From positions 62,001 through 126,000 of the forward strand of contig JAMLIB010000007.1 of the NCBI GenBank assembly GCA_023954415.1: a stretch of 64,000 nucleotides of DNA, in the 5' to 3' direction. The DNA is from Trueperaceae bacterium (lineage in GTDB: Bacteria > Deinococcota > Deinococci > Deinococcales > Trueperaceae). The notes under the pieces were generated by a model. It did not search any database and was not told where the DNA came from. It saw only the letters and a list, made by a program, of their open reading frames with translations. This document shows, in pieces, positions 1-64,000 of this stretch (the stretch's first letter is position 1; each line of letters begins with the position of its first letter). The position numbers were made by a program, and so were the translations under genes.

Positions 1-1
1 C

Positions 2-157
2 GTCGGCGGCGAGAGCATAGGCCTGCGGACGCTGTACGCGGTGGCGGCGGCGTTCACCGGGGGGCGACCCGTGAACGCGCTGGCGCAGGGGGTGTGGCGG
101 GCGTACGGGCCGGGGAGGCGCTCGGTCGCGGACCCAGCGGGCCGCGCGCGGAGATAG
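2..157 (+). CDS. C-terminal fragment of an unidentified protein
   Basis: An open frame runs in from the left edge and ends at the TAG at 155-157, giving 51 residues. The stretch has the high third-position GC of a real gene. It begins with an alanine-rich, mildly hydrophobic segment and ends in an Arg-rich tail, the usual look of the last part of a membrane or cytosolic protein. No motif identifies the family, and the start lies outside the window. The 180 bases after it (158-337) hold no gene and only a possible promoter for the tRNA. Confidence 0.45.
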   Translation, partial: VGGESIGLRTLYAVAAAFTGGRPVNALAQGVWRAYGPGRRSVADPAGRARR

Positions 158-278
158 CGACTCGGCCGGCGGGGACGACTCGTGGGCGCCGGTCGAGCGC
201 CCGGCCGAGGTGAGGCGGCGCGACGATAGCGGCTGCGGCGCGGCGCGAGGGCGTTCAGCGGGTGAGCCGGGGCCCTGG

Positions 279-284
279 TACAAT
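279..284 (+). promoter_or_regulatory. possible -10 box for the tRNA gene
   Basis: TACAAT lies in an otherwise GC-rich spacer, 54 bases before the tRNA. There is no convincing -35 at the usual spacing; the nearest candidate is a GTTCAG about 20 bases upstream. It is supported only by position and the hexamer. Confidence 0.3.
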
Positions 285-337
285 CTGGTCCGCGACGCGA
301 GCGTGCATATGGGCGCCTTCGGTCGCGGTGGTGGCTA

Positions 338-413
338 GGGCCCTTAGCTCAGCGGTTAGAGCAGTCGACTCATAATCGATTGGTCGCTGGTTCGAACCCA
401 GCAGGGCCCACCA
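338..413 (+). tRNA. tRNA-Ile2 (anticodon CAU, lysidine type), CCA encoded
   Basis: A full cloverleaf can be folded: 7-bp acceptor stem (GGGCCCT with AGGGCCC), D-arm, 5-bp anticodon stem around the loop CTCATAA, T-arm with GGTTCGAACC, discriminator A and an encoded CCA at 411-413. The anticodon is CAU, which could mean Met, but the body closely resembles the E. coli ileX/ileY tRNA as I recall it. That tRNA reads AUA after TilS converts C34 to lysidine. Identity as Ile2 is therefore an inference from family resemblance; the fold itself is visible. Confidence 0.9.
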
Positions 414-476
414 AAATTCGCCCGGTCGGCGACATGCGACCGCCCAGCCGCTCGATGAGCGAGCATCCCGACCGCG

Positions 477-746
477 CTACACCACGACGATCTGCCCCAG
501 CACATCGATGAACGATTGCCAGCCGGCGAGCACGCCTTGCTGCTGTTCGGGCGTGAAGCCGGGGGTCTCCTGGGTGAAGCGCATCCGGGTCCCGCTCGGG
601 GTGGGCGTGAGCTCGACGACGATCGTGGCCCTTCCGGGCTCTGCCGGCCGGTCCGTGATGGTGAACACGAGGCGCTCGTAAGGGGCGACCTCGACGAACT
701 CGCCGGTCCAGTCGATCGTGTTGCCGTCGGTGGTGATCCCTGTCAT
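477..746 (-). CDS. SRPBCC (AHSA1-type) protein, N-terminal half missing
   Basis: The 89-residue product matches only the second half of the AHSA1/SRPBCC fold: the strand segment WTGEFVEV-APYERLVF, a Thr/Arg-rich strand, and the C-terminal helix FTPEQQQGVLAGWQSFIDVLG. Family members are usually about 140-160 aa and begin with an extra strand and helices that are absent here. The ATG overlaps the stop of the upstream ArsR gene (ATGA at 743-746), so the pair is translationally coupled, the usual arrangement for ArsR-SRPBCC operons. The missing half is not found in another frame upstream, because the ArsR gene occupies that space. It is probably an internal deletion leaving a non-functional or altered partner. 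Confidence 0.75.
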   Translation of the reverse strand: MTGITTDGNTIDWTGEFVEVAPYERLVFTITDRPAEPGRATIVVELTPTPSGTRMRFTQETPGFTPEQQQGVLAGWQSFIDVLGQIVVV

Positions 747-1087
747 GGCTTCTCCTCTTCCTTGTTCGTGAGAGTGATCAGATGGTCGTCGAGGGCGTCG
801 AAGCTGTCGACCCAGAACCGCCGGTAGTCGCCGAGCCAAGCGGCGGCGGCGCGCAACGGGCGCGCGTCGAGAGATGCCGGACGGTACTGGGCGTTGCGAC
901 CGCGATGCACGAGGCCGGCGTTCTCGAGCGCGCGCAAGTGTTTCGAGACGGCGGCCAAGGTCATCTCGAACGGTTCGGCGAGCTCCCCCACCGTCGAGGA
1001 GCCCTCCGCGAGCCGGGCGAGGAGGGCCCGGCGCGTGGGGTCCGCGAGCGCGGCGAAGGTGCGGCTCAACTCATCGACCCGCGACAT
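743..1087 (-). CDS. ArsR-family transcriptional repressor
   Basis: This 114-aa winged-helix protein carries the ArsR core: FAALADPTRRALLARL, then a recognition helix around MTLAAVSKHLRALE and the wing LVHRGRNAQYRPA. No Cys-based metal site (CxC-type) is present, so it belongs to the non-metal branch that is usually paired with SRPBCC proteins and controls its own operon. The first gene of a two-gene operon, it is followed by the truncated SRPBCC gene with a 4-nt overlap. A GGAG lies just before the ATG, closer than ideal. A strong inverted repeat sits directly upstream at 1103-1139. Confidence 0.9.
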   Translation of the reverse strand: MSRVDELSRTFAALADPTRRALLARLAEGSSTVGELAEPFEMTLAAVSKHLRALENAGLVHRGRNAQYRPASLDARPLRAAAAWLGDYRRFWVDSFDALDDHLITLTNKEEEKP

Positions 1088-1102
1088 CTCTCCAGTCTCG
1101 CC

Positions 1103-1139
1103 TATTCAACCGATCGGTTCTATACATGATGGTTGAATA
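1103..1139. promoter_or_regulatory. ArsR operator with three TTCAACC/GGTT-type half-sites
   Basis: TATTCAACC (1103-1111) and GGTTGAATA (1131-1139) form a perfect 9-bp inverted repeat. In between, AACCGATCGGTT (1108-1119) is itself a 12-bp palindrome sharing the left half-site. The site lies 16 bases upstream of the arsR start codon, as expected for autorepression. AT-rich patches in the spacer (TATACAT) could be the -10 of a promoter. Confidence 0.65.
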
Positions 1140-1339
1140 TACGCGCGACTCGCGCCGTCCGTCAAGCCCTCGGCAGGGCAGCCCGAGGAGCCGGGGCTTC
1201 GCGGCCACAGGAACCCGCGCCGCAACGCCCGTGACGAACGGACACCCGCGACGCCCCTACGGACCTATCGTTACGTGCACGCGCGGGACCGCCCGACGCT
1301 CGACCCGGGCGCCCGACACCCCCGCACCTGGGAGTCCGC

Positions 1340-2122
1340 ATGGCCGAAGCCTCACCGCCCGCCCCCATCCTCGACGTCCAGGACCTGGTGGTGAGTTACG
1401 GCAGCAAGACCGCCGTCGACGGCGTGAGCTTCCAGGTTCACCGCAGCGAGATCTTCGGGCTGCTCGGGCCGAACGGAGCGGGGAAGACCAGCACCTTGAG
1501 CGCCATCGAGGGGTTGCTGAGGCCGGTCGGCGGCAAGGTGATCGTCGACTGCATCGACGTCCAGCGCGACCCGCTTTCTGCCCGGGCTCGCGTGGGCGTG
1601 CTGCTGCAGGAGGCGAGCTTCCAGCCGCAGCTGAGCATCAAGCAGTTGGCGCGGCTGTACGCGGGCCTCTACGGCGTGATGATCGGCGACGACGAGCTCG
1701 TGGACCGCCTGCGCGGCTTCGGGCTGGAGGGCGAGCTGGGCAAGCCGTTCAAATCCCTCTCCGGCGGGCAGCAGCAGCGGTTCTCCATGCTGATCGCGCT
1801 GATCCACGACGCGCCCCTGCTGTTGCTCGACGAGCCGACGGCGGGCCTCGACCCGCAGTCGCGCCGGAGCCTGTGGGACCGTATCCGGAAGCAGCAGGGG
1901 GCGGGTGGGAGCGTCCTCCTCACGACGCACTCGATGGAGGAGGCGCAGGCCGTGTGCGCGCGGCTGGCGATCATCGATCATGGCAAGCTCGTCACGGTCA
2001 GCGCGCCTTCGGACCTGATCGCCAAGTACCAGGACGACCCGCGCGTCCTGAGCGTTGCGCACGGCACCGTGACCCTCGAAGACGTGTTCATCGCTCTGAC
2101 GGGTAGTGATCTCCGTGACTGA
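1340..2122 (+). CDS. ABC-2 type exporter, ATP-binding subunit
   Basis: A 260-aa ATPase with all nucleotide-binding motifs: Walker A GPNGAGKTS near residue 45, Q-loop LLQEASF, signature LSGGQQQR near 142, Walker B LLLLDEPTAGLD, and the switch His in TTHSMEEA. The short C-terminus without extra domains and the TAGLDPQ sequence place it with drug/antibiotic-type exporters (CcmA/DrrA-like). GGGAG lies 5 bases before the ATG. Its stop overlaps the start of the permease gene by 17 bases, so the two are an operon. The substrate is unknown. Confidence 0.92.
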   Translation: MAEASPPAPILDVQDLVVSYGSKTAVDGVSFQVHRSEIFGLLGPNGAGKTSTLSAIEGLLRPVGGKVIVDCIDVQRDPLSARARVGVLLQEASFQPQLSIKQLARLYAGLYGVMIGDDELVDRLRGFGLEGELGKPFKSLSGGQQQRFSMLIALIHDAPLLLLDEPTAGLDPQSRRSLWDRIRKQQGAGGSVLLTTHSMEEAQAVCARLAIIDHGKLVTVSAPSDLIAKYQDDPRVLSVAHGTVTLEDVFIALTGSDLRD

Positions 2123-2654
2123 ACCCGTAGCGAAGAGACCAGGGCGGGCCGGTACCTTCGCCGCGCTGCTGCGCGCCGACTTCATCGCAATCACGCACAG
2201 CGCGGTCGTCCTGATGCTCAACTTCATCGTGCCCGTCTTCATCGTGGTGTTGTTGGGTCGCCGGGGCACCTCGAGCGCTCTCGCCGGCGCCATCGGCGGC
2301 GACGCCTTCGCCATCGCGTTGGCGCTGACGATCGGGCTCATGACGTCCAGCCTGTTCGGGTACTCGATCGCGTTGGCCCGCGACCGCGAAGCGGGCGTCT
2401 TCCAGCGCCTGCGCCTCACCCCCACGCCGACCTGGCAGATCATGGGCAGCCGCCTGCTGCTGCAGCTCGTGGCCGACCTGGTGATGACGGTGATCGTCGT
2501 GATCGTGGCCACCGCTCTGCACCACGCCGCCTTCGGTGCGGGGCAGCTCCTACTGCTGCTCGGCGTCTCCGTCCTGGGCGGGGCCATGTTCCTGGCCCTG
2601 GCGCAGGCGCTCGTCGCCCTCGTGCGGTCGGCGGCGGTGGTGAGCGCCGCGTGA
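2106..2654 (+). CDS. ABC-2 permease, N-terminal part (split gene)
   Basis: The 182 aa hold about four membrane segments: one near residues 34-52, then segments through the middle and end. The DREAGVFQRLRLTP loop is typical of ABC-2 (DrrB/YadH-like) permeases. The protein stops at a TGA inside what should be a cytoplasmic loop, after ALVALVRSAAVVSAA. The rest of the family sequence continues immediately in the -1 frame in the next ORF. Normal family length is about 250 aa, close to the sum of both parts. Either a single-base frameshift (mutation or assembly error) or a coupled two-part permease with a GTGA overlap. Start is GTG 2106 or GTG 2115. Confidence 0.8.
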   Translation: MISVTEPVAKRPGRAGTFAALLRADFIAITHSAVVLMLNFIVPVFIVVLLGRRGTSSALAGAIGGDAFAIALALTIGLMTSSLFGYSIALARDREAGVFQRLRLTPTPTWQIMGSRLLLQLVADLVMTVIVVIVATALHHAAFGAGQLLLLLGVSVLGGAMFLALAQALVALVRSAAVVSAA

Positions 2655-2896
2655 GCCGCTTCGCCTACATCGTCCTACTGCTGCTCGGCCTGATCGGGGT
2701 GAGCGGTGCCCTGGGGCCGACGGTGCAGGCCGTGGGCGAGTGGACGCCGGTGGGCGCGCTCATCGACGCGTACGCCGGCGCCGTCGGCCTGACGAGCTGG
2801 GGTTGGCGCGGCACCGCCGGGGTGATCGCGATAGTCGTCTACGGCGTCGTGGGGGTGTTCGTCGGGGTGCGGTGGTTCAGCTGGAGCACGCGTTAA
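2651..2896 (+). CDS. ABC-2 permease, C-terminal part (split gene)
   Basis: The 81-aa product continues the preceding permease: a hydrophobic segment FAYIVLLLLGLIGVSGAL, the amphipathic EWTPVGALIDAY motif that is typical of the last extracellular loop of ABC-2 permeases, and a final transmembrane helix ending in RWFSWSTR. It begins with a GTG that overlaps the TGA of the first part (GTGA, 2651-2654). No separate ribosome-binding site is evident. Most likely the two ORFs were one gene; if the break is real the exporter may be inactive. Confidence 0.75.
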   Translation: MSRFAYIVLLLLGLIGVSGALGPTVQAVGEWTPVGALIDAYAGAVGLTSWGWRGTAGVIAIVVYGVVGVFVGVRWFSWSTR

Positions 2897-2917
2897 CGCT
2901 CGGCGGCCGGTTGGGCG

Positions 2918-2937
2918 GTCTTGCCGCCCGGCAAGAC
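2918..2937 (+). terminator. hairpin after the ABC exporter operon
   Basis: GTCTTGCC and GGCAAGAC form a perfect 8-bp stem with a 4-base loop, 22 bases after the permease stop. There is no clear T-run, so termination strength is uncertain. Confidence 0.5.
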
Positions 2938-3015
2938 TAGGGATACTCGGCGGCGGCCCAGGCCGGCGAGCGCCCGGCCTCGTCGCGTGCCAGGCTAGGT
3001 GCATGCGGAGGCGGT

Positions 3016-3288
3016 ATGATGCCTGGTAATACTACGGAGTCGGACGTGTCCAAGGCGAAGGTAGCCATCACGATCGAGCGCAAGGTGCTCGAGGAACTAG
3101 ATGAGTTCGTGAGGCAGCGGCGGTTCGTCAACCGCAGCCTGGCCATCGAGTCGGCCGTGGTCGAGAAGCTGACGAGGCTCAAGCGCACTAGGCTCATAAT
3201 GGCGCTCAACGCCATCGACCCCGCCGAGGAGCAGGCCTTCGCGGAAGAGGGCCTGACGTCCGACTTGGCTGCGTGGCCGCGGTACTGA
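3016..3288 (+). CDS. MazE-like antitoxin (ribbon-helix-helix)
   Basis: A 90-aa protein. Residues 12-55 have the ribbon-helix-helix pattern: a basic beta-strand (SKAKVAITIERK) followed by two helices (VLEELDEFVRQ, NRSLAIESAVVEKL). This fold binds operator DNA in antitoxins of the MazE/ParD/CopG type. The C-terminal tail is acidic (IDPAEEQAFAEEG), as expected for a segment that wraps a toxin. The coding sequence overlaps the downstream toxin by 16 bases. GGAG lies 5 bases before the first of two consecutive ATGs (3016, 3019). Confidence 0.8.
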   Translation: MMPGNTTESDVSKAKVAITIERKVLEELDEFVRQRRFVNRSLAIESAVVEKLTRLKRTRLIMALNAIDPAEEQAFAEEGLTSDLAAWPRY

Positions 3289-3611
3289 GGGGCGAAGTCC
3301 GCTGGGCTGACCTGAGCCCCGCTCGCGGCAGTGAGCAGGATGGGCGCCGGCCCGTGCTGGTCATAAGCCATGACGTGTTCAACGAGAGGTCGGGTACCGT
3401 GATCGCCGTCGCCCTCACCAGCCAGGAGCCCAGAGCCGGGTTCCCGCTCACCCTGGAGTCGCGCGCGCCCGGGCTGCCGAGGCGTTCGTGGGTGAAGGTG
3501 AGTCAGGTCCGCACGTTGGCCGTGGAGAGGGTGGGCGACCTCATCGGCAAGGCGACGCCGGAAGAGGTCGACTTGGCCGTGGAGGGACTGAACGAGATCG
3601 TGGGCGGGTGA
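3273..3611 (+). CDS. mazF: MazF/PemK-type mRNA interferase toxin
   Basis: The 112-aa product has the MazF signature: RGEVRWADLSPARGSEQ at residues 6-22, then GRRPVLVISHD, the strand with VALTSQEP that carries the catalytic-loop Thr, and SWVKVSQVRTL. Members of the family cut single-stranded mRNA at short specific sequences. Start is GTG at 3273, inside the antitoxin gene, giving the coupled order antitoxin-toxin. The pair sits at the left border of the large catabolic island. Confidence 0.88.
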   Translation: MAAVLRGEVRWADLSPARGSEQDGRRPVLVISHDVFNERSGTVIAVALTSQEPRAGFPLTLESRAPGLPRRSWVKVSQVRTLAVERVGDLIGKATPEEVDLAVEGLNEIVGG

Positions 3612-3700
3612 GCGGCTGGCCGGTCCCGGACCGGTCGTCCTCGCCTCGCTAGCGCATGACACGCCGGCCGGATGAGCCCGTGAGCGCCTTGGCGCCCAGT

Positions 3701-4648
3701 CTAGAGCTGCCCGACGAGCTCCGCATGCCCAGGCACGAGCTCGCGCATCCGCAACACTTCCCGAACGTAAGCGACGGAGGTGGGTTCTATCTGGTAGCGG
3801 ACGGTCAGGACCTGCCCGGTAGGCGCCCAGCCCATGACGCGCTCGTGGATGGACTGCGTGTCGACGAGCACCCGCGCCGAGCGGACCGCGGCGGGCGCCT
3901 CCGGCGCGTCGATGAGGGTGGCGCAGCCGGGCGTCGCCCGGGCGTACGTCTTCACCATGCGCACGAGGCGTTCCAGCGTGGGTCTGTTGGCCGACACGAT
4001 GTTGATGTCGGCGCCGGGCTCCAGTTGGGCGAAGGCCACCAGGGTGTCCGTCGTGGGCACGACGTTCACGTTGAGGAGCGACCTCTCCGCCTCCAGCATG
4101 GCGGAGACCTCCTCGTAGTGGAACGGCGTCGTCAAGAAGATGTCGTCGGGGCCGCAGTCGTGGAGCTGGCGAGGGACCTCGTCGACGAGCAGCGGGTTCA
4201 CGCTGCGGCGCAGCAGCGTCGACAGCCGGAGCGACAGCTCCTCGACGTCCTTCCTGCTGCACTCCACCATCCAGATGCCCGGCTCGGAGCCGAGGAACGC
4301 CTGATCGGCGCTCTCGGCCACGAGCTCGTCCCACGCTTGGCGCGACAAGCCGAGGTGGCGGGCCTGCTCGGCCAGGGCAGTGAGGGAGGACGACAGCTCG
4401 TCGACCGCCCCCACCCCGTGCTCAGGGCCGGGCACGCTGACCACGAACGTGCCGCTGCCGTGGACGGTGCGCACGATGCCGTTGTCAGCCAGCTCCCGGT
4501 AGATGCGGCTGACGGTGTTCGAGTGGACGCCGAACTCGTTGGCCGCGGTTCGCGCGCTGGTCAACCGGTGGCCGACCGGGTAGTCGCCCGACCGGATGCG
4601 GTCGATGATCACCTGCTTCAAACGTGTGCCCTTGCCAGACATCTTCAC
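3701..4648 (-). CDS. GntR-family regulator with large ligand-binding domain
   Basis: A 315-aa protein. Residues about 5-70 form the GntR winged helix (LKQVIIDRIRSGDYPVGHRL, then NEFGVHSNTVSRIYREL and a wing GSGTFVV). The remaining 240 residues are neither FCD nor UTRA nor aminotransferase-like; alternation of beta-strands and helices with DDIFLTTPFHYEEV suggests a periplasmic-binding-protein-like sensor, which is an inference. It is the last gene of an eight-gene operon starting at 12814, 30 bases after the aspartate dehydrogenase-like gene, so it probably controls that operon. Start is GTG 4648 or ATG 4642. Confidence 0.8.
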   Translation of the reverse strand: MKMSGKGTRLKQVIIDRIRSGDYPVGHRLTSARTAANEFGVHSNTVSRIYRELADNGIVRTVHGSGTFVVSVPGPEHGVGAVDELSSSLTALAEQARHLGLSRQAWDELVAESADQAFLGSEPGIWMVECSRKDVEELSLRLSTLLRRSVNPLLVDEVPRQLHDCGPDDIFLTTPFHYEEVSAMLEAERSLLNVNVVPTTDTLVAFAQLEPGADINIVSANRPTLERLVRMVKTYARATPGCATLIDAPEAPAAVRSARVLVDTQSIHERVMGWAPTGQVLTVRYQIEPTSVAYVREVLRMRELVPGHAELVGQL

Positions 4649-4678
4649 AGCCCGCCGCTCATTAGGTTTCCCACTAGA

Positions 4679-5473
4679 CTACCCAATCGCGCGCACGGCG
4701 GATACTGCGGCCGCTCCCGCCAGGTAGGAGGTGCGAGGGTTCTGAGGGCTCGGTTGGGACCGGATCTTCACCTCCAGGCTGGCCAAGGGTCCGGAGGCCT
4801 CGATCAGCTGCATGACACCCTCGGCGCTCGGATCGGAGCGCACGACCACCCTGGTCAGGTCGGGGCCGATGCCGGCCAGGCTGAGCGCGACCGCGACGTT
4901 GACGTTCGCCGGGAACCCGACGACGGCCTCGCGCGCGCTGCCCTCGAAGACCGTCACGGCCCGGTCCTCAGGCAGCTCGATCCCGTTCTGCTCCAAGTAG
5001 GGCGCGCCACGCAAGCCGGCCGGCTTCTTGGTCGAGGTTATCCGCGCCGTGGTGAGCCCGTCGACGGCGGCCAACGCGCGCACGCCGTCCAGCCCGGCGA
5101 TGCCACCGCTCGGCAACACGACCTGCACGCCGCCCCTGCGCTGGTACGCGGCGTAGACGTGCTCGTCGAGCATGGCGCCGACGCTCATCACGATCGTGTT
5201 GATGCCGGCCGCCCACAGTCCGGGCACGTGGGCGCGGACGGCCGCGCCACCGGCCGCCTCGAGCACCCACGCGGCGCCGCAGCTCGCGAGGTCGGTCGGC
5301 GCGACGACCTGCGCGCCGAGCTCGCTCGCGAGCTGCTTGGCGCCCGCCGAGCTGACGCTGGAGCCGGCGACGGCCACTATCCGGACGCCGGGCAGCCGCC
5401 CGGCGCGAACGGCTTGCGCGACGACCGTGTTGATGCCGCCGGCCCCCAACAGGGCGAGATCGACCTGCGCCAC
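4679..5473 (-). CDS. L-aspartate dehydrogenase-like oxidoreductase (NadX/DUF108 family)
   Basis: The 264-aa product starts with a Rossmann dinucleotide motif (ALLGAGGINTVVAQAV). It contains the family landmarks PSGGIAGLDGVRAL, the STKKPAGL segment, GFPANVNVAVALSLAGIG, and the C-terminal NPRTSYLAG. Aspartate dehydrogenase interconverts L-aspartate and oxaloacetate/iminoaspartate with NAD(P). The substrate could be a related amino acid. GTG start lies two bases after the stop of the M24 peptidase gene, so it is co-transcribed. In this operon it would plausibly deaminate the amino acid released by the upstream hydrolases. Confidence 0.8.
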   Translation of the reverse strand: MAQVDLALLGAGGINTVVAQAVRAGRLPGVRIVAVAGSSVSSAGAKQLASELGAQVVAPTDLASCGAAWVLEAAGGAAVRAHVPGLWAAGINTIVMSVGAMLDEHVYAAYQRRGGVQVVLPSGGIAGLDGVRALAAVDGLTTARITSTKKPAGLRGAPYLEQNGIELPEDRAVTVFEGSAREAVVGFPANVNVAVALSLAGIGPDLTRVVVRSDPSAEGVMQLIEASGPLASLEVKIRSQPSPQNPRTSYLAGAAAVSAVRAIG

Positions 5474-5475
5474 GG

Positions 5476-6615
5476 CTAGGAGCCGACCACCAGGTCGCGG
5501 GGCACGTCGGTCATGAGCTCGTGCCCGGCTGGCGTGACGAGCACGAGGTCCTCAAGCTGGTACCCGGCCTGGCCGAGGATGTAGCGGCCGCACTCGATCA
5601 TCACGACCATGCCCGGCTCGAGGACGAACTCGGAGCCCTGGTAGATCATGGGCTCCTCGTGGATCTCCAGGCCGACGCCGTGGCCGGCGTGCTCGCGGTA
5701 CAGCTGCGGGTCGATGGCCTGGCCGGCGCGCAGCATCGCGGCGTAGACGTCGCCGGCGGTCGCGCCCGGCCTCACGGCCTCGACGCCGGCCTCGACCGCG
5801 GCCCTGACGGCGGCGTAGAGCCGGGCGTCCTCGGCGCTTGGGTGCGACCCGACCACGTACGTGCGGGCGAAGTCGCCCGGGTACGAGCCGTAGACGGCGC
5901 CGAGGTCGAAGCGCACGATGTCGCCCTCCTTGAGAGCGTAGTCGGTCGGGGTGCCGTGGACGATGGCGCCGTTCTCGGCGGCGCCCACGATGAGGAAGTC
6001 GACGTACTCGCCGCCGGCGGCCAGGCAGGCCTCCTTGGCGAGGGCCGCCAACTCCTTCTCCGTGATGCCCGCCCGGACGTTGTTCATGATCGCGCGGGCG
6101 CCGGCCTGCGTGGCGTCCATCGCCTTGCGGATGCGCCTGAGCTCTTCCTCGCTCTTGATCGCCCGGAGCCTGGCGAGCAGCGGGCTCGCCGGCTTGAAGG
6201 TCGCGTTCGGCAGACCGGCGACGAGCGCCTCGTGAACGTCGTAAGGCAGCGAGGCGTTCTCGAAGCCGATCACGCCGCGCTCGAGACCGGCGGCGCGGAC
6301 GATGTCGCACACGGCCCCGACCTTGTCGACGACGACGTTGGGGCGACCGGGGTAGACGTACTCGGCGGTCGGACGCACGTCAGTGATCCACGTCTGGCGC
6401 TTGGCGTCGTCGAAGTCCTGGTGGGGGACGAGGAAGACGGGCGTGCGCTCTTCGTCGGCGAAGAAGACGACGTAGTTGAGGCGCGGCTTGATCCGGTTGC
6501 TGTTCACGTGCATGAAATCAGTGAAGACGATGACGTTCTCGGTGTAGGCGACGACCAGCGCGTCGAGGCCTTCTTCACGCATCATCTGGCGGGCTTTGTC
6601 GCGGTTCAGGAGCAT
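5476..6615 (-). CDS. M24-family metallopeptidase (Xaa-Pro aminopeptidase-like)
   Basis: A 379-aa protein with the creatinase-like N-domain (about 1-140) and the pita-bread M24 domain. All five metal ligands are visible: D217 (FDLGAVY), D228 (GDFART), H292 (GHGVG), E321 (IECGRY) and E335 (QLEDLV). Members cleave Xaa-Pro peptides, creatine or ectoine; the DoeA/EutD ectoine hydrolases also belong here, so a non-peptide amide substrate is possible. Start is ATG 6615 with an AGGA about 10 bases upstream; the same frame stays open far upstream but that extension lacks meaningful protein. Fifth hydrolytic/metabolic gene region of the 12814-3701 operon. Confidence 0.9.
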   Translation of the reverse strand: MLLNRDKARQMMREEGLDALVVAYTENVIVFTDFMHVNSNRIKPRLNYVVFFADEERTPVFLVPHQDFDDAKRQTWITDVRPTAEYVYPGRPNVVVDKVGAVCDIVRAAGLERGVIGFENASLPYDVHEALVAGLPNATFKPASPLLARLRAIKSEEELRRIRKAMDATQAGARAIMNNVRAGITEKELAALAKEACLAAGGEYVDFLIVGAAENGAIVHGTPTDYALKEGDIVRFDLGAVYGSYPGDFARTYVVGSHPSAEDARLYAAVRAAVEAGVEAVRPGATAGDVYAAMLRAGQAIDPQLYREHAGHGVGLEIHEEPMIYQGSEFVLEPGMVVMIECGRYILGQAGYQLEDLVLVTPAGHELMTDVPRDLVVGS

Positions 6616-6641
6616 GGTGTGACCGTCCTTGGCTGCCTGGC

Positions 6642-8303
6642 TCAGGCGTGGAATCTGGGGCGCGCGGAGCGCTTGTCGTTGTTGAGCTCTATGGCTCGAG
6701 CGGCTGAGAGGATGACGGCCTCCTCGAACGGGCGGCCGTGGAGCTGCACGGAGAGCGGCATGCCGTTCGAGTCGAACCCGGTGGGCACGCTCAAGCTGGG
6801 GAAGCCGGTGAGGTTGCTCAGCCGCGTGAAACGCCCCTGACCGGTGCGGGGGTTGACCGTGGTGGCGCCGATGCGGAGCTCGGTCTCGCCGAGGCGCGCC
6901 GCCCGGTACGGCACCATGGGCGTGATCAGGATGTCGGCCGTCGCGTGCGCCGCCGTCACTTCCTCCACCATGAGCCGCCGGAGCCGCTGGCCGAGGCGGT
7001 AGGCCGCCGCCGGGTAGAGCTCGGCCGCGAGGAGGAGCTCGTGGACGAACTTCCCGAGTTGGGCGCCCTGCTCGAGGAGGAACCGGTACTTGGCGAAGTT
7101 GTCGACGTGGGTGACTACCCCGCCGAGGACCTCGCTGGCGCTGGCGTGCGGCAGGCGCACCTCGCGGACGCTGGCCCCCAGGCCACGCAGGACGTCGAGC
7201 GCGTGCTGCATGCTGCTCGCGATCTCGTCCTCGAGGGGCGTGTCGAGCCAGTCGACGGGCATGCCGACGGTGAGGCCGGCTACGTCGCCCGTCACGCGCT
7301 CCGTCAGGCCCGTATCGCCGGTCATTACCTCGAGCATCAGCGCGGCGTCGCGGGTAGTCCTCGTCATGGGGCCCGTCACCGAGATGCCGTTGGTGCCCTT
7401 GCTCACCTCGACCAGCCCGGCGGTCGGCTTGACGCCGACGATGCCGCAGAACGCCGCGGGGATGCGGATGGAGCCGCCCGCGTCCGTGCCGGTGGCGGCG
7501 GCGGCCAGCCCCGCCGCCACCGCGACGGCCGAACCGGAGCTCGAGCCGCCCACCTGCCTGGCCGGGTCCCACGGGTTGCGCGCCAGACCGAAGACGTCGC
7601 CGTCGCCGCTGCCGAGTTCGAGTGTGTTGGCCTTGCCGAGCAGCACCGTCCCGGCGCGCGCGAGGCGCTTCACGATCGGCGCGTCCTCGTCCGGCACGTT
7701 GTCCTTGAAGGCGGCCGTGTGGTAGGTCGTGCGGATCCCCTTGGTGGGGATGAGGTCCTTGTGGGCGATGGGCACGCCGTGCAGCGGGCCGCGGTAGACG
7801 CCTTGCGCGAGCTCCCGCTCTGCGCGCTCGGCGTCGGCCAGCGCCCGCTCGCCGGCGACCGTCAGGTAGGCGATGAGCTCGCCGTTGAGCGCGGCGATCG
7901 CGCGGAGCTTCTCCTCCGCCACCGCGACGGGCGACAGGCGGCGCTCGCGGATGCTCGCGGCGAGGTCGAAGAGGTCACCGGCGTCGTCGGGCGTGCGGGC
8001 CGGCCACGTGCGATCGGTCGGTCCGGTGCCGCCGGTCGGTCCCGGCCCCGTGGCGGCGGCGCTCGCTGCCTGGCGGACCCGAGCGCCCGCCGCTCCAGCC
8101 CCGGCCGCCTCGGGGCGCGGCAACTCGAAGTCGAGGAACGGGACGACGTCGCGGTCGACGGTGGGGCGCCAACGCTCGGCCGCGGACGCCACGGCGTTCA
8201 GGCGGGCCGCCACCCCACCGGCCAGGTCGCTCGGCACGTGGAGGCCGACCGCCGCGCCGAGCGCGACGGCCCCTTCCGGGGTGAGGGGTGCGCGCTCAGC
8301 CAT
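6642..8303 (-). CDS. amidase-signature hydrolase with fused AtzG-like N-domain
   Basis: A 553-aa amidase with the complete Ser-Ser-Lys triad: K182 (AHKDL), S255 (GGSSSGSA) and S278 (GTDAGGSIR). The first 60-65 residues (LTPEGAVALGAAVGLHVPSDLAGGV and the PFLDFEL-PRPE segment) look like AtzG/DUF4089, the small GatC-like partner of AtzE amidases. A Gly/Pro/Ala-rich linker (about 65-108) joins them. Elsewhere in this window the same partner is a separate 68-aa gene. It overlaps the upstream M14 gene by 8 bases. The substrate is unknown; AtzE itself acts on 1-carboxybiuret. Confidence 0.85.
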   Translation of the reverse strand: MAERAPLTPEGAVALGAAVGLHVPSDLAGGVAARLNAVASAAERWRPTVDRDVVPFLDFELPRPEAAGAGAAGARVRQAASAAATGPGPTGGTGPTDRTWPARTPDDAGDLFDLAASIRERRLSPVAVAEEKLRAIAALNGELIAYLTVAGERALADAERAERELAQGVYRGPLHGVPIAHKDLIPTKGIRTTYHTAAFKDNVPDEDAPIVKRLARAGTVLLGKANTLELGSGDGDVFGLARNPWDPARQVGGSSSGSAVAVAAGLAAAATGTDAGGSIRIPAAFCGIVGVKPTAGLVEVSKGTNGISVTGPMTRTTRDAALMLEVMTGDTGLTERVTGDVAGLTVGMPVDWLDTPLEDEIASSMQHALDVLRGLGASVREVRLPHASASEVLGGVVTHVDNFAKYRFLLEQGAQLGKFVHELLLAAELYPAAAYRLGQRLRRLMVEEVTAAHATADILITPMVPYRAARLGETELRIGATTVNPRTGQGRFTRLSNLTGFPSLSVPTGFDSNGMPLSVQLHGRPFEEAVILSAARAIELNNDKRSARPRFHA

Positions 8304-9459
8304 GGGCGGTTCGGCCGGGCGCGTAGGCGCGGCCGCGTTCGAAGGCCCCCGCGTTCAGGTAGGCGAAGACGGCGCCGCGGGCGGCCAGCACCTGCTGCTC
8401 GACGCGCGTCGCCAGCGGTTGCCACCGGCCCGTCTCGTTCACGACCGTCACGGCGCCCAGCTCGGCACAGAGGTGGGTGAACTGCCACCCCTGGCCCGGG
8501 AACTCGTTGAGGCCGGTGAACACGCCGCCGCCCTCGTCCGTGAACTTCGCGGCGTGGGCGGCCCCGATGATCGGCACGATGTCCTCGACCCGTTCGATCG
8601 GGTGGCCGGCGGCGAACACCGCGCCGGTCGCGCCGAAGTAGACCTCGGTGGCGCCGGGCCGCAACTCCGGGTGGGCGAAGATGGAGAACTTGCTCCCCTG
8701 GCTCTCGTGCAGGTCGATCACCAGCTCCGGACGCAGCTCGCGCACCAGGTCGCCGATGACGGCGACCTCGACGGGCGCGTCGTGGAAGGAGAAGAGCCGG
8801 TTGAAGTTGCCGACGCCGCCCTCGGGCGTGACCCAGGCCGTGAAGGCGTGGTCGTAGACCCCGCAGCCCTCGACGTCCGGCAGGTTCTCCGGCAACACGA
8901 GGCGGCGGGACTGCAACGTCCTGACGACGCCCTGGTCGGCGTCGAGCACGTCGTGGAGGTGCTTCCAGATGTCCATGGGCCCGCGACCGGCCTTTGCGAC
9001 CGGTCGGGCGAGGAACGCGACCTCGCCGACCTGGGAGATGACGAGGTCGTCCTCGCGGTACAGAACCGTGCCGAGCGCGGAGAGGAGCTCGCCGAGGTCC
9101 GTGTCCGGCTCGAGCGTGACGTCCGTGCCGGACGCCAACGACAGGTAGTTGGCGTAGCCTTCCCAGCCGAGGGGGTCGCGGATCGGGACGATCACTACGC
9201 GCCGGTCGAGGTCGAGCTCCTTGGCGAGGGTGAGGGCCGCGAGGACGCCGGCCGGCTCGGTAGCGTGCGAGCCGGAAGTGATGACGATGGGCGGCGGCGC
9301 GTTGCGCCCGGAGAGCGCGCGACCCGGAAGGTCGCGACCTGGAAGGTCGATGGCGTGGATGCCGCGGCCGAAGAGCGTAGTGCCGAGACGGCGCACGGGA
9401 AGTTCGTGCCGCTCGCAGAACGCGAGCAGCGTGGCTTCGTCTTTGACCGATTGGGGCAA
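8296..9459 (-). CDS. M14-like zinc carboxypeptidase / deacylase
   Basis: The 387-aa product carries the M14 zinc motif H65-x-x-E68 (SGSHATEPAG) and a third ligand His in VIDLHESQGS. It also has an ETG motif (VVNETGRW) near residue 355 that could supply the general base. This pattern is shared by M14 carboxypeptidases and AstE-like deacylases; the long insert between the zinc motifs sets it apart from the five AstE-type paralogs in the window. Start is TTG at 9459, chosen because AGGAGGG lies 6 bases upstream. Fourth gene of the operon, after the permeases. Confidence 0.8.
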   Translation of the reverse strand: MPQSVKDEATLLAFCERHELPVRRLGTTLFGRGIHAIDLPGRDLPGRALSGRNAPPPIVITSGSHATEPAGVLAALTLAKELDLDRRVVIVPIRDPLGWEGYANYLSLASGTDVTLEPDTDLGELLSALGTVLYREDDLVISQVGEVAFLARPVAKAGRGPMDIWKHLHDVLDADQGVVRTLQSRRLVLPENLPDVEGCGVYDHAFTAWVTPEGGVGNFNRLFSFHDAPVEVAVIGDLVRELRPELVIDLHESQGSKFSIFAHPELRPGATEVYFGATGAVFAAGHPIERVEDIVPIIGAAHAAKFTDEGGGVFTGLNEFPGQGWQFTHLCAELGAVTVVNETGRWQPLATRVEQQVLAARGAVFAYLNAGAFERGRAYAPGRTAHG

Positions 9460-9492
9460 CTGTTCCCTCCTAGTGTCGTGAGGAAGCGCGTG

Positions 9493-10371
9493 TCAGTGGC
9501 GAAGGCGCGGGTCGAGGCGGTCGCGCACCCAGTCGCCGATCAGGTTGACGGTGAGGACTGTCAGGAGGATGGCCACGCCTGGCAGGGCCGTGATCCACCA
9601 CGCCATGACCATGTAGACCCGGCCTTCCGAGAGGATGCCGCCCCACGTCGGCGCGGGCGGCGGCACGCCGAGGCCGAGGAAGCTCAGCGCGGCCTCGGCC
9701 AGGATGAACTGGACGAACGCGAAGGTGGCGAGCACGAGCATCGTGCTCGTGACGCCCGGGAGGATGTGCTTCCAGAGGATCCTGGGCGTCGACGTGCCGA
9801 GGGCGATAGCGGCCTGGACGAACTCCTGATCCTTGAGGACCAGGACGATGGACCTGACCACGCGGGCGAATATCACCCAGCCGGTCACGCCCAACACGAC
9901 GATGAGGTTGAACAGGCCGGGGCCCCACACGGCCATGACGACGATGGCGAGCAGGATGAAGGGGAACGCCTGCTGCACGTCGGCGATACGCATGAACACG
10001 ATGTCGATCCAGCCGCCGAAGTAGCCAGATAGGACGCCGATCACCAGCCCGAGAAGACCGGCGATGGTGGTGGCGGCGAGGCCGACCAGTAGGGATACGC
10101 GCCCGCCATAGATGATGCGGCTGAGCAGGTCGCGGCCGAGCGCGTCCGTGCCGAGCGGGTACGACCAATCGCCGCCCGCGAACGCCGGCGGGAGCAGCGA
10201 GCGGTTGATGAGGTCCTGGGCGAGCGGGTCGTGAGGCGCGACGATGGGAGCCGCCAGCGCCGAGACGACTATGACGGCGAGCACCGCTGCGGAGACCACG
10301 ATCGTCGCGGGCATGCGGCGCTTGCCGCGGCGCCTGCGTAGCCGCTCGGTCGGGACGGTTTCGGCCGCCAT
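9493..10371 (-). CDS. dipeptide-type ABC importer permease (DppC-like), set 1
   Basis: A 292-aa inner-membrane permease. A basic N-terminus leads into TM1 (about 22-45), followed by the DppC hallmark YPLGTDALGRDLLSR and five more membrane segments. The EAA-type coupling loop (QAAIALGTSTPRILWKHILPG) contacts the ATPase. The C-terminus ends NLIGDWVRDRLDPRLRH. One base separates it from the DppB-like gene. No DppD/DppF ATPase gene accompanies the set. Confidence 0.93.
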   Translation of the reverse strand: MAAETVPTERLRRRRGKRRMPATIVVSAAVLAVIVVSALAAPIVAPHDPLAQDLINRSLLPPAFAGGDWSYPLGTDALGRDLLSRIIYGGRVSLLVGLAATTIAGLLGLVIGVLSGYFGGWIDIVFMRIADVQQAFPFILLAIVVMAVWGPGLFNLIVVLGVTGWVIFARVVRSIVLVLKDQEFVQAAIALGTSTPRILWKHILPGVTSTMLVLATFAFVQFILAEAALSFLGLGVPPPAPTWGGILSEGRVYMVMAWWITALPGVAILLTVLTVNLIGDWVRDRLDPRLRH

Positions 10372-10372
10372 G

Positions 10373-11290
10373 CTAGGCGTTCACCCGCGGGTCGAGGAGC
10401 GAGTACGAGAGGTCGACGAGCAGGTTGACACCGACCACGATCACCGCGATGCAGAGCGTCGCGGCCTGGACGAGCGGGAAGTCGCGTTGGCTGATGGCCT
10501 GCACGACCAGGCGCCCGAGGCCGGGCCAGGCGAAGATCGTCTCGGTGATGACGGCGCCGCCGAGCAGCGCGCTGGCGTCGAGTCCGATGAGCGTGACGAT
10601 GGGTATGGCGGCGTTGCGCAGGCCGTGCTTGATGACGACCGTGAACTCGCGTAGCCCCTTGGCCCGGGCCGTGCGCAGCGAGTCGCTGCCGAGGACTTCG
10701 AGCATGTTGGTGCGCACGAGCCGCGCGATGCGGCCCATCGTGAAGGAGGCGAGCGTGACGGCCGGCAGGATCAGGTGTTTGAGGCTGCCGCTACCGCCCG
10801 TCGGCAGCAGTCGGAGGGTCACGGAGAACAGCAGGATCAACAGCAGCCCGAGCCAGAAGCCGGGGACGCTCTGCCCGACGAGCGACGTGCCGATGGCCAG
10901 CCGGTCGAGGAAGCTGTTGCGGAACACGGCGCTCAGGATCCCGAGCGGCACGGCTACCAGGAGTGCCAGCAACAGGGCGGCGGCCGCGAGCTGGATGGTG
11001 TAGGGGAAACGCTCGAGGACGAGACCGATGGCGGGTTGGTGCTGCCAGAGGCTGGTACCGAAGTCGCCCCGCAGTACGCCGCCGAGGAAGGCGGCGTACT
11101 GCGAGAAGAACGGATGATCCAGGTTCATCGACCGGCGCAGGGCGTCGATGTCCGCTTGAGTCGCCGTCGGCCCCACCATCAGCGATACGGGGTCGCCGCT
11201 CAGGTGGGACAGCGCGAACACGGTGAACGACACGCCCAGGAGCACGAAGGCCGCTTGCGCCAGCCGTGATACCAGGAACCGCGGCTTCAT
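10373..11290 (-). CDS. dipeptide-type ABC importer permease (DppB-like), set 1
   Basis: A 305-aa permease with six predicted membrane helices, the first at about residues 8-30. It has the DppB/OppB conserved loop RTARAKGLREFTVVIKHGLRNAAIP and the motif GGAVITETIFAWPGLGRL. It ends in LLDPRVNA, as typical of DppB. The ATG directly abuts the TAG of the solute-binding-protein gene, leaving no intercistronic hairpin, unlike the other four Dpp-type sets in this window. Confidence 0.93.
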   Translation of the reverse strand: MKPRFLVSRLAQAAFVLLGVSFTVFALSHLSGDPVSLMVGPTATQADIDALRRSMNLDHPFFSQYAAFLGGVLRGDFGTSLWQHQPAIGLVLERFPYTIQLAAAALLLALLVAVPLGILSAVFRNSFLDRLAIGTSLVGQSVPGFWLGLLLILLFSVTLRLLPTGGSGSLKHLILPAVTLASFTMGRIARLVRTNMLEVLGSDSLRTARAKGLREFTVVIKHGLRNAAIPIVTLIGLDASALLGGAVITETIFAWPGLGRLVVQAISQRDFPLVQAATLCIAVIVVGVNLLVDLSYSLLDPRVNA

Positions 11291-12814
11291 CTACCAGGAG
11301 ACGTCTTCGTAGACGGAGATCAGGTCGTCCGAGCGCTGCTGCCACTGCCAGACGTCCTTGAGGCCGTAGATCGAGGAGTTGTTCCAGAGGAAGATCCACG
11401 GCGGATCGTCGTGCGTGAGCTGGGCGGCCTGTCTGGCGAGGTCGGCGCGGGTGGCGTCGTCGAACTCGCTGGCCATCTGCGCCACCAGCGCGTCGACGGC
11501 CGGGTTCGTGTAGTGGTTCCAGTTGAACGTCCCGGTGCTGGCGATGGCGATGCTGTAGATCTCGTAGGCGTCGACGCCCTGCGTGCCCTGGATGGACAGC
11601 GAGTACATGGGCGACTGGGACTTCTCTTGCGTCAGGCGCGTGACGAACTGGCCGTACTCGACCTCGACGAGCTTGACGGTGACGCCGACGGCGGCCAGGT
11701 CGGCGACCACGGCCTGCGACTCCTCGGCCGTGAGGTAGCGCGCGGTCGCGAGCAGCTCGATGGTGAAGCCGTTGGGGTAGCCAGCCTCCGCCAGCAGCTC
11801 CTTGGCCTTGGCGGGGTCGTAGGGGTACGGCTCGATGCTCGGGTCGTAGCCGAGGTAGGTGGGCTGCGGGATGGGCTGGCTGATGAGAGTGCCGTAGCCG
11901 CGCTGCAGCGCCTGGACGATCGCCTGCCTGTTCACGGCGTAGTTGAGCGCTTGGCGCACGCGGACGTCGCGCAGCGGCTCGCCGCCGGCGACGGGGCTAT
12001 CGGGCCACAGGCCGATGTAGACGGCGCGGGGCGACGGGCCGGACTGGACCTGGACGCCGGGGGTGCGCTCGAGCAGCGGGACCTGGATGGCCGGGATCTC
12101 CCAGATCAGGTCGACCTCGCCGTTCTGGAGGGCGGCGACGCGCGAGGAGGGCTCGGGGATGGTGCGCCATACGACCTGCTGGATGCCTGCGACGCCGTTC
12201 CAGTAGTCGGGGTTGGCGGAGAACACGATGCGATCGCCCCGCACCCAGTCGCTGAGCAGGTACGGGCCCGAGCCGATCGGCTTGGAGGCGAACTGCTCCT
12301 TGCCGACCTCGGCCAGGTACTTGGTGGGCAGTATGAAGGCGTTGTCGGTCAGCGCGTTCGGCAGGAACGGGTCTGGCACGCTCGTGTGGATCTCGATGGT
12401 CTGGTCGTCGACCGCCACGACCTCGACGATGCTGCGGTAGCGCGAGGCCACGACGCTCTCGGGCGCCCGGTAGAGGTCGATGCTCTCCTTGACCGTGGTC
12501 GCGTCGAGGACCTCGCCGTTCGTGAAGGTCACACCCTGCCGGATGGTGAAGCGCCAGGTGGTGGCGTCGACCGCCTCCCACGCCGTGGCGATGCGCGGCA
12601 CCACGGTACCGTCCGCTTCGCGGTGCATGAGCGAGTCGAAGATCTGCAGGAAGCTGTTGCGCTCGAACAGGCCACCGGTGCCGGGCGGGTAGAAGGTGGC
12701 GGTCTCGGCGGACATGCCGAGCACGAAGCTGGACTGGGGCGGCGCGCCTTGCGCTACGGCTGCCGACAGGGACAGCGCCGCAGCGAGGGCCAACAGGCGG
12801 TTCAGTACTTTCAT
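11291..12814 (-). CDS. family 5 extracellular solute-binding protein, set 1
   Basis: A 507-aa exported protein with a signal peptide (MKVLNRLLALAAALSLSAAVAQG) and the SBP_bac_5 pattern: FTNGEVLDATTVKESIDL, a GSGPYLLSDW motif near residue 180, NPDYWNG, and RVRQALNYAVNRQAI near 280. These proteins bind oligopeptides, opines, nickel chelates and other small compounds in the periplasm or outer face of the membrane. It is clearly more diverged from the other four Dpp-type binding proteins here than those are from each other. AAGGGAG precedes the ATG. First gene of the operon. Confidence 0.92.
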   Translation of the reverse strand: MKVLNRLLALAAALSLSAAVAQGAPPQSSFVLGMSAETATFYPPGTGGLFERNSFLQIFDSLMHREADGTVVPRIATAWEAVDATTWRFTIRQGVTFTNGEVLDATTVKESIDLYRAPESVVASRYRSIVEVVAVDDQTIEIHTSVPDPFLPNALTDNAFILPTKYLAEVGKEQFASKPIGSGPYLLSDWVRGDRIVFSANPDYWNGVAGIQQVVWRTIPEPSSRVAALQNGEVDLIWEIPAIQVPLLERTPGVQVQSGPSPRAVYIGLWPDSPVAGGEPLRDVRVRQALNYAVNRQAIVQALQRGYGTLISQPIPQPTYLGYDPSIEPYPYDPAKAKELLAEAGYPNGFTIELLATARYLTAEESQAVVADLAAVGVTVKLVEVEYGQFVTRLTQEKSQSPMYSLSIQGTQGVDAYEIYSIAIASTGTFNWNHYTNPAVDALVAQMASEFDDATRADLARQAAQLTHDDPPWIFLWNNSSIYGLKDVWQWQQRSDDLISVYEDVSW

Positions 12815-13069
12815 CTTGGGCTCCCTTGGTACGTTCAGCGCGGGCGGGCTATGCCGGCCGGCTGGAGGTCATCCGGAACTATGCTCCTCGAGGCGGTGGT
12901 CTCTATGTGGTCGTCACCTCCCGGTAGTGATTGGTGTAATAGTACATAGGAGACTTGGGGGAGGGCAACGGGCAGCGCGGCCAGCCGCGCCTCTCCGGCT
13001 CGCTCGGCCGCCGAACCGGCATGCGAGGCACGCCCGTTCGCCGTCCTCACAGCAGGGTTAGGAGCGTCG
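12815..13069. promoter_or_regulatory. divergent promoter region between set 1 operon and cysteine hydrolase
   Basis: This 255-base spacer holds no gene. On the minus strand TTGCCC and TACTAT with an 18-base spacer (about 12939-12968) form a plausible promoter for the binding-protein operon. The small inverted repeat TGTA-ATAG-TACA (12935-12946) overlaps that -10 and is the best candidate operator for the GntR regulator encoded at the end of the operon. Both assignments rest on inspection only. Confidence 0.4.
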
Positions 13070-13780
13070 ATGCACGACCACGTTGGGACCTGGGCCAAGG
13101 CCAGGACGAAGGCATCCGACAACCCCCGGCCGCCCATCGAGCCGAGGAAGTCTGCGCTGCTCATCGTCGACATGCAGAACTACTCGTGCCACCCCGACTG
13201 CGGCTGGACGCCGGTCTTCAAGGAGCACTTCCCCGAGGTGTACGCCTACCGCGACCGGCGTATGAACGAGGTCGTCATCCCCAACGTCCGCAAGCTGATC
13301 GAGCGCGCCAGGCGGAGCCAGGCGCGGGTCATCTACTTCCGGCTCGGCTCGGCCCTCCCCGACTGGTCGGACGTGATGCCGTTCCACCGCGACTCGGCGC
13401 TCAGGACCCTGGAGCGCTACGGGCGCAGGATCATCGCGAACGTCGGGACGTTCGAGCACGAGGTCTACGGAGAGCTAGCGCCGGCGGCGGGCGACCTCGT
13501 GCTGGACAAGACCACCAAGAGCGCCTTCACGTCCACGGGCATCGATCAGCTCCTGCGCAACCTCGGGGTCGAGCACCTCGTGTTCTGCGGCGTCGCCACT
13601 GACGCGTGCGTCGAGACCACGGCCCGCGACGCCGCCGATCGCGGCTACCACTGCACGATCGTGGACGACGGCTGCTCCGCCAGGGACCAGGAGTCCCACG
13701 ACGCCTCCTTGCGGGCCTTCGACAAGCTGTTCGGTCGGGTCCTTCCCGCGGCGGCCGTGCTCGAGGAGTACGGCCGCTAG
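13070..13780 (+). CDS. isochorismatase-fold cysteine hydrolase
   Basis: A 236-aa cytoplasmic hydrolase with the Asp-Lys-Cys triad of the family: D34 (LIVDMQNY), K147 (VLDKTTKSAF) and C180 (CGVATDACVETTARDAADRGY, with the usual cis-peptide VAT). Relatives include biuret hydrolase, N-carbamoylsarcosine amidase, ureidoacrylate amidase (RutB) and nicotinamidase. The C180 motif favours an amidohydrolase role over true isochorismatase activity. It is transcribed divergently from the set 1 operon and shares its promoter region, so joint control is likely. Substrate not determinable. Confidence 0.88.
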   Translation: MHDHVGTWAKARTKASDNPRPPIEPRKSALLIVDMQNYSCHPDCGWTPVFKEHFPEVYAYRDRRMNEVVIPNVRKLIERARRSQARVIYFRLGSALPDWSDVMPFHRDSALRTLERYGRRIIANVGTFEHEVYGELAPAAGDLVLDKTTKSAFTSTGIDQLLRNLGVEHLVFCGVATDACVETTARDAADRGYHCTIVDDGCSARDQESHDASLRAFDKLFGRVLPAAAVLEEYGR

Positions 13781-13984
13781 GCTGAACCGCGGCGAGGCAG
13801 CGAGGAGCCGGCGACCGCCAGGAGCAGGAAGACGACGCTGGCGATGGTCCAGACGTCGAGGCGTGGGCGCCTTCTGCGTGTCGGCCGAGCGGCTACCGGC
13901 ATGAGTAGCGTGAACTGTAACACCCAACACCCGACCGCTGTCGAGGGGTTCGCGGCCCTCGGTAGTCATCGAGCCCGCGCCGGC

Positions 13985-14000
13985 CGATTGTCGACAATCG
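13985..14000. promoter_or_regulatory. palindromic operator CGATTGTCGACAATCG
   Basis: A perfect 16-bp palindrome in the 371-base gene-free stretch 13781-14151, 24 bases before a -35 box. Its core TTGTCGACAA recurs in other promoter regions of the window (32287-32296, and related forms at 14041, 14100, 14114, 30222, 32412). GntR/FCD repressors bind short symmetric sites of this kind. Apart from this site, the promoter at 14024 and the two repeats after it, the spacer shows nothing recognisable. Confidence 0.7.
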
Positions 14001-14023
14001 CGCCATCCGGGCCGCAAGACGCC

Positions 14024-14052
14024 TTGACAGGCGCGCAGCTATTGTCTACAGT
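14024..14052 (+). promoter_or_regulatory. sigma70-type promoter of binding-protein operon set 2, with overlapping operator
   Basis: TTGACA (14024-14029) and TACAGT (14047-14052) are separated by exactly 17 bases. The -10 lies inside ATTGTCTACAGT (14041-14052), an imperfect copy of the ATTGTCGACAAT palindrome, so a repressor bound there would block polymerase. Confidence 0.7.
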
Positions 14053-14099
14053 ACGTCCCAATCGCAGTCGAGGAACAGGGGAGTCAGTCCGCTACCTCA

Positions 14100-14123
14100 G
14101 TCGACAATCGACCGTCGACAATC
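14100..14123 (+). repeat. direct repeat GTCGACAATC (two copies), operator-like
   Basis: GTCGACAATC occurs at 14100-14109 and again at 14114-14123, downstream of the predicted transcription start and before the ribosome-binding site GGAGGA (14141-14146). Each copy equals one half plus centre of the palindrome at 13985-14000. With the two upstream sites this makes four related sites in 140 bases. Confidence 0.65.
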
Positions 14124-14151
14124 ATTAAGTGCCTAGACCAGGAGGAACAAG

Positions 14152-15705
14152 ATGAAGCGAGGCAATGAACCCGTGAACAGGCTGGCGAGGCTGCTTGGGC
14201 TCGCGCTGCTGCTCGTCCTGCCCTTGCAGGCGATGTTCGTGCACGCGCAGCAGGCCCCCGTCGAGGTAGTGATCGGGCTCACGGACGACCCACCGTCCGG
14301 CGACCCCCACAAGTCGCGTGGCGCCAACGGCGGCCACCTGCTCTACAACGTCTACGAAGGCCTGGTCGCCCTCAACGGCGAGATGACGGAAGTGCTCCCC
14401 AAGCTCGCCACGTCGTGGGAGCAGGTCGACGAGTTCAGCTGGCGGTTCCACCTGCGCGAGGGCGTCACGTTCCATAACGGCGAGCCGTTCAACGCCGAGG
14501 CGGTCAAGTACTCCATCGCCCGCCTGCTCGACCCGAACGCCGTGCGCCTCAACTCCGGCTACAAGCACATCAGCGAGGTGGAGGTCGTCGACGACCATAC
14601 GGTCGTGATCCACCTGTCCACCACCGATCCGATGTTCATCGAGCGGCTGCCCGACGTCCACATGGTGCCGCCCGTCTACACGGCCAGCGTCTCCGAGGAG
14701 GAGTTCGGGCGCAACCCCGTCGGCACGGGCCCCTACCGCTTCGTCGACTGGACCGTCGGCGATCACCTGACCCTCGAGGCGTACGACGGCTACTGGGGCA
14801 CCAAGCCGGTGGTAGACCGGCTGGTGTTCCGCCCCATCCCGGAAGTCTCCACGCGGCTGGCCGAGCTGCAGACCGGTAGGGTCGACTTCATCACCGGCGT
14901 CAACTACGACACGGTCAGCGTCATCGAGAACGACCCGGCCCTGAGGGTCGAGGCGAACAGCGGTCGCCGCACCGTGTTCGTCCACGTCGACCAGCTCGGG
15001 GGCTTCGCGCCGCTGCAGGACGCTCGCGTCAGGCAGGCGATCAGCCACGCCATCGACCGCGAGCTCCTCATCGACGGCGTCCTGAACGGCTACGGCACCC
15101 CGCTCGCCACGTTCTTCCGTCCGGACATGTTCGGCTTCGACGCCGACCTCCCCGCCCAGTCGTACGACCCGGACCTCTCGCGCTCGTTGCTGGTCGAAGC
15201 CGGTTACCCCGACGGGTTCACCGTGCGCATGTCCACCAGCCCGACCACGGTGACGAAGGGCGACGAGATCGCGCAAGCCATCGCGTCCATGCTCGGCGAG
15301 GTCGGGATAACGGTCGACCTGCAGGTCGTGTCCGACCAGACCCAGCGCGACACCTACCTGGGGAACCCGGACAAGACCTCTGGCGCCGTCCCCCCGCTCT
15401 TCATGTGGAACTGGGGCTCCCAGCTCCCCGACGCCTCGAGCCCGCTGACCGGGCTGCTGCGCACCGGCGGCGTCACTTCCTACATGTCAGACCCGGAGCT
15501 CGACGCGCTCATCGACCGCTTCGTGTCCGAGATGAACCCGGAGACGCGCCGCGCGCAGGCCATCGAGCTGCAGCAGCTCCTCTACACGAGCCTGCCCGTG
15601 ATCCCGCTCTACCTCCAGCTCGACCTCTACGGCGTCAACGAACGTATCGGGTGGACCGCCCGCAAGGACGAGTACATCCTCGGCGTCGACATGAGCCTGA
15701 GGTAA
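14152..15705 (+). CDS. family 5 extracellular solute-binding protein, set 2
   Basis: A 517-aa exported protein: a hydrophobic signal segment (LARLLGLALLLVLPLQAMFVHA) ends near residue 32. The mature part opens with GLTDDPPSGDPHKSRGANGGHLLYN and has the VTFHNGEPFNAEAVKYSI, GTGPYRFVDW and DARVRQAISHAIDREL landmarks of SBP_bac_5. It is strongly similar to the set 4 and set 5 binding proteins (shared SGDPHK, PPVYTASVSEEEFG and NERIGWTARKDEYILG segments). Preceded by a near-ideal GGAGGA and by the operator-rich promoter region. First gene of an operon with two permeases and an AtzG/AtzE-like pair. Confidence 0.93.
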   Translation: MKRGNEPVNRLARLLGLALLLVLPLQAMFVHAQQAPVEVVIGLTDDPPSGDPHKSRGANGGHLLYNVYEGLVALNGEMTEVLPKLATSWEQVDEFSWRFHLREGVTFHNGEPFNAEAVKYSIARLLDPNAVRLNSGYKHISEVEVVDDHTVVIHLSTTDPMFIERLPDVHMVPPVYTASVSEEEFGRNPVGTGPYRFVDWTVGDHLTLEAYDGYWGTKPVVDRLVFRPIPEVSTRLAELQTGRVDFITGVNYDTVSVIENDPALRVEANSGRRTVFVHVDQLGGFAPLQDARVRQAISHAIDRELLIDGVLNGYGTPLATFFRPDMFGFDADLPAQSYDPDLSRSLLVEAGYPDGFTVRMSTSPTTVTKGDEIAQAIASMLGEVGITVDLQVVSDQTQRDTYLGNPDKTSGAVPPLFMWNWGSQLPDASSPLTGLLRTGGVTSYMSDPELDALIDRFVSEMNPETRRAQAIELQQLLYTSLPVIPLYLQLDLYGVNERIGWTARKDEYILGVDMSLR

Positions 15706-15727
15706 GCGACACCTACTCTCGAGATCA

Positions 15728-15757
15728 GGTTGGCCGGGGTGTGAACCCCGGCCAACC
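15728..15757 (+). terminator. intercistronic stem-loop between binding protein and permease, set 2
   Basis: GGTTGGCCGGGGT pairs perfectly with ACCCCGGCCAACC (13 bp) around a GTGA tetraloop. It starts 22 bases after the binding-protein stop and ends 27 bases before the permease start. There is no T-run, so it more likely stabilises the upstream mRNA or attenuates read-through than fully terminates. Similar hairpins occupy the same place in the other sets. Confidence 0.75.
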
Positions 15758-15784
15758 ACGCTCGCTGCCGCATCGGAGCCGGAC

Positions 15785-16702
15785 TTGCTCTCTTACTCCG
15801 CAAGAAGGATCGCGCAAGCGGTCTTGGTGGTGTTCGCGGTTACGACCTTCGCGTTCGTGATCCTGCGGGCGGTGGGCGACCCGGCGCGCCTGCTCGTCAG
15901 CCCCGAGGGCACGATGGAGGACCTGCAGTCCTTGCGCCGCGTCCTCGGGCTCGACGTGCCGCTATGGCAACAGTACGTGCGGTTCATCGGCCGCAGCTTC
16001 GTCGGCGACTTCGGTTCGTCCTTCATCCACGGCACGGACGCGTTCAGGCTCGTCATCTCGCGGCTGCCCGCCACGCTGCTGCTCTCGGGCGCGGCCCTCC
16101 TCATCGGCGTGCCGTTCGGCATGCTCATGGGCGTCGTCGCCGCCGTCAACCGCAAGAAGGCCCTCGACCAGATCGCCACGTTCCTGGCCGTCATAGGCCG
16201 GGCCACGCCGCACTTCTGGCTGGCGATCATGCTCATCATGGTGTTCAGCGTGCAGCTGCGCCTGTTGCCGCCGTCGGGCTACGGCTCGTTCGCGCACCTG
16301 GTCATGCCGGCGGTGTCGCTCGGCGCCGGCTTGGCAGCCACCATCGCGCGCCTCACGCGCTCGTGCATGCTCGACGTCCTATCTCAAGACTACGTCCGCA
16401 CCGCGAAGGCCAAAGGGCTTGGCCGGGACCGGGTCGTGCTGGGGCACGCGTTGAGGAACGCCCTGATACCGGTCGTCACGGTCATCGGCCTGCAACTGGG
16501 CTACCTGCTCGGGGGCGCCATCATCACGGAGACCGTCTTCGCCTGGCCGGGGATCGGGCGCCTGCTCATCAGCGCCATCAACAACTACGACTACCCCATC
16601 GTGCAGTCGGCCATCATCGTCATCGCCTCCGCGTTCGTGCTCGTCAACGTGGTCGTCGACCTGGTGTACGCCTTGATCGATCCGAGGGTCCGGTATGACT
16701 GA
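15785..16702 (+). CDS. dipeptide-type ABC importer permease (DppB-like), set 2
   Basis: A 305-aa permease with the first membrane helix at residues 8-28, the loop RTAKAKGLGRDRVVLGHALRNALIP, and GGAIITETVFAWPGIGRLL. It ends LIDPRVRYD. Start is TTG at 15785, preceded by GGAG at 7 bases; downstream in-frame starts would remove the first helix. It overlaps the DppC-like gene by 8 bases. Confidence 0.92.
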   Translation: MLSYSARRIAQAVLVVFAVTTFAFVILRAVGDPARLLVSPEGTMEDLQSLRRVLGLDVPLWQQYVRFIGRSFVGDFGSSFIHGTDAFRLVISRLPATLLLSGAALLIGVPFGMLMGVVAAVNRKKALDQIATFLAVIGRATPHFWLAIMLIMVFSVQLRLLPPSGYGSFAHLVMPAVSLGAGLAATIARLTRSCMLDVLSQDYVRTAKAKGLGRDRVVLGHALRNALIPVVTVIGLQLGYLLGGAIITETVFAWPGIGRLLISAINNYDYPIVQSAIIVIASAFVLVNVVVDLVYALIDPRVRYD

Positions 16703-17594
16703 CTCGGCGCCGGCGACCACCGCCGCCCAGAGCTCCGAGTCACGCGGCCTCTCCCTCCGCTCGCTCCTTCGGAACAAGGCCGCGACGGCGGCCGTCGTCT
16801 ACATCCTCATCGTCGCGCTGGCCGCCGCGCTGGCGCCCATGCTGCCCCTAGTCTCCCCGGACAAGCAGAACCTGCGGGCCCGTTTCGTCGCGCCCATGTC
16901 GCAGGCCCCTGCCGCGGCCGGGCACCCTCTCGGCACCGACCAACTTGGTCGCGACATCCTGTCGCGCCTCGTCAACGGCGCCAGGGTGTCGCTCTCCGTC
17001 GGCTTCCTGGTCGTCCTGATAGCCGCGGCGTTCGGCTCGGCGCTCGGCCTCCTCGCCGGGTACCTCGGGGGGCGCGTCGAGACGCTGATCATGCGGATCA
17101 CGGACGTGTTCCTGGCGTTCCCCTTCCTGCTGCTCGCGGTCGTGTTCATGGCCACGTTGGGGCCGAGCCTGAAGAACGTGGTCTTGGTCCTCAGCCTCAC
17201 GGGCTGGGTGGAGTACGCGAGGGTCGTCAGGGCGCAAGTCCTGGCGCTACGCAACATCGAGTACGTCAAGGCGGCCGAGAGCCTCGGCGCCCAGGCCCCG
17301 CGCCTGATGGCCAAGCACATCCTGCCGAACATCGTCGGCCCCACGATCGTCATCGCCAGCCTCCACGTGGGCAGCGTGATCATCGCCGAGGCCTCCCTGA
17401 CCTTCCTCGGTCTCGGGGTGCCACCCTCCGTCCCGACCTGGGGCATGATGCTCGCGACCGGTCGCGACTACCTGGCCGTCGCTTGGTGGTTGTCCACCCT
17501 GCCTGGGGTGGCGATCGTACTCACCGTCCTATCCCTGAACTTCCTCGGCGACTGGCTGAGGGACGCCATAGACCCGACGCTCGGAAGGAGCTGA
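16695..17594 (+). CDS. dipeptide-type ABC importer permease (DppC-like), set 2
   Basis: A 299-aa permease with the hallmark HPLGTDQLGRDILSRLVNGARVSL, six membrane helices, the coupling loop KAAESLGAQAPRLMAKHILPN, and the ending GDWLRDAIDPTLGRS. The stop TGA and the ATG of the next gene share one base (TGATG at 17592-17596). The tight coupling to the small subunit gene links import directly to the amidase. Confidence 0.93.
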   Translation: MTDSAPATTAAQSSESRGLSLRSLLRNKAATAAVVYILIVALAAALAPMLPLVSPDKQNLRARFVAPMSQAPAAAGHPLGTDQLGRDILSRLVNGARVSLSVGFLVVLIAAAFGSALGLLAGYLGGRVETLIMRITDVFLAFPFLLLAVVFMATLGPSLKNVVLVLSLTGWVEYARVVRAQVLALRNIEYVKAAESLGAQAPRLMAKHILPNIVGPTIVIASLHVGSVIIAEASLTFLGLGVPPSVPTWGMMLATGRDYLAVAWWLSTLPGVAIVLTVLSLNFLGDWLRDAIDPTLGRS

Positions 17595-17800
17595 TGGTTA
17601 CGCAAGGACTCATAGGTTCGGATGCCGTGACCCTGGAGCAGGTCGACAGGGTCCTGCGCGCGCAGGGCTTCGTCGTGCCGCCTGACGACCTGGAGGAGGT
17701 GACGGCGCGGATCAACGCGATCGTCGCCGGGTTCCTGCAGCTCGACTACGTCGACACCCAACTGGAGCCGTGGCCTCACGTCGGAGTGCTCCTCCGATGA
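17594..17800 (+). CDS. AtzG/GatC-like small subunit of an amidase
   Basis: A 68-aa helical protein (VTLEQVDRVLRAQGFVVPPDDLEEVTARINAIVAG, then LEPWP near the C-terminus). The second copy in this window (53933-54139) is exactly the same length. The two share LEQV, QG-V-P, L-EVTA, NA and EPWP, so the short ORF is under selection. Position directly upstream of, and overlapping by ATGA with, an AtzE-type amidase is the arrangement of atzG-atzE, where the GatC-like AtzG wraps and stabilises AtzE. Assignment is by this context plus the conserved two-helix pattern. Confidence 0.75.
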   Translation: MVTQGLIGSDAVTLEQVDRVLRAQGFVVPPDDLEEVTARINAIVAGFLQLDYVDTQLEPWPHVGVLLR

Positions 17801-19239
17801 GCGCTGGGCCGGCCGAAGCCGTCGCGTTCATGAGCGGCGCCGAGCAGGCGGCGATGATGGCGCGGGGCGAGCTCACGTCCAAGGCGTTGGTGGAGCGGTA
17901 CCTCGACCGCATCGCGGCCTACGATGCCGGGCTCCGCTCCTTCATCACCGTCTGCGGCCCCGAGGCCCTGCGGGCCGCCGAGGCGGCGGACGCCGAGCGC
18001 GCGTCCGGGGTGGTCAGGGGTCCGCTGCACGGGCTGCCGTTCGCGGTCAAGGACCAGTTCCAGGTAGCCGGCGTCGAGGTGACGGGCGGCTCGCGCTCGC
18101 GGCGCGGACGCGTGGCCGACTCCGACGCCACGGTCGTCGCCAGGCTGCGGGCCGCCGGGGCCGTGTTCCTCGGGACCCTGAACACCCACGAGTTCCACTG
18201 GGGACCCACGCAGGAGTTCCCGTACGGGACGCCGAAGAACCCGTGGAACCTGAGCCGCGACCCGGGGGGCTCGTCGAGCGGCTCGGCGAGCAGCGTCGCG
18301 GCCGGCCTATGCACGTTCAGCCTCGGGGGCGACACCGGGGGCTCCATCCGAGCGCCCGCCGCGCTCTGCGGCGTGGTCGGGCTCAAGGCGACGTGGGGGC
18401 GCGCGTCGCGGCAGGGGGTCTTCCCGCTGGCGTGGAGCCTCGACTGCGTCGGTCCGGTCACGCGCTCCGTCGCCGACGCCGCAGCGGTGCTCCGGGTGAT
18501 CGCCGGCGCCGACCCGGGCGACCTCAGCGCCACCCCGAGGGCGGTGCCAGACTACTCGAGCGCCTTGGTCGGGGGCGTGAAGGGCATGCGCATCGGGGTG
18601 GTGGAGGACATGCTCACCAGCCGCATGGTCGGGGACGAGGCGCGCGCCGCGTTCGAGGACGCGATCGGCGTGCTGCAGGGGCTGGGAGCCGAGGTCGTCA
18701 CAGTCTCCATCCCGAAGGTGAGCGATACGCGCTTCGTGATCCCCCTCCTCATCGACGCGGAGGCGTACTCCTACCACCGCTCCGAGCTGCTCGAGGACTA
18801 CTTCGGGTACGACGCGAACACGCGCATCAGCGCGATGGTGGGCGCCGCCATGCCGGCGGGCGTCGTCGCGCAGGCGCAGCGCGCGCGGCAGGTGGTCAGC
18901 CTCGAGGTCGTGGCCGCGTTCGAGGGCGTCGACGTGCTGGCCAGCCCCGGCTCGCCCAGCGGCGCGCCGGAGAGCAGGCAGCGCGGCCACGTCGGGTCGC
19001 GGAAGGAGGCCGAGGAGCGGATCTTCGGCGTCGGCACCAGCGCCGGCCAGCTAACCCGCGTGTTCAGCCTGTCCGGCAACCCGGCCGTGACCTTGCCGTG
19101 CGGGTTCGACGCCGAGGGCATGCCCCTGTCGGTCCAACTGGCTGGGAAGCACTTCTGCGAGGCGGACATGTTGCGCGTGGCGCATACGTACGAGGCGGCC
19201 ACCGACTGGTCGACGCGCCACCCCGACCTCGCGGGTTGA
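17797..19239 (+). CDS. AtzE-type amidase-signature hydrolase, copy 1
   Basis: A 480-aa amidase with triad K85 (AVKDQF), S160 (GGSSSGSA) and S183 (GDTGGSIR). TLNTHEFHWGPTQEFPYG and the SWDCVGP-like SLDCVGPVTRSV segment match the AtzE/GatA group rather than fatty-acid amidases. About 60 percent of conserved positions by eye match the second copy at 54132. ATG 17797 overlaps the small-subunit stop. Probable cytoplasmic hydrolysis of the amide or carboxy-ureido compound imported by the set 2 transporter; the exact substrate is not known. A strong hairpin follows the gene. Confidence 0.88.
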   Translation: MSAGPAEAVAFMSGAEQAAMMARGELTSKALVERYLDRIAAYDAGLRSFITVCGPEALRAAEAADAERASGVVRGPLHGLPFAVKDQFQVAGVEVTGGSRSRRGRVADSDATVVARLRAAGAVFLGTLNTHEFHWGPTQEFPYGTPKNPWNLSRDPGGSSSGSASSVAAGLCTFSLGGDTGGSIRAPAALCGVVGLKATWGRASRQGVFPLAWSLDCVGPVTRSVADAAAVLRVIAGADPGDLSATPRAVPDYSSALVGGVKGMRIGVVEDMLTSRMVGDEARAAFEDAIGVLQGLGAEVVTVSIPKVSDTRFVIPLLIDAEAYSYHRSELLEDYFGYDANTRISAMVGAAMPAGVVAQAQRARQVVSLEVVAAFEGVDVLASPGSPSGAPESRQRGHVGSRKEAEERIFGVGTSAGQLTRVFSLSGNPAVTLPCGFDAEGMPLSVQLAGKHFCEADMLRVAHTYEAATDWSTRHPDLAG

Positions 19240-19246
19240 CGTCGCG

Positions 19247-19286
19247 CCCCGCCGCGACCGCCCGGGTACCGGCGGTCGCGGCGGGG
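19247..19286. terminator. bidirectional terminator between convergent operons
   Basis: CCCCGCCGCGACCGCC (19247-19262) pairs perfectly with GGCGGTCGCGGCGGGG (19271-19286): 16 bp around an 8-base loop. It sits midway between the amidase stop and the stop of the convergent AstE-like gene. Confidence 0.8.
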
Positions 19287-19297
19287 CCGGCCCGTCG

Positions 19298-20311
19298 TCA
19301 GGCGGGCTTAGCGGTGGCGGCGTCCCCGAAGATGTAGGCGTAGTCCCCGGCGAAGACGCGCCCGAACACTCCGCGGATCATGATGAGGATGGTCTCGTCG
19401 AAGGGCGCCACGTACTCCTCGAGCGCCTCGAAGGTGTTGGCGTCGCGCACCGAGCCGACGGGCGTCCCCTTCGGCACGACCGCTCCCAGCTTGTCGAACC
19501 CGACGGCCGGGATGAAGACGCCGCCTTGCAGGTGGCGGACGAGCTTGCGGTCGCCGATGACGGCTTGCCGCGGGTTGCGTGTCGGGGCGCCCGGCAGCAT
19601 GCCGAGCACGCGCATGACGTTGTGCACGCCCGCCACGGAGCGCGCCAGCACCTTGTCGTCGCCGCTGGTGACCGAGCCCCCGAGCATGGCGACGACCGCG
19701 GGGATCCCGAGCGACTCGGCGAGCTCCGAGATGGAGCTGACGGAGTCGGGCTCCGTGCGGGTGATGGACAGGTAGTCGGAGCCGAACGCCTTCGAGAGCT
19801 CGAGGATGCGGGGCGAGACGGGACTGCCGCTCTGCTTGACGAGCGTGTAGTCGATGGCGCTCTCGAGGCCGCCGCTATGGAAGTCGATGAGGGCGTCGAG
19901 GTGCGGCAGGTAGTCGGTGGCGATGGCGTGAGCCATCTGCGCCACCAGCGACCCGGAGGCGGAGCCCGGGAAGACGACGTTGAGGTTCACGGCGTCGGTG
20001 GTCATGCCGATCCCGGTCAGCCGCGTGAACGTCTCGAACGCCACGGGGTTGCATACCGGCAGGCCGAGGACCGCGCCCCGCAAGGTGGTCGGGTCGAGCC
20101 CGCCCAGCACCTCGTGGATGGTCCTGATCGCGAACGCCTCGTCGCCGTGCGAGCCGGACTCGAGCCCGAGGACCGGCCCGTCGTGCAGGCCAACGACGGC
20201 GCGCACCACCAGCTCCAGCGTGTCGCCGCGCGGCATGCGCGCCACCGGGATGCGCACGAGCTTGTGCTCGCCCGGGTGGACGGTGACGCCTGCGATGGTA
20301 ATCGACTTCAT
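19298..20311 (-). CDS. AstE/aspartoacylase-fold protein, type I, lacking the general-base Glu
   Basis: A 337-aa member of the succinylglutamate desuccinylase/aspartoacylase family. Zinc ligands are present: H55-x-x-E58 (SGSHGDEAF) and H145 (LIDFHSGG). The family also shows NPVAFETFTR and a C-terminal barrel-like domain ending GDYAYIFGDA. At the place of the catalytic Glu (E204 in the paralog at 26905, motif VVVEVGGS) this protein has M209 (VVAMLGGS). That suggests lost or altered hydrolysis. Last gene of the minus-strand set 3 operon. Confidence 0.85.
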   Translation of the reverse strand: MKSITIAGVTVHPGEHKLVRIPVARMPRGDTLELVVRAVVGLHDGPVLGLESGSHGDEAFAIRTIHEVLGGLDPTTLRGAVLGLPVCNPVAFETFTRLTGIGMTTDAVNLNVVFPGSASGSLVAQMAHAIATDYLPHLDALIDFHSGGLESAIDYTLVKQSGSPVSPRILELSKAFGSDYLSITRTEPDSVSSISELAESLGIPAVVAMLGGSVTSGDDKVLARSVAGVHNVMRVLGMLPGAPTRNPRQAVIGDRKLVRHLQGGVFIPAVGFDKLGAVVPKGTPVGSVRDANTFEALEEYVAPFDETILIMIRGVFGRVFAGDYAYIFGDAATAKPA

Positions 20312-20357
20312 CTACGGTCACTCCTTCGAAGCGCGGGTCGGTCGGCGACGGACCCGG

Positions 20358-21221
20358 TCAGGTCTTCAGGCGCGGGTCGAGCCTGTCGCGCAGGCCGTCG
20401 CCGATCAGGTTTATGGCCAGGACGGTCAGCATGATGGCCAGGCCTGGCAGCGTCGCCGGCCACCAGGCGACGAGGAGGTAGGTCCTGCCGTCCGAGAGGC
20501 TCGCGCCCCAGGACGGGGTGGTGGCGCCGACCCCGAGCCCGAGGAACGACAGGGTCGCCTCGGAGACGATGGCAGTGGCGACGCGCGAGGAAGCGATGAC
20601 GATGATGGAGGAGAAGATGTTGGGCAGCACGTGGCGGAGCATCACGCGCCACGCGCCGGCGGCCAGCGCCTGCGACGCTTCCACGAACTCCCGCTCCTTG
20701 AGGCCGAGGACCTTGGCGCGCGCGACGCGCGCGTACGGCACCCAGCTCGTGAAACCGAGCACGAGAATCACGTTGCCGAGCCCGGGACCGGTGAGGGCCA
20801 TGACCACGAGGGCGAGCACGAGGAACGGGAAGGCGAGGAAGACGTCGACCACGCGCATGACGATGGCGTCGAACAGCCCGCCGACGTAGCCGGACACGAG
20901 CCCGACGAGCGTCCCGAACGTGCCGCCGATGGCCACGACGGTGAGGCCGACGATCAGCGACACGCGGGCGCCGTAGATCAGGCGCGAGAGGATGTCGCGC
21001 CCCAGGCCGTCCGTCCCGAGCAGGAAACGCGGGTCGCCCCCCAGCCAGGACGGCGGCTTCAGGCGCATGATCAACGTCTGCGCCCCCGGGTCGGCGGGCG
21101 CCAGCCACTGGGCGGCCAGGGCGCACACCACCGGGACGACGAGCATGATGCAGCCGATGACCAGCATCTTGTTCCGCCCGAAGTAGCGGAGCGAGCGCCT
21201 CAGGGAGGCCGACCTAGTCAT
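20358..21221 (-). CDS. dipeptide-type ABC importer permease (DppC-like), set 3
   Basis: A 287-aa permease with FLLGTDGLGRDILSRLIYGARVSL, six membrane helices, the coupling loop EASQALAAGAWRVMLRHVLPN and the C-terminus IGDGLRDRLDPRLKT. It overlaps the DppB-like gene by 8 bases. Sequence is closer to set 1 than to sets 2, 4 and 5 in the C-terminal motif. Confidence 0.92.
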   Translation of the reverse strand: MTRSASLRRSLRYFGRNKMLVIGCIMLVVPVVCALAAQWLAPADPGAQTLIMRLKPPSWLGGDPRFLLGTDGLGRDILSRLIYGARVSLIVGLTVVAIGGTFGTLVGLVSGYVGGLFDAIVMRVVDVFLAFPFLVLALVVMALTGPGLGNVILVLGFTSWVPYARVARAKVLGLKEREFVEASQALAAGAWRVMLRHVLPNIFSSIIVIASSRVATAIVSEATLSFLGLGVGATTPSWGASLSDGRTYLLVAWWPATLPGLAIMLTVLAINLIGDGLRDRLDPRLKT

Positions 21222-22137
21222 AGCGGATCCTCGGATCGAGGAAGCCGTAGACGATGTCGACGACGAGGTTGATAGCCACGAAGAAGACGGCGAACAGGAC
21301 CACGGCGGCCTGCACGACCGGGTAGTCGCGGCTGGAGATCGACTGGATCATCAGCCGCCCCACCCCCGGCCACGCGAAGACGGTCTCGACGACCACGGAG
21401 CCCCCGAGCAGGGCGCCGAACTGGAGGCCGAGGACCGTGACGGTCGGGATCAGGGCGTTCTTGAGCGTGTGGTGCCACACCACGGCCCGAGGCGGCGCGC
21501 CCTTGGCCCTGGCCGTGCGCACGAAGTCTTGCGTCAGGGTCTCGAGCACGTCCGTCCTTATCAAGCGCTGGACGATGGCGACCATGCTGGCGCCCAGGGT
21601 GAAGGCGGGCAAGATCAGGTTCTGCAGCTCCCCACGCCCGGAGATCGGCAGCCACTTGAGCTGCACGCCGAAGACGAGGATGAGCATGAGGCCGAGCCAG
21701 AAGTTCGGCATGGACATTCCCAAGAGAGAGACGGCGCTTATGCCGATGTCGACGAACGAGTTGCGCCTCAGGGCCGCCGCGATGCCGAGCGGCACGCCGA
21801 CAGCCACGGCGAAGGCGAGCGCGATGAGGGAGAGCTCGAGCGTGGGGCCGAGGCGAGATATCACGCTCCGCATGGCGTCCTGGCCCCCGTAGTAGGAGAC
21901 GCCGAAGTCGCCGCGCACCGCGTTGGTGATGAAGAGCCACAGTTGGACTGGTAGCGGCTCGTCGATGCCGATGGAGCGGCGGATCTCCCGGAGCTGCTCC
22001 GGTGTGATGGTCGTGTCGGGCGGGATGAGCATGACCGCCGGGTCGCCGAGCATGCGTAGTAGCAAGAAGACCGTGACCAGCACGCCGAACAGCGTGGGCA
22101 CGGCCAGTCCGATGCGGCGGAGGGCGTACGTCAGCAT
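21214..22137 (-). CDS. dipeptide-type ABC importer permease (DppB-like), set 3
   Basis: A 307-aa permease. TM1 lies at about residues 9-30; the conserved loop is RTARAKGAPPRAVVWHHTLKNALIP and the late motif GGSVVVETVFAWPGVGRLM. It ends FLDPRIRYD. It lies downstream of the binding-protein gene beyond a strong hairpin. Confidence 0.92.
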   Translation of the reverse strand: MLTYALRRIGLAVPTLFGVLVTVFLLLRMLGDPAVMLIPPDTTITPEQLREIRRSIGIDEPLPVQLWLFITNAVRGDFGVSYYGGQDAMRSVISRLGPTLELSLIALAFAVAVGVPLGIAAALRRNSFVDIGISAVSLLGMSMPNFWLGLMLILVFGVQLKWLPISGRGELQNLILPAFTLGASMVAIVQRLIRTDVLETLTQDFVRTARAKGAPPRAVVWHHTLKNALIPTVTVLGLQFGALLGGSVVVETVFAWPGVGRLMIQSISSRDYPVVQAAVVLFAVFFVAINLVVDIVYGFLDPRIRYD

Positions 22138-22172
22138 CCGGAGGGGTTCACCTCGCAGTCGGAAGGCGTCTC

Positions 22173-22206
22173 GGGTCCGCTCCCAGAAGAAGCTGGGAGC
22201 GGACCC
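22173..22206 (-). terminator. intercistronic stem-loop between binding protein and permease, set 3
   Basis: GGGTCCGCTCCCAG and CTGGGAGCGGACCC form a perfect 14-bp stem around AAGAAG. It occupies the 83-base gap between the binding-protein stop (22221) and the DppB-like start (22137). No strong T-run follows on the minus strand. Confidence 0.75.
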
Positions 22207-22220
22207 TCATGCCCATGACG

Positions 22221-23741
22221 TCAGTCGTTGAGGACGGCCTCGTAGAAGTAGAGCCGCTCGTCGATGCGCGGTTCCCACGTGACGCGGTCGGACAGCCCAT
22301 AGATGGAGTCCGTGTAGTACATGAAGATGTGCGTCGCCTGCTCCTTGACCCGCTCCTGGAGCTCGCGGTAGATGCGGGCGCGGTCCTCCTGGTCGAGGTT
22401 GAACCTGGCGGCGACGATCATCTCGTCCGTCACCGGGTCGTTGTTGAAGGTGCCGGTCCCCTTGGAGTGGAACATGCCGTAGAAGATGCCGTCGGGGTCG
22501 TTGTCCCAGGTCTTCCACTGCCAGCGGATCATCGGCGCGCCACTGCGGTCGCCGTACACGAGCGTGCGCATGACGCCGTACTCGTGCACGCGCAGGTTGA
22601 CGTCGATGCCGACCTCGCCGAGGTAGGCGACGACCGCCTGCGCGACCTCGATGTTGTTGGTGCCGCCGACGGACGGCGTGATGTCGAAGTCGACGGAGAA
22701 GCCGTTGGCGTAGCCGGCCTCGGCGAGGAGGGACTTGGCCTTCTCCGGGTCGTAGGGGTAGGGCTCGACGTCCGGGTTGAAGCCGAGGACGAACGGGTGC
22801 ACCACGGTGGCGTAGCGGTGGGCGTAGCCGGACAACAGCGTGCCGATGATGGTGTCGAAGTCGACCGCGTAGTTCATCGCCTGCCTGACGCGCACGTCCT
22901 GCAGCGGGCCTTCCACGTCGGTGCGGAGCGTGATGACCTCGTTGATCGGGCTGACGCGGGTCACGACCCGGGTGCCGGCGTTCGAGTCGACCAGGCCGAT
23001 GAACTCGGGTTGCAGGCCGGTCACGATGTCGACGCCTCCGGCGAGCAGCTCCGAGACGCGCGAGGACGCTTCCGGGATGGCGCGGAAGACCAGGCGCTTG
23101 ACCGCTGGCGCGCCGAGGTAGTAGTCCTCGTTGGCCTCGAGGACCACGCGATCGGAGGCGATCCACTCGACGAACTTGAAGGGGCCGGTGCCGATCGGGT
23201 GACGGTTGAAATCGTCGCTCTTGGGGTTGGCGAGCATGCTCGGCGGGGCGATGAAGAAGTTCTTCATGCGCGCGGGCAGGAGGGGGTCCGGCGCCACCGT
23301 CGAGATCTCGAACTGGTAGTCGCCCGTCTTGCGCCAGCCGGCGAAGACGTCGAACGAGTAGCTGGCGCGAGGCTCGTTTGGATCGCTCATGCGCTCGAGG
23401 TTGGCGATGACCACGTCGGCGTTGAACTCCTCGCCGTTATGGAACCTGACACCCTGCTGGAGGTTGAAGACCCAGGTCGTGTCCGAGATGGCTTCCCACG
23501 AGGAGGCGAGCGACGGGGCCAGGTTGCCGTCCTTGTCGAGGCGCGTTATGCCGTCGAACAGCGCCATGAGCGCGTGCGCGGAGTTGCCCGGCGCGCGGTG
23601 CGGGTCGAGGTGATCGCCCAACGCCTCCACGGCGATGACGAGTTCGCCCGGGTTGGCGGCCAAAGAGTTCGGCGCCGCCAAGAGCACGAGCGATGCGAGT
23701 ACGGCGAGGATGGTTCTCTTCATGCTACTTCCCTCCTGCAT
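22221..23741 (-). CDS. family 5 extracellular solute-binding protein, set 3
   Basis: A 506-aa exported protein with the signal peptide MKRTILAVLASLVLLAAPNSLA. It has the SBP_bac_5 landmarks VRFHNGEEFNADVVIANL, GTGPFKFVEW, EDYYLGAPAVKRL and DVRVRQAMNYAVDFDTI. The substrate pocket cannot be read from sequence, but it differs from sets 2, 4 and 5 in the N-terminal segment (DHLDPHRAPGNS instead of SGDPHK), suggesting a different ligand. It starts the minus-strand operon that ends with the AstE-type protein at 19298. Confidence 0.92.
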   Translation of the reverse strand: MQEGSSMKRTILAVLASLVLLAAPNSLAANPGELVIAVEALGDHLDPHRAPGNSAHALMALFDGITRLDKDGNLAPSLASSWEAISDTTWVFNLQQGVRFHNGEEFNADVVIANLERMSDPNEPRASYSFDVFAGWRKTGDYQFEISTVAPDPLLPARMKNFFIAPPSMLANPKSDDFNRHPIGTGPFKFVEWIASDRVVLEANEDYYLGAPAVKRLVFRAIPEASSRVSELLAGGVDIVTGLQPEFIGLVDSNAGTRVVTRVSPINEVITLRTDVEGPLQDVRVRQAMNYAVDFDTIIGTLLSGYAHRYATVVHPFVLGFNPDVEPYPYDPEKAKSLLAEAGYANGFSVDFDITPSVGGTNNIEVAQAVVAYLGEVGIDVNLRVHEYGVMRTLVYGDRSGAPMIRWQWKTWDNDPDGIFYGMFHSKGTGTFNNDPVTDEMIVAARFNLDQEDRARIYRELQERVKEQATHIFMYYTDSIYGLSDRVTWEPRIDERLYFYEAVLND

Positions 23742-23870
23742 GCCATAAATCAGACGTCACCCACTGATGCGAGACTCGCGGCCACGAGCTGGTCCATCGG
23801 TCTCCCGGCGCTAGTTACACGTCGCGCAGGCCAAAAGTCCTGGTGGATCAGTTTGGGACCTCCAACTTGG

Positions 23871-23925
23871 ACTATATGGGCGGGGATTGCTCGTTGTCAA
23901 CGGTCGGCTGTCGACCATGTACACT
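23871..23925. promoter_or_regulatory. divergent promoter region for set 3 operon and TPR-RidA-FCD operon, with operator-like sites
   Basis: On the minus strand TTGACA (23900-23895) and TATAGT (23876-23871) are 18 bases apart, a good promoter for the set 3 operon. The same DNA contains TTGTCAAC (23894-23901) and CTGTCGACC (23909-23917), both resembling the TTGTCGACAA palindrome. The first overlaps the -35. The plus-strand promoter for the gene at 23995 is less clear; TACACT at 23920-23925 could be its -10. Confidence 0.6.
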
Positions 23926-23994
23926 AGCCGCACCCCGTGCGCCGCCCAGACCCTCCGGAGGACGGTCGCACCGATAGTGAAGAGGTGGCAACGT

Positions 23995-25605
23995 ATGTCG
24001 ATAAGGCCCGAAGCAGTCTCGTTCCTCGGCAAGCCGCTGTTCGCGGCGCCGGTCCGTGCGGGGGCCGACGTCGGGGCCCTCGACGCCAAGGTCGCGGAAG
24101 CGGAGCGGGCGGTGGCGGCGAACGACGGCCCCGCGGCGCGCGTTCGGCTCATCGCGGCCCTACGGGAAGCCGGAAGGTACCGGATGGCGGTGGCCAGGGC
24201 GACCGCCGGCCTGAAGCGGTGGCCCGACGCCGCCGACCTGCTCATCGAGCGTGGGCATACCTACGTGAACCTAAGGGCGGTCGAGGCGGCGCTGAGAGAC
24301 CTGGAGAAGGCCGTGCGCCTGGCTCCCGACGCGTTCGACGCCTGGTACCACTACGCCCTGGCGCTCTGGTTCTCGCTGAGCTTCGCCGAGGCGGCGGAGG
24401 CCTTCGACAAGGCGGCGGAGGTCACCCCGAGCGCCTCGAGTCGGCTGGCCGCCAGGACGTGGCAGTACACCGCCCTGCGCCGCAGCGGGAACGAGGCCGT
24501 GGCGAGGGCGCTCCTCCCCACCATCGAATGGGACGTCGACCTCGAGGGCAAGAACCTCAACTATCAGCTGCGCGCCCGCTTCTACCAGGGGGGCCTGACG
24601 GAGAGCGAGCTGGTGGCCGCCCAGACGCCCGGCACCAAGTCGGAAGGCTCCTTGTCGTTCGGCCTCGGCACGTGGCACCTGGCCAACGGCGATGTCGAGG
24701 CGGCGCGCCGCCACTTCGTGACCGGGGCCGACTCCGACTTCTGGCCGGCCTTCGGCGTCGCGGCCTGCGAGCTGGAGCTGGCGCTGCTCGACGGGCTGGA
24801 GCCGGCGCAGCCGGAGACGTACGGCATCCTCGGAGACCCGCTCTACTCGATCGTCTCGCAGGGCGAGCAGGCGGAGGAGCTGGGGGAGAAGGTCGCGGAG
24901 GCGCGCGCGGCTCACGAGGCGGCCCCGGACGATACCGACAAGGTCCGAGCCTACGCGAAGGCCCTGGCCAGCGGCGCCGCGCGCTACCGCGACGCCGTCG
25001 CCGTTCTCGACGCCGCCCTCGGGCGGTCCCCCGATCACGCGCTCCTCCTATGCGACCGCGGCCACTACCGCGTGAACATGCGGCAGTTCGAGCTGGCGAA
25101 GGCCGATCTGGAGCGGGCCAGGACGCTGGCTCCTTACTCCAACGACGTGTGGTACCACCTGGGCCTCTCGCACTGGATGCTCGGCGAGTTCCCCGAGGCG
25201 CTGACCGCCTTCCAGCGGGCGCTCGCCCTGGCCGAGAACGAGTCCCACACCGTGGCCTACACGGACTGGGTCTATCTGGCGCTGAGGCGCGTCGGCGATC
25301 ACGCCGCCGCCGCGGCGGCCATCGGGCCCATCCACAAGGACATGGCCACGACGATGAACAACCACCTGTACCTGAAGCGGCTCCTCTTCTACAAGGGCGA
25401 GTGGACGGAGGCGCAGCTGGTCGAGGTGTTCGAACGGGGCGGCCTGGCCTTCGCCGCGTACTACGGCCTGGCCTGTTGGCACCTCTACGAGGGGAACGCC
25501 GACACGGCCCGCGAGTACTTCTTGAAGGTCGTCGACAACGGGACGGCCTGGGGCGGCTTCGCGCACGTCGCCTCGGAGGCCGAGCTCTACCGGGGGCTGC
25601 TGTGA
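23995..25605 (+). CDS. TPR-repeat protein with internal tandem duplication
   Basis: A 536-aa soluble protein made of tetratricopeptide-like helix pairs (for example ERGHTYVNLRAVEAALRDLEKAVRLAPDAF and DRGHYRVNMRQFELAKADLERARTLAPYSN). The two halves repeat one plan: GHY/VN, AWYH/VWYH, a TxW-YLALRR.G block, an N-YxxRxxFY.G block, a LA-WHL..G block and a final AR-xF-V block. The protein therefore arose by duplication of a unit of about 260 residues. No signal peptide. ATG 23995 has AGAGGTGG upstream. Its stop overlaps the RidA start. TPR proteins mediate protein-protein contacts; no specific role can be assigned. Confidence 0.8.
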   Translation: MSIRPEAVSFLGKPLFAAPVRAGADVGALDAKVAEAERAVAANDGPAARVRLIAALREAGRYRMAVARATAGLKRWPDAADLLIERGHTYVNLRAVEAALRDLEKAVRLAPDAFDAWYHYALALWFSLSFAEAAEAFDKAAEVTPSASSRLAARTWQYTALRRSGNEAVARALLPTIEWDVDLEGKNLNYQLRARFYQGGLTESELVAAQTPGTKSEGSLSFGLGTWHLANGDVEAARRHFVTGADSDFWPAFGVAACELELALLDGLEPAQPETYGILGDPLYSIVSQGEQAEELGEKVAEARAAHEAAPDDTDKVRAYAKALASGAARYRDAVAVLDAALGRSPDHALLLCDRGHYRVNMRQFELAKADLERARTLAPYSNDVWYHLGLSHWMLGEFPEALTAFQRALALAENESHTVAYTDWVYLALRRVGDHAAAAAAIGPIHKDMATTMNNHLYLKRLLFYKGEWTEAQLVEVFERGGLAFAAYYGLACWHLYEGNADTAREYFLKVVDNGTAWGGFAHVASEAELYRGLL

Positions 25606-26066
25606 GCCTGCTCGAGGAGCGCCTCGCCGCCATGGGCCTCGCCGTGCCAGAGCGCGTGTGGAACAAGGGCAAGAACGTGGCCGTCAATCATGTCGGAGAC
25701 TTCTTGTATGTGGGCGGACACGCCCCCACGGACCCCGACGGCGTGATACGCCTGAAGGGCAAGCTGGGTAGGGACCTGTCGGTGGAACAGGGCTACCAAG
25801 CGGCCAGGAACTGCGCCGTGGTGGCGCTCGGCAACCTCAAGTCGTACCTGGGCGACCTCGACCGCATCGTGAGGGTCGTGAAGGTGCTAGGGTTCGTGAA
25901 CGCCACGGAGGAGTTCCAGCAGCACGGCGCGGTGATCGACGGGTTCTCCGACCTATGGATCGCGCTGTTGGGGGAGAACGGTCGGCATGCGCGCAGCTCG
26001 ATCGGCGTCTCGTCGCTGGCGAGTAACATCTCTGTCGAGATCGAGTTCATCGTGCAGATCCGTTGA
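25602..26066 (+). CDS. RidA/YjgF family protein
   Basis: A 154-aa protein with the RidA core: VNHVGDFLYVGGHAPTD, QGYQAARNCAVVALGNLKSYLGDLDRIVRVVKVLGFVN, and the C-terminal HARSSIGVSSLASNISVEIEF, which contains the conserved Arg before S-GV. RidA enzymes hydrolyse reactive enamines/imines formed during amino-acid breakdown; some relatives act in heterocycle catabolism (RutC). GTG start overlaps the TGA of the TPR gene (GTGA). Co-transcription with an FCD regulator suggests a metabolic role tied to the island. The catalytic subfamily cannot be settled by eye. Confidence 0.88.
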   Translation: MSLLEERLAAMGLAVPERVWNKGKNVAVNHVGDFLYVGGHAPTDPDGVIRLKGKLGRDLSVEQGYQAARNCAVVALGNLKSYLGDLDRIVRVVKVLGFVNATEEFQQHGAVIDGFSDLWIALLGENGRHARSSIGVSSLASNISVEIEFIVQIR

Positions 26067-26094
26067 CCGGTCGCTAGGAAAGTAGAGGTTCCCG

Positions 26095-26820
26095 ATGTTG
26101 CTGAGCGAAGCAACGCCGACCACAGGCATCAAGCGCTACACGCTCACCGAGCAGATAGTCGAGTGGCTCTCGTCGCGCATCATCACGGGGGAGTACCCTC
26201 CCAACGCCCCGCTCACGGAGGTCGAACTCGCCGAGACCCTAGGCTGCAGCCGCTCCCCGCTGCGCGAGGCCTTGAGGGTGTTGGCGCAAGAGGGCCTGGT
26301 GGAGCTCGTGCCCGGCAAGGGCGCGACGGTCAGCCCGCTCGAGCCGCGCCGCGCCGCGGAGTTCTACGACACGCGGGCGCTGCTCGAGTCCGCCGCGGCG
26401 CGGCTGGCGGTGCCAGCCATGACCCCGGCGCAGCGCGAGAGGCTATGGCACGTCCTCCACGACCTGCGCGAAACGGCCGAGAAGGGCGACGTCACCGCCT
26501 ACCAGGACATCAACTGGGCGTTCCATACGGAGCTCTACAGCTTCTGTCCCAACTCGACCATCGTCGACCTCGTGCGCATGATCTGGCGGCGCACCCTGCG
26601 CTACGGCTACCTGCTGCGGGGAGACCCGTGGCGGCTTCGCGCGTCGGTGGAGCGCAAGACCCGGCTGATGACGGCGCTGGAGGCCGGCGACGCGGACGCC
26701 GTGGCGGAGCAGATCACGGAGATCATCCTGGGCGGGAAGGGCGACGTCCTGGAGGCCCTCACCCAGGGCGCCGCCGACCCTTACCAGTACTGGATCAAGA
26801 AGCGCGAGGCGCTCAGCTAG
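26095..26820 (+). CDS. GntR/FCD-type transcriptional regulator, copy 1
   Basis: A 241-aa regulator. Residues 14-80 are the winged helix (EQIVEWLSSRIITGEYPPNAPLTEVELAETLGCSRSPLREALRVLAQEG), followed by an all-helical FCD domain with EFYDTRALLESAAARLAV and the D-x4-H-like INWAFHTEL. The later His pair of metal-binding FCD domains is replaced (ERKTRLMTAL instead of an EH motif), so ligand binding may be metal-independent. Very similar to the regulator at 30401. Last gene of the TPR-RidA operon. It is a candidate for binding the TTGTCGACAA-type sites. Confidence 0.9.
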   Translation: MLLSEATPTTGIKRYTLTEQIVEWLSSRIITGEYPPNAPLTEVELAETLGCSRSPLREALRVLAQEGLVELVPGKGATVSPLEPRRAAEFYDTRALLESAAARLAVPAMTPAQRERLWHVLHDLRETAEKGDVTAYQDINWAFHTELYSFCPNSTIVDLVRMIWRRTLRYGYLLRGDPWRLRASVERKTRLMTALEAGDADAVAEQITEIILGGKGDVLEALTQGAADPYQYWIKKREALS

Positions 26821-26844
26821 GCCCGCCGACCCCCGTACCGAACG

Positions 26845-26875
26845 CGGCGGGCCACCCGAACTGGGTGGCCCGCCG
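26845..26875. terminator. bidirectional terminator between convergent genes
   Basis: CGGCGGGCCACCC (26845-26857) and GGGTGGCCCGCCG (26863-26875) make a perfect 13-bp stem with a 5-base loop, followed on the plus strand by TCTCTCTC. It lies between the FCD gene and the convergent AstE-type gene. Confidence 0.85.
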
Positions 26876-26904
26876 TCTCTCTCGAGGCGTAGGTCGTCTA
26901 GCGG

Positions 26905-27882
26905 TCAGGCGTTCTCGATCACCTCGGCCGAGGAGAAGTCGCCGAGGATGTAGGCGTAGTCGCCCGGGTTCACGCGCGAGAGGAGGCCGCGCATCATGAT
27001 CATGATCGTCTCCTCGTAGGGCGCCGTGAACACGTCGAGCTCCTCGAACGTCTGGGCGTTGAACACGCGCGCGAGCACGGTGCCGCCCTTCACGGACTTG
27101 CCGAGGCGGTCCATGAGCACTTCTGGCTGGAACATGCCGCCGTTCGTCGGGCGCACGAGCACGCGGCGGCGCATGAGGTACTGCTTCTTCGGCAGGACCT
27201 TCTTGCCCTCCCACATGCCGAGCTCGATCATGACGTTGAACACGCCCTGGACGCACTTCTCCAGGTAGTTCGGGTCGTTGGCCGGGATGGAGCCGCCCAC
27301 CTCGACCACGACGGACGGCTTACCCTGCTCGATCGCCAGGTCGGTGAGGGTGCCTGAGTGCACGGCCTTGGCGTGCTCGAACAGGATCTCGGTCCCGTAG
27401 ATGCGCGAGAGCTGGCGCGAGCGCTCGTGCGTCTCGTTGCCGCCCGCGTGGGTGAGCACGTAGTCGATGCCGCTCTCGACGCCGCCGCAGTGGAAGTCGA
27501 GCAGGTAGTCGACCTTGGAGACGAAGTTGCTCGAGATGGCGTGCGCCATCTGCTGCGTGAGCCAGCCGCCCTTGTCGCCGGGGAACACGCGGTTCATGTT
27601 GTTCATGTCGGTGTTCATGCCCTGGCCGGTCGTGCGCGTGAACGACTCGAACGCCACCGGGTTGCCCAGCGGGATCGCGAGGATCCTACCCTTGAGCTTG
27701 GCGGGGTCGACGCGCCTGAGCACTTCGCGTATGACGAGCACCGCGTAGGCCTCGTCGCCGTGGGACGTCGAGAAGAGGCCGAGGGTCGGGCCCTTGCTCG
27801 CGCCTTCGAGCGTGTGCATGCCGATGCTGAGGTTCTCGCCAGACGACCTGGTGGTTACCGTTAGCCATTCGAACTTGCCCAT
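26905..27882 (-). CDS. AstE/aspartoacylase-fold deacylase, type I, catalytic residues intact
   Basis: A 325-aa zinc hydrolase. Zinc ligands H41-x-x-E44 (TSHGDEAY) and H131 (LLDFHCGG), with the general-base Glu E204 in VVVEVGGS. NPVAFESFTRTTGQGMNTD and NRVFPG mark it as type I, like 19298 and 52831. Family members deacylate N-acyl amino acids (succinylglutamate, acetylaspartate, acetyl-diaminobutyrate). Start ATG 27882 shares one base with the stop of the M20 gene. The reading frame is open far beyond this start, but that region codes for the M20 protein in another frame. Last gene of the amidohydrolase-M20-AstE operon. Confidence 0.88.
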   Translation of the reverse strand: MGKFEWLTVTTRSSGENLSIGMHTLEGASKGPTLGLFSTSHGDEAYAVLVIREVLRRVDPAKLKGRILAIPLGNPVAFESFTRTTGQGMNTDMNNMNRVFPGDKGGWLTQQMAHAISSNFVSKVDYLLDFHCGGVESGIDYVLTHAGGNETHERSRQLSRIYGTEILFEHAKAVHSGTLTDLAIEQGKPSVVVEVGGSIPANDPNYLEKCVQGVFNVMIELGMWEGKKVLPKKQYLMRRRVLVRPTNGGMFQPEVLMDRLGKSVKGGTVLARVFNAQTFEELDVFTAPYEETIMIMMRGLLSRVNPGDYAYILGDFSSAEVIENA

Positions 27883-29342
27883 CAGTTGTTCCCATTCTTC
27901 TCGTCTCCGATGCGGAGGTACTCGACGAACGTGGCGCAGACCGACTTGATGTTGTCCTTGAGGCCTTCTACGACGGCGTACTCGTTGGGGGCGTGGATGA
28001 GCCCACCGTGCCCGAGGCCGTACGCGATGAAGGGGACGTTCAGGTACTCGTTGGTGAAGAGGTACGCGGGGCCGGAGCCGGGGTAGATGGGCCAGATCTC
28101 GCCGTTGGTGTGGCCCGCCTTGTCCATGGCGACGACGGCCGCGCGGGCCAGGTCGGAGTCCGGGTCTGACTTGGAGAACGGCGTCACCTCGCTGAACGTG
28201 ACGCTGACTTCCGGGTAGCCGTGCTCCGCGAGGTGGTCGAGGACGCTCTGGATGATCTTGTCGCCGTTCATGTTCGGGACCATCCGGACGTCGATCTTGA
28301 CGCGCACGCGGTAGGGGACGATGGTCTTCTGACCGGGGCCGGTGTAGCCGCCGAAGATGCCGTCGATGTTGAAGGAGGGGGTGAAGAGGAACTTCTCCAT
28401 CAACGCCCTGCCCTCGAGGCCGTCCGTGAAGCGGGCGACGTCGGCGCGCTCGGCGAACATCTGCGTGTCGAACGTCGTGAGCAGGCGGTCGAGCAGCTGC
28501 CTGTCCGTGTCGCCGGGGGGCAGCACGTCGTCGTAGAAGCCCTTGACGAGGACCTGGCCGTCGGCGGTGCGCAGGGTGGAGAGGGCGTGAACGAGGCGCC
28601 ACACCGGGTTGTCGATCCACGCGCCGTTCATGCCGTGGATGTCGACGCTGCGGGGTCCGCCCCAGTCGCCGCCCTTGATCTCGAGCTCGAAGTAGGCGAT
28701 GCCCTTGTTGCCGAGCAGGACCTTGGGCTTGCCGTTCTCGTCCTGGCGCAGGCCGGGGAGGTAGACGCCGTCCGCGACGCGCAGCTCGTCCGCGTGCTCT
28801 GGGACGAACCGCTTGAGGTTCTGGCTGCCGACCTCCTCCTCGCCCTCGATGACGAAGATGAGGTTGATGGGCGTGTAGCCGAGGACGGCCTGCATGGACT
28901 TGACGGCGCTGAAGAAGTTGACGAGCGGGCCCTTGGAGTTGGTGATGCCGCGCCCGACGACGCACGGTCCGTACCCGGCGACGTCCACGATGTCGGCGCT
29001 GAAGGGCTCGACGTTCCACTCCTCGAGGGGCTCGGGCGGCTGGACGTCGTACAGGCAGTAGACGATGAGGGTGCCGGCGTCGGGGTCCTCGCTGTCGAGG
29101 CGCCCGTAGACGACGGGGCTGCCGCTCTCGTACTCGACCAGGCGCACGTCCTTCGACCCGAGGTCGCGGATCATGTCGCGGACCATGGTGGCGGCTTCCT
29201 GCACGCCCCAGTTCTGCGCGGCGACGCTCGGCTGCCGCACGAGCCTCTTGATCTCCTCGAGGTAGCCGTCGAAGTTCCGGTCGATATGCTCGTAGAGCTT
29301 GGCCAGGGCATCGTCGAGGCTCATGCTTCTCGTCACAGACAC
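27882..29342 (-). CDS. M20-family peptidase homolog lacking canonical metal ligands
   Basis: A 486-aa protein that follows the M20 dipeptidase/ArgE layout: catalytic-domain start at YDVQPPEPLEEW, the EGEEEVGS block with the general-base Glu, a dimerisation-type insert, and GLIHAPNEY with the last His. Three metal positions are changed: the His of GHxDVQP is Leu (VYCLYDVQP), the bridging Asp of GRGxxDDKG is Asn (GRGITNSKG), and the ISDT-type Asp is Gly (YLPGLR). I recall a separate M20 group with such replacements, so it may be a conserved non-canonical subfamily rather than decay. Middle gene of its operon. Confidence 0.85.
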   Translation of the reverse strand: MSVTRSMSLDDALAKLYEHIDRNFDGYLEEIKRLVRQPSVAAQNWGVQEAATMVRDMIRDLGSKDVRLVEYESGSPVVYGRLDSEDPDAGTLIVYCLYDVQPPEPLEEWNVEPFSADIVDVAGYGPCVVGRGITNSKGPLVNFFSAVKSMQAVLGYTPINLIFVIEGEEEVGSQNLKRFVPEHADELRVADGVYLPGLRQDENGKPKVLLGNKGIAYFELEIKGGDWGGPRSVDIHGMNGAWIDNPVWRLVHALSTLRTADGQVLVKGFYDDVLPPGDTDRQLLDRLLTTFDTQMFAERADVARFTDGLEGRALMEKFLFTPSFNIDGIFGGYTGPGQKTIVPYRVRVKIDVRMVPNMNGDKIIQSVLDHLAEHGYPEVSVTFSEVTPFSKSDPDSDLARAAVVAMDKAGHTNGEIWPIYPGSGPAYLFTNEYLNVPFIAYGLGHGGLIHAPNEYAVVEGLKDNIKSVCATFVEYLRIGDEKNGNN

Positions 29343-29359
29343 TATGTGTTTCCTCCCCG

Positions 29360-30118
29360 TCAGTCGAGCTTGAGCAGCTTGCGGGCGGTGCCGCCCAGGA
29401 TCTTGGCGCGCGACTCCTCGCTAACGTCCATCTCGCGGATGGGGTCGAGGTTGTACTTGAAGCGCCACGTGCGGTTCGGGTTGGCGTCGGAGCCGTAGAG
29501 GATCTTGTCGTCCGAGCGCATCCAGTCGATCATCTCGGGGCCGACGCGCGGGATGAGCCTAGCGATCTGCGCGAACGTCAGCGTCGTGTCCAGGTAGACG
29601 TTCGGGTGCTTGCCGGCGATGTAGGGGTCCGGGCCGAACGGGTTGCCGTGCGCGATGATCATGGTGGTGTTCGGATGCCGGATGGCGAGCTCGTCGATGA
29701 GGATCGGGTCGCCGAAGCGGATCACGCCCTCGCGCAGGAACACCCCGCCCGTGTGGAACAGGACCGGCAGGTCGAGCTCGGCGCACTTCTCCATGAGCGG
29801 AGAGACGCGGGGGTCGTCGATCGAGAAGTGCTGGATGGGTGGGTGGAGCTTCAGGCCGCGGAAGCCGTGGTTCTTGACCAGCTCCTCGAAGTCCTTGACG
29901 GCGTTCTTGCGGGTGGGGGTGACGGAAGCGAAGCCGGCGAGCCTGCTCGGGTGCTTCTCGACGAGCGAGGCGATCAGGCGGTTGGACTCCTCCAACTCCT
30001 CCTGGTCCTGACCGAGCGCTAGGACGACGGAGAGCTGGATGCCCTCCTTGTCCATCTCGGCGAGGAAGTGATCGACGTCAGTCCTCGGCTGTATGTGGGT
30101 GTGAAAGTCGATTACCAC
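29360..30118 (-). CDS. amidohydrolase_2 family hydrolase, copy A
   Basis: A 252-aa TIM-barrel metal hydrolase: N-terminal HxH (IDFHTHIQP, H6 and H8), GLKLHPPIQHF, VLFHTGG, a His in IIAHGNPF and the final Asp in YGSDANP. These are the metal-binding positions of the amidohydrolase-2 (ACMSD/uronate-lactonase-like) group, which includes decarboxylases and lactone or amide hydrolases. Its twin at 32447 shares most residues. First gene of a minus-strand operon with M20 and AstE homologs and divergent from the FCD gene at 30401. Confidence 0.87.
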   Translation of the reverse strand: MVIDFHTHIQPRTDVDHFLAEMDKEGIQLSVVLALGQDQEELEESNRLIASLVEKHPSRLAGFASVTPTRKNAVKDFEELVKNHGFRGLKLHPPIQHFSIDDPRVSPLMEKCAELDLPVLFHTGGVFLREGVIRFGDPILIDELAIRHPNTTMIIAHGNPFGPDPYIAGKHPNVYLDTTLTFAQIARLIPRVGPEMIDWMRSDDKILYGSDANPNRTWRFKYNLDPIREMDVSEESRAKILGGTARKLLKLD

Positions 30119-30221
30119 TGGACCCTCCGACCTTTCTGGCCCGGCCGGCGGTCGTGGCGGACCAGTTCTGGATGTGGCGGCGTTGCGGTCGTGCGCTTAC
30201 CCGGGGACGCCCCAGGCTATA

Positions 30222-30236
30222 TGTCGACTGTCGACA
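30222..30236. promoter_or_regulatory. operator palindrome TGTCGACTGTCGACA
   Basis: A perfect 15-bp inverted repeat with a central T in the 282-base divergent region 30119-30400. It contains two TGTCGACA-like units, matching the island's TTGTCGACAA motif. It lies about 104 bases from the amidohydrolase start and 165 bases from the FCD gene start. ATATAG directly beside it could be a minus-strand -10. The rest of the spacer shows no gene. Confidence 0.65.
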
Positions 30237-30400
30237 GCCACCTAGCGCAGAACATAGCACAGGCGGGCGCGCCGCATGCGGGAGACGCCACGACCCGACC
30301 GATATCGCGCCGACATGGCGCGAGGCCGGTAGACTTGTGGGCATCGACCTGCCGGGCTGGTGGTGGTAGGTAAGAGCGGGGTGGGAGGGCCCCACGATCC

Positions 30401-31138
30401 ATGACTTCGCATACCGGTAAGCACACGACCAAGAGGAAGAACCTCACGGAGCACATCGTGTCCGTGCTTACCGAGCGCATAATCCAAGGTACCTATCCTC
30501 CCGGTGCGCCCCTGCGCGAGATAGAGATAGCCGATGACCTGGGTGTCAGCAGGTCTCCGCTGCGCGAGGCTCTACGGGTGCTGTCGCAGCAAGGGCTGGT
30601 CGAGATCGCCCCGGGCAAGGGCGCCAGGGTCGCGCCGTTGACCGTGAGGGCGGCTGGAGAGTTCTACGACGTCCGTGCCGTTCTAGAGGCCTACTGCACC
30701 CGGCTCGCGGTCGAGGTGTGCTCCGACGAGCAGTTGGCACAGCTCATGGAGGCCTTCGCCAACCTCGAGAAGGCGGCCGCTGAAGGCAACATCAAGGACT
30801 TCCAGTCCCAGAACACCGACTTCCACCTCCTCCTCTACTCCTTCTGCCAGAACAAGACGCTGGTGTCCCTCGTTGACACGTTCTGGAAGCGCGGCGCGCG
30901 CTACTCGCGGTTGCTGCGTCTCGATAGCGGCAGGTCGACGGGGATCCTCGAGCGGAAGCGGGAGTTGGTCAGGTTGATCTGGAGCCGGGACGCCTACGGG
31001 GCGGCCGAGTGCGTGCGCGGCATCATCCTCTCGGGCAAGGTGCAGGTGGCGGCGGTGATCGCCGCGGGAGTCCCGTTCACGTACGGGGAGTGGGCCAAGA
31101 CGCGGCAGCGCGTATCCGAGGCGGGTCTCACCAAGTAA
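30401..31138 (+). CDS. GntR/FCD-type transcriptional regulator, copy 2
   Basis: A 245-aa paralog of the regulator at 26095: winged helix ERIIQGTYPPGAPLREIEIADDLGVSRSPLREALRVLSQQGLVEIAPGKGA, then an FCD domain with EFYDVRAVLEAYCTRLAV and TDFHLLLYSFCQNKTLVSLV. The same loss of the later His ligands is seen (ERKRELVRLI). The recognition helix VSRSPLREALRVL is almost identical in both proteins, so they may bind the same operator. It stands alone, divergent from the amidohydrolase-M20-AstE operon whose promoter region contains the palindrome at 30222. Confidence 0.9.
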   Translation: MTSHTGKHTTKRKNLTEHIVSVLTERIIQGTYPPGAPLREIEIADDLGVSRSPLREALRVLSQQGLVEIAPGKGARVAPLTVRAAGEFYDVRAVLEAYCTRLAVEVCSDEQLAQLMEAFANLEKAAAEGNIKDFQSQNTDFHLLLYSFCQNKTLVSLVDTFWKRGARYSRLLRLDSGRSTGILERKRELVRLIWSRDAYGAAECVRGIILSGKVQVAAVIAAGVPFTYGEWAKTRQRVSEAGLTK

Positions 31139-31157
31139 CGAAGCGCGAAGCGAAAAG

Positions 31158-31187
31158 AGTTATAGCTCGCCGGGGCGAGCTATAACT
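31158..31187. terminator. bidirectional terminator
   Basis: AGTTATAGCTCGCC (31158-31171) pairs with GGCGAGCTATAACT (31174-31187), a 14-bp stem. On the minus strand it is followed by CTTTTC, giving a short U-run for the AstE-type gene; on the plus strand it follows the FCD gene by 19 bases. Confidence 0.75.
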
Positions 31188-31268
31188 GCGGTCACGCGAG
31201 TGCGCCACACGCCGTCCTGGCCGGCCGGGCGGCTGGATCGACGCGAGTCGAGCCGGCGGCGCTGCGGC

Positions 31269-32270
31269 TCAGGCCAGCGGTCTCAGCGGCACGGCCGATT
31301 GGCCGTCGCCGATGATGTACGCGTAGTCGCCCGGTTGGACGGCCGACATCAGGGCGCGCATCTGGAAGATGATCGCGTCGTCCCACGGCGCCAGGATGCG
31401 CCCCGTCTCCTCGAGCGTGTAGGGGTCGAAGATGGTGCCCAGCACGGTGTCCTTCGCCAGGGGCACGTTGAGCTCCGCCAGACCGACGTGCGGCACGAAG
31501 ATCCCGCCGGTCGGTATGCGGATGAGGGTGCGCTTGGTCATGACCACCTGGGAGTCCGGCAGGACGACCTCTCCGGCGACCATGCCGTAGTGGACCATGA
31601 TGTTGCGGACCCCACGCAGCGCTTCCTGCATGTACTCGCCGTTCTGCATGAGCAGGCTTCCGCCTATCTCCGGAACGATGCACGGCACGCCGAGCTGGGC
31701 CGCGTACGCGGTGAGGGAGCCCTCGAAGAACGGTCCGCGGTAGGCGACCTTCAGGCCGAAGAGCCGCGACAGCTCGTGCGTCTGCTTGGCCCACTCGTCC
31801 TGCGACTCCTTGATGTAGATGTAGTGGATCAGGCGCTCCACTGAGCCGCCGTCGATGTGGATCACAGCCGTGCAGCGCGGGACGAGGTCGGCCAGGGCCG
31901 CCGCCAGGCGCTCGGAGATCCACCCGTCCTTCTTGCCGGGGAACACGCGGTTCATGTTGAGCATGTCGAACGGCGTGTTCCTGGTCTCCTGCTCGAGCGA
32001 GAGCGGGTTGCCGACCGGTACCAGCAGCAACGTACCGGACAGCGACTTGGGATCGGTGGCCGCGAGGAGCTCCTTGATCACCTTGGTGGCGTAGATCTCC
32101 TCGCCGTGGATGGCGGCCACGACCATCAAGGTCTTGCCGGGCCGCGAGCCGTGCACGACGTGGACGGGGATCGCCAGGTCGTGGCCGCTCGACAGCCTGC
32201 CAACGTGCAGGTTGGTCATCCCGGTTGTGCCCGGAGCTACGCTCACGTCTTCGAGTCTGAACGGGTCCAT
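31269..32270 (-). CDS. AstE/aspartoacylase-fold deacylase, type II, copy 1
   Basis: A 333-aa zinc hydrolase of the second subgroup in this window: H55-x-x-E58 (AIHGEEIY), H148 in VIHIDGG and general base E201 in VPEIGGS. TRNTPFDMLNMNRVFPGKKDGW separates it from type I. A C-terminal domain ends in QPGDYAYIIGDGQS. ATG 32270 is preceded by GAGGAGG; longer in-frame starts run into the operator region. Single gene, divergent from the amidohydrolase-importer operon at 32447 and sharing its operators. Confidence 0.87.
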   Translation of the reverse strand: MDPFRLEDVSVAPGTTGMTNLHVGRLSSGHDLAIPVHVVHGSRPGKTLMVVAAIHGEEIYATKVIKELLAATDPKSLSGTLLLVPVGNPLSLEQETRNTPFDMLNMNRVFPGKKDGWISERLAAALADLVPRCTAVIHIDGGSVERLIHYIYIKESQDEWAKQTHELSRLFGLKVAYRGPFFEGSLTAYAAQLGVPCIVPEIGGSLLMQNGEYMQEALRGVRNIMVHYGMVAGEVVLPDSQVVMTKRTLIRIPTGGIFVPHVGLAELNVPLAKDTVLGTIFDPYTLEETGRILAPWDDAIIFQMRALMSAVQPGDYAYIIGDGQSAVPLRPLA

Positions 32271-32286
32271 CTCTGCCTCCTCGTTT

Positions 32287-32296
32287 TTGTCGACAA
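32287..32296. promoter_or_regulatory. operator palindrome TTGTCGACAA
   Basis: A perfect 10-bp palindrome 17 bases upstream of the type II AstE start codon, preceded by a T-run. It is identical to the core of the 16-bp palindrome at 13985-14000. Its location between the gene and any promoter suits repression. Confidence 0.65.
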
Positions 32297-32373
32297 TCGC
32301 TCGACGTGGAGTGTATGTCGAGCCCGGGACCCTGTCAATCACTGCCTGGATAAATGCGTGATGGACGGAGAAC

Positions 32374-32421
32374 TTGACAACGGTAGAAGCCACAATGCTA
32401 TCTTCGTGGAAGTCGACAATC
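32374..32421 (+). promoter_or_regulatory. promoter and operator of the amidohydrolase-set 4 operon
   Basis: TTGACA (32374-32379) is followed after 19 bases by the extended -10 TGCTATCTT (-10 hexamer 32399-32404). GTCGACAATC (32412-32421), the same 10-mer as in the set 2 leader, covers the expected transcription start. AGAGGAGG at 32434-32441 then serves the GTG start at 32447. Confidence 0.6.
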
Positions 32422-32446
32422 CCCCCAAGCTCAAGAGGAGGTCTTT

Positions 32447-33199
32447 GTGATCATTGACTTTCACACCCACGTGCAGCCCGGCACCGACCTGGAGGCCTTC
32501 CTGGCGGAGATGGACGCCCAGGGGATCGACATCTCGGTCATCCAGTCGTTGGGGGCCGACCAGGAGACGCTCGACAAGGCCAACCCCCACATCGAGAAGG
32601 TGGTGGCTCAACATCCGGACAGGTTGATCGGCTTCGCGTCCGTGATGCCGACGCACAAGAACGCCGTGAAGGACCTGCAAGCGCTCATCGCCTCCGGCTT
32701 CAAGGGCCTGAAGCTCCACCCGCCCATCCAGCACTTCTCCGTGGACGACCCGCGCCTGGCCCCGCTCATGGACAAGTGCGCGGAGCTGCGCATACCCGTG
32801 CTCTTCCACACGGGCGGCGTCTTCCTGAGGACGGGCGTCATCCGCTTCGGTGATTCGCTGCTCTTCGACGAGCTGGCCATCCGGCACCCGGACACCACGA
32901 TCATCATGGCGCACGGCCAGCCGTTCTCCCACGACCCCTACATCGTGGGCAAGCACCCCAACGTGTACATGGACACCTCCGTGCGCTTCACGAACATCGC
33001 GCGGTTGATCCCCAACATCGGTCCGGAGCTGCTGAGCTGGATCAGGTCGGACGACAAGGTCATCTACGGCTCCGACGCCAGCCCCACGAAGCTCTGGCGG
33101 TTCAAGCACAACCTCGATCCGATCAAGGAGATGGCCTTCACCGATGAGGCGCGCACGAAGATCCTGAGCGGCACGGCCAAGCGCCTGCTGGGGCTGTGA
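32447..33199 (+). CDS. amidohydrolase_2 family hydrolase, copy B
   Basis: A 250-aa twin of the protein at 29360: IDFHTHVQPGTD, GFKGLKLHPPIQHFSVDDPR, VLFHTGGVFLRTGVIRFGD, IIMAHGQPFSHDPYI and YGSDASP. Metal-binding His, His, His, His and Asp positions are all kept. GTG start with a strong AGAGGAGG. It heads an operon with the set 4 binding protein and permeases, which suggests that it acts on the imported compound or an early product. Reaction type not determinable (hydrolysis or decarboxylation). Confidence 0.88.
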   Translation: MIIDFHTHVQPGTDLEAFLAEMDAQGIDISVIQSLGADQETLDKANPHIEKVVAQHPDRLIGFASVMPTHKNAVKDLQALIASGFKGLKLHPPIQHFSVDDPRLAPLMDKCAELRIPVLFHTGGVFLRTGVIRFGDSLLFDELAIRHPDTTIIMAHGQPFSHDPYIVGKHPNVYMDTSVRFTNIARLIPNIGPELLSWIRSDDKVIYGSDASPTKLWRFKHNLDPIKEMAFTDEARTKILSGTAKRLLGL

Positions 33200-33287
33200 C
33201 TCGTCGTCGACGATCGGAGGTGACCTCGCCAACCAAGCGGTCAGGTGGTTACGCAGCTACTCTCACCCTAGAAGGGACGTGAACGAA

Positions 33288-34823
33288 GTGCGCAAGGTAC
33301 GTTCGTTACTACTGATACTCCTCCCGGTGGCTCTCGCGCTGGGCGGCTTCGCCGCCGCGCAGGGGCAGCGGGAGGTCGTGGTAGGCCTCGCCGGCGATCC
33401 CCCGGGCGGCGACCCGCACAAGGCCCGCGGGGCTCAGGGTGGACACATCCTCTTCAACCTGCATGCCGGGCTCGTGGAGCTCAGCGGTGACATGGAGAGG
33501 GTGTCTCCCATGCTCGCCTCGTCCTGGGAGCAGCTCGACGCGCTCACCTGGCGCTTCCAGCTGCGGGAGGGTCTCGCCTTCCACAACGGCGAGCCCTTCA
33601 ACGCCGCCGCGGTCGAGTACTCGTTCAAGCGCCTCATGGACCCCGACGCGGTCCGCCTGAACTCCGACTTCCCCAACTTCGAGGCGGTCGAAGCGGTGGA
33701 GGACTACGTAGTCGAGGTCCGGCTCAAGGCCCCGGTCCCCAGCTTCCTGGCGGTGTTGGCCGGCTTCCTCGTCGTGCCCCCGCAGTACACCTCCTCCGTC
33801 TCCGAGGAGCAGTACGCGCTCAACCCGGTAGGCATCGGCCCCTACAAGTTCGTCAGCTGGCAGCCGGGGCAGCCGTTCGTGATGGAAGCGTTCGACGGCT
33901 ACTGGGCGGGTAGGCCGGCCGTGGACCGCCTGGTGTTCCGTCCGATCCCGGAAGCGTCGACGCGCCTGGCGGAGCTCCTCGCCGGTACGGTCGACATCAT
34001 CGCAGCCCCGAACTACGACGACCTGAAGCAGATAGACGGCAACGCTGCCACCCGGGTGGAGGCCGCGCCCGGTAGGCGCACCGTCTTCTTGAACATGGAC
34101 CACATCGCGGGCCTGGAGCCGCTGCAAGACGCCCGCGTTCGCCAAGCCATCGCCCACGCCGTTGACAGGCAGCTCCTGATCGACACGCTGCTCGGCGGCT
34201 ACGGCGAGCCGTTGGCCACCCTGTGGCGCTCGGACATGTTCGGCTACGATCCGACGCTGGAGCCCTACGCCTACGATCCCGACGAGTCGGCGCGCTTGCT
34301 GAGCGAGGCCGGTTACCCGGACGGCTTCGCCGTGCGGATGCTCACCAGCGAGATCGTCATCAACAAGGGCCTGGAGGTCGCGGAGGCGGTCGCGTCGATG
34401 CTCACGGACGTGGGCATAGTCACGGAGGTCGTCGTCGTGCCCGATCAGGTCAGGCGCAACATGTACATCGCCAACGTCAACCGCGACAACCTCCAGCCCG
34501 GCGAGGTCGAGCCCATGTGGCTTGCCAACTGGGGCGCCGGCATCCCGGACGCCACGAGCGCCCTGCTCGGGCTGCTACACACCTCCGGCACGTCCTCGTT
34601 CACGAGGATCCCCGAGCTGGACGCCCGGATCGACGCCTTCGCCTCGGAAGGCGACGACGCGGTCCGCCTGGGCATGGCCCACGACCTCCAGGACTACCTG
34701 TACGCCGAGATGCTGCAGGTCCCGCTCTTCCTCCAGGCGAACCTGTACGGCGTCAACGAACGCCTCGACTGGTCCGCGCGGAAGGACGAGTACGTGCTTG
34801 GGATGGACATCTCCATCCGCTAG
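33288..34823 (+). CDS. family 5 extracellular solute-binding protein, set 4
   Basis: An exported protein of 511 aa from GTG 33288, or 514 aa from GTG 33279. The later start is preferred because GAAGGGA lies 10 bases before it and almost abuts the earlier one. Signal peptide RSLLLILLPVALALGGFAAAQ. Family features: GGDPHKARGAQGGHILFN, LAFHNGEPFNAAAVEYSF, GIGPYKFVSW, DARVRQAIAHAVDRQL and the C-terminal NERLDWSARKDEYVLGMDISIR. It belongs with sets 2 and 5, so these three may bind related ligands. A strong hairpin follows the stop. Confidence 0.92.
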   Translation: MRKVRSLLLILLPVALALGGFAAAQGQREVVVGLAGDPPGGDPHKARGAQGGHILFNLHAGLVELSGDMERVSPMLASSWEQLDALTWRFQLREGLAFHNGEPFNAAAVEYSFKRLMDPDAVRLNSDFPNFEAVEAVEDYVVEVRLKAPVPSFLAVLAGFLVVPPQYTSSVSEEQYALNPVGIGPYKFVSWQPGQPFVMEAFDGYWAGRPAVDRLVFRPIPEASTRLAELLAGTVDIIAAPNYDDLKQIDGNAATRVEAAPGRRTVFLNMDHIAGLEPLQDARVRQAIAHAVDRQLLIDTLLGGYGEPLATLWRSDMFGYDPTLEPYAYDPDESARLLSEAGYPDGFAVRMLTSEIVINKGLEVAEAVASMLTDVGIVTEVVVVPDQVRRNMYIANVNRDNLQPGEVEPMWLANWGAGIPDATSALLGLLHTSGTSSFTRIPELDARIDAFASEGDDAVRLGMAHDLQDYLYAEMLQVPLFLQANLYGVNERLDWSARKDEYVLGMDISIR

Positions 34824-34842
34824 CCCACCGCTGAACGAACGG

Positions 34843-34876
34843 CTGCTCGGGCGCGCGTCCTCGCGCGCCCGAGCAG
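34843..34876 (+). terminator. intercistronic stem-loop between binding protein and permease, set 4
   Basis: CTGCTCGGGCGCGCG and CGCGCGCCCGAGCAG form a perfect 15-bp stem with a TCCT loop in the 78-base gap before the DppB-like gene. Confidence 0.75.
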
Positions 34877-34901
34877 CTCGGAACCTCTGGAGGGAGACTG
34901 G

Positions 34902-35819
34902 ATGGCGGAGTACCTCGCGGGGCGCCTCGTCCAAGCGCTGCTCGTGATCCTCGCGGTGACGGCCTTGGCCTTCGTGCTCCTCAGGGTGGTCGGCGACCCT
35001 GCGCGGCTGCTCATGAGCCCGGAAGGGTCCATGGCCGACCTGGAGTCGATCAGGCGCGCGCTGGGGCTGGACGCGCCCCTGTGGCTACAGTTCGTGCGGT
35101 TCCTCAGGGGCCTGGTCTCTGGCGACGTCGGCACGTCGTACACCTTCGGCCTCCCGGCCTTCCAGTTGGTCTTCCAGAGGGTCCCTTACACCGTGCTGCT
35201 CACCATGGGCGCGCTCTTGGTCGGGGTCCCCGGCGGCATCGCGCTCGGGGTCACGGCGGCCGTGAACCGCGGCTCCGCCGTCGACACGGTGGCCACGAAC
35301 CTGGCCGTGCTGGGCCGCGCCGTCCCCAACTTCTGGCTGGCCATCATCCTCATCCTCTTGTTCGGCGTGCAGCTCAGGTGGCTGCCGCCGTCCGGCTCGG
35401 GAACCTTCCGTCACCTCATCATGCCCGCCATCACGCTGGCCACCGGCTTGGCGGCCATCGTCGCGCGCTTGACGCGCTCCAGCATGTTGGAGGTGCTGCG
35501 GGCCGACTTCGTCAGGACCGCCTACGCCAAGGGCCAGACGCCCATGAAGGTCGTCTACCGCCATGCGTTCAGGAACGCCCTGCTTCCCGTCGTGACCATC
35601 GTCGGCTTGCAGATGGGGCATCTGCTTGGGGGCGCCATCATCACCGAGACCATCTTCGCGTGGCCGGGCATCGGCCGGCTCCTCATCCAGTCCATCAACG
35701 ACTACGACTACCCGGTGGTGCAGGCGGCCGTCCTCGTCATCGCCTTCGGCTTCGTGGCCCTGAACCTGCTCGTCGACCTGCTGTACGCGCTGATCGATCC
35801 CAGGGTGACGTACCGATGA
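34902..35819 (+). CDS. dipeptide-type ABC importer permease (DppB-like), set 4
   Basis: A 305-aa permease with TM1 at about 7-28, VGDPARLLMSPEGS, the coupling loop RTAYAKGQTPMKVVYRHAFRNALLP and GGAIITETIFAWPGIGRLL. The C-terminus is LIDPRVTYR. GGAGGGAG precedes the ATG. It overlaps the DppC-like start by 4 bases. Confidence 0.93.
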   Translation: MAEYLAGRLVQALLVILAVTALAFVLLRVVGDPARLLMSPEGSMADLESIRRALGLDAPLWLQFVRFLRGLVSGDVGTSYTFGLPAFQLVFQRVPYTVLLTMGALLVGVPGGIALGVTAAVNRGSAVDTVATNLAVLGRAVPNFWLAIILILLFGVQLRWLPPSGSGTFRHLIMPAITLATGLAAIVARLTRSSMLEVLRADFVRTAYAKGQTPMKVVYRHAFRNALLPVVTIVGLQMGHLLGGAIITETIFAWPGIGRLLIQSINDYDYPVVQAAVLVIAFGFVALNLLVDLLYALIDPRVTYR

Positions 35820-36685
35820 GCCGGCCCGCGGGCGGGCAGAAGCGGCCCGGTTACTCCAAGGCGTTGCTGAGGAGGCCGGCAGCGGCGCTCTCCGTGGCGT
35901 TCCTCCTCGTGTTGGCCGTCGCGGCCGTCGCCGCGCCGTACCTCGCTCCGCACGACCCGGCCAGGCAGAGCCTCCGCAGCCGGCTCCTCCCGCCCGTGCC
36001 GTTGGTCGGCAGCGAGCAGACGCACGCCCTCGGCACCGACCAGTTGGGCCGCGACGTCCTCAGTCGGCTCATCCACGGCGCCCGCGTATCGCTGCTGGTC
36101 GGGCTGTCCGTGGTGGTCATCGCGGCGAGCATAGGGACGGGCCTCGGGCTGGCCGCCGGCTACTTGGGCGGCCGGGTCGACGCCGTGCTCATGCGTACCG
36201 TCGACATCTTCTTGGCGTTCCCGTTCTTGCTGCTCGCCATCGTCTTCATGGCGACCCTGGGACCTGGTCTCAAGAACATCGTCTTCGTGCTCGCCCTGAC
36301 CGGCTGGCTCGACTACGCCCGGACCGTCAGGGCTCAGGTCCTGGCGCTGCGCGAGACCGAGTACGTGACGGCCGCCGAGGCCCTAGGGGTGGTCAAGTCG
36401 GGCGTCATGTGGCGGCATATCTTCCCGAACATCCTCGCCTCCGTGATCGTGATCGCCAGCCTCCAGGTCGGCGCCGTCATCGTGGCCGAGGCCTCGTTGA
36501 CCTTCCTGGGGTTGGGTGTTCCGCCCGCCATCCCGACCTGGGGCACCATGTTGGCCACCGGGCGGCAGTACATGTCGTCCGCATGGTGGCTCGCCACGCT
36601 GCCCGGCGTGGCCATAACGTTGACCGTTCTGGCGGTCAACACCATCGGGGACTGGCTCAGGGACGCTCGCGACCCTTACCTCTAG
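35816..36685 (+). CDS. dipeptide-type ABC importer permease (DppC-like), set 4
   Basis: A 289-aa permease starting at the ATG of the ATGA overlap (35816-35819). It has HALGTDQLGRDVLSRLIHGARVSL, six membrane helices, the coupling loop TAAEALGVVKSGVMWRHIFPN and the ending GDWLRDARDPYL. Last gene of the amidohydrolase-set 4 operon; no ATPase follows. Confidence 0.92.
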   Translation: MSRPAGGQKRPGYSKALLRRPAAALSVAFLLVLAVAAVAAPYLAPHDPARQSLRSRLLPPVPLVGSEQTHALGTDQLGRDVLSRLIHGARVSLLVGLSVVVIAASIGTGLGLAAGYLGGRVDAVLMRTVDIFLAFPFLLLAIVFMATLGPGLKNIVFVLALTGWLDYARTVRAQVLALRETEYVTAAEALGVVKSGVMWRHIFPNILASVIVIASLQVGAVIVAEASLTFLGLGVPPAIPTWGTMLATGRQYMSSAWWLATLPGVAITLTVLAVNTIGDWLRDARDPYL

Positions 36686-36777
36686 GCCCTCCCGGCGGGG
36701 CGGTGCGCGTCGGGCCGCCAGCCGGCGCTCGGCGGCTCGGAGCGTCGCGCCGAACATGATAAGTTTACTACAGAATA

Positions 36778-36806
36778 TTGACAGCTTCTGATGAGACTGC
36801 TACGCT
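36778..36806 (+). promoter_or_regulatory. promoter of the PfkB-importer-aldolase operon
   Basis: TTGACA (36778-36783), a 17-base spacer and TACGCT (36801-36806) with an upstream TGC form a plausible extended promoter. The preceding 25 bases (36755-36777) are unusually AT-rich for this window and may carry an UP element or a regulator site. AGGAGG at 36825-36830 serves the GTG start. Confidence 0.6.
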
Positions 36807-36835
36807 GCGCGTAACGCTTCCTCCAGGAGGTTTCC

Positions 36836-37792
36836 GTGCCGGAGCTGGTCGGGGTTGGTCACATCTGCCAGGACCACCTCTGCGTCGTCGAGGCGTACCC
36901 GCCCGAGGACGGCTCCACGCGCATCACGGAGATCGAGTTCCAGGGCGGCGGCGCCGCGGCTACCGCCACCGTGGCGGCCGCCCGGTTGGGGATCGACGCC
37001 GCGCTGATAGGCAACCTCGGCGCTGATCGCATCGGCGACGAGATCGCCGACGAGCTCCTGCGGGAGGGGGTGGACATCTCCGCCGTCGATCGCCTGGAGG
37101 GCGTCAGGAGCCTCTCCTCCTACGTGATGATCTGCCCCACGCGGGGTACCCGCACGAAGTTCCCCTTCAAGGACCGCATGCCGCCCATCGCGTGGAGCGA
37201 GCGCCAGCGAGAGGTGCTGAGCGGAGCCAAGGTCCTGCACCTTGACGGGACCCACTACGAGAACGCCGTGCGGGCCGCCGCACTCGCGAAGGACCACGGC
37301 GTGACCGTCTCGCTCGACGGCTCCACGCGGCAGAGCGACAACGCGCTGAACCGCAGGCTCGCCGGCATGGCCGACGTCCTCATCACCAACTCCGTGTACC
37401 CCATGCTCGTCTCCGGCAAGGGGAGCTTGAGCGAGGCCCTCCTGGAGATGAGCACGTGGGGGCCGGAGTTCGTGGCCGCCACGGTCGGCCAGGACGGCGT
37501 CTACGCGGTCCTTGGGGGCGAGGTGAGGCACTACCCGGCCTTCAGCGTGGCGGTGGTGGACACCACCGGCGCGGGCGACGTGTTCCACGGCGCCTTCCTG
37601 GCGGCGCGCCTGCGAGGGAAGGGCGTGGAGGAGTGCATCCGGTTCGCGCAGTACGCCGCGGGGAAGAAGTGTGGGCAGATGGGTGGACGTCGGGGGATCC
37701 CGGACTGGGCGACGGTCGAGTCCGGGCTCGAGGCAAGCAACGCGAAGAACGCAACGCCGAAGCAAGCAACACCCAAGGAGGTAACGAAGTGA
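36836..37792 (+). CDS. PfkB-family carbohydrate kinase
   Basis: A 318-aa sugar kinase of the ribokinase/PfkB fold. The N-terminal substrate motif is FQGGGAAATATVAAARLG, and the C-terminal signature DTTGAGDVFHGAF holds the catalytic Asp and the anion hole. Substrates in the family include fructose-6-phosphate, tagatose-6-phosphate, fructose-1-phosphate, ribose and KDG. The neighbouring class II aldolase makes a ketohexose-6-phosphate the most economical guess. GTG start with AGGAGG. The coding sequence overlaps the next gene by 4 bases. Confidence 0.9.
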   Translation: MPELVGVGHICQDHLCVVEAYPPEDGSTRITEIEFQGGGAAATATVAAARLGIDAALIGNLGADRIGDEIADELLREGVDISAVDRLEGVRSLSSYVMICPTRGTRTKFPFKDRMPPIAWSERQREVLSGAKVLHLDGTHYENAVRAAALAKDHGVTVSLDGSTRQSDNALNRRLAGMADVLITNSVYPMLVSGKGSLSEALLEMSTWGPEFVAATVGQDGVYAVLGGEVRHYPAFSVAVVDTTGAGDVFHGAFLAARLRGKGVEECIRFAQYAAGKKCGQMGGRRGIPDWATVESGLEASNAKNATPKQATPKEVTK

Positions 37793-38823
37793 AGCGCACC
37801 GTCCTGACAGCACTAGCAGCCCTGTTGGCCTTCGTCGGCCTGGCTCAGGCCCAGAGCGACCCGTCCGTGACCGGCACGCTGGTCATCTACACGACCACCT
37901 ACGACATCGAGTACAAGCTCATCATCGAGCAGGGCTTCCAGGGCAAGTACCCGAACGTGAAGGTGGAGTCGGTGCAAGCGGGCGCCGGCGAGCTGAAGAC
38001 GCGCATCCGCTCCGAGGCCGCCAACCCTCAGGCCGACGTCATGTTCGGTGGGCTCAGCTACGCGGACGCCGGCCTGGGCCTCTGGGAAGAGTACGTGTCC
38101 TCCACGGACGCCAGCCTGCCCGAGTCCATGCGGAACACGAGCGGTTACCTGACGTGGATGACCATCCAGCTCGAGAACCTGCTCGTCAGCTACGACGCCG
38201 CCAAGCGCGCCGGCATCGACGCGGACGAGATCACGGGCTTCCGCTCCCTCCTCGACCCCCGGTTGAAGGGCAAGCTCATCTGGGCCGACCCCTCGGCGTC
38301 CTCGTCCGCCTGGAACATGCTGGCCACGATGTTGGTGACCATGGGCGGCTACGAGAGCGACGCGGCGTGGGAGTACGTCGACCAGCTCCTCGCCAACGGC
38401 CTGGTCATCGGTTCCAGCTCCAGCATCCCCTTCCGCTCCGTGTACGAGGGCGAGTACGTCGTCGGCCTCACCTACGAGGCGCCGGCCGTGTCGTACTACG
38501 AGGCCGGGTTCGACGACACCGTCAAGATCGTGTACATGGAGGAGGGCACCTCGGCCTTCCCCTTCGCCTCCGCGATCGTCAAGGGCGCGCGCAACCTGGA
38601 CCTCGCCAAGCTGTTCATGGACTACGTCGTCTCCGACGAGGCGCAGACGTTGTGGGCCACCTCGACGGCGCGTCAGGCGAACACCACCATCCCGACGACC
38701 AACCCGTACCTGACGGACGCGGCCGACATCCTCATCGTCGACTCCGATCATCAGTACCTGAGCGACCACCGGGAGGAGATCCTGGCGCGGTTCCAGGCGC
38801 TGTACGTCAAGCACAACAACTGA
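37789..38823 (+). CDS. Fbp/Afu-type extracellular solute-binding protein
   Basis: A 344-aa exported protein starting at GTG 37789 (AAGGAGG 8 bases upstream). Signal peptide MKRTVLTALAALLAFVGLAQA, then VIYTTTYDIEYKLIIEQGFQGKYPNVKVE, ADVMFGGLSYADAGL and GKLIWADPSASSSAWNMLAT. This is the family 1/6 type found in ferric-iron, hexose-phosphate (AfuA) and 2-aminoethylphosphonate importers. No cluster of iron-binding Tyr residues is evident near the C-terminus, and the kinase/aldolase neighbours argue for an organic phosphate or sugar ligand. That is inference. Confidence 0.87.
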   Translation: MKRTVLTALAALLAFVGLAQAQSDPSVTGTLVIYTTTYDIEYKLIIEQGFQGKYPNVKVESVQAGAGELKTRIRSEAANPQADVMFGGLSYADAGLGLWEEYVSSTDASLPESMRNTSGYLTWMTIQLENLLVSYDAAKRAGIDADEITGFRSLLDPRLKGKLIWADPSASSSAWNMLATMLVTMGGYESDAAWEYVDQLLANGLVIGSSSSIPFRSVYEGEYVVGLTYEAPAVSYYEAGFDDTVKIVYMEEGTSAFPFASAIVKGARNLDLAKLFMDYVVSDEAQTLWATSTARQANTTIPTTNPYLTDAADILIVDSDHQYLSDHREEILARFQALYVKHNN

Positions 38824-38904
38824 CTTCAGAGCCGCTGGAAGTCGGACCCTTCCCCGGCGCGAGCGCGGCCGCGGAGCAAGGTCGCCAGGGCGCTCACGTT
38901 CAGC

Positions 38905-38941
38905 GCTGGTAGGAGCCCCGCCCGCCGCGGCTCCTACCAGC
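38905..38941 (+). terminator. intercistronic stem-loop after Fbp-type binding protein gene
   Basis: GCTGGTAGGAGCC (38905-38917) and GGCTCCTACCAGC (38929-38941) pair over 13 bp with an 11-base loop, ending 19 bases before the ATPase gene. Placement mirrors the hairpins of the Dpp-type sets. Confidence 0.75.
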
Positions 38942-38960
38942 CAGGGGAAGGACCGCGCGG

Positions 38961-40058
38961 ATGAGCGTCAGCATCACCATCGAGAACGCCGTTAAGCGCT
39001 ACGGCGATGCGGTGATCATCCCGGATCTCTCGCTGCGGATCCGCGAGGGGGAGTTCTTCACGCTGCTCGGGCCGAGCGGCTGTGGCAAGACGACCCTGCT
39101 AAGGATGATCGCGGGGTTCAACTCCATCGAGGGCGGCGACTTCTACTTCAACACCACCCGCATCAACGACCTCGACCCCGCCAGGCGGAACATCGGGATG
39201 GTGTTCCAGAACTACGCTATCTTCCCGCACATGACGGTGCGGGCCAACATCACCTTCGGGCTGCGGAACCGCAAGCTGCCGCCAGACGAGATCGCGGCGC
39301 GCACGGACGAGTTCCTCTCCCTGGTGCGCATCGCCGAGTACCAGGACCGCCTGCCAGAGCGCCTGTCCGGCGGCCAACAGCAGCGGGTCGCGCTCGCCAG
39401 GGCCTTGGCCATCCATCCCGACGTGCTCCTCATGGACGAGCCGCTCTCCAACCTCGACGCCAAGCTCCGCCTGGAGATGCGCGAGGCGATAAAGGAGATC
39501 CAGCGGAGCGTCGGCATCACGACCGTCTACGTCACGCACGACCAGGAGGAGGCCATGGCGGTCTCCGATCGCATCGCCGTGATGAACGGCGGGGTCATCA
39601 GGCAGATCGGCACTCCAAGGGCGCTCTACCAACGACCGGCCGACCTCTTCGTGGCCACCTTCATCGGCCACACCAACGTCCTGCGGGGCGAGCTCTATAG
39701 GAGCGGCCCCGAGGCCGGCGTCTCGGTCGCGGGCGCGCGCGTTCCGTTGACGACCCTCGCCGACGACGCGGGACCGCAGAGCGTGAAGGTCTCCATCCGG
39801 CCCGAGGAGTTCTACATCGCCGCGCCCGGCACCGGCGTCCTCCAGGGGACGGTCGAGCGCAGCGTGTTCCTGGGGCTCAACACGCACTACCACGTGCGGC
39901 TGCCTTCGGGCGAGTCGATCGAGATCGTCCAGGAGTCGGTCATGGAGGACCCGACCGAACGGGCGGGGGTCGTGTACCTTGGCATCAAGGCCGAGAAGAT
40001 CAACGTCTTCGACGAGTCGGGCGCCGCTTCGTTGATGGCCGCCGGTACGGCCGTATGA
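38961..40058 (+). CDS. Fbp/Afu/Pot-type ABC importer ATPase
   Basis: A 365-aa ATPase with Walker A GPSGCGKTT, Q-loop VFQNYAIFPHMTV, signature LSGGQQQRVALARAL, Walker B VLLMDEPLSNLD and switch His in VTHDQEEAM. A C-terminal TOBE-like regulatory domain (about 235-365) includes VSIRPEEF. It matches the importer whose permease is next door and lacks the C-terminal extension of DppD/OppD-type ATPases, so it is not expected to serve the five Dpp-type sets. It overlaps the permease gene by 4 bases. Confidence 0.93.
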   Translation: MSVSITIENAVKRYGDAVIIPDLSLRIREGEFFTLLGPSGCGKTTLLRMIAGFNSIEGGDFYFNTTRINDLDPARRNIGMVFQNYAIFPHMTVRANITFGLRNRKLPPDEIAARTDEFLSLVRIAEYQDRLPERLSGGQQQRVALARALAIHPDVLLMDEPLSNLDAKLRLEMREAIKEIQRSVGITTVYVTHDQEEAMAVSDRIAVMNGGVIRQIGTPRALYQRPADLFVATFIGHTNVLRGELYRSGPEAGVSVAGARVPLTTLADDAGPQSVKVSIRPEEFYIAAPGTGVLQGTVERSVFLGLNTHYHVRLPSGESIEIVQESVMEDPTERAGVVYLGIKAEKINVFDESGAASLMAAGTAV

Positions 40059-41710
40059 CCCGCTCGCCCAAGCGGCTGGAGCTGTGGCACCTCGTCAGCA
40101 TCGGCATCCTGGCCGTTTACGTGCTGTTCCTCGTCTACCCGCTCCTAGGGATGCTGAAGGACTCCGTGCTCGGCGCCGACGGCGCCTTCTCGCTGCGCTA
40201 CTTCCAGCGCTTCTTCAGCGAGCGCTACTACCTGAACACCGTGCTGAACAGCTTCAAGCTGTCCTTCGCCACGATGTGCTTCGCACTGCTCGTCGGCATC
40301 CCGCTCGCATATCTCTATAACTTCTACGTCATCAGGGGCCGCTCGATCGTCCAGGTGCTGATCGTCCTGAGCTCCATGTCCGCCCCGTTCGTCGGCGCCT
40401 ACGCCTGGATCCTGCTGCTCGGGCGCTCGGGTCTCATCACCCGCTTCCTGCGCAACTCCATCGGCATCGAGATCCCGACGATCTACGGCTTCAACGGGGT
40501 CGTCCTCGTCCTCACGCTGCAGCTGTACCCGTTGGTGTTCCTCTACGTCAGCGGGGCGCTGCGCAACGTGGACCGGTCATTGCTCGAGGCCTCGCAGAGC
40601 CTTGGCACCAGCAACCTGAAGCGCTTCTTTCGCATCGTGTTGCCGCTATGCATGACCTCGATCCTCGCGTCCGCCCTGCTCGTCTTCATGCGCGCGATGG
40701 CGGACTTCGGTACCCCCCTCGTCATCGGCGAGGGCTACCGGACCTTCCCGGTCGAGATCTACAAGCAGTACGTCGGCGAGACCTCGCAGAACTACAGCTT
40801 CGCCGCCGCCATCAGCGTGGTGGCCATCGCCATCACCGCCATCGTCTTCCTCCTGCAGAAGCTCGCCGCCAACCGCTTCAGCTTCAAGATGAACGCGATG
40901 AACCGCATCGAGCCGAAGCGGGCCAAGCCCCTCGCGTCGGTGCTGATCCACGCCTTCACCTACTTGGTCGTGACGGTGAGCATGCTCCCCCAGGCCTACC
41001 TGGCCTACAGCTCCTTCCGCAAGACGAACGTCTTCGGCAACTTCGTGGCCGGCTACTCGTTCGACAGCTACCGCGAGGCGTGGCGCTACGTGAGCAAGGC
41101 GTTGCCGACCACGCTGCTCATCGGCGGGCTGAGCCTCGTGGTGGTCGTCCTGATGTCCATCCTCATCGCCTACATGGTCGTCAGGCGCCGCAGCGTCCTC
41201 AACAACACCATCGACACGATGTCGATGCTCCCCTACATCATCCCCGGCTCCGTTGTCGGGATCGCCCTCGCGCTCGCCTTCAGCTCCCGCCCGCTGGTCC
41301 TGACCGGGACGGTGCTGATCATGGTGGTCGCCATGTGCATCCGCCGGAGCCCGTACACGATCAGGAGCAGCGTCGCGATCCTCCAGCAGATCCCGGTCGC
41401 CACGGAGGAGGCGGCCATCAGCCTGGGCGCGTCCAAGCTCAAGACGTTCTTCCGCATAACCACGCCCATGATGGCCAACGGCATCATCGCCGGCGCCATC
41501 CTGAGCTGGGTCACCATCCTGACGGAGCTGTCGGCCTCGATCATGCTCTACAGCGCCAAGACGCAGACCCTCACGCTGACCATCTACGTCCTCGTCAGCC
41601 GCGGCGTCGACGGCCCCGCCTCGGCGGTCGCGACCATCTTGATGCTGTTCACCGTGCTCTCTCTGGCGCTCTTCATGCTTTTCTCCAAGAACCGCGACCT
41701 GGCTTTGTGA
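40055..41710 (+). CDS. Fbp/Afu-type ABC importer permease (two fused modules)
   Basis: A 551-aa membrane protein with about twelve helices in two homologous halves. Each half has its own EAA loop: EASQSLGTSNLKRFFRIVLPLCM in the first and EEAAISLGASKLKTFFRITTPMM in the second. Fused permeases of this type are typical of ferric/hexose-phosphate/aminoethylphosphonate importers. ATG 40055 overlaps the ATPase stop. Forms the membrane part of the complex with the two preceding gene products. Confidence 0.92.
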   Translation: MTRSPKRLELWHLVSIGILAVYVLFLVYPLLGMLKDSVLGADGAFSLRYFQRFFSERYYLNTVLNSFKLSFATMCFALLVGIPLAYLYNFYVIRGRSIVQVLIVLSSMSAPFVGAYAWILLLGRSGLITRFLRNSIGIEIPTIYGFNGVVLVLTLQLYPLVFLYVSGALRNVDRSLLEASQSLGTSNLKRFFRIVLPLCMTSILASALLVFMRAMADFGTPLVIGEGYRTFPVEIYKQYVGETSQNYSFAAAISVVAIAITAIVFLLQKLAANRFSFKMNAMNRIEPKRAKPLASVLIHAFTYLVVTVSMLPQAYLAYSSFRKTNVFGNFVAGYSFDSYREAWRYVSKALPTTLLIGGLSLVVVVLMSILIAYMVVRRRSVLNNTIDTMSMLPYIIPGSVVGIALALAFSSRPLVLTGTVLIMVVAMCIRRSPYTIRSSVAILQQIPVATEEAAISLGASKLKTFFRITTPMMANGIIAGAILSWVTILTELSASIMLYSAKTQTLTLTIYVLVSRGVDGPASAVATILMLFTVLSLALFMLFSKNRDLAL

Positions 41711-41784
41711 CGAGTGGTCGCGTGACGAACGATCCGGCGACCACCTTAGACGTGAAGAACGGCAGGCCCTAGGAGGGGCCGATC

Positions 41785-42651
41785 ATGGGATATGTGTCTT
41801 GCACAGAGATGATGGAAGATGCCAAGCGCGGCGGCTACGCCGTCGGGCAGTTCAACCTCAACAACATGGAGTCGATACGCGCCTACCTGCTCGCCGCGCA
41901 GGAGCTGCGCTCCCCGGTCATCCTCGGGGTGTCGAGCGGGACCGCCAAGTACATGGGCGGTTACCGCACCATCGTCGGCACGGTGAAACCGTTCATCGAC
42001 TTCCTCGGTATCACCGTGCCCGTCGCCCTGCACGTCGATCACGGCAGCTACGACGAAGCGCTCGAGGCCATCGCGGCCGGCTTCAAGTCGGTCATGTTCG
42101 ACGGGTCGGCTCTGCCCATCGAGGAGAACCTGCGGCAGACGGCGCACCTCGTCGACGTCTGCCGTGAGGCGGGCGTGTCGCTCGAGTGCGAGGTCGGCGC
42201 CATCGGTGGGGAGGAGGACGGCGTCGCCGCGATGGGCGAGTGCGCCGATCCGGAGGAGTGCCGCCTGCTAGCCCAGCTCGGGGTGCAGATGTTGGCGGCC
42301 GGCATCGGGAACATCCACGGCAAGTACCCCGCCGACTGGCCCGGGCTGCGCTTCGACGTGCTCGAAGAGGTCGGCCGGGTCACGGGCGGGATCCCGCTCG
42401 TGCTCCACGGCGGATCGGAGATCCCGGACGCGATGGTCCGCCGCGCGATCGACCTCGGGGTCTGCAAGGTCAACGTCAACACCGAGTGCCAGCTCGCGTT
42501 CGCGGCCGCCGTCCGTCGCTACATCGAGGAAGGCAGGGACCTCAAGGGCAAAGGCTTCGCCACCAGGGCCCTGCTCGCCGACGGCCTCGAGGCGAGCAAG
42601 CGGGTCGCCATGATCAAGATGGAGCTCTTCGGCAGCGCCGGCAAAGCTTAG
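41785..42651 (+). CDS. class II ketose-bisphosphate aldolase
   Basis: A 288-aa zinc aldolase. ALHVDHGSYDE holds the catalytic Asp and a zinc His, ECEVGAIGGEEDG the second-shell Glu, GIGNIHGKYP the second zinc His, and LVLHGGSEIP the third; NVNTECQ is the phosphate-binding segment. Length and sequence fit the GatY/KbaY/FbaA group that cleaves fructose- or tagatose-1,6-bisphosphate to DHAP and glyceraldehyde-3-phosphate. AGGAGG lies 9 bases before the ATG. Downstream of kinase and importer in one operon. Confidence 0.92.
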   Translation: MGYVSCTEMMEDAKRGGYAVGQFNLNNMESIRAYLLAAQELRSPVILGVSSGTAKYMGGYRTIVGTVKPFIDFLGITVPVALHVDHGSYDEALEAIAAGFKSVMFDGSALPIEENLRQTAHLVDVCREAGVSLECEVGAIGGEEDGVAAMGECADPEECRLLAQLGVQMLAAGIGNIHGKYPADWPGLRFDVLEEVGRVTGGIPLVLHGGSEIPDAMVRRAIDLGVCKVNVNTECQLAFAAAVRRYIEEGRDLKGKGFATRALLADGLEASKRVAMIKMELFGSAGKA

Positions 42652-42711
42652 GATCGGGCGAGGGTCGTCGACCGCGGCCGAGCGTCAGGGCCGGCGGAGG
42701 TTAGGAGAGTA

Positions 42712-43527
42712 GTGGAACTGGCTGGCTTCCATGGCTCGGAGGCGTTGCGACTGCGTGTCCTCCAGAAGTACGACGGCCTCAGTCGGGCGGAGCGCAGCGT
42801 CGCCGATGTCGCCCTCGCGCGCGGCGCGAGCCTCATCGACTGCACCATCGCCGACCTGGCGAGGGAGAGCGGCGTGAGTGAGCCAACCGTCGTCCGCTTC
42901 TGCAACAGCATCGGCTTCCGCGGCATAAAGGAGTTGAAACGCGCGGCCGTCAGCGTCCCGACGCGAGCCGGTCCCGCGGGCGAGCGCGTCGAGCTGGACG
43001 AGGTCGACTCCGAGGAGAAGCTGATCTCGTTCGTCCTCGACCGCATGCAGGACGCCTTGCGGGAGACGTTCGAGACCTTCGACAGGGAGCGGTTGGCCGC
43101 CGCCCTCGACCTCCTGGAGGACGCCCGGTTCTTGCGGGTGGTGGGAACGGGGGGCTCGGCCATCGCCGCGCGGCACGCCCAGCACTACTTCAGGAGGCTC
43201 GGGATCCCGTGCGCCACCTTCTCCGTCTACGAGCCGGAGGAGGTCGCCATGGAGCGCTACGACCAAGGCGACGTCGTCCTCGCTTTCTCCATGTCCGGCA
43301 ACACGCCCCTGGTCGTCGACATCGTCGCCGATGCCAAGCGCAAGGGCGCGAGCGTCATCTGCGTCACCTCATGGGGCGAGAACCGCCTGCGCGAGCTCGC
43401 CGACGTCTCGCTGCAGACGCCGTTCTGCGGCGAGGGCGCCATCTACGGTCACCGCGCGCTGGAGCGCACGGCGCAGCTGGCGGCCGTCAACCTGCTGTAC
43501 GCGGGTCTGGCTTTGCGACGCAGCTAG
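42712..43527 (+). CDS. RpiR-family regulator with SIS domain
   Basis: A 271-aa regulator: an N-terminal RpiR-type HTH (RSVADVALARGASLIDCTIADLARESGVSEPTVVRFCNSIGFRGIKELKR) and a C-terminal SIS sugar-phosphate-binding domain (VVGTGGSAIAARHAQHYFRRLG, AFSMSGNTPLVVDIVADAKRKGASVICVTSWGENRL). RpiR proteins sense phosphosugars, so it likely responds to the substrate or intermediate of the kinase/aldolase pathway encoded just upstream. GTG start; AGGAGA lies 4 bases upstream, closer than ideal. Confidence 0.92.
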   Translation: MELAGFHGSEALRLRVLQKYDGLSRAERSVADVALARGASLIDCTIADLARESGVSEPTVVRFCNSIGFRGIKELKRAAVSVPTRAGPAGERVELDEVDSEEKLISFVLDRMQDALRETFETFDRERLAAALDLLEDARFLRVVGTGGSAIAARHAQHYFRRLGIPCATFSVYEPEEVAMERYDQGDVVLAFSMSGNTPLVVDIVADAKRKGASVICVTSWGENRLRELADVSLQTPFCGEGAIYGHRALERTAQLAAVNLLYAGLALRRS

Positions 43528-43639
43528 CCGGCGGCGCCGGCCGGTCGCCGAGCGGCGGTTCCGAGCCCCGGCCCGGCCCTCGTCTCTCCAGCCACCTAAC
43601 CGCGTCTTCGTCCTATGCTCCTTCCCGGGAGGCAGAACG

Positions 43640-45019
43640 ATGCGTAGACTCGCTTCACTACTGACTGCGCTGCTGCTGGCAGCGCTGCTCGTGGTCGCAT
43701 GCGGCGGCCCGTCCGCCCCGCCCGGCCCGCTGTTCGTCAACCCGACGTCCGGCTCGGACGCGGCCAAGGGCACGACCACCGAGCCACTCAAGACCCTAGG
43801 CCGTGCCTTCGAGCTCGTTAAGGAGGGCGGCGAGGTCTACCTGCAGGCCGGCACGTACCGAGACGAGGCGTGGCCGCTCGCGGTTCCGAAGGGCGTCACC
43901 CTCGGGTCGGTGACCGCCGGGGACGCCGTGCTCGTGAGCGCCGTGGCGGGCACGAAGACGGCCCTGACGTTCGCCTCCGGCGGGGCCGTGAAGGACCTGC
44001 GCATCCAGGACTTCGAGGTGGGCATCACCGCCAGCAGCGGGGAAGTGAGGCTGGTGGGTGTGACGTTCGTCGGGATCAAGGTCCAGGCGGTCTCGGCGGC
44101 CGGCGACAGCGAGGTCACCGTGCAGTCGTGCGTCTTCCAGAACCTGGCCTCGGCCGGCGCCGTCAGGGCGATCGAGGACGCCACCGTGACGCTGACCGGC
44201 GGCAGCGTGAGCGGAGGCAACATCGGCCTCTTCGCGTCGGAGACCGCGCGGCTCAGCGCCTCCAACCTGACCGTCGCGAACGCCAACTACTCCCTTTACG
44301 TCCCCGGCGGCGAACCGGAGGTGACGTTGTCGGACATGACCGTCACCGATACCGTTCGCAGCGCGGTCTACGTGCGTGACTCCACTGCCAAGGTGACCCT
44401 CGACAACGTCACCATCGACGGCGCCGGAGAGATGGGGGTGAGCGCCCAGGACTTCCTCGGCGAGCTGTGGCTGAACGGCGGCAAGGTCACGGGGGCGAGC
44501 TCCGGCCTACCGGCCGTGCAGATGGTCGGCGACGACGACCTCGAGGAGGGCGGAACCCTCTACATCCAGGGGACACGGATAGTCGACAACCTTGGCTTCG
44601 GGCTGCAGGTCAGCGGCTTCGGCAGGGTGGAGGTCCGGGGCGCCACCATCAGCGGCAACGCCGCGGAAGGCGTGTCCTTCTTCGAGCCTGCCTCGCTCCT
44701 GCTCAGGGGCACCACCATCCAGCTGAACGGCGGTCGCGGCGTCTACCTGCGGGGTTTCGGCACGGTGACGTCGATGGTGTCGATGGCCGACCTCGGCAAC
44801 AGCCTCGACCCCGGGCTCAACACGATCCGGGCGAACGGTCTGGCGGGCCTGTACGCCTTCGACTCCTCCATCGGCGCCGTCAGGGCCGCCGGCAACACCT
44901 GGAACGCGAACGTACAAGGCGCGTCGGCTGCCGGTCAGATGACTGCGGAGACCGTGCTGACCGGGCCGGTCGACGGCACCAACTTCCACAGCAACAACGC
45001 CGTCCAGTTCTGGTTCTGA
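43640..45019 (+). CDS. beta-helix lipoprotein (DUF1565/PbH1-type repeats)
   Basis: A 459-aa surface protein. The signal peptide ends in a lipobox (LLVVAC, Cys near residue 22). Residues about 30-75 (FVNPTSGSDAAKGTTTEPLKTLGRAFELVKEGGEVYLQAGTY) match the DUF1565 cap. The rest is a series of roughly 22-residue parallel beta-helix coils rich in V-T-x-S/G patterns. Such proteins often bind or cleave polysaccharides, but no catalytic residues are identifiable. ATG with CGGGAGG nearby. Not obviously linked to the operons on either side. Confidence 0.82.
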   Translation: MRRLASLLTALLLAALLVVACGGPSAPPGPLFVNPTSGSDAAKGTTTEPLKTLGRAFELVKEGGEVYLQAGTYRDEAWPLAVPKGVTLGSVTAGDAVLVSAVAGTKTALTFASGGAVKDLRIQDFEVGITASSGEVRLVGVTFVGIKVQAVSAAGDSEVTVQSCVFQNLASAGAVRAIEDATVTLTGGSVSGGNIGLFASETARLSASNLTVANANYSLYVPGGEPEVTLSDMTVTDTVRSAVYVRDSTAKVTLDNVTIDGAGEMGVSAQDFLGELWLNGGKVTGASSGLPAVQMVGDDDLEEGGTLYIQGTRIVDNLGFGLQVSGFGRVEVRGATISGNAAEGVSFFEPASLLLRGTTIQLNGGRGVYLRGFGTVTSMVSMADLGNSLDPGLNTIRANGLAGLYAFDSSIGAVRAAGNTWNANVQGASAAGQMTAETVLTGPVDGTNFHSNNAVQFWF

Positions 45020-45067
45020 GGGAGCCCGAAGGACGCGCGGCCCGGCCGGGGCGTCGACCGCGAGAAG

Positions 45068-45099
45068 CCGGGGGCCCGCGCTGTAATGCGGGCCCCCGG
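45068..45099. terminator. strong bidirectional terminator
   Basis: CCGGGGGCCCGC (45068-45079) and GCGGGCCCCCGG (45088-45099) form a perfect 12-bp stem with an 8-base loop between the beta-helix gene and the convergent M19 gene. Confidence 0.75.
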
Positions 45100-45157
45100 T
45101 GGGCAGCTGCCTGGAGCCGGGCCTACGCGGCCCCGGCCGGCACGCCGCCGGGCCGCC

Positions 45158-46204
45158 TTACCGCCAGACCGCGCCGAACACGCGCATGAAGTTGCCGCCC
45201 AGCACCTTCTGCGTGTCCTCGACGCTGAACCCGCGGCGCAGGAGCGAGGCCGTGAGGTTCGGCCAATCCGACCACTTCGAGAACCCCTTGGCGTGCTTCT
45301 GGTCCTCCGGGTAGCCGCCGAAGAAGCCCGGGAACGTCCGCTCGAAGTTGGCGCGGCTGACGCGCACGTAGTGGGTGTCGTACTGGAAGTTGTCCGTCCC
45401 GATCGCGGCGTGGTCGATCCCGACGCGCTCCACGACGTACTGGATGTGGTCGATGTAGTCGTCGACGGTGGGCCACTGCCTGCGCTCCTTCTCGACCATG
45501 ATGGAGTGCGGGCATAGGCCGATGACGCCGCCCGTGGCGGCGACCGTGTCGATCAGCTCGTCCGTCACGTTGCGCTTGTGCGGATTGAGCTTCTTGACCC
45601 CAGCGTGCGAGACGATCACGGGGGCCTTGGAGTGCTTGGCGGCCTCCAGGGCCGTGCGCTGGCCGACGTGCGACAGGTCGACGACCATGCCGAGGCGGTT
45701 CATCTCCTCGACGACCTTCTGGCCGACGCGCGTGAGGCCCGTGTCGTTCGGCTCCATGCAGCCGCAGCCGATGGCGTTGCGCTCGTTGTACGTGATCTGC
45801 GCGATCTTGATGCCGAGGTTGCTCAGCACCCAGAGGTTGCGCGTGTCCTCGCCGATGCACGCGAGCCCCTGGGTGGACATGACGATGCCGACCCGGCCGC
45901 TGCGCTTGGCCTCGTGGATGTCGTCGACGCTCCTGACGACCAGCGACTTCTCGGGGAAAGCCTCCGCGATGCCGTGCTCGTGGTACAGGTTCATCATCGC
46001 TTCTTGCATCGACTGCGGGTAGGCATCGGCCACGATGGAGTTGCAGAACGCCGTGACGCCGCTCGCGAGGATGTGGTCGAACATCAGGTCGTCGATACCG
46101 CCTTGCGGCGGGATCGGCGAGTACAGCTTGCAGAACAGGCCGTCGATGACGATGGAGTTGGCGTGTACGCCGTCTGGCGTGGTTGCGACCGTGCTGCTAC
46201 TCAT
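45158..46204 (-). CDS. M19 (membrane dipeptidase) homolog, copy A, lacking site-1 zinc ligands
   Basis: A 348-aa TIM-barrel protein of the renal dipeptidase family. VVDLSHVGQRT and VIVSHAG carry the two His of zinc site 2, and AIGTDNF keeps the catalytic Asp. The N-terminal HxD zinc pair of site 1 is replaced by Leu23 and Cys25 (VIDGLFCKL), and the bridging Glu by Gln112 (MSTQGL). The same replacements occur in copy B at 47137. No signal peptide, so it is cytoplasmic. Second gene after the FadR-type regulator, 24 bases apart. Confidence 0.87.
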   Translation of the reverse strand: MSSSTVATTPDGVHANSIVIDGLFCKLYSPIPPQGGIDDLMFDHILASGVTAFCNSIVADAYPQSMQEAMMNLYHEHGIAEAFPEKSLVVRSVDDIHEAKRSGRVGIVMSTQGLACIGEDTRNLWVLSNLGIKIAQITYNERNAIGCGCMEPNDTGLTRVGQKVVEEMNRLGMVVDLSHVGQRTALEAAKHSKAPVIVSHAGVKKLNPHKRNVTDELIDTVAATGGVIGLCPHSIMVEKERRQWPTVDDYIDHIQYVVERVGIDHAAIGTDNFQYDTHYVRVSRANFERTFPGFFGGYPEDQKHAKGFSKWSDWPNLTASLLRRGFSVEDTQKVLGGNFMRVFGAVWR

Positions 46205-46228
46205 ACTGCTCGTCTTCCTCCTAAGGTC

Positions 46229-46960
46229 TCATGCCGCCCCGTCGTTCTCGGCCTCGAGCTGCGCCAGGCGCTCGACGAGTCGGGCCTCGCCGTTCTCCAG
46301 GGTCTCGGCGATCGTCTGCCGCACCTTGGCAGGGTCGCGCTCGCGCAGCGCGTCGAGGAGGACCCGGTGGCGGGCGTCACTATGTCTGATGTTCTGCGGA
46401 GTGAACGGGATGCGCTGCCTGACCTCGAGCAGCACCTCGAACGTCACCTCCCACAGACGCGTCATGACGGGGTTGCCGGCGAGCTCGCTCAAGGTGCGAT
46501 GGAACTGCCGGTCGAGCTTCACGTGCCGCTGAATGTCGGTGTCCGGAGTGCTCTCCATGCTGAGGCACAAGGCCTCCAGCTCCGCGAGGTCGTCGTCTTC
46601 CAGGTTCGTCACGGCGAGCTCGCCCAGCTCGGTCTCGAGGAGGCGCCTGACCTGGTAGACGTGCCGGATCTCCAGCTCGCGCGCCAACATGTCGACGTAG
46701 AGCGCCTTGGTCAAAGCCGGCATGCTCATCTCGGCGCTCACGAACGAGCCTTCCTTGCGGCGCGTGACGAGCCCGAGCATCTCCAGGGCCTTGAGCGCCT
46801 CGCGGACCGAGGAGCGCCCGACCCCAAGTTGCTCGCTCAGGCCGTGCTCGGTCGGTAGGCGGTCGCCAGACTTGAGCGCGCCGGTGCTGATCAGGGCCAT
46901 GATCTGGTCGATCACGGTGTCTGAGACGCTCGACCTGTCTACTCGAGTGAAAACGGACAT
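46229..46960 (-). CDS. FadR-type GntR/FCD regulator
   Basis: A 243-aa regulator: winged helix IDQIMALISTGALKSGDRLPTEHGLSEQLGVGRSSVREALKALEMLGLVTRRKEGSFV, followed by a helical FCD domain with KLDRQFHRTLSELAGN and HSDARHRVLLDALRERD, which keep the Asp and His typical of metal-binding FCD sensors. It differs from the two FCD proteins at 26095 and 30401 in the recognition helix (GRSSVREAL versus SRSPLREAL). Divergent from the M19 copy B operon; the palindrome at 47065 in between is its likely operator. Confidence 0.9.
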   Translation of the reverse strand: MSVFTRVDRSSVSDTVIDQIMALISTGALKSGDRLPTEHGLSEQLGVGRSSVREALKALEMLGLVTRRKEGSFVSAEMSMPALTKALYVDMLARELEIRHVYQVRRLLETELGELAVTNLEDDDLAELEALCLSMESTPDTDIQRHVKLDRQFHRTLSELAGNPVMTRLWEVTFEVLLEVRQRIPFTPQNIRHSDARHRVLLDALRERDPAKVRQTIAETLENGEARLVERLAQLEAENDGAA

Positions 46961-47025
46961 TCCTCATTCTGCAGCAAGCTGCAGCCTCCTCTCTCGTCGC
47001 TGCGGTTACCGAGGACACTTCCGTA

Positions 47026-47079
47026 TTGACAACGCCTCGACGCCCCAATATTATCAGACCCACAGATTGTCTGACAATC
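47026..47079 (+). promoter_or_regulatory. strong promoter with overlapping operator for the M19 copy B operon
   Basis: TTGACA (47026-47031), exactly 17 bases, then TATTAT (47049-47054) is one of the best promoters in the window. The perfect 15-bp inverted repeat GATTGTCTGACAATC (47065-47079) covers the predicted start site, so a bound repressor would block initiation. It resembles the TTGTCGACAA sites but has a different centre. A separate inverted repeat CTGCAGC-AA-GCTGCAG lies at 46969-46984, next to the FadR start. Confidence 0.75.
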
Positions 47080-47136
47080 AGTCAATCAAGCGGACAGCCG
47101 ACCGTGAGCCGGCCTCCACGACGGGAGCTAGACGAC

Positions 47137-48201
47137 GTGCAGGAAGCGTTCGATCTCGGACTCGACAGAGAGCAGGAACAGCGCGCCACCGCGCTCCACG
47201 CACAGGCGCTCATCGTGGACGGCCTCGGGGGCTCAATGCTCATGCGCCCGGCTCCGGACGTCGACGGCGCCGACAGGATCGACCAGTACCGCAGGAGCGG
47301 CGTCGGTGTCAGCAACGAGACCATCGCCATGCCGGGAGAGGACGCGCGGACGACGATCCGGCGCGTCTACGACTACCTGTGTCTCGACGAGGTCGCCAGG
47401 GGCAGGGTGCGCCGCGCGCAGAACGTGGCCGACGTATGGAGCGCCGACGCGGACGGAGTGCTTAGCCTCGTCTACGGACTGCAGGCTGCCGACCCCTTCG
47501 AAGGCGACACCTACCTCGTGAGGATCTTCCAAGAGCTGGGAGTGCGGGTAGCCAACCTCGTGTACAACCAGCGCAACCGTTTGGGCGACGGCTGCATGGA
47601 ACGCGTCGACCAGGGGCTCACGGCGTTCGGGCGCAGCGTGGTCCTCGAGATGAACCGCGTCGGCATGACGGTCGATCTCTCCCACACGGGCGAACGGACG
47701 TCTCTCGACGCGGCGGGTTGCTCGCGCGCGCCCGTCGTGTTCTCCCACTCCTGCGCCAAGGCCCTCACCGACCACCCCCGCAACCTGACGGACGAGCAGA
47801 TCCGGGCCGCTGCGGGGACGGGCGGGCTGGTCGGCCTGTGCCCGCACTCGCAGTTCTGCGAGAAGGAGCGCGGCCTGCGCCCCACCCTGAACGACTTCCT
47901 CGACCACATCGTCTACGTGGCCGAGCTCGTGGGGGTCGAGCACGTCGGCATCGGCACCGACCTGTTCGGCGGCAAGACCCTCGGCGAGTCCGTCTTCCGC
48001 TTCCAGTTCGGGAGCCTGGTGCCGGGCGCCTGGGGCGGGTACGGCATCGACGAGAAGTACGTCGCCGGCTTCGACACGGTGTTCGAATGGCCGAACGTCA
48101 CGCGCGGCCTCGTGGCGCGCGGGTTCAGCGACCAGGAGGTCATCGCCATCCTGGGCGGCAACTGGCTGCGGGTCTTCGAGCAGACCTGGAGCGGCAGATG
48201 A
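47137..48201 (+). CDS. M19 (membrane dipeptidase) homolog, copy B, lacking site-1 zinc ligands
   Basis: A 354-aa homolog of copy A. DLSHTGERT and VFSHSCAK keep the site-2 His residues and GIGTDLF the Asp. The HxD pair is replaced by Leu30 and Gly32 (IVDGLGGSM), and the bridging Glu by Gln116 (YGLQAADP). GTG 47137 was chosen because GGGAG lies 9 bases upstream; GTG 47104 is possible but has no ribosome site, and earlier starts would lie upstream of the promoter. It overlaps the type II AstE gene by ATGA. First gene of the set 5 operon region. Confidence 0.85.
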   Translation: MQEAFDLGLDREQEQRATALHAQALIVDGLGGSMLMRPAPDVDGADRIDQYRRSGVGVSNETIAMPGEDARTTIRRVYDYLCLDEVARGRVRRAQNVADVWSADADGVLSLVYGLQAADPFEGDTYLVRIFQELGVRVANLVYNQRNRLGDGCMERVDQGLTAFGRSVVLEMNRVGMTVDLSHTGERTSLDAAGCSRAPVVFSHSCAKALTDHPRNLTDEQIRAAAGTGGLVGLCPHSQFCEKERGLRPTLNDFLDHIVYVAELVGVEHVGIGTDLFGGKTLGESVFRFQFGSLVPGAWGGYGIDEKYVAGFDTVFEWPNVTRGLVARGFSDQEVIAILGGNWLRVFEQTWSGR

Positions 48202-49187
48202 GCGCCTTCCGTCACCTGGGGCTCGAGGTAGCGCCCGGCGCGCGCGGCGCGACCCGCCTGCCGGTGGCCGACGTGGCGGGCGGCTACTCCCTCAGCGTGC
48301 CGCTCCACGTGCTCAACGGCGCGCACCCGGGGCCGACGTTGATGGTCGTCGGGGTCGTCCACGGCGAGGAGATCTTCGCGATCGACGCCATCCGCACGGC
48401 GCTGGCGAGTATCGACCTCGCGCGGTTGCACGGGACGGTCATAGCGGTTCCGGTAGCGAACCCTCCCGCGCTGGCGGCCAACACCCGTAACAGCCCGCTC
48501 GACATGCTCGACCTAAACCGCCAGTTCCCCGGCAGCGAGGAAGGGTGGCTGAGCCAGCGCATCGCCGCCGCCATCGCCCCGCTCGTCGACCGCAGCGACT
48601 GCCTCCTTCACATCGACGGCGGCGCCATCGAGCGCGTCATCCACTACACCTTCGTGAAGTCGGACGGTTCCGGGAACGGCGTAACGGAGCACCTCTCGCG
48701 GGCTTTCGGGCTCAAGCTCCTCTACCGCGGCTCGCATTCGGAGGGCTCCATCACGAGCTACGCGGCGTCGCGCGGGATCCCGGCGGTCCTGGCCGAGATC
48801 GGCGGCAGCACGCTGTATACCGACCCGCGCTACTTGCAGCGCGCCTCGACCGGGGTGCTCAACGTCATGCGCGCGCTCCATATGCTCGACGGCGCCATCG
48901 TCCGGCCCGCAGAGCAGCAGGTGCTGCTCACTAGGCGCACCCTCGTGCGCGTCCCGGTCGGCGGGATCTTCCACCCCACCGTCGGACTCGAGGTCATCGA
49001 CGGCGAGGTGGCGGGCGGCACCGTGCTCGGCACGGTCATGAACCCTTACTCGCTCGAGCAGGTCGGGGAGATACGCGCGCCTTACGCGCGCTCCGCGCTG
49101 CTCCAGATGCGCGTCCTGCCGTCTGCCGTCCAGCCGGGTGACTACGCCTTCATCATCGCCGACCTCGATTCGGCGGAGCCGGCATGA
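48198..49187 (+). CDS. AstE/aspartoacylase-fold deacylase, type II, copy 2
   Basis: A 329-aa zinc hydrolase: H55-x-x-E58 (VVHGEEIF), H148 (LLHIDGG) and general base E200 (VLAEIGGS), all at nearly the same residue numbers as in the copy at 31269. TRNSPLDMLDLNRQFPGSEEGW is the type II signature. It is coupled to the M19 copy B gene by an ATGA overlap, suggesting that the two proteins act in sequence or together. Confidence 0.88.
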   Translation: MSAFRHLGLEVAPGARGATRLPVADVAGGYSLSVPLHVLNGAHPGPTLMVVGVVHGEEIFAIDAIRTALASIDLARLHGTVIAVPVANPPALAANTRNSPLDMLDLNRQFPGSEEGWLSQRIAAAIAPLVDRSDCLLHIDGGAIERVIHYTFVKSDGSGNGVTEHLSRAFGLKLLYRGSHSEGSITSYAASRGIPAVLAEIGGSTLYTDPRYLQRASTGVLNVMRALHMLDGAIVRPAEQQVLLTRRTLVRVPVGGIFHPTVGLEVIDGEVAGGTVLGTVMNPYSLEQVGEIRAPYARSALLQMRVLPSAVQPGDYAFIIADLDSAEPA

Positions 49188-49332
49188 AGCGCTCGGGCGG
49201 CTCGGGGAACGGCGAGGCGGGGTACGGACCGGCGCGCGACTCGCCGGTAAGGAGGTTCATCTAGGCCGTAGATAATCGACTCCGTTGATAGGCGGGGGTT
49301 GGCAAGACAGACACGCTTCGGAGGTAACGCAC

Positions 49333-50862
49333 ATGCGACGCAGGCACTTGATCCTCACGCTCCTGGCTTCACTGCTACTCTTCAGCTCGTTCGTCCACGC
49401 GCAGAGCGCCGGGCCTACGACCGTGACCATCGCCCTGACGGACGACCCGCCGTCCGGCGACCCGCACAAGACGAGAGGCGCCAACGGCGGTCACCTCCTG
49501 TTCAACCTGTTCGAGGGCCTCGTGCAGTTGAGCGGCGACATGATGTCCGTCACGCCGGCGCTGGCCACCTCGTGGGAGCAGATCGACGACCTGTCGTGGA
49601 GCTTCACGCTTCGCGAAGGCGTCACGTTCCACAACGGCGAGCCGTTCACGGCCGAGTCCGTGCGCTACTCGATCGAGCGCATCCTCGACCCGAACGCCGT
49701 GCGCTTCAACACCGACTTCCGGCAGATCGGCGATGTCGACGTGGTCGACGACTACCACGTGCTCATCCACCTGAAGACGCCGGACCCGGTCTTCATCGCG
49801 AAGATCGCCGGCCTCCACATGGTGCCGCCCGTCTACACCGCCTCCGTCAGCGAGGAGGAGTTCGGGACGCACCCGATCGGCACCGGCCCCTACAAGTTGG
49901 TCGAATGGGTCCTCGGTCAGCGCCTCGTGCTCGAAGCCAACGACGACTACTGGAACGGCCGCCCCAGCGTCGACCGGCTCGTGTTCCGCCCGATCCCCGA
50001 GGCCTCCACGCGCCTCGCGGAGCTCCAGGCCGGCACGGTCGACATCATCACCGGCCTCAACTACGACGCCATCCCGCTCGTCGACGCCGATCCCAACCTG
50101 CGCGTCGAGGCCAACTCCGGGCGCCGCACCGTGATGATGCACATGGACCTGCTCAACGGCGCCAAGCCCCTCCAGGACGTCCGCGTCAGGCAGGCCATGA
50201 GCTACGCCGTCGACAGGCAGCTCCTCATCGACGCCGTCCTGAACGGCTACGGCACGCCCCTCGCGACCATCTTCCGCCCCGACATGGCCGGCTACTCTGC
50301 CGACTTCCAGCCCTACCCGTACGACCCCGAGCGCGCCAAGGAGCTCCTGGCCGAGGCCGGTTACCCGAACGGCTTCTCCATCCGCTTCATGACGAGCGAC
50401 GGCATCGTCAACAAGGGCGTCGAGGTGGCCGAGGCGCTCGCCGCCATGCTCGGCGACGTCGGCATCAAGGTCGAGGTCCTGCCCGTGGCCCTGCAGGTCA
50501 TGCGCGACATGTACATCGGCAACCCCGACCCGGCGGGCGGCAACGTCGAGCCGCTGTTCATGTTCAACTACGGCGCCGCCATCCCCGATGCCACGAGCCC
50601 GCTCAAGGCGCTCGTCCAGACGGGCGGCATCGAGGCCTTCTACAACGACCCCGTCCTGAACGAGCTCGTCGACGAGTACGGCTCCGAGGTCAACGTCGAG
50701 GCGCGCAACCAGGTCGCCCACGAGATCCAGGAGAAGCTCTACAACGACCTGCCGGTCATCGCCCTCTACCTCCAGCTCGACACCTACGGCGTGAACGAGC
50801 GCCTCGACTGGAAGGCCCGCAAGGACGAGTACATCCTCGGCAAGGACATCACGCTCCGCTGA
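49333..50862 (+). CDS. family 5 extracellular solute-binding protein, set 5
   Basis: A 509-aa exported protein. ATG 49333 is preceded by CGGAGGT; the frame is open earlier but would spoil the signal peptide HLILTLLASLLLFSSFVHA. It has LTDDPPSGDPHKTRGANGGHLLFN, VTFHNGEPFTAESVRYSI, PPVYTASVSEEEFG, GTGPYKLVEW and DVRVRQAMSYAVDRQL. By eye it is the closest relative of the set 2 protein. First transport gene of the operon that ends with AtzG/AtzE-like copy 2. Confidence 0.93.
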   Translation: MRRRHLILTLLASLLLFSSFVHAQSAGPTTVTIALTDDPPSGDPHKTRGANGGHLLFNLFEGLVQLSGDMMSVTPALATSWEQIDDLSWSFTLREGVTFHNGEPFTAESVRYSIERILDPNAVRFNTDFRQIGDVDVVDDYHVLIHLKTPDPVFIAKIAGLHMVPPVYTASVSEEEFGTHPIGTGPYKLVEWVLGQRLVLEANDDYWNGRPSVDRLVFRPIPEASTRLAELQAGTVDIITGLNYDAIPLVDADPNLRVEANSGRRTVMMHMDLLNGAKPLQDVRVRQAMSYAVDRQLLIDAVLNGYGTPLATIFRPDMAGYSADFQPYPYDPERAKELLAEAGYPNGFSIRFMTSDGIVNKGVEVAEALAAMLGDVGIKVEVLPVALQVMRDMYIGNPDPAGGNVEPLFMFNYGAAIPDATSPLKALVQTGGIEAFYNDPVLNELVDEYGSEVNVEARNQVAHEIQEKLYNDLPVIALYLQLDTYGVNERLDWKARKDEYILGKDITLR

Positions 50863-50876
50863 GCCCTCGTTTCCAC

Positions 50877-50913
50877 GGCGCCGGCCGGCCTCCTTCCGGG
50901 GCCGGCCGGCGCC
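50877..50913 (+). terminator. intercistronic stem-loop between binding protein and permease, set 5
   Basis: GGCGCCGGCCGGCC (50877-50890) and GGCCGGCCGGCGCC (50900-50913) pair over 14 bp with a 9-base loop, in the 91-base gap before the DppB-like gene. Confidence 0.75.
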
Positions 50914-50953
50914 CCGGCTTTCCGCCAACTTCCACTAGATCCTTCGAGGAGAG

Positions 50954-51871
50954 ATGGGCCGTTACGTAGTCAGGCGTTCATTGCAGGCCGTGTTCGTGAT
51001 CCTGGCCGTGCTGGTGGTCACGTTCATCCTCCTGCGCGCGATAGGCGACCCGGCCAGGCTCCTCGTGAGCCCGGAGGGTTCGCGCGAGAACCTGGCGCAG
51101 ATCCGTCACGCCCTCGGGCTCGACGTGCCGCTGCATGTCCAGTTCGTCCGGTTCATGGCGGATGTCGTCAAGGGAGACTTCGGGAACTCGTTCACGTTCG
51201 GTAGGCCGGCGCTCGGCCTGGTGCTGGAGCGCATGCCGGCGACGCTGCTGCTCACGCTGGTGGCGCTCGGCCTGGCCGTTCCGACGGGCATGCTGCTCGG
51301 CACGGTCTCGGCCGTCAGGCGCAACTCGGTCTACGACAACTTGGCGACCACCCTCGCGGTACTCGGCAGGGCGGTCCCCAACTTCTGGCTGTCGATCATG
51401 CTCATCGTCGTGTTCGGCGCTTACCTGAAGTGGTTGCCCCCCTCGGGCTTCGGCACGTGGCGCCATCTCGTGCTGCCCGCCGTGGCCTTGAGCGCCGGGC
51501 TGGCGGCGATGGTCGCCAGGCTCACGCGCTCGAGCCTGCTCGAGGTCATGGGCCACGACTTCGTGCGCACCGCCAAGGCGAAGGGGCTCACGGAGACCCG
51601 GGTCCTCAACCGCCACGTCATGCGCAACGCGCTCATCCCGATCGCCACGGTCGTCGGTCTGCAGGCGGGCCACCTGCTCGGGGGCGCCATCATCACGGAG
51701 ACTATCTTCGCCTGGCCGGGCGTCGGCAGGCTGCTCACGCAGTCGATCTACAACTACGACTACCCCGTCGTGCAGACGAGCGTCTTCGTCATCTCCGTCA
51801 CCTTCGTCTTCCTGAACCTGGCGATCGACCTCCTCTACGCGCTCATCGACCCGCGCATACGTTATGAGTGA
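50954..51871 (+). CDS. dipeptide-type ABC importer permease (DppB-like), set 5
   Basis: A 305-aa permease with TM1 at about 9-30, IGDPARLLVSPEGS, the coupling loop RTAKAKGLTETRVLNRHVMRNALIP and GGAIITETIFAWPGVGRLL, ending LIDPRIRYE. GAGGAGAG precedes the ATG. It overlaps the DppC-like gene by 8 bases, the same overlap as in set 2. Confidence 0.93.
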   Translation: MGRYVVRRSLQAVFVILAVLVVTFILLRAIGDPARLLVSPEGSRENLAQIRHALGLDVPLHVQFVRFMADVVKGDFGNSFTFGRPALGLVLERMPATLLLTLVALGLAVPTGMLLGTVSAVRRNSVYDNLATTLAVLGRAVPNFWLSIMLIVVFGAYLKWLPPSGFGTWRHLVLPAVALSAGLAAMVARLTRSSLLEVMGHDFVRTAKAKGLTETRVLNRHVMRNALIPIATVVGLQAGHLLGGAIITETIFAWPGVGRLLTQSIYNYDYPVVQTSVFVISVTFVFLNLAIDLLYALIDPRIRYE

Positions 51872-52733
51872 AGCCAAGACCAACAAGCGCCGCCTGACCG
51901 GCCTTCGCATGTTGCTGCGAAGCCGCACCGCCACGGTCGGCGCCGTCATCCTCGTCTGCCTGGCGGCGCTCGCGGCGTTCGCCCCGTTGCTCGCGCCCCA
52001 CGACCCGGCCAAGCAGGACCTGCGGGCCCGCCTCGCGCCGCCGATGTGGGTGGCCAAGGGCACGAACGTGCACGTTCTCGGCACCGACCAGCTCGGCAGG
52101 GACATCCTCTCCCGCGTCATCTACGGAACGCGCATCTCCTTGCTGGTTGGCGTGTCCGTCGTCCTCCTGGCCGGCACGCTCGGCACGCTCCTCGGGCTGC
52201 TCGCCGGCTTCCTGGGCGGCAAGGTCGACGCCATCCTCATGCGCGTCGTCGACGTCTTCCTCGCGTTCCCGTTCCTGCTGCTGGCGATCGTGTTCATGGC
52301 CATGCTCGGCGCCAGTCTCGGCAACATCATCCTGGTACTCGCCATCACCGGCTGGGTGGAGTACGCCCGGGTCGTCCGGGCCCAGGTCCTGTCCGTGCGC
52401 GAGCTCGAGTACGTCACCGCCGCCAGGGCGCTCGGCGCACGCAACCTCGTGATCATGCTCAAGCACGTGCTGCCCAACGTGTTCGCCTCCGTCATCGTCA
52501 TCGCCAGCCTGCAACTGGGCACGGTCATCATCTCCGAGGCCTCGCTCACGTTCCTCGGGTTGGGCATACCGCCCTCGATCCCGACGTGGGGCTCGATGCT
52601 CGCGTCAGGCAGGGAGTACTTCGTCCTGGCCTGGTGGCTCCCGACCTTCCCCGGCCTCGCCATCGTCCTCACGGTGCTGGCCGTCAACTTCCTCGGAGAT
52701 TGGCTGCGCGACGTGTTCGACCCTACGCTCTAG
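51864..52733 (+). CDS. dipeptide-type ABC importer permease (DppC-like), set 5
   Basis: A 289-aa permease with HVLGTDQLGRDILSRVIYGTRISL, six membrane helices, the coupling loop TAARALGARNLVIMLKHVLPN and the ending GDWLRDVFDPTL. The next gene, an AstE-type protein, starts 98 bases later. Confidence 0.93.
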   Translation: MSEAKTNKRRLTGLRMLLRSRTATVGAVILVCLAALAAFAPLLAPHDPAKQDLRARLAPPMWVAKGTNVHVLGTDQLGRDILSRVIYGTRISLLVGVSVVLLAGTLGTLLGLLAGFLGGKVDAILMRVVDVFLAFPFLLLAIVFMAMLGASLGNIILVLAITGWVEYARVVRAQVLSVRELEYVTAARALGARNLVIMLKHVLPNVFASVIVIASLQLGTVIISEASLTFLGLGIPPSIPTWGSMLASGREYFVLAWWLPTFPGLAIVLTVLAVNFLGDWLRDVFDPTL

Positions 52734-52830
52734 CGGAACGCTCGACCACGGTCCCTCGAACAAGACCACCACACGCTGGCGGCCGGCTCTCACACGAGAC
52801 TTCCACCGCCGTCCAGTCATAGGAGTACGC

Positions 52831-53844
52831 ATGGCACTCGCAACCCCTACGAGCCAGAAACCCGGCCGCTCCCACCGCTGGGCGCCCGTCACCACCCGCG
52901 CCTCAGGTGAGACCCTCAGCCTGGCCATCCACACGCTTCACGGCGCCCAGCCCGGCCCGACGCTCGGGCTCTTCAGCACCTCGCACGGCGACGAGGCGTT
53001 CACGGTCCAGGTGATCAAGGCGGTGCTCGACAGGGTGGACCCGGCCAAGCTGCGCGGCACCATCCGGGCGCTGCCCGTCGGCAACCCCGTCGCCTTCGAG
53101 TCGTTCACGCGCTCCACCGGCCAGGGCATGAACACGGACAAGACGAACCTCAACCGCGTGTTCCCCGGCAAGTCGACGGGCTGGCTCACGGAGCAGATCG
53201 CCCACGTCATCAGCGAGGAGTTCGTTCCCGGCCTCGACGCGCTCATCGACTTCCACTGCGGCAACTCCGAGACCGCCATCAACTACGTCCTCCTCGAGAA
53301 CGACCCGAGCGAGGTCGGGCGCAAGTCGGTGGAGCTGTCGAAGCTCTGCGGGAGCGACCTCCTCTACACCGCCCCGACGCCGGAGCAGACGGGCACCCTC
53401 ACCCAGTACGCCAAGAGCCTCGGCATCCCCTCCGTCATCGCCCAGTGGGGCGGCAACGTCACGAACCCGGCCGCGTACGTCGACCGGTGCTTCGTCGGGA
53501 TCAGGAACGTCTTGATCCACCTGGGAATGCTCGAAGGTCAGATCGTGCTTCCCCCGCAGCAGACCATGCTGAGCGGCGCGCGCACGCTCCTCGCGCCCAG
53601 GCACGGCGGCCTCTTCGTGCCCGAGCTCGGCTTCGACCGGCTCTGCGACACGGTGCCGGCCGGCACGGTCCTCGGCCGCGTCTACTCGCCGCACACGTTC
53701 GAGTTGCTCGAAGAGCTCACCGCACCCTACGACCAGACGGTGGTCATCATGTTGCGCGGCACGCTGTCGCGCGTGAACCCGGGCGATTACGCCTACATCC
53801 TCTGCAACGGCGCCACGGCGGAGCCGATCGTCAACGGGAAGTGA
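52831..53844 (+). CDS. AstE/aspartoacylase-fold protein, type I, general-base Glu replaced by Gln
   Basis: A 337-aa protein with intact zinc ligands H52-x-x-E55 (TSHGDEAF) and H142 (LIDFHCGN) and the type I signature NPVAFESFTRSTGQGMNTDKTNLNRVFPG. At the general-base position it has Q205 (VIAQWGGN) where the paralog at 26905 has Glu. An E-to-Q change at this place would normally abolish or greatly slow deacylation. The rest of the protein is well preserved, so it may bind substrate without hydrolysis or use other chemistry. It lies between the permeases and the AtzG/AtzE-like pair. Confidence 0.86.
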   Translation: MALATPTSQKPGRSHRWAPVTTRASGETLSLAIHTLHGAQPGPTLGLFSTSHGDEAFTVQVIKAVLDRVDPAKLRGTIRALPVGNPVAFESFTRSTGQGMNTDKTNLNRVFPGKSTGWLTEQIAHVISEEFVPGLDALIDFHCGNSETAINYVLLENDPSEVGRKSVELSKLCGSDLLYTAPTPEQTGTLTQYAKSLGIPSVIAQWGGNVTNPAAYVDRCFVGIRNVLIHLGMLEGQIVLPPQQTMLSGARTLLAPRHGGLFVPELGFDRLCDTVPAGTVLGRVYSPHTFELLEELTAPYDQTVVIMLRGTLSRVNPGDYAYILCNGATAEPIVNGK

Positions 53845-53932
53845 GCCGTCGGATGACTCGGCGGGTAAGCGCTTACGGTTTCGGAACCAGGAAGTGAGTG
53901 ACCAAGTGGCACATGCGAAGCAAGGTGGCGAC

Positions 53933-54139
53933 ATGGGTACCGGTCTTGACCTCGACCTCGAGCAGGTGAGGCTGCTGCTCAAGCAACAGGGGTACGTGAT
54001 CCCCGAGGAGGAGCTCGTGGAGGTCACGGCCAGCGTGAACGCGCTCATCGAGGGCCTGACGCACCTCGAAGGGTACGGGGAGCTGCAGAACGAGCCGTGG
54101 CCGGTGTTGGTGGGTTACTTGGGAGGCGGCCATGCTTGA
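53933..54139 (+). CDS. AtzG/GatC-like small subunit of an amidase, copy 2
   Basis: A 68-aa protein (LDLEQVRLLLKQQGYVIPEEELVEVTASVNALIEG, later NEPWPVL). ATG 53933 with AAGGTGG upstream gives exactly the length of the copy at 17594. The GTG at 53894 almost touches its only purine-rich site and is less likely. The coding sequence overlaps the amidase start by 8 bases. Conserved positions and context point to the small stabilising partner of an AtzE-type amidase. Confidence 0.75.
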   Translation: MGTGLDLDLEQVRLLLKQQGYVIPEEELVEVTASVNALIEGLTHLEGYGELQNEPWPVLVGYLGGGHA

Positions 54140-55565
54140 CGAGCGCTTCGCCTTCATGTCCTTGACAGAGCAGGCGGCGCTCATCCGCGCCGGCGAGCTG
54201 TCGCCCGTGGCCCTCGTCGAGCTCTACCTCGACCGCATCGCCCGCTACGACGACAAGATCAAGGCCTTCATCACGGTCTTTGCCGACTCCGCGCTCGAGA
54301 GGGCGCGCCTCGCTGAGCAGGAGATCAGGGCAGGGGACTACAAGGGCCCCCTCCACGGCATCCCCGTCGGCGTCAAGGACCAGATGCAGATCGAGGGGAA
54401 GCGCGTGACGGGCGGGTCGAAGATCTACGCCGACTCGATCTGCGAGCGCGACGCCACCGTGATCGCCAGGCTCAAGGCGGCCGGGGCCATCCTGCTCGGC
54501 ACCCTCAACACCCACGAGTTCCACATGGGCCCGACCATCAACTTCCCCTACGGCACACCACGCAACCCCTGGAACCTGGAGCGCAACCCGGGCGGTTCGT
54601 CCAGCGGCTCGGCCACGTCGCTGGCGACCGGGCTGGTCAGCGCGGCGCTCGGGGGCGACACGGGCGGCTCGATCAGGGGGCCGTCGACCGCCTGCGGCGT
54701 CGTGGGCTTCAAGCCGACCTGGTCGCGCGTCAGCCGCGACGGCGTCTTCCCGCTCGCCTGGACCCTCGACTGCGTCGGACCCCTCGCCCGGACCGTCGAG
54801 GACGTCGCCGTGGTCCTGCAGGTCATCGCCGGCCGCGATCCGCTCGACCCGACGACGAGCAGCGAGCCAGTCCCCGACTACTCGGCCGCCCTGACGAACA
54901 TCTCGTTGAAGGGGCTGCGCGTCGGCGTCGTCGAGGAGATGGTCAAGGACGACATCACGGGCCCGGATGCCATCGCGGCCGTGAACCGGGCGCTGGAGTT
55001 CTTCGAGTCGCAAGGCGCGGTCCTCTCGAGCGTGAGCCTGCCGCTGATGCGCGAGACGCGCTTCATCTCCCCGGGGCTTACGAAACCGGAGGCGGCCGCC
55101 TATCACAGGCGGAACCTCCTCGAACGCTACATGGACTTCGACTACAACACGCGCGTCAGCTCCATGGTGGGCGCCATCCTGCCCGCCGGCCTCGCCAACC
55201 TGGCTCAGCGCGCGAGGATCGTCATAGGCCAGCAGGTCCTCGACGCCCTCCAGGACGTCGACGTGCTGGTTGGGGCCGGCTCGGCCGGCGGCGCGGTGCC
55301 CATCGTCCCGCGCCCACCCATCAAGACCAAGCAGGAGGCGCTCGAGAAGATCTACGGCGTCGGCAAGGCCGCCGGTCAGTACACGCGCGTGTTCAGCCTG
55401 GCCGGCACGCCGGCGATGGTCGTGCCCGCCGGCTTCGACCACGAGGGCCTGCCCCTCAGCCTGCACATCGCGGGCAGGCTCTTCGACGAGGCGACCGTGC
55501 TGCGCGTCGGCAACGCCTTCCAGAAGGCGACCGACTGGCATGGGAGGCGGCCGCCCGTCGCGTGA
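54132..55565 (+). CDS. AtzE-type amidase-signature hydrolase, copy 2
   Basis: A 477-aa amidase with the triad K82 (GVKDQM), S157 (GGSSSGSA) and S180 (GDTGGSIR). It shares TLNTHEFHMGPTINFPYGTPRNPWNLERNPGG and LDCVGPLARTV with copy 1 at 17797. It ends with the usual AGTPAMVVPAGFDHEGLPLSLHIAGRLFDEA segment. Last gene of the set 5 operon, coupled to the small-subunit gene and followed by a strong terminator. The substrate is unknown. Confidence 0.9.
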   Translation: MLDERFAFMSLTEQAALIRAGELSPVALVELYLDRIARYDDKIKAFITVFADSALERARLAEQEIRAGDYKGPLHGIPVGVKDQMQIEGKRVTGGSKIYADSICERDATVIARLKAAGAILLGTLNTHEFHMGPTINFPYGTPRNPWNLERNPGGSSSGSATSLATGLVSAALGGDTGGSIRGPSTACGVVGFKPTWSRVSRDGVFPLAWTLDCVGPLARTVEDVAVVLQVIAGRDPLDPTTSSEPVPDYSAALTNISLKGLRVGVVEEMVKDDITGPDAIAAVNRALEFFESQGAVLSSVSLPLMRETRFISPGLTKPEAAAYHRRNLLERYMDFDYNTRVSSMVGAILPAGLANLAQRARIVIGQQVLDALQDVDVLVGAGSAGGAVPIVPRPPIKTKQEALEKIYGVGKAAGQYTRVFSLAGTPAMVVPAGFDHEGLPLSLHIAGRLFDEATVLRVGNAFQKATDWHGRRPPVA

Positions 55566-55619
55566 GGTAGAGGAGCAACGGGTGACGCGGCTCCTCATCC
55601 GACCGCCCTACTGAACGGT

Positions 55620-55652
55620 TTCGCCCGCGGCCGGTCCGGCGCCGCGGGCGAA
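55620..55652. terminator. bidirectional terminator closing the island
   Basis: TTCGCCCGCGGC (55620-55631) and GCCGCGGGCGAA (55641-55652) form a 12-bp stem with a 9-base loop between the amidase and the convergent beta-helix gene. Confidence 0.75.
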
Positions 55653-55698
55653 GTCATGTGTGTCGCTGCTGCCCCTCCACTCCGGGCCGCCGATCAGG

Positions 55699-56850
55699 TC
55701 ACGGCCTGCCGGGGGCGCCCCCGCGCCCGAAGCCCGGTCCGCCCGCACCCTGCGAGCTCTCGGTCGTCACGGTGGTCACCGCCGTGCCCGGATCGGAGGC
55801 GCCGTCGGCGTAGAGGCCGTCGCTGCCGTCCCCAGCGGGCGTGCCGCCGGAGTACACGGTGTAGGTGACGCCGTCCTGGAGGTCGGGCGAGCTGAAGATG
55901 AGTTGCCGGTAGCCGTTGGCCGGTGCGAAGGTCAGGAGGTCGTTGCCGGCCTCGTCGCGCACGACGATGAGGGTGCCGGCGGACTGGTTGGCGCCGTAGT
56001 CGACGACGATGCTCTCCTGGGCGGAGGCGGTGGCGAGGGAGCCCATCATCGTGCTGCCCGTCGCCACTACCAGGCCGCCGTCGATGGTGACGTCGCCGTC
56101 GGCGTCGAGGCCGCTGTTGGCGTCCACGAGGGCAGCCTGGGTGACGACCACGCCGCCCGTGATCGTTATGGTCCCGTTCGAGTCGATGCCGTCGCCCGAC
56201 TCGGTCGCGACGTACACGTAGCCGCCGCTGACGGTGATGCGGCTCACGCCGTCCTGGTTCGCGTTGATGCCGTCCTCGGTCGCGAAGATCCTGATGGTGC
56301 CGCCCTGGATGTCGATGTGCGACGTGCTCGAGATCCCTTCGTAGACCGCGTGCACGTCGAGGGCGCCGTCACCGTCGATCACGAGGGGTGCGTCGCTGTA
56401 GAGGGCCGCGTCGTACTCGCTCTCGCCCCCGTCGGTGATGGTATTGGCGGACCCGGAGGCGAGGGTGACGGTCGCCGACTCGGCGGCGGCGACGTAGATG
56501 GCCGGGCCTTCCGGGTTGGTGACGTCGACGCCGCTCAGGACGAGCGTGACGCCGGCACCGGCGGCGTCGACGGTGACCGAGCCGTCGCTGCTCTGGCCCG
56601 AGATCACGTAGGTGCCGCCGGCCGTGATGGTCACGTGTCCGGCGCTCGCCACGGCGCCTTCCCCCGCTACCGTCGCCTGGTCGGCGAACGTGATGGTGGC
56701 GCCCGCCGACGGCTGCGCCATGGCCGGCAACGTGGCGCAGGCGGCGAGCAGGGTGAGGATCGGTGCCGTGAACAGCTTGGCCAGCCTGGCGAAGGGGCGC
56801 GTAACGCTTGGAGCCGGGCCGCTGGTGGTGGTTCCGTCGAGGTTCGTCAT
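55699..56850 (-). CDS. exported beta-helix protein of the Cthe_2159-like carbohydrate-binding type
   Basis: A 383-aa exported protein. A hydrophobic signal (LFTAPILTLLAACATLPAMA) contains a possible lipobox (LLAAC). The body repeats short strands with G-x-V-T-I-T-A/S-G-G patterns and many Asp-Gly-Ile-x-x-Asn turns (TEDGINANQDG, ESGDGIDSNG, NSGLDADG), matching the family represented by Cthe_2159, a polygalacturonic-acid/cellulose-binding beta-helix that uses Ca ions. The C-terminus is Gly-rich (GGPGFGRGGAPGRP). Function here is unproven. Monocistronic as far as can be seen. Confidence 0.75.
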   Translation of the reverse strand: MTNLDGTTTSGPAPSVTRPFARLAKLFTAPILTLLAACATLPAMAQPSAGATITFADQATVAGEGAVASAGHVTITAGGTYVISGQSSDGSVTVDAAGAGVTLVLSGVDVTNPEGPAIYVAAAESATVTLASGSANTITDGGESEYDAALYSDAPLVIDGDGALDVHAVYEGISSTSHIDIQGGTIRIFATEDGINANQDGVSRITVSGGYVYVATESGDGIDSNGTITITGGVVVTQAALVDANSGLDADGDVTIDGGLVVATGSTMMGSLATASAQESIVVDYGANQSAGTLIVVRDEAGNDLLTFAPANGYRQLIFSSPDLQDGVTYTVYSGGTPAGDGSDGLYADGASDPGTAVTTVTTESSQGAGGPGFGRGGAPGRP

Positions 56851-56981
56851 GGTCTTCCCTCCTGGTGGCGCGCCTCATGTGTCCGTGCCGTCGCGCCTAC
56901 GCCTGTGAGGCTAGCGGCCCGCGGTTCAGGTCCGGTTTTGGGTTCGTTTGCATCTCGTTCAGGCGGGCCGTGCCCGGGACG

Positions 56982-57668
56982 TTACTGGGTGACCCTGCGG
57001 AGGGTCACGTATGAGGACGCGGTGAGGGCCGCCGCCAACACGAGGCCCCACGCCGACATGCCCAACACTCCTTGCGAGACGAGCCAGCCGACGACGGCGT
57101 CCCAAGCGCCGAAGCGGATCACCAGCAGAGCGGCGGCGACCACGGCCAGCGAGACGCCGACGAGCACCGTAAGGAGCACGACGGTGCCCCACCGCTTGAA
57201 GATGGCGGCGCACCAGTACCCGCTCAGGAAGCAGAGCATGGCGAGCGTGAAGTAGCTGGCCAGCGCGGCCAGCGGCGCGTCGCCGTCCAGGCCAGGCAAG
57301 GCGAAGAAGCCACTCATGCCCCAGCCGCCGGTGGCCTTCTCGAGCAGCGCGATGGCCAGGTAGATCAGGGCGAGCATGCCGGACGTGAGCGCGGCGGTCA
57401 TGACGGTGCCGAGGTGGAAGTCGCGCCTCGTCACGCCGAGGGCCTGGGAGAACGGGAACGAGAGGGTCAGGGCCTGGATGCCGACGACGACGAACGCCCA
57501 GAGCGGGGCGGCCGTGGCCCCGATCGCGTGCTTCGGGCCGCCGTACGGCACGAGTAGGAAGACGAGGAACGCGATCAGGACGGCGCCCCCCAGGACGATG
57601 AGCGGAAGGACGACGTACGCTTGACGGTTTACGAGCTGAAGCCGCATCACGTTGCCTATGCGAGTCAC
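56982..57668 (-). CDS. ABC-2 type membrane subunit of a GntR/YtrA-style operon
   Basis: A 228-aa membrane protein with about six hydrophobic segments (for example AYVVLPLIVLGGAVLIAFLVFLLV and WAFVVVGIQALTLSFPFSQALGVTRRDF). GVTRRDF is common in ABC-2 permeases controlled by GntR/YtrA regulators. It overlaps the ATPase gene by 4 bases. Role in export or envelope stress is inferred from the operon type. Confidence 0.8.
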   Translation of the reverse strand: MTRIGNVMRLQLVNRQAYVVLPLIVLGGAVLIAFLVFLLVPYGGPKHAIGATAAPLWAFVVVGIQALTLSFPFSQALGVTRRDFHLGTVMTAALTSGMLALIYLAIALLEKATGGWGMSGFFALPGLDGDAPLAALASYFTLAMLCFLSGYWCAAIFKRWGTVVLLTVLVGVSLAVVAAALLVIRFGAWDAVVGWLVSQGVLGMSAWGLVLAAALTASSYVTLRRVTQ

Positions 57669-58624
57669 CTTGCGCCTCCTTCGTGCGCGCGGACGACGCT
57701 CTCGTCGCCCAGGCGTGAGCCGGCCACCGTGCCTACGCCGTCGGCGGCCTGGTCCAGGCCACCGCCCGCACTGCTGACGATGAGCTGCTGCAGCGAGACG
57801 GGCGTCACCTCTATGCCGGAGCGCGCCAGCCGCGCCCTGTCCGCTTCCGACACCCGGCCCTTCACGACGGCGGACGTGACGTTGCCGAGGCTCTGCCGCC
57901 GCAGCACCTCACGACCGGCGGCGAAGGCCGCCACCGCCGACGCGTCGCCGACGACCGAGACCGCCAGGCCGCGCACGTCGTCCGCTGCCGCGTCCATGAC
58001 GACGCGACCCTTGTCGAGCACGATCACGCGTTCGAGCAGGTTGGCGACCTCGTCGATGAGGTGCGACGAGAGCACGATGGTCCGCGGGTGGTCGGAGTAG
58101 TCCTCCAGCAGGCGGTCGTAGAAGACCTGCCGCGCCACGGCGTCGAGGCCGAGGTAGGGCTCGTCGAAGAACGTGACGTCGGGGCGTGCCGCCATGGCGA
58201 TGATGATCCCGACGGCGGAGAGCTGCCCGCGCGACAGCTTCTTGATGAGGCGGTCGGTGGGGAGCTGGAAGTCCGCGGCCAGGCGCTCGGCGAGGTGCTG
58301 GTCCCAGTTCGGGTAGAAGTAGCTCGCGGCGCGGAACGCGTGCACCGGCTTGAAGTTGTCGGGGTACTTCTGGTTCTCCCGCACGAAGCAGAGGCGCCCC
58401 AACACGCGGGCGTTCTCGTAGGGGGCCTCGCCGAACACCCTGACGGTGCCCGAGGTCGGGAAGTTCTGAGCGGTGAGGATGGACATGAGGGTGGTCTTGC
58501 CGGCCCCGTTGCGACCGAGGAGGCCGTGGACGGTGTTCTCGGCGAGGGAGAGGCTCACGTCGTCCAGGGCCGTGGCCGCTCCGTACCGCTTGGTGAGGTG
58601 TTCTACCTCGATCACGCTCGTCAT
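57665..58624 (-). CDS. ABC transporter ATPase of the YtrB type
   Basis: A 319-aa ATPase: Walker A GRNGAGKTT near residue 38, signature LSRGQLSAVG (a variant of LSGGQ), Walker B VTFFDEPYLGLD, and switch His in SSHLIDEV. The variant signature and LGLDAVARQVFYDRL are typical of YtrB/BcrA-like ATPases paired with YtrA-type GntR repressors. The middle gene of a three-gene operon with 4-nt overlaps on both sides. Confidence 0.9.
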   Translation of the reverse strand: MTSVIEVEHLTKRYGAATALDDVSLSLAENTVHGLLGRNGAGKTTLMSILTAQNFPTSGTVRVFGEAPYENARVLGRLCFVRENQKYPDNFKPVHAFRAASYFYPNWDQHLAERLAADFQLPTDRLIKKLSRGQLSAVGIIIAMAARPDVTFFDEPYLGLDAVARQVFYDRLLEDYSDHPRTIVLSSHLIDEVANLLERVIVLDKGRVVMDAAADDVRGLAVSVVGDASAVAAFAAGREVLRRQSLGNVTSAVVKGRVSEADRARLARSGIEVTPVSLQQLIVSSAGGGLDQAADGVGTVAGSRLGDESVVRAHEGGAR

Positions 58625-58992
58625 GCCTTGGTCCTTTCGGTGAACCGCTCTCTCAGCAGCTGGGTGAGCTCGTCGACGTCCAGGCCGAGCTTGCGCGCTT
58701 CGGCCGCCAGGGGGTCCAGGTAGTTGGAGGCGAACGCCGCGCGGCGCTCTGCGATCAGTGCGCGCCTGGCGCCGGGCGCCACGAACATGCCGATGCCCCT
58801 GCGCTTGTGGAGCACCCCCTTGTCGACCAGGAGGGAGATGCCCTTGGCGGCAGTCGCGGGGTTGATGCGGTAGAAGGCCGCCAGCTCGTTGGTCGACGGC
58901 GCCTGGGAGTCCTCGGCCAGGCTGCCGTCCACGATCGAGTCCTCGACGCGCTCGGCTATCTGGAGGAAGAGGGCTTTGCTGTCGTCGACCAC
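58621..58992 (-). CDS. YtrA-subfamily GntR repressor
   Basis: A 123-aa regulator with a GntR winged helix (FLQIAERVEDSIVDGSLAEDSQAPSTNELAAFYRINPATAAKGISLLVDKGVLHKRRGIGMFV) and a short C-terminal dimerisation helix pair, the YtrA layout. These repressors control their own ABC operon and usually respond to cell-wall-active agents. A clustered inverted repeat lies directly upstream at 59006-59035. Confidence 0.92.
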   Translation of the reverse strand: MVDDSKALFLQIAERVEDSIVDGSLAEDSQAPSTNELAAFYRINPATAAKGISLLVDKGVLHKRRGIGMFVAPGARRALIAERRAAFASNYLDPLAAEARKLGLDVDELTQLLRERFTERTKA

Positions 58993-59005
58993 GGTGGTCC
59001 TTCCT

Positions 59006-59054
59006 AGTGGTTGGTTACTCCACTAGGTAACCACTTAAGCGATGATCCTGTCAA
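59006..59054 (-). promoter_or_regulatory. promoter and YtrA-type operator of the GntR-ABC operon
   Basis: AGTGGTT (59006-59012) and AACCACT (59029-59035) form one inverted repeat. GGTTAC (59013-59018) and GTAACC (59027-59032) form a second, interleaved one. On the minus strand TTGACA (59054-59049) and TTACCT (59030-59025) with an 18-base spacer are the probable promoter, its -10 buried in the repeat. Confidence 0.65.
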
Positions 59055-59064
59055 GCGGCGGCGC

Positions 59065-60396
59065 TCACCGTCCGAAGAGCGCGTCGCTGAAGAGCACAGT
59101 ATCCACGTCGGCTACGCGCAGGTAGCCGAAGATGGAGGCCAGGTCCTCGGCCGCGTAGTAGGTGTCGTACCCGGACCCGGAGGGAGCGACCTGGTGGAAC
59201 ACGAGGACCAGCCAGGCGCGCTCCCGCGCGGCGCGGTCGATGAGGGCCTTGACGACGCCGGGACCGTCGCCCGGGACCACGCTGATGGCCCGCACGCGGT
59301 AAGGGTCGGCCGGCGGGAACGTCTCGAGGCCCTGCGTGCGCATGATCGTCCGCCCGGCCGCGAAGTAGCCCCTGACCTGCTCGAGCGAGGCGTCGTCGAA
59401 CCCTCCGTATGGGTACGCGATCACGTCGGCCCCGTGGCGGAAGCCGTTGGCGAGCAGCCACCCCTTCACCCCGGCCAGCTCGAGGTCGAGGTCCTTTGGC
59501 GACAGCGTGTCGAAGCCGCCCTCCTCGAGGGGGGTCGTGTGGTGGGCGATGACCTCCCAACCACCGAAGCGCTCCGCCACGCGGAGCTGCTCGACCGTCA
59601 TGAAGCTCGGCTCGCCGACCAGGTCGACGATGGCGGCGATGCTGGCGGGCACGCCGAGGCGCCTGGCCAGCGGTAACGCGTAGTAGAAGACGCCGTCGCG
59701 CGCGTCGTCGAAGACGATCGAGACGAGGCCGCGTGCAGGCGCCGCCACGGCCTCGAGGGCCGCGTACCAGACCGTCACCGGGCCGGCCCCCGAGTCGCGC
59801 AGGCTCAACTGGATGTCGGTCACCTGGCCGAGGTCGATGGTCGGGGGCCCGCCGGCCACCGTCGTGCCGAGGTTCGCCGTGATGGTGAACCACTCGTCGT
59901 CCTCCGCGTACGTCTCTTCGGAGGGTCGTTGGCCACCGAGCACGGGGAAGGCGTCGTACGTCTCGAAGCCGTCCGTGCTCAGGTAGACGAGCAGGTAGTC
60001 GAGCGCGGCAACGCCGCGCAGCTTGAGGTCGAGCCGCAGGAAGGCGCCGCCGAGATCGAACGGGCCGACGTTGGTGGCTCGCAGGTTCACTTGCTTGCCG
60101 TCGCCGTCCGTGGTCGCCCTGAGGGAGCGGGTGCCTATGAGCACGTCGTCGAGGACGGACTCGGCGCTCCCGGCCGTGCTCTGCTTGACGAAGGCGGTGT
60201 CGTACTGGAAGAGGTCGAGCACGGCTCCCTCCGGGCGCGCCGGCACGGCGATGGGGCGCAGGGCGGCGGAGGCCTGAGGCGGGGGCGGGCCGGCGGACGC
60301 GGCGTCCTGCGCGACCGCGCATGCGCCTAGCGCTAGGGCGGCGGCGGCGACCACCGGCCGGAGGGTGTAACGGACGGCGCGGTCCAAGGAGGTCAC
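59065..60396 (-). CDS. polysaccharide-deacetylase-like exported protein with N-terminal carbohydrate-binding-like domain
   Basis: A 443-aa protein starting at GTG 60396 (AAGGAGG is absent from its own strand; the start overlaps the upstream stop by 4 bases). The signal segment RPVVAAAALALGACA has a possible lipobox. Residues about 45-200 form a beta-rich domain (LGGAFLRLDLKLRGVAALDYLLVYLS). The C-terminal NodB-like part has LVSIVFDDARDG (motif 1), VIAHHTTPLEE (motif 2, second His position changed), VIAYPYGGFDD (motif 3) and LVLVFHQV (motif 5). The altered metal His makes deacetylase activity uncertain. Co-transcribed with the SufR-like regulator. Confidence 0.8.
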   Translation of the reverse strand: MTSLDRAVRYTLRPVVAAAALALGACAVAQDAASAGPPPPQASAALRPIAVPARPEGAVLDLFQYDTAFVKQSTAGSAESVLDDVLIGTRSLRATTDGDGKQVNLRATNVGPFDLGGAFLRLDLKLRGVAALDYLLVYLSTDGFETYDAFPVLGGQRPSEETYAEDDEWFTITANLGTTVAGGPPTIDLGQVTDIQLSLRDSGAGPVTVWYAALEAVAAPARGLVSIVFDDARDGVFYYALPLARRLGVPASIAAIVDLVGEPSFMTVEQLRVAERFGGWEVIAHHTTPLEEGGFDTLSPKDLDLELAGVKGWLLANGFRHGADVIAYPYGGFDDASLEQVRGYFAAGRTIMRTQGLETFPPADPYRVRAISVVPGDGPGVVKALIDRAARERAWLVLVFHQVAPSGSGYDTYYAAEDLASIFGYLRVADVDTVLFSDALFGR

Positions 60397-61034
60397 GGCT
60401 CTCCCCCGGCGCGGTCGGCGAAGACACAGCTCCGCTGGCCCTCGGCCATGCAGGAGGTGAGGCGCACCTCGGTCCCGAGCAGCCGGGAGAGCAGGCGCTC
60501 GTCGAAACGGCAGACCGCGCGCGTCTCCTTGGCGACCAGGTGGTACACGCAGTTGATCGCCTCGACCGACCGGCCGTCGCCCGCCAGGCGCGCATGGTAG
60601 CCGAGCTCGCTCAGCTTCTCGATCACCGCGGTCCTGCGGGCCGCCGGCTCGAGACCGGCGACGGCGGCCAGCCAGCGCTCGGCCAGGTCGTCGGCCATCG
60701 CCATGAGGACGTCCTCGGCCGTCTCGTCGCCTACCGACTTGCGCAGCGCCTGCAGCATGCTCGACGACAACAGGTCGTAGCGACGCGGGAACGACTCGCG
60801 GCCGAGCTCGGTGAGGCCGTAGGTGCGGCTGGGCCTGCGGCCGCTGGGGCGGAGGCCGTTGGGCGCCACGAGCCCGTCGCGCTCCAAGAACGCGACCTGC
60901 TGGCGCACGGCGGTCCTCGTCACCCCGAGCCTGAGGGCCAGCTCGTCGAGCGCCAAGCCCTCCGGCTTGGCGGCCAGGAGCTCGTCGAGGAGCGCTTCCC
61001 GTGTCGTCTTCGGAGCGGAAGTTCCGCCAATGAT
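60393..61034 (-). CDS. SufR-like / COG2345 winged-helix regulator with four-Cys C-terminus; start unresolved
   Basis: An N-terminal winged helix (TREALLDELLAAKPEGLALDELALRLGVTRTAVRQQVAFLERDGLV) is followed by a helical domain. The C-terminus has Cys residues spaced C-x12-C-x19-C-x7-C (INCVYHLV to RSCVFAD). SufR-type regulators ligate an Fe-S cluster through C-terminal Cys residues, with different spacing. No ATG, GTG or TTG occurs in frame between the helix-turn-helix and about 61200, and the region 61130-61170 is an AT-rich promoter. The 61034 boundary is my estimate (ATC/ATT codons there); GTG 61202 or ATG 61256 are the nearest standard starts. Confidence 0.7.
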   Translation of the reverse strand: MIGGTSAPKTTREALLDELLAAKPEGLALDELALRLGVTRTAVRQQVAFLERDGLVAPNGLRPSGRRPSRTYGLTELGRESFPRRYDLLSSSMLQALRKSVGDETAEDVLMAMADDLAERWLAAVAGLEPAARRTAVIEKLSELGYHARLAGDGRSVEAINCVYHLVAKETRAVCRFDERLLSRLLGTEVRLTSCMAEGQRSCVFADRAGGEP

Positions 61035-61129
61035 GCCCTGGTACTGCGTCTCGCACCCACTTCCTCGAGCGGTCTCGCGTGCAACGGCGGTCTCGGGACA
61101 CTCTACCCGGTCCCCGAGCCCCGCTTGGT

Positions 61130-61170
61130 GGCCATAATAACAATTATGACTTGCATTATTGCCATCAAGG
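61130..61170. promoter_or_regulatory. AT-rich divergent promoter region
   Basis: This is the most AT-rich patch near the right end (repeated AATAAT/ATTATT elements). On the minus strand TTGATG and TAATTG with a 16-base spacer would serve the SufR-like gene. The plus-strand promoter for the gene at 61229 must also lie here, but its boxes are not clear. GCAATAATGCAAGTCATAAT-type near-symmetry suggests a regulator site. Confidence 0.45.
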
Positions 61171-61228
61171 AGTATCCTATGCGCGTCGGGATGAGGCCTC
61201 ACCCGTTCAAGCGCAGGAAAGGACCTCC

Positions 61229-61708
61229 ATGCACACCACCACGCACACGACCACACCTGTCACCTCGTTCCGGACCTGGCGGCTCCCTGTCGTCGCCCTC
61301 GCCGTCGCGCTCGCGGCGGCCGTCGCCCTCGCTCAGGACAGCGACCTGCTGCAGTCGCCTCCCCCGGCGCCGTACGTCGCCGTCTCGTCCATCCTTCCCC
61401 TGCCGGACTTCATACCCGGCGCCGGCGCGCTGTACATCGACCCCGCGGACGCCCCCGTCGGCCCGTGGCTCGCGTACGGCAAGGACGGCGACCTGGTCGA
61501 GGTCCTCTTCATGGTGCCCGTGAGCGAGATGCAGAAGGCGGCCAACTGGAGCGACCTCGCGGCCGGACTGCTCGCGCGGCTGGGCAAGGTCGTCGACCAT
61601 GTGGACATCTCGTACAACGGCGGTCACCCCGGCATGGCCGAACCTCACTACCACGTCAGGCTCGCGCTGGTCGACGCCAAGACGCAGGCGGAGCAGCTCG
61701 CGCAGTGA
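61229..61708 (+). CDS. exported protein with GHPGM-x3-HYHV motif (DUF5602/TTHB210-like, tentative)
   Basis: A 159-aa protein: signal peptide WRLPVVALAVALAAAVALA, then VSSILPLPDFIPGAGALYIDPADAPVGPWLAYGKDGDLVEVLFMVP, and near the C-terminus ISYNGGHPGMAEPHYHVRLALVD, a His-rich strand that could bind metal. The GH-P-x-PH-H pattern recalls DUF5602, described from Thermus TTHB210, but the match is only by motif. AGGAAAGG precedes the ATG. Divergent from the SufR-like regulator and possibly controlled by it. Confidence 0.65.
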   Translation: MHTTTHTTTPVTSFRTWRLPVVALAVALAAAVALAQDSDLLQSPPPAPYVAVSSILPLPDFIPGAGALYIDPADAPVGPWLAYGKDGDLVEVLFMVPVSEMQKAANWSDLAAGLLARLGKVVDHVDISYNGGHPGMAEPHYHVRLALVDAKTQAEQLAQ

Positions 61709-61766
61709 CCGCCGAGCAGCGCCATGGGCGCTGTGACGGCCCTACGCCAGTAGTCTGAAGCGAACA

Positions 61767-61806
61767 GCGAGGGAAGGCCCGAGCGTCTCGGCGGGCCCTC
61801 CCTCGC
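61767..61806. terminator. bidirectional terminator
   Basis: GCGAGGGAAGGCCCG (61767-61781) pairs with CGGGCCCTCCCTCGC (61792-61806) with one mismatch and a 10-base loop, between convergent genes at 61229 and 61842. Confidence 0.75.
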
Positions 61807-61841
61807 GCCGCGCGGTCGGGGTCTCGCGCGCGGCAGGAGCG

Positions 61842-63872
61842 TCAGGGGACGCGTGCGACCGTCACCGTCACCCGGTTGGCCGGGTCCGGCGCCGTGAGCC
61901 CGAAGCGCACCGTCAGCGTGGCCGTGCCGTACCACTCGCCCGGCTCGCCGAGGGTGCCGTTGCCGTTGTCGTCGCTGCCGACCTCAACGACGAGCGGTCC
62001 GGGGGCGGCCTCGAGCAGCGTGAACGCCAGGTCCGCGTCAAGGAGCGCGTCCGGGTAGCCGGGTACCCGCAGCAGGAGGCCGGTGACGGGTTCGGGCGGC
62101 TCGGGCGGCTCGCCGACCAGCTGCGTGTACGCCCCTTGGGCATCGACGAAGCCGTAGCCGTACCACGAGTCGCGGCCTGGGGCGCCCAGGTCCAGGGCCG
62201 TGCCGGCGATGGCGTCCGCCACCTGCGACGCGCTCGCGCTCGGCACGGCGCCCCGCAGCATCGCAATGACGGCGGCCACGGCAGGGGAGGCCATGCTCGT
62301 GCCGGCCATGACGCCGTAGTCGTCGCCGGCAACGGTGCTGAGGACTTGATGGTCCGGGTCGGCCGGGGTGCCCGGCCCCGCCCCGCCGGGCGCCGCGACG
62401 AACATCTCGGGGCCCACGTGGCTGTAGCAGGCGCGCGTCATGCCCGGCCGCGTGGCGGCGACGGCGAGTACCTGCGGGTACCTGGCCGGGTACATGATCG
62501 GCTGGGCGGTGAAGCCGCTCGGACACACGCCGCTGGCCGTGTTGCCCGCCGCGGCCACCAGGCTCACGCCCGCGGTGGCCGTGGCCTGGATGGCCGCTCG
62601 CACGCCGCTGCCGAGGTCGGCGCCGCTGTTGTTGCCGAGGCTCATGTTCACTACCTGCGCGCGTGGGCTGCCGCCGTTCGTCACGTACTCGAGGGCCTTG
62701 ATCAGCCACTCCGTGCTCATAACGCAGTCCGTCTTTGCGGCGTTCCCCACGTTCACGAGCAGGAGCTTCGCCTGCGGCGCCACCCCGGCCACGCCCTCAC
62801 CGTTGTTCGCGACCGCCGCGGCGATGCCGGCCACGTGCGTGCCGTGCGTGCCGCAGTTGGTGAAGGTCACGGAGCTGCCGCCCGTGACCGCGTCGTAGGT
62901 GCCGACGACGTTGGCGAACAGGTCCGGGTGGGCGGGGAAGAACCCGGAGTCGATGACGGCGATGGTGGCGCCGGCCCCGCTGGCGCTGTACCAGAGGGGC
63001 TCGACGGCCAGCTCGTCCAGGTTCCACTGCTCTTGGCGGTAGGGGTCGTTGCTCGCCGGGTAGAGCGGCCGCGGGAACTCCACGTAGCTGACGCCGGGCG
63101 TGGCGCGCAGTGCCGCCGCCGCGGCAGCGGCCGAGCGCGTCGGCACCTCGACGAGGGTCAGGTTCGCTCCCTCGAACGCGTCCGTCCCGGCCCCGCCGAG
63201 GCCCATGTCGGCGAGTGCGGTGGCGACGGCCAGCGCGGGCGATGTCGCCGACCTCGGCGATGTCGCCGACATCGCCACGCGTCCGTCCTGGCTGAGCACG
63301 ACGCCGCGCGGCTCCAGGCCGACTATGAGGGTGGTCCTCGGCGCGGTGGGATCGAGTGGCGCATCGAGGTCGCCGCCGGACATGTCGACGGGCGCCGCGG
63401 TGCCGGAGGGCGCGTCGGCGGTGCCGGTGCCGAAGAGCCCGGCGGCGGCCCTAGCCCCCTCGGGGACCACCGCGACGGTCCCCACCACGTCGGGGTAGGA
63501 GAACGTGACGGCGTCGCTCGTCCTCACGACCTCGCCGCCCCGCACCTTCGCGATCAGGCGCAGCCGGAACGCCTGGTCGATGCGCGGCATGGCGGTCGGG
63601 TCGACGTTCACGTCCACGCTCATGGAGCCGGTGCCGTTGGAGCGCGAGAGGGTGATTGCGCCGCGCACCGTCGGGTCGACCGGGATGACGTCCAGCGTCC
63701 AGGCGCCCGGCGCCGTCACCGTCACGCTCGAGCGGGTGAAGCCGTTCATCTCGAGGACGGGCACGGCGAGCTCGACGACCTGGGGCGTCGTGTCGAAGCA
63801 GCCGACCAACGCCAAGAGCAGCGCGCCGAGCGTGAGCCTGGCGCGGAGGCGCAGCGCTACCGGCGCGCCCAC
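61842..63872 (-). CDS. subtilisin-like serine peptidase (S8), lipoprotein
   Basis: A 676-aa exported protease. The signal peptide ends in the lipobox LALVGC (Cys about 25). A long N-terminal region has beta-sandwich-like segments and an inhibitor-like stretch (LVEVPTRSAAAAAAALRATPGVSYVEFPR). The S8 domain shows the triad D (AVIDSGFFPAHPDL), H (CGTHGTHVAGIAAA) and S (MAGTSMASPAVAAVIAML), with the oxyanion Asn in AAAGNTASG. A C-terminal beta domain follows (about 590-676). Probably matures by removal of the pro-region on the cell surface. Confidence 0.93.
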   Translation of the reverse strand: MGAPVALRLRARLTLGALLLALVGCFDTTPQVVELAVPVLEMNGFTRSSVTVTAPGAWTLDVIPVDPTVRGAITLSRSNGTGSMSVDVNVDPTAMPRIDQAFRLRLIAKVRGGEVVRTSDAVTFSYPDVVGTVAVVPEGARAAAGLFGTGTADAPSGTAAPVDMSGGDLDAPLDPTAPRTTLIVGLEPRGVVLSQDGRVAMSATSPRSATSPALAVATALADMGLGGAGTDAFEGANLTLVEVPTRSAAAAAAALRATPGVSYVEFPRPLYPASNDPYRQEQWNLDELAVEPLWYSASGAGATIAVIDSGFFPAHPDLFANVVGTYDAVTGGSSVTFTNCGTHGTHVAGIAAAVANNGEGVAGVAPQAKLLLVNVGNAAKTDCVMSTEWLIKALEYVTNGGSPRAQVVNMSLGNNSGADLGSGVRAAIQATATAGVSLVAAAGNTASGVCPSGFTAQPIMYPARYPQVLAVAATRPGMTRACYSHVGPEMFVAAPGGAGPGTPADPDHQVLSTVAGDDYGVMAGTSMASPAVAAVIAMLRGAVPSASASQVADAIAGTALDLGAPGRDSWYGYGFVDAQGAYTQLVGEPPEPPEPVTGLLLRVPGYPDALLDADLAFTLLEAAPGPLVVEVGSDDNGNGTLGEPGEWYGTATLTVRFGLTAPDPANRVTVTVARVP

Positions 63873-63876
63873 CGGC

Positions 63877-64000
63877 TCAGGACGCCCGCAACTGAGCGAT
63901 ATGCGCCAGCAGCCCAGCGGTCGACGCGTCGTGCGCGCCCGGCTCCGAGGCGCCCGAGCGCACCTCGCCGAGGAGCTTGGTCGCCAGCTCCTTGCCGAGC
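63877..64000 (-). CDS. pgi: probable glucose-6-phosphate isomerase, C-terminal end
   Basis: Only the last 40 codons are inside the window, ending at TGA 63877-63879. The peptide begins LGKELATKLLGEVR and contains HDASTAGLLAHIAQLR. This matches the C-terminal helix of long-form glucose-6-phosphate isomerases (the LGK...HD.ST..L pattern). The active-site regions lie beyond the edge, so the call rests on this tail alone. Confidence 0.6.
   Translation of the reverse strand, partial: LGKELATKLLGEVRSGASEPGAHDASTAGLLAHIAQLRAS

Follow-up and report, generated by a model that had tools for sequence, protein, structure and literature searches.

A conserved AstE/DoeB-type protein with Gln in place of the general-base Glu beside a putative AtzG-like/amidase pair in a Trueperaceae bacterium

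In M14-type enzymes, a glutamate activates the zinc-bound water. This general base, E270, is replaced in the M14 pseudopeptidases, for example in Ecm14, which shows no activity (PMC11266112). Among the amidase-signature systems, the small protein AtzG has been described as a non-catalytic but obligate partner of AtzE (PMC6219798). Hence, both M14-fold pseudoenzymes and AtzG-amidase pairs are already known. We found no description of a natural pseudoenzyme of the AstE/AspA family, and the review of M14 pseudopeptidases (PMC11266112) makes no mention of aspartoacylase. Likewise, no description was found of a recurrent loss of the base Glu in the AstE branch beside AtzG-type pairs.

Here we analyse a window, i.e. 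the whole stretch of 64,000 nucleotides, from a Trueperaceae (Deinococcota) genome with six PF24827 genes, five of them inside the window and the sixth on contig C3. One of the five encodes a protein with Gln at the base position and lies in the following operon:

49285-50862, forward strand: SBP_bac_5 peptide-type solute-binding protein (SBP)
50954-51871, forward strand: DppB-type permease
51864-52733, forward strand: DppC-type permease
52831-53844, forward strand: AstE/DoeB-type protein (PF24827, 337 aa) with Gln205 for the base Glu; H52, E55, H142 and R109 kept
53443-53445, forward strand: Gln205 codon, CAG
53933-54139, forward strand: small protein of GatC/AtzG-like type, 68 aa if read from ATG 53933; GTG 53894 may serve as an alternative start
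54132-55565, forward strand: enzyme of the amidase signature family (PF01425, 342 bits) with its Lys and Ser motifs

The Gln protein and its neighbours

The product of the 52831-53844 ORF matches positions 1-191 of the 192 in the PF24827 profile (E=4.7e-20; 72.4 bits against a cut-off of 25). Its motifs H52-G-D-E55, N-L-N-R109 and D140-F-H142 include the complete HxxE...H zinc ligand triad of the family (H52, E55, H142). The general-base Glu expected of an active PF24827 hydrolase is missing, and Gln205 (VIAQWGGN) aligns with the Glu of 2qj8 (FICTEFGG), 3na6 and 6twm/DoeB-EutE (VTTELGG) as well as with the Glu of paralogs and other relatives. Thus, the preliminary description, which had reported Gln in place of the base Glu with all zinc ligands kept, was confirmed by the alignment with solved relatives, by the motifs and by the gene copies of a congeneric genome (see below). 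An AlphaFold model, for which the window and related sequences served as input, predicts a DoeB/AstE fold (mean pLDDT 89.7, pTM 0.89), with 3cdx, 3na6, 2qj8 and 6twm as the nearest solved structures. The protein scores far below the equivalog cut-offs of the DoeB/EutE deacetylase (TIGR02994, 72.3 against 402.7 bits) and of the succinylglutamate desuccinylase AstE (TIGR03242, 12.3 against 305.65 bits).

In the congeneric genome G021, Gln is found in both copies of the gene (87-92% identity), encoded once by CAG and once by CAA. The same Gln is present in genome G022, which is nearly identical (99.7% over 11 kb) and therefore adds no independent evidence. The dN/dS of the Gln protein is 0.10-0.15, similar to the 0.05-0.14 of the Glu-containing paralogs. 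The Gln is conserved in the G021 copies, and the gene is under purifying selection. Its occurrence in separate copies with two different codons rules out an error of sequencing or assembly, and the dN/dS rules out gene decay. Although the catalytic residue is lost, it is highly improbable that the gene is degenerate and heading for loss. This idea is largely refuted by the low dN/dS, the intact frame, the presence of Gln in all copies and the well-folded prediction. A lost catalytic residue in a retained M14/AstE fold under selection is one of two marks of a pseudoenzyme, and it was observed in the Gln protein, for which the other mark, a lack of hydrolytic activity, is predicted. Both G021 copies (L032 on contig C13 and L033 on contig C4) end at contig ends, at residue 322, which suggests that the assembly broke in a repeat common to both. 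A scan of 52700-55700 for promoters and terminators gave nothing above chance.

The amidase gene overlaps the small gene by 8 bases. The small proteins of the window had been labelled AtzG-like in the preliminary description. They match neither the Pfam AtzG-like family PF13318 nor NCBIfam, and a profile comparison of the small protein with real AtzG (hhalign) gave a probability of about 1% and no significant alignment. The top PDB match of its model (pLDDT 69) is GatC in a GatA-GatC model, which is not significant (probability 0.80, TM 0.52, E=0.46). We therefore use the name GatC/AtzG-like for a putative assignment made by position, length, helical pattern and weak fold similarity only. The amidase clearly belongs to the amidase signature family, and its nearest solved relative is GatA; 6c62, entitled 'Biuret hydrolase', is related as well. 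It is 33% identical to AtzE and, with 292.5 bits, misses the AtzE cut-off of TIGR02715 (425.75). A plasmid search with the window small protein returned no match, while real AtzG matched in Pseudomonas/Agrobacterium records only; the AstE relatives found on plasmids were generic (about 30% identity).

Because the water-activating residue is gone, normal hydrolysis has most likely been lost, while the zinc site and the Arg for the substrate carboxylate remain. Our main reading, to which we give a probability of roughly 0.5, is that the Gln protein acts as a zinc-dependent ligand-binding accessory, most likely without normal hydrolysis, in a catabolic route built around the amidase. What is shown directly is the sequence, the predicted fold, the selection on the gene, the repeated loss of Glu and the linkage of the genes. 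From these we infer that the protein binds zinc and a ligand and does not hydrolyse; that it touches the amidase at all is likewise an inference.

Active-site variation among the paralogs

The window contains four further PF24827 genes and a second pair of AtzG-like and amidase genes:

17594-17800, forward strand: second AtzG-like gene, 68 aa
17797-19239, forward strand: amidase linked to the second AtzG-like gene, probably read from ATG 17797, whereas the ORF as listed begins with GTG 17770
19298-20311, reverse strand: paralog with Met for Glu and NLNV for NLNR, convergent with the pair 17594-19239
26905-27882, reverse strand: canonical paralog (HERHE) with M20 and amidohydrolase genes as neighbours; closest to the Gln protein
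31269-32273, reverse strand: paralog with Glu, HID for DFH at the third zinc ligand
48198-49187, forward strand: paralog with Glu, HID for DFH at the third zinc ligand, beside an M19 gene (47026)

The sixth protein, encoded on contig C3, has Phe at the Glu position (SCGSFHGGA, compared with SCIGELGGA in the nearest Glu-bearing relative). Hence, only one of the six proteins is fully canonical. It had been noted that three paralogs keep the Glu and are linked to M20, amidohydrolase or M19 genes. The Glu and the linkage were both found. It had escaped notice, however, that in two of these paralogs the motif of the third zinc ligand is altered, and an M19 gene is also present in the operon of the Phe protein. 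With the two HID paralogs and a single canonical protein among six, a division into active proteins with Glu and inactive ones without it is too coarse.

Several further variants were observed. The Met paralog (19298-20311, reverse strand) has lost the Arg of NLNR, with NLNV in its place and NLNI in an ortholog. The congeneric genome keeps the exchange of Asp and His in HID (31269-32273, reverse strand, and 48198-49187, forward strand). The Chloroflexota protein L245, likewise encoded near SBP, DppC and M19 genes, shows a similar change from H to D (LIQYDCG). In Actinobacteria and in one Acidimicrobiales genome, HGDA replaces HGDE, so that the zinc ligand Glu is changed to Ala (L035, L037-L041 and L233). 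These proteins, 8 rows in our survey, keep the base Glu and mostly lie beside an Amidohydro_2 gene.

The main rival to the accessory reading is that the Gln protein remains catalytic within the same route but works by a different chemistry: another residue, or the substrate itself, would activate the zinc-bound water, and the bond cleaved would be a more labile one such as an ester, imide, lactone or carbamoyl bond. A Gln active site could retain residual activity on a labile substrate. The protein retains all of its zinc ligands as well as Arg109 and is under purifying selection, and the wider clade tolerates HID for DFH and HGDA for HGDE in proteins that are still conserved in operons. However, the replacements Gln, Met and Phe have no common chemistry, as is expected of a disused position, Met and Phe are unable to serve as a base, and the Met lineage lacks the Arg too. 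We regard changed chemistry as possible, at odds clearly short of even.

Glu loss and linkage to AtzG-like/amidase pairs

The Gln operon has the order SBP-DppB-DppC-AstE(Q)-AtzG-like-amidase. The Phe operon on contig C3 shows the order SBP-DppB-DppC-M19-AstE(F)-AtzG-like-amidase, which is kept in G021. The Met gene closes a separate SBP-DppBC operon and faces, in convergent orientation, an SBP-DppBC-AtzG-amidase run, an arrangement that is also kept in G021. According to the preliminary description, both Glu-less proteins then known, Gln and Met, sit next to AtzG/AtzE-like pairs; this adjacency holds, but the Met gene, being convergent with its AtzG and amidase genes, does not form one operon with them. 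The second G021 copy of the Gln gene (contig C4) is cut off where the contig ends; some 6 kb upstream of it, beyond an M19-SBP-DppBC run, lies an AtzG-amidase pair.

The survey covered every PF24827 gene in 111 Deinococcota genomes and 35 loci from a genome-wide scan, and as a third set the PF24827 genes of the 26 genomes outside Deinococcota behind the scan loci. Loss of the base Glu is rare, as 111 of 124 distinct rows keep it. The 13 rows without it comprise the Gln (3), Met (3) and Phe (2) lineages, a Met relative of the Phe lineage in G009 (1), and two types that have lost ligands too, namely the SEARW lineage (3), always beside a canonical paralog, and YEGRQ (1). On a 93-row tree built from the first two sets, the fewest Glu-loss changes amount to four, so that the base Glu was lost at least four times.

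In three Trueperaceae genomes (L090:8385-9413, L143:8950-9939, L150:9106-10200), the gene of the SEARW protein (S, E, A, R, W; zinc-ligand histidines and base lost) and a canonical PF24827 gene stand in tandem, likely as a dead/active pair. The YEGRQ protein is from Acidobacteriota (L240:3155-4297); it has lost two zinc ligands and carries Gln at the base position.

In the main survey, only Glu-less AstE genes, from the Gln, Met and Phe lineages, had an AtzG-like gene at a distance of up to 3.5 kb, compared with 0 of 82 Glu rows. When rows were grouped at 60% identity, all three AtzG-linked groups were Glu-less. The hypergeometric P at the orthogroup level is about 0.002 within Deinococcota and 0.0003 overall, values that are optimistic since the Gln and Met lineages raised the hypothesis. 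Out-of-sample support comes from the Phe lineage alone. Independent contrasts were too few for a pair test on the tree to become significant. Among the 26 genomes outside Deinococcota, there was no convincing AtzG of the window type (one match, E=0.005), so that this set is silent for or against linkage; it added only one further Glu-less protein, L240, in which zinc ligands are lost too.

Alternatively, the linkage may be incidental. In that case, several transporter-hydrolase cassettes would be clustered and exchanged, AstE active sites would drift after duplication, and AtzG-amidase pairs would meet them without a functional reason. The independent lineages are few, the hypothesis itself grew out of two of the three cases, the cassettes are rich in paralogs, other active-site changes are common in the clade, and uncoupled genomes exist. 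On the other hand, the later-found Phe lineage shows the same tight order, and the orthogroup-level P within Deinococcota points the same way. Moreover, all AtzG-linked amidases fall in one clade of the amidase tree (SH-aLRT 100), where the Phe-lineage amidase is sister to the fused AtzG-amidases of G003 and G009. The AstE tree shows a matching relation, with the Phe AstE and the Met AstE of G009 as sisters. Incidental linkage, which we rank next after changed chemistry, is in our view unlikely.

The proposed correlation between Glu loss and AtzG pairs was thus upheld by the survey, with an independent Phe lineage linked and the Glu rows unlinked. The distinct role beside the amidase that had been suggested from it is supported in part; it is qualified by there being three linked lineages, all in one genus, two of which gave rise to the idea. 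The version in which the protein is a chaperone is weakened by uncoupled genomes. In the congener G019, the Met protein is retained (83% identity), but we found no AtzG in this genome and no amidase remnant in the Met-gene region. Conversely, AtzG-amidase pairs occur with no AstE nearby in four Trueperaceae genomes (G012, G038, G003, G009). Neither partner therefore requires the other, which weighs against an obligate partnership. In G003 and G009, which represent another Trueperaceae genus, the AtzG-like domain and the amidase are fused in one reading frame (L107:2197-3963, L108:8993-10744). A complex of the Glu-less AstE, the GatC/AtzG-like protein and the amidase, with the dead hydrolase as a GatCAB-like third subunit, is rather doubtful, and so is the idea that in such a complex a repeatedly recruited dead zinc hydrolase binds or channels substrate for the amidase.

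In summary, the AtzG-linked Glu-less proteins are conserved; they probably do not hydrolyse and instead serve as accessories or bind ligands. In the proposed route, the SBP-DppBC transporter would import an amide, N-acyl or peptide compound, which would be hydrolysed by the amidase with its GatC/AtzG-like small subunit, while the Glu-less protein may bind the substrate or product in order to hold, deliver or sense it. Each of the three lineages, Gln, Met and Phe, lost its Glu independently beside this type of amidase. This would document a repeated, operon-linked loss of the base Glu in the AstE/AspA family, a natural experiment in which one site was replaced by three different residues next to one and the same type of amidase. 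It leads to the testable claim that dead hydrolases are reused as catabolic helpers, and calls for caution in annotating Glu-less genes as desuccinylases or deacetylases.

Comparison with known systems

The closest structural relatives of the Gln protein, the N-acetyl-diaminobutyrate deacetylase DoeB/EutE (6twm, 6twl) and the structural-genomics entries 3cdx, 3na6 and 2qj8, have the fold and domain in common with it (TM 0.75-0.79), as well as the zinc ligand motif and NLNR. DoeB/EutE differs in carrying the base Glu and in its operon. The cyanophycin dipeptide hydrolase CphZ has the same superfamily fold (TM about 0.7), and the title of PDB entry 8eip describes CphZ E251A in complex with substrate, indicating that a relative without its Glu is able to bind substrate. 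E251A is a laboratory mutation, whereas wild-type CphZ keeps the residue. If E251 corresponds to position 205, as we infer, 8eip may by analogy be a possible model for the Gln protein.

The M14 pseudopeptidases Ecm14, AEBP1 and CPXM2 (PMC11266112) have lost the general-base Glu as well, and Ecm14 keeps the zinc ligands. They belong to the eukaryotic carboxypeptidase branch, whereas the Gln protein belongs to the AstE/AspA branch and to bacterial catabolic operons. In AtzG-AtzE (1-carboxybiuret hydrolase) and GatCA, the gene of a small protein adjoins that of an amidase-signature enzyme, as in the Gln operon, where the two genes overlap. The Gln operon differs from these systems in that its small protein has no detectable similarity to AtzG and in that an AstE-like protein and a peptide-type transporter are added.
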